DNA of 33,571 nucleotides from Rikenellaceae bacterium DTU002. Lineage in GTDB: Bacteria > Bacteroidota > Bacteroidia > Bacteroidales > UBA932. Below the pieces are notes generated by a model. That model saw nothing but the letters and a program-made list of their open reading frames with translations, did no database searches and had not been told where the DNA came from. The translations under genes and the position numbers were made by a program. Within the stretch, counting starts at the first letter, position 1. The number at the start of each line of letters is the position of its first letter. This document shows, piece after piece, positions 1 through 33,571 of the stretch. The stretch is taken from contig LFSY01000145.1 of the NCBI GenBank assembly GCA_001512865.1, positions 17,095 to 50,665 of the forward strand. Direction: 5' to 3'.

Positions 1-1302
1 TTCTTTACCAGCTGCAAGTGCCCGCTCTGCATAGAAGCCAAAGGCGATATGAGCTGGACGGAATACCGCCTGAAACTGATGACGGAAGCCGGGAAAACAC
101 TGGTTCTGGATCCTGCCCGCAAGGTCAATCCCAATGTGCGCGTGATCATCAAGTATCCCAACTGGTGCGACCATTTCCAGGGCCTCGGATTTGACCTGGA
201 ACACGGACCTCATTTGTTTGACGGAGTATGGACCGGTACGGAAACCCGGGATCCCTCCTCGGCACAACACCTGCAAAATTATCTGAGCTACAATGTTTTC
301 AGGTATCTGGACAACCTGCGTCCGGGATTCAACTTCGGAGGCTGGGTGGACAGCGGAGGCTCCCATATGGGTATGTACAGGTATGCCGAACAACTTTGGC
401 TCACTTTATTTGCCAAAGCACCCGAAGTAACCCTGTTTGCCTACAACCAGCTGCTGCGTCAACCCCTGCTGGGCAAAACCGCCACCGAGACTTTTGTCCT
501 TACAGACAGTTTCCTGGGAGAACTGGGTCGCCCGCAAGGAATTGTCTCCTACAAACCTTTCCATGCTACAGGAGAAGATTTCCTGCAAAATTACCTGGGT
601 ATGATAGGTCTTCCCATGGATATGCTTCCCTGTTTCCCGGAAGACAAAAAAGTGGTTCTGCTTACCGAACAGGCGAAGTTTGACCCGGACATCGCCCAAA
701 AGATTCAGGAACAGTTACTACGGGGTGGCGATGTGATCGTTACCACGGGATTGGTCAAGGCCATTCCCGATAAGATCGCATCCATTGCAGAAATCCGCTG
801 TTCGGACCTGAAAGCCCTGGTCAACGATTTCGGGTGGAACGGGACCAGCAGCAAAGACCTGCTTATCCCCCAGGTACACTACCTGACGAACGACTCCTGG
901 GAGATCGTATCTGCAGGCAAACCGCTGACCAGGGGCGTGACGGGTTATCCGATCCTGCTGAGGTGTTCCTTTGCCAAAGGGAACATGTATGTGCTCACCA
1001 TCCCGGACAATTTCGCCGATCTGTATGAATACCCTGACAAGGCACTCAACATGATCCGCCTGTTCATGGGCCGGGACCTGGATGTCCGCATTGAAGGTCC
1101 TTCTAAGGTCGGTCTTTTTGTATACGACAACGGCACATTCATTGTGGAATCGTTTCTGGATGAACCGGTTGAAGTACAAGTGGTCCTGTCCTCCGATGAA
1201 AAGGTTGTCCGCGAATTGTTGGAAAACAAAGCATACCCCGTGGCCTCCCGTAAATTCGCCATAACCCTGGAACCACACACGTTCAAGGTTTTTCAAAAAT
1301 AA
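1..1302 (+). CDS. Glycoside-hydrolase-like / hypothetical carbohydrate-active protein, 5'-truncated by window edge
   Basis: Frame 1 is open from base 1 (FFTSCKCPLCIEAKGDMSWTEYRL...), so the ATG at 49 is probably internal. It continues to a stop at 1302. Aromatic-rich (beta/alpha)-barrel-like sequence (VWTGTETRDPSSAQHLQNYLSYNVFRYLDNLRPG). The family assignment is tentative. Confidence 0.6.
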   Translation, partial: FFTSCKCPLCIEAKGDMSWTEYRLKLMTEAGKTLVLDPARKVNPNVRVIIKYPNWCDHFQGLGFDLEHGPHLFDGVWTGTETRDPSSAQHLQNYLSYNVFRYLDNLRPGFNFGGWVDSGGSHMGMYRYAEQLWLTLFAKAPEVTLFAYNQLLRQPLLGKTATETFVLTDSFLGELGRPQGIVSYKPFHATGEDFLQNYLGMIGLPMDMLPCFPEDKKVVLLTEQAKFDPDIAQKIQEQLLRGGDVIVTTGLVKAIPDKIASIAEIRCSDLKALVNDFGWNGTSSKDLLIPQVHYLTNDSWEIVSAGKPLTRGVTGYPILLRCSFAKGNMYVLTIPDNFADLYEYPDKALNMIRLFMGRDLDVRIEGPSKVGLFVYDNGTFIVESFLDEPVEVQVVLSSDEKVVRELLENKAYPVASRKFAITLEPHTFKVFQK

Positions 1303-1316
1303 CCCGGCTGCCTCCT

Positions 1317-2198
1317 TTATATCGTTGATTTGTTCTTCCGGTAATGGGCCCTGAAAAGCTTGGGGGTCATGTTCTTCTTTTTCTTGAATATCCGGTTGAA
1401 ATTGGACAGGTTGTTGAACCCGCATTCAAAACAGATCTCGGATATGGTTTTGTTGGAATCCACAAGCATCCGGGAAGCATAACCCAGTCGGATATCTATG
1501 ATATAGTCAGAAAGGGTTTTTCCGGTACGCAGTTTGAAAAAACGGCTGAATGCCACAGGAGACATCCCTACCATCTGTGACAGGTTGCTCAACGAAAGTT
1601 CCCGCGTATAATGCTGATTGATGTAATCTTTCACCTTGCATACCCTGCGGCTTTCCGTATTTCTTTCCGCATGTGCAAAAGAGCTGCTTGCCAGGCTCCT
1701 GCTGTTCTCGGAGACAGAAAGCTCGTGGATCAGTTTGAGTAACCTCAGGAACTGCTCAAATCCTTTGTCTTCCCTGGCAATGGTGTCTATCAGATTGTAG
1801 ACCTTCATAATCGTCTCGATGGGGAAGGCCACCCCGTGTTCCGCTTTGACCAGCATCTTCCGGATGGTATTGAACTGGTTTTTTTCCAGCAGGCAGGATG
1901 GCAGCAAGTCCGGGGAAAATTGTATGGTAATCTCACGGATTACGGGAGATACGCAATTGCCCTGCTCCCAGACATGTTCCAGCCGTTCTCCGGAAATCAG
2001 AATAAGATCATAGTCTTCAACATATTCGATGCTATCCCCTATGGTTCTTTTCAGTCCTTTTCCGTGTTCAATGAAATTGATCTCGAATTCCCTGTGTTGG
2101 TGGAGGGGAAAGGTGAATTCCGTTTTGTAACGTTCTACAACGTGAAAACAGTCCTTGTCCGACAGGGGGGGGATCTCGTTGAGGATGCTTAGGTTCAT
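1317..2198 (-). CDS. AraC-family transcriptional regulator (N-terminal cupin-like sensor, C-terminal HTH)
   Basis: C-terminal double HTH: VCKVKDYINQHYTRELSLSNLSQMVGMSPVAFSRFFKLRTGKTLSDYIIDIRLGYASRMLVDSNKTISEICFECGFNNLSNFNRIFKKKKNMTPKLFR. Confidence 0.93.
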   Translation of the reverse strand: MNLSILNEIPPLSDKDCFHVVERYKTEFTFPLHQHREFEINFIEHGKGLKRTIGDSIEYVEDYDLILISGERLEHVWEQGNCVSPVIREITIQFSPDLLPSCLLEKNQFNTIRKMLVKAEHGVAFPIETIMKVYNLIDTIAREDKGFEQFLRLLKLIHELSVSENSRSLASSSFAHAERNTESRRVCKVKDYINQHYTRELSLSNLSQMVGMSPVAFSRFFKLRTGKTLSDYIIDIRLGYASRMLVDSNKTISEICFECGFNNLSNFNRIFKKKKNMTPKLFRAHYRKNKSTI

Positions 2199-2218
2199 AT
2201 CTGCAAAACTAATAAAAA

Positions 2219-2992
2219 TCAGAGAAGCAGCAAACTGACAGCCATTACGGCCATACCTGCAATAAAGCCCATAATGGACAGATGGTGCCTCCCGAAACGT
2301 TCCGCTCCGGGGAGCAGTTCATCTATGGAAATGAAAACCATGATCCCCGAAACACCTGCCATAACGATGCCTTCCAGGAGGGGATTCCAGAACGGGAAAA
2401 GGACAAGTATCGCTACCAGCGCTCCCAGGGGCTCTGCCAATCCGGAAAGGAAGGAAAACCAGAATGCTTTCTTTCTGCTTCCCGTAGCATGGTAAATGGG
2501 TACAGAGACGGCAATACCTTCCGGGATGTTGTGAATGGCTATGGCAAGGGCTATGGGGATGCCCACATCCAGGCTTTTCATCCCGGACATGAAGGCGGCT
2601 ATTCCTTCGGGAAAATTATGTATGCCAATGCTCAGGGCAAGCATGACTCCCATTCTTTTCAGGCGCTTGTTCTTGTCCATATCCTCGGAAAGATGTATCT
2701 CGTGAGGATTCTCGTCTTCTGGTATCAGAAAGTCGATCACGGCTATCAGGGCAATCCCTCCGAAAAAGGAAAGCACCACCTGCAGATCGTTCAAAACGAC
2801 CCTGGCCTCGGGGATCAGTTCCATAAATGAAATGTAGACCATCACCCCGGCAGAGAAACCCAGCGTCAGGGAAAGGAAACGGGTATTGGTCCGTTTTGTC
2901 AGAAAGGCGACCAGAGATCCTATTCCCGTGGCAAGTCCGGCAAAAAGGGTCAGGGCAAAAGCTATAAATATCTGAGAACGTTCAAATTCCAT
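2219..2992 (-). CDS. zupT: ZIP-family metal (zinc) transporter, ZupT-like
   Basis: Multi-TM protein with the ZIP signatures SIGIHNFPEGIAAFMSG and AIAIHNIPEGIAVSVPIY. Confidence 0.9.
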   Translation of the reverse strand: MEFERSQIFIAFALTLFAGLATGIGSLVAFLTKRTNTRFLSLTLGFSAGVMVYISFMELIPEARVVLNDLQVVLSFFGGIALIAVIDFLIPEDENPHEIHLSEDMDKNKRLKRMGVMLALSIGIHNFPEGIAAFMSGMKSLDVGIPIALAIAIHNIPEGIAVSVPIYHATGSRKKAFWFSFLSGLAEPLGALVAILVLFPFWNPLLEGIVMAGVSGIMVFISIDELLPGAERFGRHHLSIMGFIAGMAVMAVSLLLL

Positions 2993-3004
2993 TATATTCA
3001 GGGA

Positions 3005-4105
3005 TTACGATGTCAGTCGCTGTACCACTTTAAAACGGGAGAGAAACTCGCTGGCAAAGACGCGCAAGACCGTATAGGCAGGAATGGCAACGAGCATTCC
3101 CACGGCACCTCCCATATATCCGGAAACAAGGATGACGATAAAGATCTCAAGAGGGTGCGCCTTGATGCTGCTGGAATAGATGACGGGCTGAAACAGGTAC
3201 GTGTCAAGCATGTTTATCCCCACATATACGCCGGCCATGGCAACGACAAACAGTACAAGTCCGGGATAGCCCGACGATCCGTAGGAAGTCACAATACCCA
3301 ATACAATGCCCAGTGATCCTGCAAGTAACGGACCCACGTAGGGTACGATATTGAAAATGCCAAAAAGGAGTCCCAGGACAAGGGCCAGCTGGTATTCAAT
3401 CCTCACGATGAAGTGCAGTCCCGTGGAAATGAGGAGGGTCATTGTGAACACCTGTATCACTATACCGAGAAAATATCTTAAAAGCAGTTCATTAACCGAT
3501 TTCATGGCATGTGAGAACTTCTCTTCATATTTTTCAGGCACAATGGCCATGACCATATTGCCAAACATATTTTCCTCCTTAAGAAAGAAAAAAGTAATGA
3601 AAACCACCGAGAATAAGCCTACCCCGAAGTTTACGAGGAAAGAAGCCACTGATCCAAACAGGCGGGTTACGATCTGGGGATGCAGCAGTTTGTCTATCTC
3701 GGTCCAAATTAAGGATTCGATCGTAACGGACGGGGCAACGGACGGAAAATAATGATGCATCAGGGCATTAATCTGGCGCATAGGTTCTGACAACATGGCC
3801 GTTACTTCCTGCAATTTCAGGGAATCTAACCGGGAAGCAATCCCGCTCACCAGAGGTGTCATAAAATAGATGACAAGGGCCACCACCCCAAACATGAACA
3901 GCATGACGATCAGTGCTGAGAGGGCTTTTGGAATATGCCATTTCCTGATCCTCAGACGGGAAAGCCATCTGACTACGGGCCTGCCCATGAGGGATAAAAG
4001 GGCTGCGATCAGTATATAGGTAATGATACTGCGAAAATACCATACAATCAATACGATGATGGCAAGTACGGCAGCTCCGATGATGTATTTGGCCAGTTTA
4101 TTCAT
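3005..4105 (-). CDS. AI-2E transporter (PerM/YhhT/TqsA) family permease
   Basis: Multi-TM protein of 366 aa with family-like motifs (ALVLGLLFGIFNIVPYVGPLLAGSLGIVLG). 12 nt from the ZIP gene, so probably co-transcribed. Confidence 0.88.
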   Translation of the reverse strand: MNKLAKYIIGAAVLAIIVLIVWYFRSIITYILIAALLSLMGRPVVRWLSRLRIRKWHIPKALSALIVMLFMFGVVALVIYFMTPLVSGIASRLDSLKLQEVTAMLSEPMRQINALMHHYFPSVAPSVTIESLIWTEIDKLLHPQIVTRLFGSVASFLVNFGVGLFSVVFITFFFLKEENMFGNMVMAIVPEKYEEKFSHAMKSVNELLLRYFLGIVIQVFTMTLLISTGLHFIVRIEYQLALVLGLLFGIFNIVPYVGPLLAGSLGIVLGIVTSYGSSGYPGLVLFVVAMAGVYVGINMLDTYLFQPVIYSSSIKAHPLEIFIVILVSGYMGGAVGMLVAIPAYTVLRVFASEFLSRFKVVQRLTS

Positions 4106-4148
4106 TCAGATTCAAAAATAATCTTTTTTCACCGATCCTAAGCAATTT

Positions 4149-5573
4149 TCAATACAATTCCACCCGGTTTATCAGGGGAGGGGCACCGGCTTCCAGAATA
4201 CTGATCCTTACCTTTTCCGAGGTTACCTGCCGGAAGCGGAACATCCTCCTGTATCCTATGGTCGTACCCCGCGCAAACAACTGCCACTTCCCGTCTTCCG
4301 GATCACTGTATTCTGCTATGAAACGGGCCACACGCTGGCCCAAAGGGATGTACTCTCCGAGGGATAACACAGAAAATGTCACCGGCCGGTCAAAGTGAAG
4401 TGTAAAGGAAGCGGTGGTCCTGTCATCCGCGGGTTTCCAGTAAGTGCGGTCATCGTTGTCGGTGATTCCGGCAGGCCTGAACTTACGGGACCCCCCGCCT
4501 TGTTGATTAGAAACCGTTACCCGGGCGTTCCCTGCCAGGTTCACGGAAAACAGACTGTCCCTCCTTTCTTTGAATTCCATCAGGCGGATCGAATCACCGG
4601 CAGGTATCCGCCCTCTTCTGTCCGGAGGTACGTTCAGCAGCAGGTTGGCATTCCGGCCTACCGATCCAAAATATATATCCATCAGTTGATCAACGGTTTT
4701 CAGCTGATCGTCCGTGGCAGGACTGTAGAACCATCCGGGACGGATGGACACGTCCGCCTCGGCAGGTATCCAGTAAGGACCTCCGCGCTGGCCGGAGTTC
4801 AGGATCCCGAAGGGAGGTGCATGCTTCCCGGGACTGTAACCGGAAGTATCCATGGTTGACCAGTTGGTTTCTCCTGCGTATCCCGTTTCGTTCCCAACCC
4901 ACCGGCATCCAGGTCCCACATCGCTGAATATTACGGCCTGTGGCTGATGTTCCCTTACGGTCCTGTTGAACAGATCCCAGTCATAGGGAGAAACCGAAAG
5001 ATCTCCGCAGGCCCCGTCAAACCACTGTTCGAAAACAGGTCCGTAGGAAGTGAGCACTTCTTCCAGCGTACTGGCAAAGATCCGGTTGTATGCAGCTGTG
5101 CCGTAACCGGGATGGTTCCTGTCCCATGGGGAAAGGTAAATCCCGAATTTCAACCCGTATTCCCTGCAGGCTGAGGACAATTCTTTCAGTACATCTCCCC
5201 TGCCCTCAAGCCAGGTACTCTGCGCCACTGTATGGTCGCTGAAACGGCTCGGCCACAGACAAAAACCATCGTGATGCTTTGCCGTGATAATGATCCCTTT
5301 CATTCCGGCCGCTTTGGCAGTGGCCACCCACTGCAGGCAATCCAGTTCAGAGGGATTGAAGACAGCCGGGTCTTCCAATCCGCTCCCCCACTCCATATCG
5401 GTGAAGGTATTGGGACCGAAATGTACAAACATATAATATGCCATGTGCTGCCATTCCATCTGGGCCCCGGAAGGAAGGGCCCCATAAGGTTCGGGATGGC
5501 CATCCGGAGAGCAGCTGGATACAAAAACAAAAAAAATGAACCCGATTGTGCCGGAAACTATTTTATTTTCCAT
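4149..5573 (-). CDS. GH29 alpha-L-fucosidase, lipoprotein-type signal peptide
   Basis: N-terminal signal with lipobox-like FVSSC; GH29 motifs MFVHFGPNTFTDMEWG, KHHDGFCLWPS, FGIYLSPWDRNHPGYG and nucleophile region FEQWFDGACGD; C-terminal discoidin-like region. Confidence 0.93.
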   Translation of the reverse strand: MENKIVSGTIGFIFFVFVSSCSPDGHPEPYGALPSGAQMEWQHMAYYMFVHFGPNTFTDMEWGSGLEDPAVFNPSELDCLQWVATAKAAGMKGIIITAKHHDGFCLWPSRFSDHTVAQSTWLEGRGDVLKELSSACREYGLKFGIYLSPWDRNHPGYGTAAYNRIFASTLEEVLTSYGPVFEQWFDGACGDLSVSPYDWDLFNRTVREHQPQAVIFSDVGPGCRWVGNETGYAGETNWSTMDTSGYSPGKHAPPFGILNSGQRGGPYWIPAEADVSIRPGWFYSPATDDQLKTVDQLMDIYFGSVGRNANLLLNVPPDRRGRIPAGDSIRLMEFKERRDSLFSVNLAGNARVTVSNQQGGGSRKFRPAGITDNDDRTYWKPADDRTTASFTLHFDRPVTFSVLSLGEYIPLGQRVARFIAEYSDPEDGKWQLFARGTTIGYRRMFRFRQVTSEKVRISILEAGAPPLINRVELY

Positions 5574-5583
5574 AGGAAATATT

Positions 5584-5591
5584 TACCTTTG
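5584..5591 (+). promoter_or_regulatory. Bacteroidota -7 element TACCTTTG
   Basis: Match to TAnnTTTG upstream of the oxidoreductase at 5648; leaves a leader of about 50 nt. Confidence 0.5.
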
Positions 5592-5647
5592 TCAATAATT
5601 AACAGATAATACTATAAACAATTTATAAAAATACAAAAATTTACCCT

Positions 5648-8146
5648 ATGAAACATCTAATCATAGGCGGTGTGGCAGGTGGAGCCACCACCGCAGCAAG
5701 AATCAGAAGAAATGACGAAAAGGCCGGGATCATTATGTTCGAAAGAGGAAAATATATTTCCTATGCCAACTGCGGTCTGCCTTATTACATTGGTGACGTC
5801 ATCAAAGACAGGGCAAAGCTATTCGTTCAGACCCCCGAAAGTTTCGGGACCCGTTTCAATATGGAGGTAAGGGTGAACTCCGAAGTCATAGCCATCGATA
5901 CTGAAAAACAAGAGGTCACTGTCAGAAACGAAAATGGAGAAGAATACCGTGAAAGTTATGATAAGCTACTGCTTTCGCCCGGTGCAAATCCCGTGAAACC
6001 GCCGCTTCCGGGCATAGACTCTGAAGGCATCTTTACCATGAGAAACGTGGATGATACGGATCGTATCAAGGAATATATGCGTTCGCACCCCATCCGCAGG
6101 GCCGTGGTAGTGGGAGCCGGTTTCATAGGGCTGGAAATGGCAGAAAACCTGCACGCTGCAGGAGCACATGTAGCCATCGTGGAAATGGCTGAACAGGTGA
6201 TGACACCCATAGATTTTTCCATGGCCGGCCTGGTACACCAGCATCTTTACCAAAAGCACATCGACCTGCATCTGAGCCAGGCCGTTAAGGGATTTGTACC
6301 TGTATCGGGACCCGATCCCCTGATCAGGGTCCAGCTGAACGACGGGAACGTTCTGGAAGCCGATATGGTCATTCTGTCCATTGGTGTGAGGCCGGATACA
6401 AGTCTGGCAAAACAGGCAGGGATCACACTGGGCCGTACCGGAGGCATACACGTGAACCAATACCTCCGGACCTCCGCGGAAAATGTATATGCCGTAGGGG
6501 ATGCCATAGAATTCCCCCACCCCGTCAGCGGCGAGCCGTGGCTCAATTACCTGGCCGGACCGGCCAACAGGCAGGCCAGGATCGTTGCAGACAATATGGT
6601 CTTCGGGGACCGTATAGCATACGAAGGGTCCATTGGCACCTCCATTGCCAAGGTATTTGACCTTACTGTGGGTTCCACGGGACTTCCGGGCAAGAAACTG
6701 AAACAGTTGAATATCCCGTACCTCACCTCCACAACACACTCCAATTCTCATGCGGGTTACTATCCCAACGCTTTGCAAATGAGTACAAAAATCACATTCG
6801 ATCCTGAAACGGGACGGCTTTTCGGAGGTCAGATAGTGGGATATGAAGGGGTTGACAAGCGTATTGACCTGTTAGCCCAGGTGGTTAAAAAACAAGGCAC
6901 CGTGTACGACCTGCTCACGCTGGAACATGCGTATGCCCCGCCATATTCCTCTGCCAAAGATCCCGTAGCCATTGCCGGTTATGTGGCATCCAACATATTG
7001 AGCGGTAAAATGAAGCCGGTCTACTGGAGAAAAATGCAAAAAACAGGACCCGGTGAAGTCACCAGGCTCGATGTGCGTACGGTAGCTGAAAACAGCCTGG
7101 GAACCATTCCCGGATCCTTGAATATTCCCGTAGACGAACTCAGGAACAGGCTGGACGAGATCCCCCGTGACAAACCCGTGTATGTATTCTGTGCAGTTGG
7201 CTTACGGGGTTACCTTGCAAGCAATATATTGATACAGAACGGTTTCAGCAACGTGTATAACCTCAGCGGAGGGTACAAGACTTATGAAGCCGCAGGCGAA
7301 TCGGAAAAGAAATCCATTCCCATCACGCCTGCATTTTCTGCTCCCTATTCAGACTCGGGAGATCCGCTGACTAAGATCAAGGCAGCTTCAGTGTCCAGCG
7401 CCGCAGCCATGGAAGTCAATACCCTGAAAATAGACGCGACAGGCCTGCAATGTCCGGGCCCTATCATGAAGATCAAGAACAGCATAGATGCCATCGAGCC
7501 GGGACAGAGGGTGGAAATACAGGCTACCGACCCCGGGTTTGCCCGTGACGTACAGGCCTGGTGTCAGACAACCGGGAATGTACTGATTGAACAGACAGAC
7601 AGCAAAGGAGTATTCAGGGCCGTTGTGGAAAAGAGACCCAGGCAGTCTGAAGCCTCTGTAACAGCATCTGCCGGGAACAAAGGAAAAACGATGATCATGT
7701 TCAGTGATGATCTGGACAAGGCGCTGGCTACATTCGTGCTGGCAAACGGAGCAGCAGCCACGGGAGAAAAAGTCAGTATCTTCTTCACTTTCTGGGGTCT
7801 GAACGTGATCAAAAAAACGCGGAAGCCTGCGGTCAGGAAAGACATATTCGGGAAAATGTTCGGCATGATGCTGCCATCTCATTCCGGGGCACTGAAACTG
7901 TCAAAAATGAACATGTTCGGGGCCGGGAGCCGTATGATGCGTCATATCATGAAGATACGTGGCATAGATTCCCTGGAGGACCTAAGACGTCAGGCTATCG
8001 ACAACGGTGTGGAATTCATTGCCTGTCAGATGTCTATGGATGTTATGGGTGTAAAAAGGGAAGAATTGCTTGATAACGTTACTATAGGAGGAGTGGCCTC
8101 TTATATGAACCGTGCCGTACAGGCAGATGTTAACCTGTTTATCTGA
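5648..8146 (+). CDS. CoA-disulfide-reductase-type FAD/NAD(P) oxidoreductase fused to rhodanese, TusA and DsrE-like domains
   Basis: N-terminal FAD motif IIGGVAGGATTAARIRR and redox Cys YANCGLPYYIG; rhodanese loop VFCAVGLRGYLAS; TusA motif DATGLQCPGPIMKIKNSI; C-terminal DsrE-like region with FIACQMSMDVMGVKREEL. Confidence 0.93.
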   Translation: MKHLIIGGVAGGATTAARIRRNDEKAGIIMFERGKYISYANCGLPYYIGDVIKDRAKLFVQTPESFGTRFNMEVRVNSEVIAIDTEKQEVTVRNENGEEYRESYDKLLLSPGANPVKPPLPGIDSEGIFTMRNVDDTDRIKEYMRSHPIRRAVVVGAGFIGLEMAENLHAAGAHVAIVEMAEQVMTPIDFSMAGLVHQHLYQKHIDLHLSQAVKGFVPVSGPDPLIRVQLNDGNVLEADMVILSIGVRPDTSLAKQAGITLGRTGGIHVNQYLRTSAENVYAVGDAIEFPHPVSGEPWLNYLAGPANRQARIVADNMVFGDRIAYEGSIGTSIAKVFDLTVGSTGLPGKKLKQLNIPYLTSTTHSNSHAGYYPNALQMSTKITFDPETGRLFGGQIVGYEGVDKRIDLLAQVVKKQGTVYDLLTLEHAYAPPYSSAKDPVAIAGYVASNILSGKMKPVYWRKMQKTGPGEVTRLDVRTVAENSLGTIPGSLNIPVDELRNRLDEIPRDKPVYVFCAVGLRGYLASNILIQNGFSNVYNLSGGYKTYEAAGESEKKSIPITPAFSAPYSDSGDPLTKIKAASVSSAAAMEVNTLKIDATGLQCPGPIMKIKNSIDAIEPGQRVEIQATDPGFARDVQAWCQTTGNVLIEQTDSKGVFRAVVEKRPRQSEASVTASAGNKGKTMIMFSDDLDKALATFVLANGAAATGEKVSIFFTFWGLNVIKKTRKPAVRKDIFGKMFGMMLPSHSGALKLSKMNMFGAGSRMMRHIMKIRGIDSLEDLRRQAIDNGVEFIACQMSMDVMGVKREELLDNVTIGGVASYMNRAVQADVNLFI

Positions 8147-8523
8147 TGTCGTGTATGAACGATTCAATATGTCTGATGAAAGATGTCCTGAAGGCTTTCA
8201 ATGAATTTGAAAAAAGCCTGGTCCAGGCCCATTCCATATCCCTGAATGAAGCCATGCTGCTTTGTTTGCTGGGAGAACACCGTACAAAAAAGCGAACGGG
8301 ACATCTTTCAGCTTCCGAAATAGCCGAAATGACAGGTTTTTCGCCCTCGCACATCTCTAAGATATTGCGTTCGGCCGAATCCGGAAAATGGATAAGCCGT
8401 TCACTGTGCCCGGAGGATAAAAGAAAAATGCATTTCGAACTTACGGCCGATGGGTATGAGAAATACAGGCAATTGAAAAACACTCCGGTTGAGGTCCCCG
8501 ATCTTTTAAAAAAACTGATCTGA
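8146..8523 (+). CDS. MarR-family winged-helix regulator
   Basis: 125 aa: LSASEIAEMTGFSPSHISKILRSAESGKWISRSLCPEDKRKMHFELTADGYE. Start overlaps the preceding stop (TGATG), so translationally coupled to the oxidoreductase. Confidence 0.85.
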   Translation: MSCMNDSICLMKDVLKAFNEFEKSLVQAHSISLNEAMLLCLLGEHRTKKRTGHLSASEIAEMTGFSPSHISKILRSAESGKWISRSLCPEDKRKMHFELTADGYEKYRQLKNTPVEVPDLLKKLI

Positions 8524-8527
8524 TACC

Positions 8528-10375
8528 TTACCGGCCGGTGCTGCGGCTTTCCATATATTGAACAAAAGCCCTGTTGACCATCCGGACACCGCCGGGTGTG
8601 GGATATTCTCCGGAAAAATACCAATCTCCGCCGTGCCCGGGACAGGCTGCATGCAATCCCTCCAGACTCTGATAAACGATATGCACCTCGGCCCCGGTGC
8701 CTTCCGGTGTCAGCATTTTGGCTATCTGTGCCGAGATTTCACTTGCCGTAAAAGGAGCATAGATCTGCTGTACATGGTTTGTGAGGGATTCTTCTTTTTC
8801 GTTCTTGGCTTGTGCGTACACACGTGCAGCAAGCCCATCCATACCTTTCTCTTTAAGCAGTGCCATAGCTGCACGGAATGCAATGAACTGCCCCAGGCTG
8901 GACATGTCTATACCGTAAAAATCCGGATATCGTATCTGGGGCGAAGAAGAGACAATTACTATCTTCCTGGGATGCAACCGATCCAGGATCTTGAGAATGC
9001 TCTGTTGTAGCGTCGTTCCCCTGACTATGCTGTCATCCAATACTACCAGGTTGTCTTTTTCGGGTATGATCGTCCCGTAAGTAACGTCGTACACGTGTGC
9101 GGCCAGATCGTCACGTGTATTTCCTTCGGCAATGAAGGTGCGGAGTTTAATGTCCTTGACGGCAACTTTTTCGTTCCTTACCGAGAGTGACAGGATTTTT
9201 CCCAGTTGTTCCGTGTCATGGCAGGTCCTGTCGGAAAGGATCGCTTCTTTCTTGATCCCGTTCAGGTGTTCTTCCAGTCCCTGCAACAACCCGTAATAGG
9301 CTGCCTCGGCCGTATTGGGAATGTAAGAAAAAACAGTATTACGAAAATCATGGTCAACGGCTTCCAGAACAGGTTTTACCAGGTTCTTCCCCAATGCTTT
9401 ACGTTCACGGTAAATATCGGCATCACTTCCCCTTGAAAAATAGATTCTCTCAAAAGAACAGGGTTTAACACCGCGGGGCGACAGTATCTGCGGACATGAA
9501 ACGTTTCCGTCCCGGGAAACGCGGAGCGCCTGTCCCGGCATCAATTCCCGAATATCCTCCATTGCTACGTTCATGACCGTCTGGATGACGGGACGTTCAG
9601 AAGCTACCACTGCAATTTCTGCATCCTGGTAATAAAAAGCGGTACGGATACCCCACGGATCCCTTACGCAGAAAGTTTCCCCCGACCCTGTCATTCCCGC
9701 CACCACGTATCCTCCGTCCCACAAAGCCGTACATTTCCTTAGAAGCTCCGTCGCATTGAATTGTTCTTCTATCTTTCCGGTCAGTTCAGTGCCCCGGTAT
9801 CCCTGACCGTGAAATTCCCGGTAGAGATATTCAATTTCCATATCCAGGCGATGTCCTATCTGTTCCAGCAAGATATGGGTGTCGGCCATAGACCGCGGGT
9901 GCTGTCCTGCAGATGTGAGCGATTCACAAATTTCAGGGATGTTGGTCATATTGAAATTACCGCACAGAACAAGTGTCTTGGCAGCCCAGTTACTGCGTCT
10001 CAAATGGGGATGTATGTAGGAAAGACCACTTCTCCCGGTTGTACTGTAACGCAGGTGTCCCATATACATATCACCGATGAAGGGGGATTTCCCGGTCCTG
10101 TTTCCGTTCATCATGCCATAAACGGAATCAAATACTTCATTGATGGCGTTGTTTCCCGTTTTACGGTCCCGGAATATGTATTCTTCCCCGGGAACGGCTT
10201 TTGTGTTGATACAGGCAAGCCCGGCTCCTTCCTGTCCCCTGTTGTGCTGTTTCTCCATGAGCAGGAACAGTTTCTGCAACCCGTACAGGTCTGTTCCGTA
10301 TTTCTGCTTATAATAACCGGCTGTTTTTTTCAAGCGTATTACAGCTATACCGCATTCGTGCTTCAACGTTTCCAT
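8528..10375 (-). CDS. purF: Amidophosphoribosyltransferase-like protein (class II glutamine amidotransferase plus phosphoribosyltransferase), long 615-aa form
   Basis: N-terminal HECGIAVIRL (candidate nucleophile Cys), KQHNRGQEGAGLACI, GHLRYSTTGRS; PRPP-binding loop NLVVLDDSIVRGTTLQQSI. Confidence 0.88.
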   Translation of the reverse strand: METLKHECGIAVIRLKKTAGYYKQKYGTDLYGLQKLFLLMEKQHNRGQEGAGLACINTKAVPGEEYIFRDRKTGNNAINEVFDSVYGMMNGNRTGKSPFIGDMYMGHLRYSTTGRSGLSYIHPHLRRSNWAAKTLVLCGNFNMTNIPEICESLTSAGQHPRSMADTHILLEQIGHRLDMEIEYLYREFHGQGYRGTELTGKIEEQFNATELLRKCTALWDGGYVVAGMTGSGETFCVRDPWGIRTAFYYQDAEIAVVASERPVIQTVMNVAMEDIRELMPGQALRVSRDGNVSCPQILSPRGVKPCSFERIYFSRGSDADIYRERKALGKNLVKPVLEAVDHDFRNTVFSYIPNTAEAAYYGLLQGLEEHLNGIKKEAILSDRTCHDTEQLGKILSLSVRNEKVAVKDIKLRTFIAEGNTRDDLAAHVYDVTYGTIIPEKDNLVVLDDSIVRGTTLQQSILKILDRLHPRKIVIVSSSPQIRYPDFYGIDMSSLGQFIAFRAAMALLKEKGMDGLAARVYAQAKNEKEESLTNHVQQIYAPFTASEISAQIAKMLTPEGTGAEVHIVYQSLEGLHAACPGHGGDWYFSGEYPTPGGVRMVNRAFVQYMESRSTGR

Positions 10376-10380
10376 ATCTG

Positions 10381-10388
10381 CAAAAATA
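10381..10388 (-). promoter_or_regulatory. -7 element TATTTTTG (minus strand), 5 nt from the purF-like start codon
   Basis: Reverse complement reads TATTTTTG-cagat-ATG. Confidence 0.55.
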
Positions 10389-10420
10389 AATTATATTTAC
10401 TGATATTATTAGTACACTTC

Positions 10421-10904
10421 ATGAAAAGAATCATTATAATAGTAGTGGCCTGTTTGTCCTTACCCGTACTCACGTACTGTGAAAAACACATGGACATGAT
10501 TATCCGTGAACCTGCTCATTTTGTTGATGTGATAAAAGAAAACACATTTTCTTTCAGTGACATAGTGGCTTCATTGATGACCGTATATCCCGTCCAGGAT
10601 ATCGGGGCATATGACAACATACATGCACCCTGACTTCTTCACGGCGGAAAAGAACGAATCCATCAGGAAAGTTGACTCCTGCCTGCGTTTTCATTCCGTG
10701 ATCGGGTCGTGGGCTCCCAAAGCCCCCATGACCATCATCCATACGGTTAATGACGACATGGCCCCCTACCAGATCGCCGAACACATGTACAACACCTTTT
10801 TAAGGAACGGAGGCAACGTAAGCCTGGTAAAGGGAAGTACAGATCATTTCAGTTACGGACTGGAGTATTACTTATCCCTGATCACATACATGGTGCTTAA
10901 ATAG
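10421..10904 (+). pseudogene. Degenerate alpha/beta-hydrolase-like gene (signal peptide joined to C-terminal part, with frameshift)
   Basis: Frame a (10421-10633) gives MKRIIIIVVACLSLPVLTYCEKHMDM...MTVYPVQDIGAYDNIHAP*. Frame b (10611-10904) continues ...YMHPDFFTAEKNESIRKVDSCLRFHSVIGSWAPKAPMTIIHTVNDDMAPYQIAEHMYNTFLRNGGNVSLVKGSTDHFSYG, like the C-terminal Asp/His part of an alpha/beta hydrolase. The nucleophile-Ser region is absent. Confidence 0.6.
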
Positions 10905-10930
10905 AAAAAGGCCCCCCGGGGGGAGCCTTC
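10905..10930 (-). terminator. Intrinsic terminator for hsp20 (minus strand)
   Basis: On the minus strand, GC-rich hairpin aaggctccccccggggggcctt followed by TTTct; lies just after the hsp20 stop. Confidence 0.75.
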
Positions 10931-10947
10931 CTGCCTGATCTCGCTTC

Positions 10948-11382
10948 TTACCTGATCTCGATGGTGTATTCTTTGGGAACAGACGGAGATTCCATATCCT
11001 TGGGGATCGTGATGCGGAGCACTCCGTTTTCCATGGAAGCCTGGATCTTGTCCTTGAGGATATCGTCAGGAAGCAGGAATGCCTGCTCGTAATGGGAATA
11101 GGAAAATTCCCTTCTCAAGTATTTTCCGTTCTTGTCCTCTTTGGAATTGTCCACTTTCTTTTCCAGGCAAATGATCAGACGGTTTTCCTGGTCCAGGCGG
11201 ATGCAGAAATCCTCTTTGGTCATTCCGGGAGCAGCAACTTCAACCCTGTAATCTTCAGGATTTTCAATAACGTTGATGGCGGGAGATGTTGTTCCGACCA
11301 ATCTTCCAAAACCGTCATTGTCAAAAAATTCATTGAACAATGAGGGCCACCAGTTCTGAGTTCTTCTCAATGTAGGTAACAT
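10948..11382 (-). CDS. Hsp20/alpha-crystallin family small heat shock protein
   Basis: 144 aa: PAINVIENPEDYRVEVAAPGMTKEDFCIRLDQENRLIICLEKK...YLRREFSYSHYEQAFLLPDDILKDKIQASMENGVLRITIPK. Confidence 0.95.
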   Translation of the reverse strand: MLPTLRRTQNWWPSLFNEFFDNDGFGRLVGTTSPAINVIENPEDYRVEVAAPGMTKEDFCIRLDQENRLIICLEKKVDNSKEDKNGKYLRREFSYSHYEQAFLLPDDILKDKIQASMENGVLRITIPKDMESPSVPKEYTIEIR

Positions 11383-11390
11383 AACTTAAT

Positions 11391-11398
11391 CCTCCTCT
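11391..11398 (-). promoter_or_regulatory. Shine-Dalgarno-like AGAGGAGG upstream of hsp20
   Basis: Minus strand reads taAGAGGAGGattaagttATG. Confidence 0.6.
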
Positions 11399-11487
11399 TA
11401 TTGGTTAATTGTTAAACATCTGTAAAGTATTTTCAACACATATACCAACAAAAGGTGTACCTCCCGGGAAAAGGCTGTGAAAAACGG

Positions 11488-11892
11488 TCAAAATGACAGA
11501 TTATCAGTCATTTTGGCAATAACTTCCAACTCGGCAAGGGCCCCTTTTTTTGGCAGGGCAGATACCTGGAAAACCGAGCGTGCGGGATATGGTGATCCGA
11601 AATGGCGGGAATACACGGCATTGAAAACGGGGAAATCATCCATGCAGATCAGAAAGCCGGTACACTTGACCACATCATCAAAACCGCATCCCGCTTCCTG
11701 CAAAATAAAACCCACGTTTTTGAATATCTGTTCAAATTGCTCTTCTTTTGAAGATTCCACCAGCGAACCGGTAGTGGCATCTATTCCCAGCTGTCCTGAA
11801 ATATAAAGGAACCCGCCGGACACAACGGCCTGTGAATAAGGTCCCAGCGCAGGCGGGGCCAAGGGTGATTGTACAATTTTTCTCTGGTTCAT
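11488..11892 (-). CDS. RidA/YjgF family deaminase
   Basis: 134 aa: SPLAPPALGPYSQAVVSGGFLYISGQLGIDATTGSLV...PARSVFQVSALPKKGALAELEVIA. Confidence 0.95.
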   Translation of the reverse strand: MNQRKIVQSPLAPPALGPYSQAVVSGGFLYISGQLGIDATTGSLVESSKEEQFEQIFKNVGFILQEAGCGFDDVVKCTGFLICMDDFPVFNAVYSRHFGSPYPARSVFQVSALPKKGALAELEVIAKMTDNLSF

Positions 11893-11915
11893 ATCAGTAT
11901 AGTATGATCTCTTGT

Positions 11916-12617
11916 TCAGTCTTTCAGATAGTAATTCACGGTCGTCACGACACGAATGTTCTTGATATAGGGCGTGTTTTCATCCCTGTCGCTTATGGTG
12001 AACTGCCCCTGGGAAGCATTTTTGATCTTGCCGAGTTTGCTGTCCGAATCCTGTGCAAATTTTTCTGCCGCTGCCCGGGCATTTCTCGTCGCTTCCTGGA
12101 TCATCTGAGGTTTGATGTCGTTCAGTCCGGTAAAGTAATAGACCGTGTTGTAACGGTACTCGCCGCCGATTATGGCTATGCCCTGCCTGAGCAACTCTCC
12201 CTGATCGCTGATCAGCTTTCTGACCAGGTCCACCTTCGACGAGCTGACCGTAATGACAGACGTCACATTATACCGGTAAGGCGGAGGCGTTGTATTGTAA
12301 CGTTCTGCACTCATGTCAATGATCTCGGGAGCATTCACACTGATCTCCTCTTCGCTGATTCCGTTGGATTTCAGATATTCGGTCAAAGTTCCGTTGTTCC
12401 TGTTGATCCTTACATAGAGGTCCTGAAGGTTGTTCCCTATCTCTTTGTAGACAAGAGGCCAGGTAACCTTGTCGGCAGATACTTCCATTTCTGACAAACC
12501 TTTTACGTTGACCGTCCGTTCCCTTCCGGAAAAACCGTCAAGTCCGTTTTTCAATAGTATGCCCATGATAACCAATGCTACGGCAATGGTGAGGGCTTCC
12601 AGCCTGTAAGTTTTCAT
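11916..12617 (-). CDS. SIMPL domain (DUF541) protein with N-terminal membrane anchor
   Basis: 233 aa: VNVKGLSEMEVSADKVTWPLVYKEIGNNLQDLYVRINRNNGTLTEYLKSNGISEEEI...ATRNARAAAEKFAQDSDSKLGKIKNASQGQFTI. Confidence 0.88.
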   Translation of the reverse strand: MKTYRLEALTIAVALVIMGILLKNGLDGFSGRERTVNVKGLSEMEVSADKVTWPLVYKEIGNNLQDLYVRINRNNGTLTEYLKSNGISEEEISVNAPEIIDMSAERYNTTPPPYRYNVTSVITVSSSKVDLVRKLISDQGELLRQGIAIIGGEYRYNTVYYFTGLNDIKPQMIQEATRNARAAAEKFAQDSDSKLGKIKNASQGQFTISDRDENTPYIKNIRVVTTVNYYLKD

Positions 12618-12671
12618 AATGCGGCTAAATTACGAAATTTTATTATAGATTTGTAAGATAAACAAGTCTTC

Positions 12672-13133
12672 ATGGAAGTTATTGCTCTTGGATGCGATCA
12701 CGCTGCTTACGGATTAAAGGAAAATATTAAGGAATATCTCACCGGGCTGGGATACGAAGTCAGGGATTTTGGGACAGACAGTGCTAAAAGCGTGGATTAC
12801 CCCGACTATGGGATTGTCGTTGGAGAAGCCGTCTCCCGGGGAGCATGTGACAGGGGGATAGTGATCTGCGGGACCGGAATCGGCATCTCAATAAGCGCCA
12901 ACAAGGTAAAGGGAATCCGCGCGGCTGCCTGCAGTGACCTGTTTTCTGCCCGTTTGTCACGTGAGCACAACGACTCCAATGTTTTGGCGCTGGGAGCAAG
13001 GATTGTCGCCCCTGAGTACGCAAGAAGCATTGTAAAAGAATGGCTTGACGCCAGTTTCGAGGGAGGCAAACATGTAAGGAGGATCCTGAAAATTGCACGG
13101 TATGAATCCGGAGACCCCGATTGGAAACAATGA
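12672..13133 (+). CDS. rpiB: Ribose-5-phosphate isomerase B (RpiB/LacA/LacB family)
   Basis: 153 aa: ALGCDHAAYGLKENIKEYLTGLGYEVRDFG...DRGIVICGTGIGISISANKVKGIRAAAC...EHNDSNVLALGARIV. Confidence 0.95.
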   Translation: MEVIALGCDHAAYGLKENIKEYLTGLGYEVRDFGTDSAKSVDYPDYGIVVGEAVSRGACDRGIVICGTGIGISISANKVKGIRAAACSDLFSARLSREHNDSNVLALGARIVAPEYARSIVKEWLDASFEGGKHVRRILKIARYESGDPDWKQ

Positions 13134-13641
13134 AATAAGACTTACCAGAGATCGTTTCGACGGAATCTATATCGCGTATTTTGCGCGACTCTGTCGTTTT
13201 GCAGGCACGTACGTTCAATCAGAAGAGGCAGCGGAGAACATTGTACAGAACGTATTTCTTTTTCTTTGGGAAAAACATCACTCCCTGCGCATCCGCACCA
13301 GCATATCTTCCTATCTCTACACCCTTGTCAAAAACAAATGCATTGATCATTTGCGCCATCAGAAGATCGACAGGGACTACAGGGCCGGGCAGGCACTCCG
13401 GCTGGCTGCCCTGGAACAACTTGACACCGGCCTTATTACCGGGGAAGATCCGGAAGCGACGGTAACGGCCGCCATAGACAGGCTCCCGCCCAGATGCCGG
13501 GAGGTGTTTATCCTGAGCAGGGCAGAAGGAAAAAAATACAGCGAGATCGCCCAAATCCTGGGAATCTCTGTGAACACCGTAGAAAACCAAATGGGAATCG
13601 CCCTCAGAAGGCTGAGGAAAGAACTGGAACACCTGCTTTAA
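13102..13641 (+). CDS. ECF-type RNA polymerase sigma factor (Bacteroidetes FecI-like)
   Basis: Sigma region 2: FARLCRFAGTYVQSEEAAENIVQNVFLFLWEK...SYLYTLVKNKCIDHLR. Region 4: LPPRCREVFILSRAEGKKYSEIAQILGISVNTVENQMGIALRRLRKEL. Chosen start (MNPETPIG) overlaps the rpiB 3' end by 32 nt; the ORF may extend to 13093. Confidence 0.92.
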   Translation: MNPETPIGNNEIRLTRDRFDGIYIAYFARLCRFAGTYVQSEEAAENIVQNVFLFLWEKHHSLRIRTSISSYLYTLVKNKCIDHLRHQKIDRDYRAGQALRLAALEQLDTGLITGEDPEATVTAAIDRLPPRCREVFILSRAEGKKYSEIAQILGISVNTVENQMGIALRRLRKELEHLL

Positions 13642-13710
13642 AAAAAATGACTTCCCTTTGGTGGTATTTATCATCTCAAACGTTCTAATGTCAGAAAAGG
13701 AGAAACAGCT

Positions 13711-14673
13711 ATGGAAGAAATGCTTCACCGATATTTTGCCGATGAGCTCAGCCCTTCAGAAATGAAAGATTTTCTGGAAGCCGTTGAACAAGACCCCGGG
13801 CTCGGAAAAGAGTTCTGCAGGATGCAGAATCTGAAGGCAATATCGTCCCTTTTTCCTTCCTCCTCAGACGCAGAAAAAGCTACAACCCGGCTGCTGAAGT
13901 GGAAACGCAACAATTTACGCACAGTTTACAGGCAGGTAGCCGTGTACGCAGCAGCAGTCTTTGTTGCCGGATTTGCCCTGTGGGGAATCCTGCAACCCCA
14001 TACACGCGACCTGTACGAAGAACCGTCTGTATATATGATGGAAGTTTCTTCTTCTGCCAACAGGACTAAATCCTTCAGACTGAGCGACGGCACCGTTGTC
14101 TGGCTGAATTCACGCTCGACGCTGCGTTATCCCAATAAATTTTCAGGGACTGAACGCCGGGTGGAACTGACAGGAGAAGCTTTTTTTGAAGTAGCCCCGG
14201 ACGAATCCATGCCTTTCATCGTGAACACGGATCAGTACGACATCCGTGTACTGGGAACGAAATTCAATGTTTTTGCCTATAAGGACAACAATGTGAAAAC
14301 GTCATTGGTGGAAGGGTCCCTTGAAGTGGTGAAATCCTCTGTGGAAACGCCTCCTGTAAGGATCGAACCGAATGAAAGCATAGAATGGGAACAGGACGGA
14401 TGGCAGCGTTCCACCTTTAACGATCCGGGCTTTCTTTTATGGAAAGACGGGATTTATTCCTTTGACGATGTACCGTTCATTGAGATCGTCAATAAACTGG
14501 AGCTTTATTACAATACGACCATAGTGGTGACCAACGGGACTTTGGCACAATACCGCTTCAGTGCCAAGTTCAGGCAGGATGACGGGCTGGAAAGTATTCT
14601 CAAGACGATGAGAAAGATTTACCGGTTCAAAATTGAAGAGGACAGGGATAACAACACAATAACCATAGATTAA
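13711..14673 (+). CDS. FecR-family anti-sigma factor
   Basis: 320 aa with one TM segment (VYAAAVFVAGFALWGIL) and FecR core RTKSFRLSDGTVVWLNSRSTLRYPNKFSGTERRVELTGEAFFEVAPDESMPFIV...DIRVLGTKFNVFAY. Confidence 0.95.
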   Translation: MEEMLHRYFADELSPSEMKDFLEAVEQDPGLGKEFCRMQNLKAISSLFPSSSDAEKATTRLLKWKRNNLRTVYRQVAVYAAAVFVAGFALWGILQPHTRDLYEEPSVYMMEVSSSANRTKSFRLSDGTVVWLNSRSTLRYPNKFSGTERRVELTGEAFFEVAPDESMPFIVNTDQYDIRVLGTKFNVFAYKDNNVKTSLVEGSLEVVKSSVETPPVRIEPNESIEWEQDGWQRSTFNDPGFLLWKDGIYSFDDVPFIEIVNKLELYYNTTIVVTNGTLAQYRFSAKFRQDDGLESILKTMRKIYRFKIEEDRDNNTITID

Positions 14674-14678
14674 AAAAA

Positions 14679-14704
14679 CCGGCAGATGCTGCAACATCCG
14701 CCGG
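14679..14704. other. Intergenic hairpin (10-bp arms, one mismatch), with A-tract on the 5' side
   Basis: ccggcagatg-ctgcaa-catccgccgg. Preceded on + by AAAAAAA, so it has terminator shape only when read on the minus strand. Confidence 0.55.
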
Positions 14705-14753
14705 CAGAACCGCTAACACAAACTAATGTATTAACATCTAATTTTACAAAGTT

Positions 14754-16268
14754 ATGAAAAAATTCTTTTTTTCAATCATTCTGTGTTCCGCAATAGCATT
14801 TTCGCTTTCGGCCGCAGACCCCGACCTCCCGGTCCCACAGGACGCAATCATAACAATAACGGGGAATCGCATTACTCTGGAGTCGTTCATTAACCAGGTG
14901 GAAAAACAGACCGGATACCTGTTCGTATACAGCAAACAGGACGTGAACGTGAATTCCATTCTTCCTGTTAAAGAAGGAAGAAAGACCGTTGCAGAATATC
15001 TTAACGATGCTTTCGGCAACAGTAATCTGAAATATGTCTTTGAAAACAAGTACATTGTATTAACCTACGAAGCCCCGGCCTACCTGAACATATCGGGGAG
15101 CGTGGTTGATGCACAAACCCGTAAGCCACTGGTTTTTGCCTCGCTGTACATCATCAATCGCGGGATCAGCAACGTAACCAACGGAGAAGGTTATTTTAAC
15201 CTGAAATTCCCGGCTTCCTACAACAGGGATTCGGTCCGGATCTCATTTCTGGGATACCATCCCGAAACGTACGCACTGAAAGACCTCCTTGACAGCGGTG
15301 ACAAAACCGTGATCCCTCTCAAATTTGTTTCCACCGTCCTGCCTACCATACTGGTTACGCCTGTAAATGCCGCAGAACTGGTCGCATCGGCCATACAGAA
15401 GATCCCCGAAAATTACCCCGAGGATAATATGCAAATGACCGGTTTTTACAGGGAAATGATCCGTAAGGGCAGCAATTACGTGACCCTGACCGAAGCTGTC
15501 CTTGACATCAACAAAACATCGTACGGAAGGCTTTACGGGATAGATCAGGTAGGTGTTTTCAAAGGACGAGGCAGCGTAGACTGGGCACGCATTGACACCG
15601 TTTTCGTCAAATTCCGCGGGGGTATCAATTCCGCTCTTCAGATAGATGTGGCCAAATATCCTTTCCTGGGAACAAATATTCCCGAGATCAGCCAGGTCTA
15701 TGATTTCAGAATGGAAGCACCCGTTCAGATAGACGGAAAAGTTAATCACGTTGTAAGCTTTAACCAGAAAGATATTGTTCAGGATATCCATTTTCGCGGT
15801 AAGATCTATATTGAAATGAAATCGCTGGCCATCAGCCGGGTTGAATTCAACATGAACGTTGAAGACAGGGATGATGCCACCAGCATATTCATATCACGCA
15901 GACCTATGGGGTTCAGGGCCAACGTCCTCTACGCAACGTATCTTGTTCAGTACAAAGAGATAAACAATAAATGGACATTCGATTATTCGAGGACAGAGAT
16001 CAAGTTTGACTCCAAGTGGGACAGGAAACTTTTCAAGAACTCTTACACCATCACATCGGAAATGGCCATTACAGAACGGAGCGACCGTACCCTGAAGATC
16101 CCTGCGCAACAGCGCGTACGTTCTTCCGATATTACCCTGGATAAAGTTACTGATTTTCAGGATGAAGGTTTCTGGGACGACTACAACGTCATTGAACCGG
16201 AATCCGGAATTGAACAGGTAATATCCCGGATCACCAAGCAGCTAAAACGCAGGTCTCTGGGTCAATAA
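14754..16268 (+). CDS. STN and CarboxypepD_reg-like domain outer-membrane-associated protein lacking a TonB-receptor barrel
   Basis: Signal peptide; STN-like ITLESFINQVEKQTGYLFVYSKQDVNVNSILPVKEGRKTVAEYLNDAFGNSNLKYVFENKYIVL; CarboxypepD_reg-like ISGSVVDAQTRKPLVFASLYIINRGISNVTNGEGYFNLKFP; then about 330 aa with no recognisable plug. Confidence 0.85.
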   Translation: MKKFFFSIILCSAIAFSLSAADPDLPVPQDAIITITGNRITLESFINQVEKQTGYLFVYSKQDVNVNSILPVKEGRKTVAEYLNDAFGNSNLKYVFENKYIVLTYEAPAYLNISGSVVDAQTRKPLVFASLYIINRGISNVTNGEGYFNLKFPASYNRDSVRISFLGYHPETYALKDLLDSGDKTVIPLKFVSTVLPTILVTPVNAAELVASAIQKIPENYPEDNMQMTGFYREMIRKGSNYVTLTEAVLDINKTSYGRLYGIDQVGVFKGRGSVDWARIDTVFVKFRGGINSALQIDVAKYPFLGTNIPEISQVYDFRMEAPVQIDGKVNHVVSFNQKDIVQDIHFRGKIYIEMKSLAISRVEFNMNVEDRDDATSIFISRRPMGFRANVLYATYLVQYKEINNKWTFDYSRTEIKFDSKWDRKLFKNSYTITSEMAITERSDRTLKIPAQQRVRSSDITLDKVTDFQDEGFWDDYNVIEPESGIEQVISRITKQLKRRSLGQ

Positions 16269-16290
16269 TCTACAGCCCGTATCAGAAAGG

Positions 16291-16324
16291 GGCAGAAAGG
16301 TTTCAGAGCTTTTCTGCCTTTTTT
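16291..16324 (+). terminator. Intrinsic terminator of the sigma/FecR/STN locus
   Basis: ggcagaaagg-tttcagag-cttttctgcc followed by TTTTTT. Confidence 0.85.
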
Positions 16325-16407
16325 CATTACGGGAAGTTTCATCCGCATTCCGTACGTGGCCGGAAAAGTTTCACGGATTTTGTTTTCAGAATATTCAAAT
16401 ATAGCCA

Positions 16408-16415
16408 TATATTTG
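16408..16415 (+). promoter_or_regulatory. -7 element TATATTTG, 6 nt from thioesterase ATG
   Basis: TATATTTG-cgtatc-ATG. Confidence 0.55.
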
Positions 16416-16421
16416 CGTATC

Positions 16422-17156
16422 ATGAAAGAAACACGGACCATTACCTGCTACGAAACAGATGCAGCAAAAAAACTGAAACCCTTTGCCTTTATGAACCTGG
16501 CACAGGAATTGGCAAACCGTGATGCACAAAGGCTCGGTTTCGGATACGACCAGCTCATTGCCATGGACACGATCTGGGTGTTGTCCAGGATGGAAGTCCA
16601 CTACCTGAGGGCGCCCGAATGGAGAGAAACCGTTGTGATGGATACCTGGCACAAAGGGGAAGAAGGCATCTTTTCCCTGAGGGATTTCCTGATACGCAAC
16701 GAAGACAGTACGCAAGACCTGGTAAAAGCCACCAGTTCCTGGCTGATCATCAACACGGGGTCACGTCGTATTCAACGCCCCAAAAATCTTTTTGACCCGT
16801 TGACACACCCTGTCAGACCTGTACACCACGCTTTGGAAGCACCTTGTGGCAAGATCCCCGTACCTGAGAAGGGGCTGAAGCTTACCGAACAAAAAAAAGT
16901 GCATTATGCCGATATTGATTTCAACCTGCATGCGAACAATGCCAGATATATGGAATGGGCTATGGACTGCCTCGAGACAGAACTGGTCACAACCCGCACG
17001 GTGGCATCATTCCGAATCAATTTCAACACCGAGGCCCGGCTTTCGGACACAATAGATCTTTATGTGGCAGAAACAACGCCTCTGATACGGTATGTGGAAG
17101 GGATGAAAGGAGGAAAAAGCGTCTTCCAGGCAGAGGTTACGTTCAGGGAGTCATGA
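16422..17156 (+). CDS. Acyl-ACP thioesterase
   Basis: Double hot-dog type: LAQELANRDAQRLGFGYDQLIAMDTIWVLSRMEVHYLRAPEWRETVVMDTWHKG and VHYADIDFNLHANNARYMEWAMDCLE. ATG at 16422 preferred over the ORF start at 16356. Confidence 0.92.
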   Translation: MKETRTITCYETDAAKKLKPFAFMNLAQELANRDAQRLGFGYDQLIAMDTIWVLSRMEVHYLRAPEWRETVVMDTWHKGEEGIFSLRDFLIRNEDSTQDLVKATSSWLIINTGSRRIQRPKNLFDPLTHPVRPVHHALEAPCGKIPVPEKGLKLTEQKKVHYADIDFNLHANNARYMEWAMDCLETELVTTRTVASFRINFNTEARLSDTIDLYVAETTPLIRYVEGMKGGKSVFQAEVTFRES

Positions 17157-18776
17157 TCAGGCTTTTGATTTTCTCCCCGTTCTGTTGAATAATTCGGTGT
17201 AGAGATAACGCTTGATTTTCATGGTGGGGGTCTTCTCAAAACCGTTTTCCTGCTCGTGTACCCCCGTAATTCGTGACATCTTGCTGACCTTGCTGTTTGC
17301 ATAGTTCATGATGTCCGTGTAAACTTCCGAGATCTGCTCCCTAAGTTCCTGTTTCAGATCCTGGAGATATACCAGGGCCACCAGTTTGCCGTTTCGCTGA
17401 ATCACCAGGGACTCGGTAACCAGTTCGTGCTGGTTGAGAATACTTTCAATTTCTTCCGGATATATATTTTCGCCGGAAGATCCTACGATCATATTACTCA
17501 TACGTCCTTTGATGAAGATCCTTCCGGTGTTGTCCACAAGGGCAAGATCCTTGGTCCGGAACCAGCCGTCGGGAGTAAACGCATCCTCGTCTGCTTCGGG
17601 GTTTTTGAAATACCCTTCCATAACGCAAGGCGTTTTGACCTGCAATTCACCTATGCCCGTTTTGGAGTCCTTATCTGCCAGCCTGACTTCTATCCCCTTC
17701 ATCACCCTGCCCGTAGACTCAAGGTACGTGTCGGGATGGACCGCACCAGCAATCAGGGGTGCCGTTTCCGTCAGACCGTATCCGATGGAATAGGGAAAAC
17801 GGGCATCCCTTAAAAATTTTTCCGTGGCCTTGTTGATCTTGGATCCTCCAATGCCAAAAAAACGAATTCTGCCACCGAAAGTATGGTAGAGACGTTTCCC
17901 GGCTATCCGGTGCAGTATTCTCCGAATGAACCTGATCTTGTACAAAGCCTTCAGGATCTTGTTCCCTGTAAAACGGGCAAACACCTGTCTGGTGTAAATT
18001 TTTTCCATGATCAGGGGAACAGTCAGCATAAAAGTCGGACGCACCTCCTTCAGGGCCGGAAGCATACTGGCAGGGGTCGGAGGAACTCCCAGATATACCA
18101 CAGAGGCTCCTTCCATAAAAGGATACAACATCCCCAGAGAACATTCGTACGTATGGGAAAGCGGCAATATGGACAAGAAAATATCTTCGGGGACCACTTT
18201 GATGAGCGACCGTACCATATAGAGCTGATTGCAGAGGGCGCGGTGGGTAAGCATGACCCCTTTTGGAGAAGAAGTAGTGCCCGAGGTGTATATAATGGCC
18301 GCAAGATCTCCGGGCGCGGGAGTTGGTGCTTCTGCCGTTACCGGAACAGAAATGGCAGTTTTTCCACCTGTCACAGCCAGGTTCACCGCCCTGATGATAA
18401 CATGCATTGTATCCCTTGCCTCTTTGGGTATTCTTGCAAAAAGCTTGTCCGATACAAAGAGCGCTTTCGCTTCAGAATGTTCCAGAATGGAAACGATGGC
18501 ATCAGGTGAAAAATCAGGCAATATGGGAACGATGACCATGCCGGTGATCACTGTGGCAAAATAACACACGTTCCAGTTGGGCATACTGGTGCTGAGCAAG
18601 GCTACCTTGTCTCCCTTTTTCAGACCGGCTCCCAGCAATACCTCCCTTACCGTTTCCACTCTTTGGGCAAAATCTGCATACGTCAGGGTTTCTCCATGGA
18701 ACAGTGTAAAAGCGGGTTTATTTGCGTAACTCTTTATGCTGTTTGTATATACGTGTTGAAGTGTAGGATATATCAT
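17157..18776 (-). CDS. AMP-dependent synthetase/ligase (long-chain acyl-CoA or acyl-ACP ligase)
   Basis: AIIYTSGTTSSPKGVMLTHRALCNQ, ILPLSHTYECSLG, SIGYGLTETAPLIAG, GWFRTKDLALVDNTGRIFIKGR. Start placed at MIYPTLQHVY. Confidence 0.93.
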   Translation of the reverse strand: MIYPTLQHVYTNSIKSYANKPAFTLFHGETLTYADFAQRVETVREVLLGAGLKKGDKVALLSTSMPNWNVCYFATVITGMVIVPILPDFSPDAIVSILEHSEAKALFVSDKLFARIPKEARDTMHVIIRAVNLAVTGGKTAISVPVTAEAPTPAPGDLAAIIYTSGTTSSPKGVMLTHRALCNQLYMVRSLIKVVPEDIFLSILPLSHTYECSLGMLYPFMEGASVVYLGVPPTPASMLPALKEVRPTFMLTVPLIMEKIYTRQVFARFTGNKILKALYKIRFIRRILHRIAGKRLYHTFGGRIRFFGIGGSKINKATEKFLRDARFPYSIGYGLTETAPLIAGAVHPDTYLESTGRVMKGIEVRLADKDSKTGIGELQVKTPCVMEGYFKNPEADEDAFTPDGWFRTKDLALVDNTGRIFIKGRMSNMIVGSSGENIYPEEIESILNQHELVTESLVIQRNGKLVALVYLQDLKQELREQISEVYTDIMNYANSKVSKMSRITGVHEQENGFEKTPTMKIKRYLYTELFNRTGRKSKA

Positions 18777-18839
18777 GCTGATTACAATAAATTCATAATA
18801 CAGGTACAATAATAATGCCGACAAAGGTATAATTTTTAT

Positions 18840-18847
18840 TATATTTG
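18840..18847 (+). promoter_or_regulatory. -7 element TATATTTG, 6 nt from plug-protein ATG
   Basis: TATATTTG-aaggtt-ATG. Confidence 0.5.
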
Positions 18848-18853
18848 AAGGTT

Positions 18854-19570
18854 ATGAAAAAAATACTGATTTCTATCGTACTTGCATGCACGGTTTTACC
18901 ACTGTCCGCCAGGGAGCAGGACAACAACACACAACAGGACACACTCCGCTCCTTTTGCGTCAAGGTTGTAGACAGAAAGGGCAAACCCATTCCCAACCTG
19001 GTAGTTTCCTCTGCCGGACAGACGGCGTCATTTCTCACGGACAGAAATGGGATGGTTAGCCTGGATGGGATCGGCGATGCAGATTCTCTTGTGGTATTCC
19101 TGCCCAACATAGGTGAGACCCACATACCCTGTGCCGGATTGGATTCTGTACAGATCACCGTAAGGTCAAAAACCCGGTTTCGTGTTCAGGACAGGAAAAA
19201 GCCGGACAATTTAAGGACCAACCCTTCCAATACCATTAACAACGTTCCGGAATTGCTGAAAACACGTCCTGCCAGGGACCTGGCCGAACTCCTTACCGGA
19301 CAAATTCCCGGCCTGCGTATTACCAGCGGGCCCAACGGTCTGACGGCCAATATACGCGGAATCAACACCATCACGGGAAATACGGAACCTCTTATCGTAG
19401 TGGACGGTATGGCTTACGACTCGTTCTCCGTGGTCAACGGGTTTCTGGATGTACACAGTATTCAGTCCATCCAGGTGCAAAAGGACGGAGGCCTGTACGG
19501 AATGCGCGGTTCCAACGGGGTGATTATCATTACCACAAAAGGAGCTTCAGCTAATCCGCTTTCCTACTGA
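18854..19570 (+). CDS. Orphan TonB-receptor plug domain protein (CarboxypepD_reg-like plus plug, no barrel)
   Basis: Signal peptide; FCVKVVDRKGKPIPNLVVSSAGQTASFLTDRNGMVSLDGIGDADSLVV; plug PARDLAELLTGQIPGLRITSGPNGLTANIRGINTITGNTEPLIVVDGMAY...IQSIQVQKDGGLYGMRGSNGVIIITTKGA, then stop. Confidence 0.88.
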   Translation: MKKILISIVLACTVLPLSAREQDNNTQQDTLRSFCVKVVDRKGKPIPNLVVSSAGQTASFLTDRNGMVSLDGIGDADSLVVFLPNIGETHIPCAGLDSVQITVRSKTRFRVQDRKKPDNLRTNPSNTINNVPELLKTRPARDLAELLTGQIPGLRITSGPNGLTANIRGINTITGNTEPLIVVDGMAYDSFSVVNGFLDVHSIQSIQVQKDGGLYGMRGSNGVIIITTKGASANPLSY

Positions 19571-20820
19571 TCCACAGGACAAACCAGGCTTTGATGCCCT
19601 TCCGTTCCTATGGCACTAACTCCAAAATAATAATTGTCTTTACTGTAAGGAATGCGTGCACGGTTTCCTGTCACGAATATCCTTTTCTCCCAGACAGGGG
19701 CATGGGTTTCACGCAACAGGACATGATAACCGGCAACCGGACCGGGAGAGGGTTCCCATTCAAGTTCCGTGTAATTGCTTAAAACCTGTGTGTTCATCTT
19801 TACTTTTGCGGGCGGGGCAGGTGCTTTTGAAAGGTTCATAACGGCTGCCAGGTTGATACCGGTATTCTTACGAACGTATTCGCAATCTACTCCCGGGGGC
19901 AGATCCCCGTATAATGTCCCGTTCTCCTCCCTGACCAGCTGATGTGTTCTGTCGTAGTTTTCGTGAAACTCACAAATCCTCACAGCCGGATAGCCTGCCG
20001 CCAGAAAAGGCGAATGGTCCCCTCCTCTTCCGTACCGGTCATTACGGTAGATCAGTGTTATTGTCATATTATCCACATAGGCCTCTCCCGTTTCCTTGAT
20101 GTATCTTGCCAGTTCCCTGGAAGGACCTTCGGTTGAAAAGACCCTGGTCCGGGTGTTGTCACAGTGGTCCGTGTCACTGGCCCGGGTATTGCCTATCATA
20201 TCATAATTGATCACGGCAGTAACATCCCAGCCTTGCTCAGATGCCATTCGGGCCATTGCGGCAGCTCCCAAAAGACCGTGTTCTTCACCGGAAAGAAACA
20301 GGAACCTTACAGTCGCAGGAAGAGGTCTTGCTGCCAGCAGTCGGATGCTTTCAAGCAAACATGCGACGCCGCTCCCGTTATCGTTCGCCCCCGGAGCAAA
20401 AGATGTAGAATCGCCGTTGTCATTTACACGGCTGTCATAATGGGCCAGCAGCAGGATCTCACCCGGCCCCGTTCCCCTGAGAACCGCCATGATATTGGTC
20501 AGTTCCACCTGCCTGTCCATCCTGGTTCCCGGTCCACCCGCCGGATAAGAGATTTTCTCGACCGATAAACGGCCTCCCGAGACAGGGATCCAACCCGACA
20601 CCTTCCCGTACAGCCAGCGGGAAGCCGCTCCAATTCCCCTTTCGGGATGTGTTTGGGAACTCAGATTGTGCCTGGTGTGAAAGCGGGTAAGTGTTTCAAT
20701 ATAGTTGGCTATGCTGTCAGCTGAAACATCTGAAACGCAACGAATAATATCCGTATCGTGTTGTGCAGCCGCCTGCTGTGTCAAACATGCAAGCAGAAAA
20801 ATGAGTACTGTTCTTTTCAT
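19564..20820 (-). CDS. Secreted M28-family metallopeptidase with C-terminal Fn3-like domain
   Basis: Signal peptide MKRTVLIFLLACLTQQAAA; EILLLAHYDSRVN...PGANDNGSGVACLLESIRLL...RFLFLSGEEHGLLGA; C-terminal PPAKVKMNTQVLSNYTELEWEPSPGPVAGYHVLLRE. Confidence 0.9.
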   Translation of the reverse strand: MKRTVLIFLLACLTQQAAAQHDTDIIRCVSDVSADSIANYIETLTRFHTRHNLSSQTHPERGIGAASRWLYGKVSGWIPVSGGRLSVEKISYPAGGPGTRMDRQVELTNIMAVLRGTGPGEILLLAHYDSRVNDNGDSTSFAPGANDNGSGVACLLESIRLLAARPLPATVRFLFLSGEEHGLLGAAAMARMASEQGWDVTAVINYDMIGNTRASDTDHCDNTRTRVFSTEGPSRELARYIKETGEAYVDNMTITLIYRNDRYGRGGDHSPFLAAGYPAVRICEFHENYDRTHQLVREENGTLYGDLPPGVDCEYVRKNTGINLAAVMNLSKAPAPPAKVKMNTQVLSNYTELEWEPSPGPVAGYHVLLRETHAPVWEKRIFVTGNRARIPYSKDNYYFGVSAIGTEGHQSLVCPVDQ

Positions 20821-20825
20821 AAAAT

Positions 20826-20833
20826 CAAATATA
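20826..20833 (-). promoter_or_regulatory. -7 element TATATTTG (minus strand), 5 nt from M28 start
   Basis: Reverse complement TATATTTG-atttt-ATG. Confidence 0.55.
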
Positions 20834-20848
20834 CAAAGAAATCTTTTG

Positions 20849-20856
20849 TACTTTTG
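20849..20856 (+). promoter_or_regulatory. -7 element TACTTTTG, 5 nt from DUF1295 ATG
   Basis: TACTTTTG-gctgc-ATG. Confidence 0.55.
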
Positions 20857-20861
20857 GCTGC

Positions 20862-21779
20862 ATGAAAAAATCAAGAGCCCGTTCTTTCCTGATCATATTG
20901 CTGACCTACGTCATGGCTACTGTCATTGGCATTGCTGTATACAACATTTGCGGATCTCTCTGGGAAATAAAAGGAATCATCCCCCGTGTTTTCATCGCAG
21001 ATACGGTAGCCACGTTATTTGTATGGCTTGTGGGGGTACGCTTCAGAAATTCTTCTGTCTACGACCCTTACTGGAGTGTTGCTCCGCCTGTAATCATGAC
21101 CATCCTGGTTTTCAGGCTGAATCTGTTTTCCGGGAATGCGTTCCCGGGCGCCCTGATCCTGATCCTTACGGCCGTCTGGACCTGGAGTGTCCGTCTTACG
21201 GCAAACTGGGCATACACATTCAAAGACCTGGGCAAACAGGATTGGAGGTACACCAAATTTCACGATGATTTTCCGGGGATCTGGCAACTGATCAATTTCT
21301 TTGGGATACACTATATGCCTACCCTGATCGTTTTCTTTGCCATGTTGCCCGGGCTCATGGTCCTGGAAAGGATGCATACTGCTCCTGAAAGTCTGACAGG
21401 CATCAACGTATGGACGGTCACAGGCTTTATCATTTCAACTGGAGCTGCAGCCCTGCAACTGGTCTCTGACCTTCAGCTGCATCGTTTCCGTAAACTCAAT
21501 AACGGGAAGGTCTGTGAGACAGGTCTGTGGAAATACGCGCGCCATCCGAATTACACGGGCGAAATCCTGATGTGGTGGGGAATTTTCCTGATGGGGATAT
21601 CCGTACTGCCTTCTTATTACTGGTGGGCAGGAGCTGGAGCTTTACTCAATACGCTCATGTTCATTTTTATCAGCATCCCCCTGATGGAAAACAGACAGTT
21701 GAGCAACAAACCCGAATACGCCTCTTACCGGGAGCGGGTAAGTGCCCTGACATTTTTTAGAAAAAATACGAAAAAGTAA
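20862..21779 (+). CDS. DUF1295 / steroid 5-alpha-reductase-like integral membrane protein
   Basis: 305 aa, multi-TM, with DPYWSVAPP and the C-terminal signature GLWKYARHPNYTGEILMWWGIFLMG. Confidence 0.9.
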   Translation: MKKSRARSFLIILLTYVMATVIGIAVYNICGSLWEIKGIIPRVFIADTVATLFVWLVGVRFRNSSVYDPYWSVAPPVIMTILVFRLNLFSGNAFPGALILILTAVWTWSVRLTANWAYTFKDLGKQDWRYTKFHDDFPGIWQLINFFGIHYMPTLIVFFAMLPGLMVLERMHTAPESLTGINVWTVTGFIISTGAAALQLVSDLQLHRFRKLNNGKVCETGLWKYARHPNYTGEILMWWGIFLMGISVLPSYYWWAGAGALLNTLMFIFISIPLMENRQLSNKPEYASYRERVSALTFFRKNTKK

Positions 21780-23286
21780 TATACCCGGTACTGTTCCTTA
21801 CGTTGTAACCCCGGACTGCTTCCGGTCTGAAACGGCCGGACAAACCCCACCGGAATTCATACCCCACCTGAAAAGCCGACGCACGCAGTCCTAATCCCAG
21901 ACCCAAACCCCATTCGTTCCTGCGGTAAATATCTGAAAACAGGCGATCGGGGTCGTTGGTGCTCCCGCACAGGTATAGCCTGTAAAAAGTGGTCAATGAA
22001 GCATAAATCCCAACCGGAAGCGTATGCTGAGCGGGAAAATACACACGGAAAGTCAGGGGAACCCCCAGGGCAAGCATCTGTATCCGGTTCAGGAAGGGAT
22101 CCCCTGCTGTTTCCGCATGACGCGCACCCATTTGCTCCAGATACAGCCCCGGATTGATCTCCAGATACCTTCTCCACAGAAACCTGGCTTCTGCACCAAC
22201 TGCCGCATAGAATGCCGTCCTGCCTTCAAGGGCACCACGCGTATGAATAAAGCGATTTGTTCCCAGGGCTACGGCAGGTCCCCAGCGGAAATCGTATTCC
22301 GGCACATAATGGACTACGGCCAATTCCCCGGAGGGAACCAGCGACGGATGATCTCCCAGCACAGAAAGCAGTCTGTCCGCATAACCTGTTATCCCGGCCA
22401 TCCCGTCATAATCTATGCCCTCTTCCTGGTCATTTACTTTATGATACGGAGACGTCGATCCCGTAGTAAGGAACAGGGTCGGGATCTGTAACGCTGCAAA
22501 TGGTTTGGTATCGGTTGCCGTAAAGGGAGACCATTCAAACGGAATACACCTGACTTTCAGCGTAAGGGTCTCAGGGACCCAATCCCGGGATTTGGCCAAT
22601 GTGCCTGTCCCGAGCATCTTCAAAACACCGGAAGTGCTGTAATAACCAAGCATATCCAGGCTGATCATGGTGCGGATCTTATGCTGCGGGAATAACGAAT
22701 CCTTCAGAAAGAAGCCAGATCCAAGCAAACCTTGTTCCTCCCCGTCAAAGGCAACGAATATGATGGTGCGGGACAAACCTCCCTTCTCTTTCATTCTCCT
22801 GGCCAGTTCTATCAATACAGCTGTCCCAGAAGCATTGTCATCGGCCCCGTTGTATATAGAATCCACTGAGGGAGCGGCACCGGGAAGTGTTCCCAGGTGG
22901 TCATAATGTGCGCCCACTACAATATATTCCTCCTGTAACCGGGGATGGGTACCGGGAAGCACTCCAATGACGTTGCAGCCTTCAATGACTGCCAGAGGAA
23001 TCCCCTTAACGGCCCCGGTCAATGAAACGTTAAAATAATGAAAGTAGCTGGACCCGTCATACTCTTCAAGCCCGATGTCGGCAAAACAGTCTGCGATATA
23101 TTCTCCTGCGATAAGATTCCCTTCAGTCCCTATGAGGCGTCCACCCAGAGAATCGGAGGCAAGAAATGACACATGTTCCCGCAATTTTATCCTTGTATTG
23201 GTATGGAAACCGGGGTCCTGACCCCTGAGATACGATGTCCCGCAGAAAAATAAAAGGAACATCAAAACAATCCGGAAATTCTTCAT
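21757..23286 (-). CDS. Secreted M28-family peptidase fused to C-terminal outer-membrane beta-barrel-like domain
   Basis: YIVVGAHYDHLGTLPG...NGADDNASGTAVLIELARRM...IIFVAFDGEEQGLLGS; C-terminal region of about 180 aa of alternating aromatic strands ending ...RNSTGYITFSYFF. Confidence 0.87.
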   Translation of the reverse strand: MKNFRIVLMFLLFFCGTSYLRGQDPGFHTNTRIKLREHVSFLASDSLGGRLIGTEGNLIAGEYIADCFADIGLEEYDGSSYFHYFNVSLTGAVKGIPLAVIEGCNVIGVLPGTHPRLQEEYIVVGAHYDHLGTLPGAAPSVDSIYNGADDNASGTAVLIELARRMKEKGGLSRTIIFVAFDGEEQGLLGSGFFLKDSLFPQHKIRTMISLDMLGYYSTSGVLKMLGTGTLAKSRDWVPETLTLKVRCIPFEWSPFTATDTKPFAALQIPTLFLTTGSTSPYHKVNDQEEGIDYDGMAGITGYADRLLSVLGDHPSLVPSGELAVVHYVPEYDFRWGPAVALGTNRFIHTRGALEGRTAFYAAVGAEARFLWRRYLEINPGLYLEQMGARHAETAGDPFLNRIQMLALGVPLTFRVYFPAQHTLPVGIYASLTTFYRLYLCGSTNDPDRLFSDIYRRNEWGLGLGLGLRASAFQVGYEFRWGLSGRFRPEAVRGYNVRNSTGYITFSYFF

Positions 23287-23303
23287 ATGGCAATCTTCTG
23301 TTA

Positions 23304-23311
23304 CAAATATA
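23304..23311 (-). promoter_or_regulatory. -7 element TATATTTG (minus strand) upstream of M28-barrel gene
   Basis: CAAATATA on the plus strand, 17 nt from the start codon. Confidence 0.45.
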
Positions 23312-23462
23312 AACATTTGGCATGAAAATGACTCCTTGTCCGGAATGCTAACAATATAGTAGCTCAGACAACCGTAAAAGTTCAGAAAAGCAACTCAGGG
23401 AAACAGATATTATAAAGATCTTAAGCAAACATGATTTTTTAACCACTTCTTTTTATTTATAC

Positions 23463-23470
23463 TACTTTTG
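23463..23470 (+). promoter_or_regulatory. Predicted arginine-operon promoter -7 element TACTTTTG
   Basis: Matches TAnnTTTG; lies 7 nt before the small ORF at 23478 and 136 nt before the GNAT start codon. Confidence 0.55.
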
Positions 23471-23477
23471 TCCCGGA

Positions 23478-23522
23478 ATGAAAAAGACACTTTATATTCT
23501 CCGTGTCCGAGTAAGGGCTTAG
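23478..23522 (+). CDS. Putative arginine leader peptide MKKTLYILRVRVRA*
   Basis: ATG AAA AAG ACA CTT TAT ATT CTC CGT GTC CGA GTA AGG GCT TAG. Three Arg codons at alternating positions, just after a promoter-like element and upstream of a complete arginine operon. Confidence 0.5.
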   Translation: MKKTLYILRVRVRA

Positions 23523-23558
23523 GCTGCAGTGATCGCTCCTGCTCCCTGAATGCCCTAC
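23511..23558 (+). promoter_or_regulatory. Possible leader-RNA hairpin overlapping the end of the leader peptide ORF
   Basis: GTA(a)GGGC (23511-23518) can pair with GCCCTAC (23552-23558), 7 bp with one bulged A. Inner pairing possible: AGG/CCT and GCAG/CTGC. Confidence 0.4.
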
Positions 23559-23606
23559 ATCCGATTCCCATAAATTCCATCCCTTTTTCCTAAATTTTAA
23601 TTAACA

Positions 23607-24194
23607 ATGAATGTGCGCATTCTTGTTGCAAATGCCTCTCACACGGGCTTTGCAGAACGTATTTGTGAATTGATGTATATCTCTGCCCTGGAACGAGGAA
23701 CAGGCATAGCAAGACGGTCGCCGGAATACATCGTAGAAAAAATGATCAGCAACAAAGCCGTGATCGCCCTGGATGGCAGGAACCTGGTTGGTTTTTCATA
23801 TATTGAGACCTGGAGTCACAAATCCTTCGTGGCCAATTCGGGTCTCATAGTGGACCATGCTTACCGGCACCTTGGGATCGCCTCCCGGATTAAAAAAAGA
23901 ATTTTTCTGCTCTCACGCGAAATGTATCCAAAGGCAAAGATTTTCGGCATCACAACCGGTGCTGCGGTCATGAAGATCAATTCAAAACTCGGATACCGGC
24001 CTGTCCCTTTCTCCGAACTTACGCAGGACGAAGCTTTCTGGGAGGGATGCAGGGGTTGCCGGAATTATGACATCCTCATCAGAAACGAAAAGCGTATGTG
24101 TCTGTGCACCGGAATGTTATACGATCCGGAAGATCATCCAAAAAGAAAAATCGCAAACGGAATACATCAGAAAACTGAACATAACACACCATGA
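23607..24194 (+). CDS. GNAT-family acyltransferase, candidate N-acyl(acetyl/succinyl)glutamate synthase
   Basis: 195 aa; GNAT core LVGFSYIETWSHKSFVANSGLIVDHAYRHLGIASRIKKRIF; first gene of the arginine operon; C-terminal CX2CX13CXC cluster. Confidence 0.85.
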   Translation: MNVRILVANASHTGFAERICELMYISALERGTGIARRSPEYIVEKMISNKAVIALDGRNLVGFSYIETWSHKSFVANSGLIVDHAYRHLGIASRIKKRIFLLSREMYPKAKIFGITTGAAVMKINSKLGYRPVPFSELTQDEAFWEGCRGCRNYDILIRNEKRMCLCTGMLYDPEDHPKRKIANGIHQKTEHNTP

Positions 24195-25381
24195 AAACAA
24201 AAGTAGTATTGGCCTACAGTGGAGGACTGGACACCTCTTTCTGCATCCCCTACCTTACACGGGAGAAAGATATGGAAGTCCATACCCTGCTCGTTAACAC
24301 GGGAGGTTTTACACCGCAGGAAGTCACTGCCCTGTCTGAAAAAGCACTGAAGCTGGGGGCCGTAACACACAAGACGATCGATATCAGGGACGATTATTAT
24401 GCACGTTGCATTCGCTACCTGATCTTCGGCAATGTATTGAAGAACAACACATATCCCCTTTCTGTCAGCTCTGAAAGAGCCTTTCAGGCCATGACAGTGA
24501 CCCGTTACGCCAAGGAGATCGGTGCCGAAGCAATCGCGCACGGAAGTACCGGGGCGGGGAACGACCAGGTACGGTTTGATTATTTTGTACATGTACTCGC
24601 CCCGGAAATGCGCCTGACAGCTCCCATCAGGGAGCTGAAGATCAGCCGCAGGGAAGAGATAAACTATCTTTCAGGGCTGGGATTTGATTTTCCTGTGGAA
24701 AAGGCGAAGTATTCCATCAACCAGGGTCTCTGGGGCACCAGCATCGGAGGTGCAGAAACGCTTACATCTATGGGGGAACTGCCGGAAGAAGCTTACCCGG
24801 TACCTTGCACTAAAACAGGAACGGAAACCCTTGTTATCGGGTTTACTAAAGGAGAACCCAAAAGCCTGAACGGAAAAGATATGCCCCCCCTTGAACTGAT
24901 CAGCCGGCTACATCTTATGGCTGCTCCCTACGGGATTGGACGGGATGTGCACGTGGGGGATACCATTGTGGGACTCAAGGGGCGCGTAGGATTCGAAGCG
25001 GCAGCCCCGCTGATCCTGATCAAAGCCCATCACCTGCTGGAAAAGCACGTTCTGGGCAAATGGCAGTTGTACTGGAAGGAACAATTGTCAAACTGGTACG
25101 GAATGATGCTCCACGAGGCGCAATACCTGGACCCGGTTATGCGTAATATCGAAACGTTCCTGGAAAACACCCAGGAACGCGTCACCGGCGAAGTGGGTGT
25201 CAGACTGTACCCCCGCACTTTTACACTGACAGGGAGCAAGAGTCCCTACGACCTGATGGATGCCGCTTTCGGAGATTACGGAGAAGGCACCCCGGCTTTT
25301 TCCGGGTCAGATGTGGAAGGCTTTACCCGTATCATTTCACTCCCTGTAACCATCTGGCAAAGCCATGAAGACAAACAATAA
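24191..25381 (+). CDS. argG: Argininosuccinate synthase
   Basis: VVLAYSGGLDTSFCIPYL, AHGSTGAGNDQVRFD, INQGLWGTSIGGAETL. ATGA overlap with the GNAT stop. Confidence 0.96.
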   Translation: MKTKVVLAYSGGLDTSFCIPYLTREKDMEVHTLLVNTGGFTPQEVTALSEKALKLGAVTHKTIDIRDDYYARCIRYLIFGNVLKNNTYPLSVSSERAFQAMTVTRYAKEIGAEAIAHGSTGAGNDQVRFDYFVHVLAPEMRLTAPIRELKISRREEINYLSGLGFDFPVEKAKYSINQGLWGTSIGGAETLTSMGELPEEAYPVPCTKTGTETLVIGFTKGEPKSLNGKDMPPLELISRLHLMAAPYGIGRDVHVGDTIVGLKGRVGFEAAAPLILIKAHHLLEKHVLGKWQLYWKEQLSNWYGMMLHEAQYLDPVMRNIETFLENTQERVTGEVGVRLYPRTFTLTGSKSPYDLMDAAFGDYGEGTPAFSGSDVEGFTRIISLPVTIWQSHEDKQ

Positions 25382-26378
25382 AATATCTGTAGCCATAGCC
25401 GGAGGCGCAGGCTACACAGGCGGGGAACTGATACGCCTGTTACTGCTGCATCCGGGTGTCAGCCTGGTCAGCATTCTGAGCGATTCACAGGCAGGAAAAT
25501 CTGTGGCATCCATCCACAGGGACCTTGCCGGAGAATCTCTCCCGGTATTCGAAAAAGAACTGCCGGATGTAGATATCAGGGTCCTTTTTCTATGCCTGGG
25601 ACACGATCGTGCAAGGGCATTTCTTCAGGACAACAAACTGGACAAGGTACATCACATCATTGATCTGAGCCAGGATTTCAGGCATCAGGGGAACCGGGAG
25701 GCCTGCGGCCGCAAATTCGTATACGGATTACCCGAGTCCTGCCTGGATCCCGCGGAATATGCCGGCTCCCTTCACCTGGCAGGGAACGTAGCCAATCCGG
25801 GCTGTTTTGCAACAGCCATCGAACTGGCCTTACTGCCACTGGCCAGGGCCGGGTTACTGAAGAACGATGTTCATGTCCATGCCATTACCGGTGCCACAGG
25901 GGCAGGATCACGGCTTTCGGAAACATCTCACTTTCCTTACAGAAACAATAACCTGGCAGTGTATAAGGCATTCGGACACCAGCACATAAAAGAGATCCGT
26001 GAAACACTCTCGGGAGTTTCAGGAAACGGAATGCCTCCCCTTCATTTTATTCCGGTCAGGGGTGATTTTCCCAGGGGAATCCTTGCCAGTGCCTACACCT
26101 CCTGCAACATTGACAGGGAACAGGCAGTGGATCTGTACCGTGAGTATTACCGCTTGCATCCCTTTGTCCGCGTATCCGAAGAAGAGATCAGCATGAAAGA
26201 GGTGGTGAACACCAATAAATGTTCCATACACGTTCAAAAACACGGTCACATGATACACATTACTTCGGTCATTGACAACCTGCTGAAAGGGGCTTCGGGA
26301 ACGGCCGTTCAGAACATGAACCTGCTGACGGGAATGCCACAGACATCAGGGTTGCATCTGAAATCCATTGTATATTAA
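25365..26378 (+). CDS. argC: N-acyl-gamma-glutamyl-phosphate reductase
   Basis: AIAGGAGYTGGELIRLLLLHPG; catalytic Cys region GNVANPGCFATAIELALLPL; ITGATGAGSRLSETSHF. Confidence 0.95.
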   Translation: MKTNNKISVAIAGGAGYTGGELIRLLLLHPGVSLVSILSDSQAGKSVASIHRDLAGESLPVFEKELPDVDIRVLFLCLGHDRARAFLQDNKLDKVHHIIDLSQDFRHQGNREACGRKFVYGLPESCLDPAEYAGSLHLAGNVANPGCFATAIELALLPLARAGLLKNDVHVHAITGATGAGSRLSETSHFPYRNNNLAVYKAFGHQHIKEIRETLSGVSGNGMPPLHFIPVRGDFPRGILASAYTSCNIDREQAVDLYREYYRLHPFVRVSEEEISMKEVVNTNKCSIHVQKHGHMIHITSVIDNLLKGASGTAVQNMNLLTGMPQTSGLHLKSIVY

Positions 26379-26385
26379 AAACGCC

Positions 26386-27531
26386 ATGCACATCTACCCC
26401 GTTTACAAACTTTGGAACATCAATGCCTTAAAGGCAAAAGGATGTATCATCACCGACGATCAGGGAACAGAGTACCTGGATTTTTACGGAGGTCATGCGG
26501 TGATTTCGATCGGGCATTCGCATCCCGTATATGTGAAAGCCCTTTGTGACCAGTTACAGCACATAGGATTTTATTCCAACGCCATAGTCAATCCCCTCCA
26601 GGAAGCACTTGCCGGAGCGCTTGGACGGGTTTCCGGATATCCTGAATACAGCCTCTTCCTTTGTAACTCGGGGGCCGAGGCCAACGAAAATGCACTCAAA
26701 CTGGCCTCTTTCAGTACAGGGAGAAACCGGGTGCTGGCCTTCAGGAACGCTTTCCACGGAAGGACATCGGGAGCGGTCGCCCTTACCGACAACCCCTCCA
26801 TCCGAGCTCCTTTCAATCAGTGCCACCAGGCAGACTTCATCTGTCTGGATGATATTCAGGCTCTCGAAAGCGCTTTTACCCGGCACGATTATGCTGCTGT
26901 GATCATAGAGGGGATCCAGGGAGTCGGGGGTATCCGGGAAGCCTCGGCGGTATTTCTTGCCACCCTGAGGGAACTGTGCACGCGTCACCATACCGTACTG
27001 ATAATGGACGAGATCCAGTCCGGATACGGACGGACCGGAAAATTCTTTGCACACCAGCATGCAGGGATCCAGGCCGACATCATCACCATGGCCAAGGGCA
27101 TGGGCAACGGTTTCCCGATTGGCGGCTTACTGATATCTCCCCATATTAAAGCCGTTCCGGGACAATTGGGCACCACGTTTGGAGGGAACCATCTGGCATG
27201 CGCTGCGGCCCTTGCCGTGTTACAGGTCATGCAGGAAGAGAGGCTGATGGACAACGCACGCGAAATAGGTTCCTACATGATCGGGGCGTTGCAGACAATA
27301 ACCGCCGGTGCGGCACAAATAAGGGGTCGTGGCCTGATGATAGGAATCGAAACAGATCCCGAAATGCTTAAGGACCGGAATCTGAGAGAAGACCTGCTGT
27401 GGAAAGGAAAAATTTTCACGGGGGCATCGGGACCCGGCATACTCAGGCTGCTACCACCGTTATGTATAACAAAAGAACAAGCCGACAAACTTTTAACATT
27501 TCTGGAACTATGGTACACTTCACATCCGTAA
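26386..27531 (+). CDS. argD: Acyl-ornithine aminotransferase (class III PLP aminotransferase)
   Basis: FYGGHAVISIGHSHPVYVKAL, NSGAEANENALKLA, FHGRTSGAVALT, LIMDEIQSGYGRTGKFFAHQHAGIQADIITMAKGMGNGFPIGGLL. Confidence 0.95.
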   Translation: MHIYPVYKLWNINALKAKGCIITDDQGTEYLDFYGGHAVISIGHSHPVYVKALCDQLQHIGFYSNAIVNPLQEALAGALGRVSGYPEYSLFLCNSGAEANENALKLASFSTGRNRVLAFRNAFHGRTSGAVALTDNPSIRAPFNQCHQADFICLDDIQALESAFTRHDYAAVIIEGIQGVGGIREASAVFLATLRELCTRHHTVLIMDEIQSGYGRTGKFFAHQHAGIQADIITMAKGMGNGFPIGGLLISPHIKAVPGQLGTTFGGNHLACAAALAVLQVMQEERLMDNAREIGSYMIGALQTITAGAAQIRGRGLMIGIETDPEMLKDRNLREDLLWKGKIFTGASGPGILRLLPPLCITKEQADKLLTFLELWYTSHP

Positions 27532-28481
27532 AAGACGCAGGCTCGCTGGACAAAGCCGTTGAGGAAGCCTTTTGGATCAAAAAGAACAGATTTGCTGACA
27601 GCGATCTGGGTAAGAACCGTACTGCCCTGCTGATCTTCTTCAATTCCAGTCTCCGGACCCGGCTGAGTACCCAGAAAGCGGCAGAAAATCTGGGTATGAA
27701 AGTCATTGTGCTGGATGTACAGCAGGGAGCCTGGAACCTGGAGACCAGGAAAGGCGTGATCATGGACGGGGACAAACCGGAACACCTGCTGGAGGCCATT
27801 CCCGTAATGGGATGTTATGCCGATATCATAGGTGTCCGTTCCTTTGCCCGTTTTGAAAACAAGGAAGATGATTACCAGGAGGTCATTCTGAACCAGTTCA
27901 TCCGGTATGCGGGAAAACCCGTTATCAGCCTGGAAGCCGCCACACGTCATCCGCTCCAGAGTTTTGCCGACCATATTACCATCGAAGAGTTCAAAACCAG
28001 GGAAAAACCCCGGATCGTTCTTACGTGGGCTCCTCATCCACGGGCGCTACCACAGGCTGTTCCCAACTCCTTTGCCGAATGGATGATTGCTGCCGGATAT
28101 CATGTAACCATAACACATCCAAAGGGTTATGAGCTGGATGAGCCATTTACCCGGGGCGCAGAGATCGTCTATGATCAGAAGGAAGCCTTTCGGGGGGCCG
28201 ATTTCATCTATGCCAAGAACTGGGCGGCATTCCGGGATCCGGTCTATGGAAAAATATTGAACACAGACCGTTCCTGGATGGTGGACAACAATAAAATGCG
28301 GCTGACCGACAATGCCTTTTTCATGCATTGCCTGCCTGTGAGGCGCAACATGATCGTCAGCGATGAAGTACTCGACGGGCCAAGGTCTCTTGTCATACCC
28401 CAGGCCGCCAACCGTGAGATCGCCGCCCAGGTGGTGATCAAAAGGATCCTGAATGAGATTTCTAAAACGGAAAGACCATGA
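27510..28481 (+). CDS. argF': N-succinylornithine carbamoyltransferase
   Basis: FFNSSLRTRLSTQKAAENLGM (carbamoyl-phosphate site), KGVIMDGDKPEHLLEAIPVMGCYADIIGVRSFARFENK, FMHCLPVRRNMIVSDEVL. As recalled, closely resembles the Bacteroides fragilis SOTCase, including Pro at position 90 counted from this start. Confidence 0.94.
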   Translation: MVHFTSVKDAGSLDKAVEEAFWIKKNRFADSDLGKNRTALLIFFNSSLRTRLSTQKAAENLGMKVIVLDVQQGAWNLETRKGVIMDGDKPEHLLEAIPVMGCYADIIGVRSFARFENKEDDYQEVILNQFIRYAGKPVISLEAATRHPLQSFADHITIEEFKTREKPRIVLTWAPHPRALPQAVPNSFAEWMIAAGYHVTITHPKGYELDEPFTRGAEIVYDQKEAFRGADFIYAKNWAAFRDPVYGKILNTDRSWMVDNNKMRLTDNAFFMHCLPVRRNMIVSDEVLDGPRSLVIPQAANREIAAQVVIKRILNEISKTERP

Positions 28482-29218
28482 GACTGCAGATTTTCAAGAT
28501 CGGAGGGAATGTTATTGACTCCCCCGTTGTGCTTAACGCCTTTTTAGACACATTCTGCTCCTGCCGGGAACGGAAGATCCTGGTGCACGGTGGAGGTAAA
28601 CTGGCCGGTGAACTGGCCGGTGAACTGGGTGTACCCGTTCATATGCACCAGGGCCGCAGGATCACCGATGCTCCCACACTGCGCATTGCCGTAATGGTAT
28701 ATGCCGGATGGATCAACAAATCACTGGTCGCTGCCCTTTCTGCCCGGGGATGCCGCGCCGTGGGCCTGAGCGGTGCTGACGGCTGTTCGGTCATTACCCG
28801 CAAAAGAGATCCGGAGCCTCTGGATTTCGGATTTGTGGGAGACATTACCCAAAGCAGTGTGGATGTCCTCTTCACGGAACGCCTGATGGAAGACGGCCTG
28901 GTACCGGTATTCTCCCCCATCACGTGCGATCCCTCGGGACAACTGCTCAACACGAATGCCGATACCATAGCCTCGGCTCTGTCTATGGCTTTTAAAACAA
29001 AGTATGCTGTAAGTTTGCGTTACGTATTCGACAAGGAAGGCGTCTGCTGCCCCGGTTCGGATGAACCCCTGCCGCTGCTGAGCAGGGCACAGTACGAGAA
29101 ACTGTGCGGTGAAGGAGTGGTTACCGGAGGTATGATCCCAAAAATTGAGAACGCCCTGAAAGCGCTCTCCATGGGCATTGAAGAAGTATATATTGGCAAA
29201 ACATGCATTCAGCTATGA
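28478..29218 (+). CDS. argB: N-acyl(acetyl/succinyl)glutamate kinase
   Basis: QIFKIGGNVID, KILVHGGGKLAGELAGELGV, AVGLSGADGCSVIT, LNTNADTIASALSMAF, GMIPKIENALKALSMGIEEVYIG. Confidence 0.94.
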   Translation: MRLQIFKIGGNVIDSPVVLNAFLDTFCSCRERKILVHGGGKLAGELAGELGVPVHMHQGRRITDAPTLRIAVMVYAGWINKSLVAALSARGCRAVGLSGADGCSVITRKRDPEPLDFGFVGDITQSSVDVLFTERLMEDGLVPVFSPITCDPSGQLLNTNADTIASALSMAFKTKYAVSLRYVFDKEGVCCPGSDEPLPLLSRAQYEKLCGEGVVTGGMIPKIENALKALSMGIEEVYIGKTCIQL

Positions 29219-30273
29219 ACGAAGAAATTACAGATCTGCTATGCCGGCTGGTATCAACCCCTTCGCTTTCCGGCAGAGAAGACAAGACAGCGGCCCTGCT
29301 GGCAGCATACCTGAACGGCAAACCCGATATCCTGGCCGAACGCATGGGCAACAATGTGATAGCAAAAAAAAGATCTTACGCCCCCGGACGTCCCACCGTA
29401 CTGCTTTGTTCACATCATGATACGGTGGCCCCGGCTGCAGGCTATACCAGGGACCCGTTTCTGCCCGTTCTGGAGAAAGACCCTGAGGGTAACACCCGTC
29501 TGTACGGACTCGGCAGCAACGACGCCGGAGGTGCGGTGGTGTCAATGGTACAGACTTTCTGCGATCCGGAAGATCTGCCGTTCAATCTTCTGCTCATACT
29601 TGCCGCAGGGGAGGAAAATTCAGCCCCGGAAGGAATCGCCTCCGTGCTGCCCCGTTTCCCCGGGATCAGTTGTGCCCTGGTAGGTGAACCTACCGGGCTG
29701 CAGGCAGCTTTGGGTGAAAAAGGGCTGCTGGTACTGGACGGATATACTACGGGCCGAGCCGGTCATGCCGCCCGGAACGACGGTGTCAACGCCCTGTATG
29801 CAGCCCTGGATGACATTTCGGTCCTGAGAAACTTCCGGTTTGAAAAAACATCAGAGGTCCTGGGGAATGTACACCTGCAGGTGACCCAGATCCGCTCCGG
29901 GGAACAACACAACGTCATCCCTGCATCATGTCATTACGTAGTAGACATCCGCACGACCGATGCGTATACGAACCATCAGATAACAGACATCCTGGGCCAA
30001 GCCGTATCCGGGAGGCTGGTTGCGCGCAACATGGCCAATAAAGCCTCGGTCACCCCAAAAGGTCATCCGCTGCGCGATGCCGTCCTGAAGGCAGGCCTGC
30101 CGGCGTACATATCCCCCACCACCTCGGACTGGATGCGGCTGCCCTGCCCTGCAGTTAAACTAGGTCCCGGGGATTCTCTCAGATCACACGCTCCCGATGA
30201 ATATATTTATCTTTCTGAACTGCAACAGGGAGTGGATGTGTATAAAAAAGTGCTCTCGTTGCTTAATTTGTAA
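29215..30273 (+). CDS. argE: M20-family N-acyl-ornithine/citrulline deacylase (ArgE-like)
   Basis: VLLCSHHDTVAPAAGYTRDPF, GLGSNDAGGAVVSMVQ, LAAGEENSAPEGI, GEPTGLQAALGEKG. ATGA overlap with argB. Confidence 0.9.
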   Translation: MNEEITDLLCRLVSTPSLSGREDKTAALLAAYLNGKPDILAERMGNNVIAKKRSYAPGRPTVLLCSHHDTVAPAAGYTRDPFLPVLEKDPEGNTRLYGLGSNDAGGAVVSMVQTFCDPEDLPFNLLLILAAGEENSAPEGIASVLPRFPGISCALVGEPTGLQAALGEKGLLVLDGYTTGRAGHAARNDGVNALYAALDDISVLRNFRFEKTSEVLGNVHLQVTQIRSGEQHNVIPASCHYVVDIRTTDAYTNHQITDILGQAVSGRLVARNMANKASVTPKGHPLRDAVLKAGLPAYISPTTSDWMRLPCPAVKLGPGDSLRSHAPDEYIYLSELQQGVDVYKKVLSLLNL

Positions 30274-30277
30274 AATA

Positions 30278-31582
30278 ATGGAAACACTTTGGAACAAAGG
30301 AATAGAAACACCCCGTGAAGTGACCCGGTTCACTGTCGGAAACGATCCCTTGTGGGACCTGCGACTGGCGCCCTACGATGTACAGGGATCCGTAGCCCAT
30401 GTAAAAATGCTGGGAAAGACCGGATTGCTGTCACCCGAGGAAACCGGTCTTCTTGTAACAGGCCTGGAGACGGTGCTGCAAAAGATCAGACGGGGTGAAC
30501 TGGTCATTGGCCAGGGTGCCGAGGATATCCATTCGCTGGTGGAACTGGAACTATCTCGCGATCTGGGTGATCTGGGCAAAAAGATCCATGCCGGACGCTC
30601 CCGTAACGACCAGGTAATGACTGACATTCACCTGTACCTGAAAGATGTGTGCAAAGATATGGCACGTCAGACAGAGACGTTGTTCGATTGCCTGCTGGAG
30701 CAAAGTGAACGGTATAAAGAGGTCCTGATGCCCGGGTACACCCATGAACGGCCGGCTATGCCCTCCTCGTTCGGATTATGGATGGGAGCCTATGCAGAGA
30801 TCCTGACAGACGACATATACCAGCTGACGGCTGCCTTCCTGCATTGTGATCAGAATCCGCTCGGATCAGCCGCCGGTTACGGGAATTCTTTCCCCCTGGA
30901 CCGGGAGGAAACCACCCGCCTGATGGGTTTCGGCACCCTGAAATACAACAGCATTGCCGCACAGATGAGCCGGGGAAGAACCGAAAGGTCTCTGGCTTTT
31001 GCCATGGCCTCGGTAGCCGGTACGCTTAACAAGCTGGCAGCCGATTGCTGTCTTTTCTCGGGGCCAGATTACGGATTCATGGATTTTCCCGAATCCCTGA
31101 CCACCGGCAGCAGCATCATGCCTCATAAAAAGAATCCCGATGTATGGGAGCTTGTCAGGGCACGCTGCAATGTGATTGAAGGATTGCCCAACCAGATCAC
31201 ACTTGTGTGTACCAACCTGACACACGGGTATCACCGGGATTTCCAGATGATCAAAGACTTGCTTTTCCCTGCCATTGATTCGCTTTTTGAATGTCTGGGG
31301 ATGACCGTTCTCATGATCTCGCAAATGAGGGTCAACCAGGCCATCTTTGAAGACGAGCGGTACGATTTGCTGTTTACGGTGGAATCGGTGAACCGTCTTG
31401 TTCTGGAAGGAGTCCCTTTCAGGGATGCCTATCGACGGGTTGCCGGATCGCTGCGGGACGGTTCCTATAAAGTACAAAAAAACATCAAACATACCCATAC
31501 GGGCAGTATTGGCGACCCGGCCAATGAAAAGATCCGGGAAAAAATGGAACAGGCCCTTTCCCGGATACTGAATAAAGACTGA
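30278..31582 (+). CDS. argH: Argininosuccinate lyase
   Basis: GAEDIHSLVELEL, KKIHAGRSRNDQVMTDIHLYLK, LMPGYTHERPAMPSSFG, signature TTGSSIMPHKKNPDVWELVRARCN. ATG at 30278 chosen over the ORF start at 30197. Confidence 0.95.
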   Translation: METLWNKGIETPREVTRFTVGNDPLWDLRLAPYDVQGSVAHVKMLGKTGLLSPEETGLLVTGLETVLQKIRRGELVIGQGAEDIHSLVELELSRDLGDLGKKIHAGRSRNDQVMTDIHLYLKDVCKDMARQTETLFDCLLEQSERYKEVLMPGYTHERPAMPSSFGLWMGAYAEILTDDIYQLTAAFLHCDQNPLGSAAGYGNSFPLDREETTRLMGFGTLKYNSIAAQMSRGRTERSLAFAMASVAGTLNKLAADCCLFSGPDYGFMDFPESLTTGSSIMPHKKNPDVWELVRARCNVIEGLPNQITLVCTNLTHGYHRDFQMIKDLLFPAIDSLFECLGMTVLMISQMRVNQAIFEDERYDLLFTVESVNRLVLEGVPFRDAYRRVAGSLRDGSYKVQKNIKHTHTGSIGDPANEKIREKMEQALSRILNKD

Positions 31583-31588
31583 CTAAGA

Positions 31589-32938
31589 TCAATAACCCAT
31601 CGTAAGCGCACCCAGGATCTCGTTGATCCTTCTCATTTCCGCAGGAATATCAATTTCCTGCGGACAATGGGGTTTGCAGACCCCGCAATCGGTACAGTTG
31701 TGGGATTGGTGTTCAACGGGAATTGTTTTCTCTAAATATGAGAGGAATTCCTGCCCTTTCCGGATGAAATCCTCATCCCTGGGACCGTTGATGTCCGGGA
31801 CCATGTCCCTTGCTACCATCTCGTTATAGGTGGAAAATACGAGCGGGATATCCACCCCGTAGGGACAGGGCATGCAATAGGCACAGGCTGTGCACGGAAT
31901 CTGTGATATTTTGCGGTACGCCTCCAGGGCACGGGCAATGACCTCGTATTCTGATTTCCTGAGCGGTTTGAATTTTCTGAACGTATTGATGTTTTCCTGC
32001 AGGTGATCCATCCGGTTCATACCGCTCAAGACAGTCAGCACATTGGCATGTGAGGCTGCGTAACGGAAGGCCCATTGTGCCGGTGTGCTTTTGGGATCGG
32101 CTTCCTTGAGTATCCCCAGGGCTTCGGAGTTGAGCCTGGTGAGCGAACCTCCTCTGAGAGGTTCCATCACCAGACACTGTATACCGCGTTTTTCGATCTG
32201 TTCGTACATATATCTGGCATTCTGCACCTCCCAGTCCAGGTAATTCATCTGGATCATCACAAAATCCCAGGGATATTGTTCCAGCAGGTAATCCATGGTT
32301 TCTTCGTTCGCATGAAAGGAAAAACCCAGACGTCTGATACGGCCGGCGGCCTTTTCCTCCTTCAGATACTCCAGAACACCGGTATCCCTGTATGCCCTGT
32401 TGTAATCTTCTATGGATGACAGGGCGTGGAGCAGGTAAAAATCAAAATAATCCACCTGGCACTTTTGCAACTGTTCCCGAAAAAGTTCCTTGCCGCGTTC
32501 CAGGTCAGTAACCAGCCATGTAGGCATCTTAGTGGCCAGGCAAAACGATTCCCTGGGAAAATCCTTCAGGATCTCCCCTGTCACGACCTCCGATTCGCCA
32601 TTGTGATAATTGTACGCCGTATCAAAATAATTGATGCCGTTGGCATAGGCATAACCCAAAAGCTGCCTGGTCTGATCCCTGTCAATGACCATGGTCCCTT
32701 CCTCGTTCCGCCGGGTCGGAAAGCGCATACACCCGAATGCGAGCAGAGATATCTGATCTCCGAAAATCTTATCTTTTCTTGTGGTAATGGGCCTAACATC
32801 TCCTTTTGCCAGAGATTCCCTTAGTTTATCGTTAAGCGGAGTAAACCGCACCGCAGCGTATGCACCGGCTGCACCTAAAACACCGACTCCAATGTACTTC
32901 AATGCTTTTCTCCTGCTGATCTTTTTTTGTTCGTCCAT
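31589..32938 (-). CDS. Aldo/keto reductase with C-terminal 4Fe-4S ferredoxin-like domain and Tat-like signal
   Basis: N-terminal KKISRRKALKYIGVGVLGAAGAYAAV; AKR core YFDTAYNYHNGESEVVTGEIL and DYFDFYLLHAL; Cys clusters CTACAYCMPCPYGVDIP and CTDCGVCKPHCPQEIDIP. Confidence 0.92.
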   Translation of the reverse strand: MDEQKKISRRKALKYIGVGVLGAAGAYAAVRFTPLNDKLRESLAKGDVRPITTRKDKIFGDQISLLAFGCMRFPTRRNEEGTMVIDRDQTRQLLGYAYANGINYFDTAYNYHNGESEVVTGEILKDFPRESFCLATKMPTWLVTDLERGKELFREQLQKCQVDYFDFYLLHALSSIEDYNRAYRDTGVLEYLKEEKAAGRIRRLGFSFHANEETMDYLLEQYPWDFVMIQMNYLDWEVQNARYMYEQIEKRGIQCLVMEPLRGGSLTRLNSEALGILKEADPKSTPAQWAFRYAASHANVLTVLSGMNRMDHLQENINTFRKFKPLRKSEYEVIARALEAYRKISQIPCTACAYCMPCPYGVDIPLVFSTYNEMVARDMVPDINGPRDEDFIRKGQEFLSYLEKTIPVEHQSHNCTDCGVCKPHCPQEIDIPAEMRRINEILGALTMGY

Positions 32939-32992
32939 AGTGGTAATTATATCTTACTTGTTTTTTGACCTTCCAAAATTATGCTTTTTTTA

Positions 32993-33000
32993 TACCTTTG
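32993..33000 (+). promoter_or_regulatory. -7 element TACCTTTG, 5 nt from acyltransferase ATG
   Basis: TACCTTTG-ccaca-ATG. Confidence 0.55.
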
Positions 33001-33005
33001 CCACA

Positions 33006-33563
33006 ATGATCAAGCAAAAAGTTTGCGCTTTTATTGCAACACGCATCCTGGGATGGAAGCTCATAGGGAAACCCATACCCGTTCCCAAGTGCATCATTCT
33101 GGGAGTTCCCCACACTTCCATGTGGGACTTTGTAATATCATTTTTGTTTTATGCAGGCATTGGGGGAAACGCCAAAGTGCTTGTAAAGAGCGATATATTC
33201 AAATGGCCGCTGAGAGGTCTGCTGCTCTGGGCAGGTGCCATCCCCGTAGACCGGGGCAAAGGAGCCTCTTTTACCAGGCACATGATAGATGCCGTACGCA
33301 GGGAAGCACACATGCACCTGGCCATTGCACCTGAAGGGACACGAGAAGCTACAAAAAACTGGAAAGCCGGGTTTCATACGCTTTCACGTGCCCTTGACAT
33401 TCCGGTTTACTACGGCTATTTTGACTGGGGGCGGAAGGAGATTGGCGTAGCCGAACAGGTCCTGATCACAGAAGATGTGGAGGCCGATATGCGCCGTATC
33501 AAACAATGGTACATTGATAAAGGTGTAATCGGAAAGCATCCGGAACGGTTTGACCCGTACTAA
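33006..33563 (+). CDS. PlsC-like (1-acylglycerol-3-phosphate) acyltransferase
   Basis: 185 aa with HX4D motif PHTSMWDFVISF, GAIPVDRG and APEGTRE. ATG at 33006 chosen over the longer ORF start at 32781. Confidence 0.9.
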   Translation: MIKQKVCAFIATRILGWKLIGKPIPVPKCIILGVPHTSMWDFVISFLFYAGIGGNAKVLVKSDIFKWPLRGLLLWAGAIPVDRGKGASFTRHMIDAVRREAHMHLAIAPEGTREATKNWKAGFHTLSRALDIPVYYGYFDWGRKEIGVAEQVLITEDVEADMRRIKQWYIDKGVIGKHPERFDPY

Positions 33564-33571
33564 GATTCTCT

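Follow-up and report, generated by a model that had tools for sequence, protein, structure and literature searches.

A conserved arginine-codon leader ORF, probably a ribosome-mediated attenuator, precedes the arginine operon in a Bacteroidales family without detectable ArgR

The window analyzed here is a 33,571-nucleotide stretch of contig LFSY01000145.1 from Rikenellaceae bacterium DTU002. It carries an eight-gene arginine operon in the order GNAT, argG, argC, argD, N-acyl-ornithine carbamoyltransferase, argB, M20 deacylase and argH, an eight-gene arginine operon having been read earlier from the letters alone and its genes being borne out here by Pfam and NCBIfam. The genes from argG to argH overlap or nearly overlap. 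Together with the region just upstream, the locus contains the following features.

23463..23470, + strand: TAnnTTTG-type -7 promoter box, TACTTTTG (sequence and published consensus)
23478..23522, + strand: leader peptide ORF, MKKTLYILRVRVRA and stop (conserved in genus and family)
23502..23516, + strand: putative control-codon cluster, Arg9 CGT, Val10 GTC, Arg11 CGA, Val12 GTA, Arg13 AGG (CGA enrichment; RTCCGA invariant in genus)
23515..23555, + strand: predicted hairpin, GGGCTTAGGCTGCAG...CTGCTCCCTGAATGCCC (folding, RNAalifold, family folding profile)
23556..23606, + strand: C-rich, G-poor spacer, a candidate Rho-loading stretch (suggested by composition)
23607..24194, + strand: GNAT acyltransferase, first gene of the operon (weak Pfam GNAT match; no NCBIfam name; adjacency to argG conserved)
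24191..31582, + strand: argG, argC, argD, N-acetylornithine carbamoyltransferase-like gene, argB, M20 deacylase (argE-like), argH (Pfam, NCBIfam)

The leader ORF has 14 codons (ATG AAA AAG ACA CTT TAT ATT CTC CGT GTC CGA GTA AGG GCT TAG), three of which specify arginine: codon 9 (CGT, 23502-23504), codon 11 (CGA, 23508-23510) and codon 13 (AGG, 23514-23516). Its ATG at 23478 stands 7 nt past the box, and its stop lies 84 nt before the GNAT ATG at 23607. The coordinates given in the sequence-only reading were all correct on re-checking. The box fits the Bacteroidota sigma-A consensus TAnnTTTG, which PMC9723704 places at -12 to -5. Hence, transcription is predicted to start within a few bases of the ATG, at about 23475-23477, and the 5′ UTR of the leader mRNA would be a few nucleotides at most. 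Such a near-leaderless start would be unusual, since 5′ UTRs shorter than 10 nt make up only ~3.7% of those in Bacteroides thetaiotaomicron (PMC7366714). No Rfam family, T-box or other cis-regulatory RNA, was matched in the window at the gathering score. A second ATCCGA is found in the untranslated spacer of the window (23558-23564, 81 nt past the leader ATG), and similar TCCG copies are seen in most relatives of the genus.

Nine relatives of the same genus keep a 14-codon ORF at the same position, with the peptides MNTSLQILRVRVRA (twice), MNKILQILRIRRRA (twice), MKKILQILRIRRRA, MNKILQILRIRCRA, MKNGKNILRVRLWA, MKTSFHILRIRQRA and MNKRSHILRIRSRA. The N-terminal half of these peptides drifts and codon 12 is free. 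Codons 9 (CGT) and 11 (CGA) are invariant, as is RTCCGA; codon 13 is AGG or CGG, hence arginine, save for one TGG (Trp); and Leu8 and Ala14 change only synonymously. Beyond the genus, we find about 70 homologous leaders before the same GNAT-arg operon, spread over some 16 genera of the Bacteroidales family to which the window belongs. This family set draws on 60 further upstream regions from a search of 399 genomes. Leaders were called where a box resembling a promoter stood 4-10 nt ahead of an ATG and the ORF held at least two Arg codons, the core motif not being required. Seventy-one loci carry a leader under this rule, subject to two corrections: L056 belongs to another lineage (a Phaeodactylibacter-labelled MAG), and the true frame of L124 begins farther down. 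L089, L116 and the corrected frame of L124 were added by hand; L002 and L007 had escaped the rule. The distance from box to ATG is 5-9 nt in the 71 leaders, box and distance being themselves part of the search rule. Typical family peptides are MKNSSHHINSTFFHRHVRRCA, MKKVCTYPSIAIRRVRR, MNRDFFIFSFDGATFRVRR and MKTGVKIVSTSQSRIRR, with a core (H/R)(V/I)R(R) near the C-terminus that is encoded by almost invariant GTC-CGA nucleotides; some longer leaders contain a second copy of the core, as in MKKGNHIYLSNNHWRVRRQCGVVVIVRR. A second in-frame GTCCGA occurs within a longer leader in other genera.

How far is the reading frame itself conserved? Of the 67 loci that have GTC/ATC-CGA, 66 keep it in frame with the ATG. 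Nine different spacings from ATG to core are seen, ranging from 24 to 81 nt, and despite many indels all are multiples of three. An ORF with at least three Arg among its last 13 residues is present at 68 of 86 family loci; the reverse strand gives 8, and dinucleotide shuffles give 6.9. Frame conservation and shuffles thus rule out a chance ORF, and the earlier caveat that three Arg codons in 14 could arise by chance is outweighed. The key test proposed at that time, a conserved short ORF with clustered Arg codons in relatives, comes out positive in the genus and across the ~16 family genera. On this comparative evidence, the leader ORF is real and under selection, and the arginine codons are what is selected. 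One could instead suppose that GUCCGACGA serves as a binding site for a protein or an RNA, with the ORF incidental, given that RTCCGA is near-invariant in nucleotides across the family and lies in a predicted hairpin loop in some genera. We regard this as very improbable: the motif stays in frame through many indels, the variation within the genus is synonymous at Leu8 and Ala14 and alternates between AGG and CGG at codon 13, and Arg-rich leaders of other families do without GTCCGA.

These other families were reached in a wider survey of 80 further GNAT upstream regions, in which at least four Arg were required among the last 13 residues of an ORF. Arg-rich leader ORFs precede GNAT in f48 (12/12), f30 (8/15), f31 (4/5), f27 (3/5) and f34 (3/5), with shuffle means of 0.03 per group or less. 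The reverse-strand control gave 2 in f48 and none in f30, f31, f27 or f34. Arg-rich ORFs before GNAT are at background level in f29, f35, f36 and a mixed set of 22. The sequences of these leaders are unlike that of the window, yet the Arg runs persist, so that conservation holds in kind outside the family as well. Leaders of f48 mostly end CCG CGG CGG CGG TAA or nearly so; with their CGG runs, they retain arginine but encode it by another codon. In f30, three leaders end CGT CGC CGC CCG TAA GGG or similarly, and by eye CGCCC-GTAA-GGG can pair across the stop codon there. Two single loci may be recorded alongside: L047 (a Taibaiella-labelled MAG), whose leader ends ...SFQVRR* with GTCCGACGT, and L056, whose leader ends ...ANRRRARRRP* with CGCCC-TTAG-GGGCG across the stop codon.

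Codon choice in the leaders is strongly skewed. CGA is the rarest Arg codon in the genes of the window (2.6% of 571 Arg codons) and accounts for ~10% of Arg codons in the family loci; in the leaders it makes up 121 of 244 Arg codons, and 74 of 87 where the codon follows Val or Ile. The core Arg codon is nearly always CGA. In the complete relative G023, the tRNA-Arg anticodons are ACG, CCG, TCT and CCT, with none TCG, so CGA can be read only by tRNA-Arg(ACG/ICG) through inosine-A wobble. In the his leader of Salmonella, for each partner codon except AGG, de-attenuation was strongest when the other Arg codon of the pair was CGA (PMC4046918). In the speF leader orf34, rare and frequent Arg codons performed alike (PMC6386406), which suggests that codon rarity here may tune the response instead of creating it.

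The Val codon ahead of CGA is fixed as GTC, and tRNA-Arg supply alone does not explain this. It is here that a ligand-dependent arrest peptide comes into consideration, in which a chain ending (H/R)(V/I)R(R) would stall the ribosome on free arginine or ornithine, not on tRNA shortage, much like fungal AAP or SpeFL. Val or Ile ahead of the core Arg is conserved along with the fixed GTC, and the speF ORF34 core HIRRT*HIMM (PMC6386406) resembles HVRR. Nonetheless, we consider such a peptide unlikely, since the peptides differ greatly between families while the Arg runs stay, a rare codon is selected that a ligand-sensing peptide would not need, and the genus peptides, only 14 residues long and with 9 codons ahead of the core, are short for a tunnel sensor.

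The hairpin is placed such that translation of the leader would bear directly on it. Its 5′ arm starts in codon 13, where the last Arg is encoded, and takes in the stop of the leader ORF. The 50-nt stretch 23511-23560 folds at -21.8 kcal/mol (z -3.60), and RNAalifold on 10 genus sequences returns a 14-pair consensus hairpin, with a few compensatory changes and a covariation term that is very small. Across 60 distinct family leaders, excess folding peaks directly past the last Arg codon (mean z -1.3), as compared with a mean z of about 0 from -60 to -150 nt. No intrinsic terminator was found in the window between 23320 and 23700, and the tail that follows the hairpin, CCTACATCC, has no U-tract. 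T-rich tails past the hairpin do occur in some other genera (for example, at L017, L023 and L078). Only one conserved hairpin emerged from the 10-sequence alignment, and no second, mutually exclusive hairpin was found in the genus of the window; at L088, GTGCCT is able, by eye, to pair either way. The 50 nt before the GNAT start contain 14 C and 1 G, a composition that would suit Rho. Between leader and GNAT, L024, L118, L119, L120, L122 and L124 (genera g23 and g7) share a conserved stretch like TTGCAATTGACAATCCAGGTTTGTCTTGCCGTTAGG, which may form GACAA...TTTGTC.

Short leader genes lying 11-14 bp before Bacteroidetes genes have been proposed as a translation aid (PMC4833913), and one might imagine a leader that senses nothing and, through reinitiation, simply helps the following gene to be translated. 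However, this leader ends 84 nt before GNAT, and those of relatives 57-200 nt before it, and reinitiation leaves the conservation of Arg and CGA without explanation; we give it scarcely any credence, the least of the alternatives weighed here.

Among amino-acid operons, those for arginine are commonly described as the exception, being controlled by ArgR. In the family of the window, the ArgR C-terminal domain PF02863 is absent from all 37 genomes searched, including that of the window itself (84% complete), with control genomes positive. An ArgR-controlled arginine operon is therefore rejected, as the ArgR it requires is missing. This absence lends support to the earlier suggestion that the leader substitutes for ArgR. 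ArgR is found in 12 of 24 other Bacteroidales families. There, argR usually lies just upstream of GNAT, and in several families it ends just before GNAT, an arrangement that the sequence-only reading had mentioned for Bacteroides arginine clusters. Among 300 genomes sampled from the phylum, 126 have GNAT and 111 have ArgR, with an overlap of 3 by eye, one of them a weak partial match. One caveat comes from within the family: genera g2, g3, g6, g10, g25 and most of g21 have GNAT with no detectable leader and also no ArgR, which counts against an attenuator.

In 17 family genomes without GNAT, the search for argG gave no convincing match, only weak ones inside other long frames; relocation of the leader to argG in such genomes is accordingly moot. 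G006 and G007, members of the genus of the window that are 82-86% complete, have neither GNAT nor argG; the genus may include lineages that no longer make arginine, or the genes may lie on missing contigs. In G445, G592 and G628 (family f47), the GNAT homologue sits inside an open frame of ~590-630 aa and may be fused to another protein. One in-frame TAG interrupts the GNAT matches of several genomes in family f62 (G635, G675, G687, G707), possibly through upstream misalignment or because TAG is read as sense. A wider regulon was also considered and dropped. In 20 genomes, the pattern TTTG-ATG-YRYRTCCGA revealed no obvious second leader, and matches beyond the arg locus were at background level.

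Taken together, our comparisons support the view that the element is likely a ribosome-mediated attenuator of the arginine operon that senses charged tRNA-Arg, the supports being the conserved ORF, its Arg and CGA codons, the position of the hairpin and the absence of ArgR. That the ribosome stalls, which way the operon responds and how its output is set are what we infer, along the following lines. Transcription would begin almost at the leader ATG, and a ribosome would translate the 14-codon leader. With arginyl-tRNA plentiful, the ribosome would pass the Arg codons, end at TAG and depart, whereupon the hairpin at 23515-23555 would form and shut-off before GNAT be favored. With arginyl-tRNA scarce, above all the tRNA-Arg(ICG) that reads CGA, the ribosome would wait at CGA11. 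By general ribosome geometry, a ribosome whose A site holds CGA11 would reach to about 23520-23522, so that its leading edge would hide about 23515-23522, eight bases at the start of the 5′ arm; the hairpin would be blocked and the operon read. The output would be premature termination. Where a genus has a T-run, this may be intrinsic; in the genus of the window, where no U-tract follows the hairpin, our guess is that it is probably Rho-dependent.

Comparative surveys of attenuators in many phyla have reportedly been made by Lyubetsky, Seliverstov and others. Like trpL, hisL, leuL, thrL and ilv, the present element has a short ORF between the promoter and the first gene of a biosynthetic operon, clustered and conserved codons for the end product, and a hairpin within reach of the ribosome. 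Unlike them, its cognate amino acid is arginine, its ATG all but coincides with the predicted start of transcription, a rare codon (CGA) is selected and, in the genus of the window, neither a U-tract terminator nor a second hairpin was found. Because the window lacks an intrinsic terminator, the element does not qualify as a trp-type attenuator of the classical kind.

Arginine-sensing uORFs are known from speF (PMC6386406) and rbf (PMC13009471). Salmonella speF orf34/SpeFL likewise is a uORF with an Arg codon cluster, consecutive in its case; ribosome pausing without arginine alters mRNA fate there, Lys substitution abolishes the response, and Rho is involved. It differs in having 34 codons with the sensing Arg at 12-13, in responding to ornithine too, in controlling ornithine decarboxylase and not arginine synthesis, and in belonging to another phylum (PMC6386406). 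In Staphylococcus aureus, rare Arg codons of the rbfL leader also sense arginine shortage, but pausing blocks the ribosome-binding site and lowers a biofilm regulator, opposite in sign to our proposal (PMC13009471). Within the same phylum, the passage of PMC9723704 on Flavobacterium psychrophilum notes leader-peptide attenuation of amino-acid operons as a general mechanism and, in that passage, names no arginine operon. In the open-access literature, to which our search was confined, we found no leader peptide described for an arginine biosynthetic operon in Bacteroidota; novelty is provisional.

With slightly more doubt than belief, we extend the proposal to ArgR-less Bacteroidota at large, where Arg leaders may be phylum-wide and repeatedly remodelled. 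The form seen here would then combine a near-leaderless mRNA, a fixed GUC-CGA pair tuned for slow decoding by an inosine tRNA, and output through Rho or mRNA decay in place of an intrinsic terminator. Many Bacteroidota thus appear to do without ArgR and to rely on a translated sensor in its place. The leader illustrates selection of one rare codon as part of a sensor, gives a clean prediction for culturable relatives, and provides a marker at the sequence level by which a control system otherwise invisible in metagenomes could be recognized.
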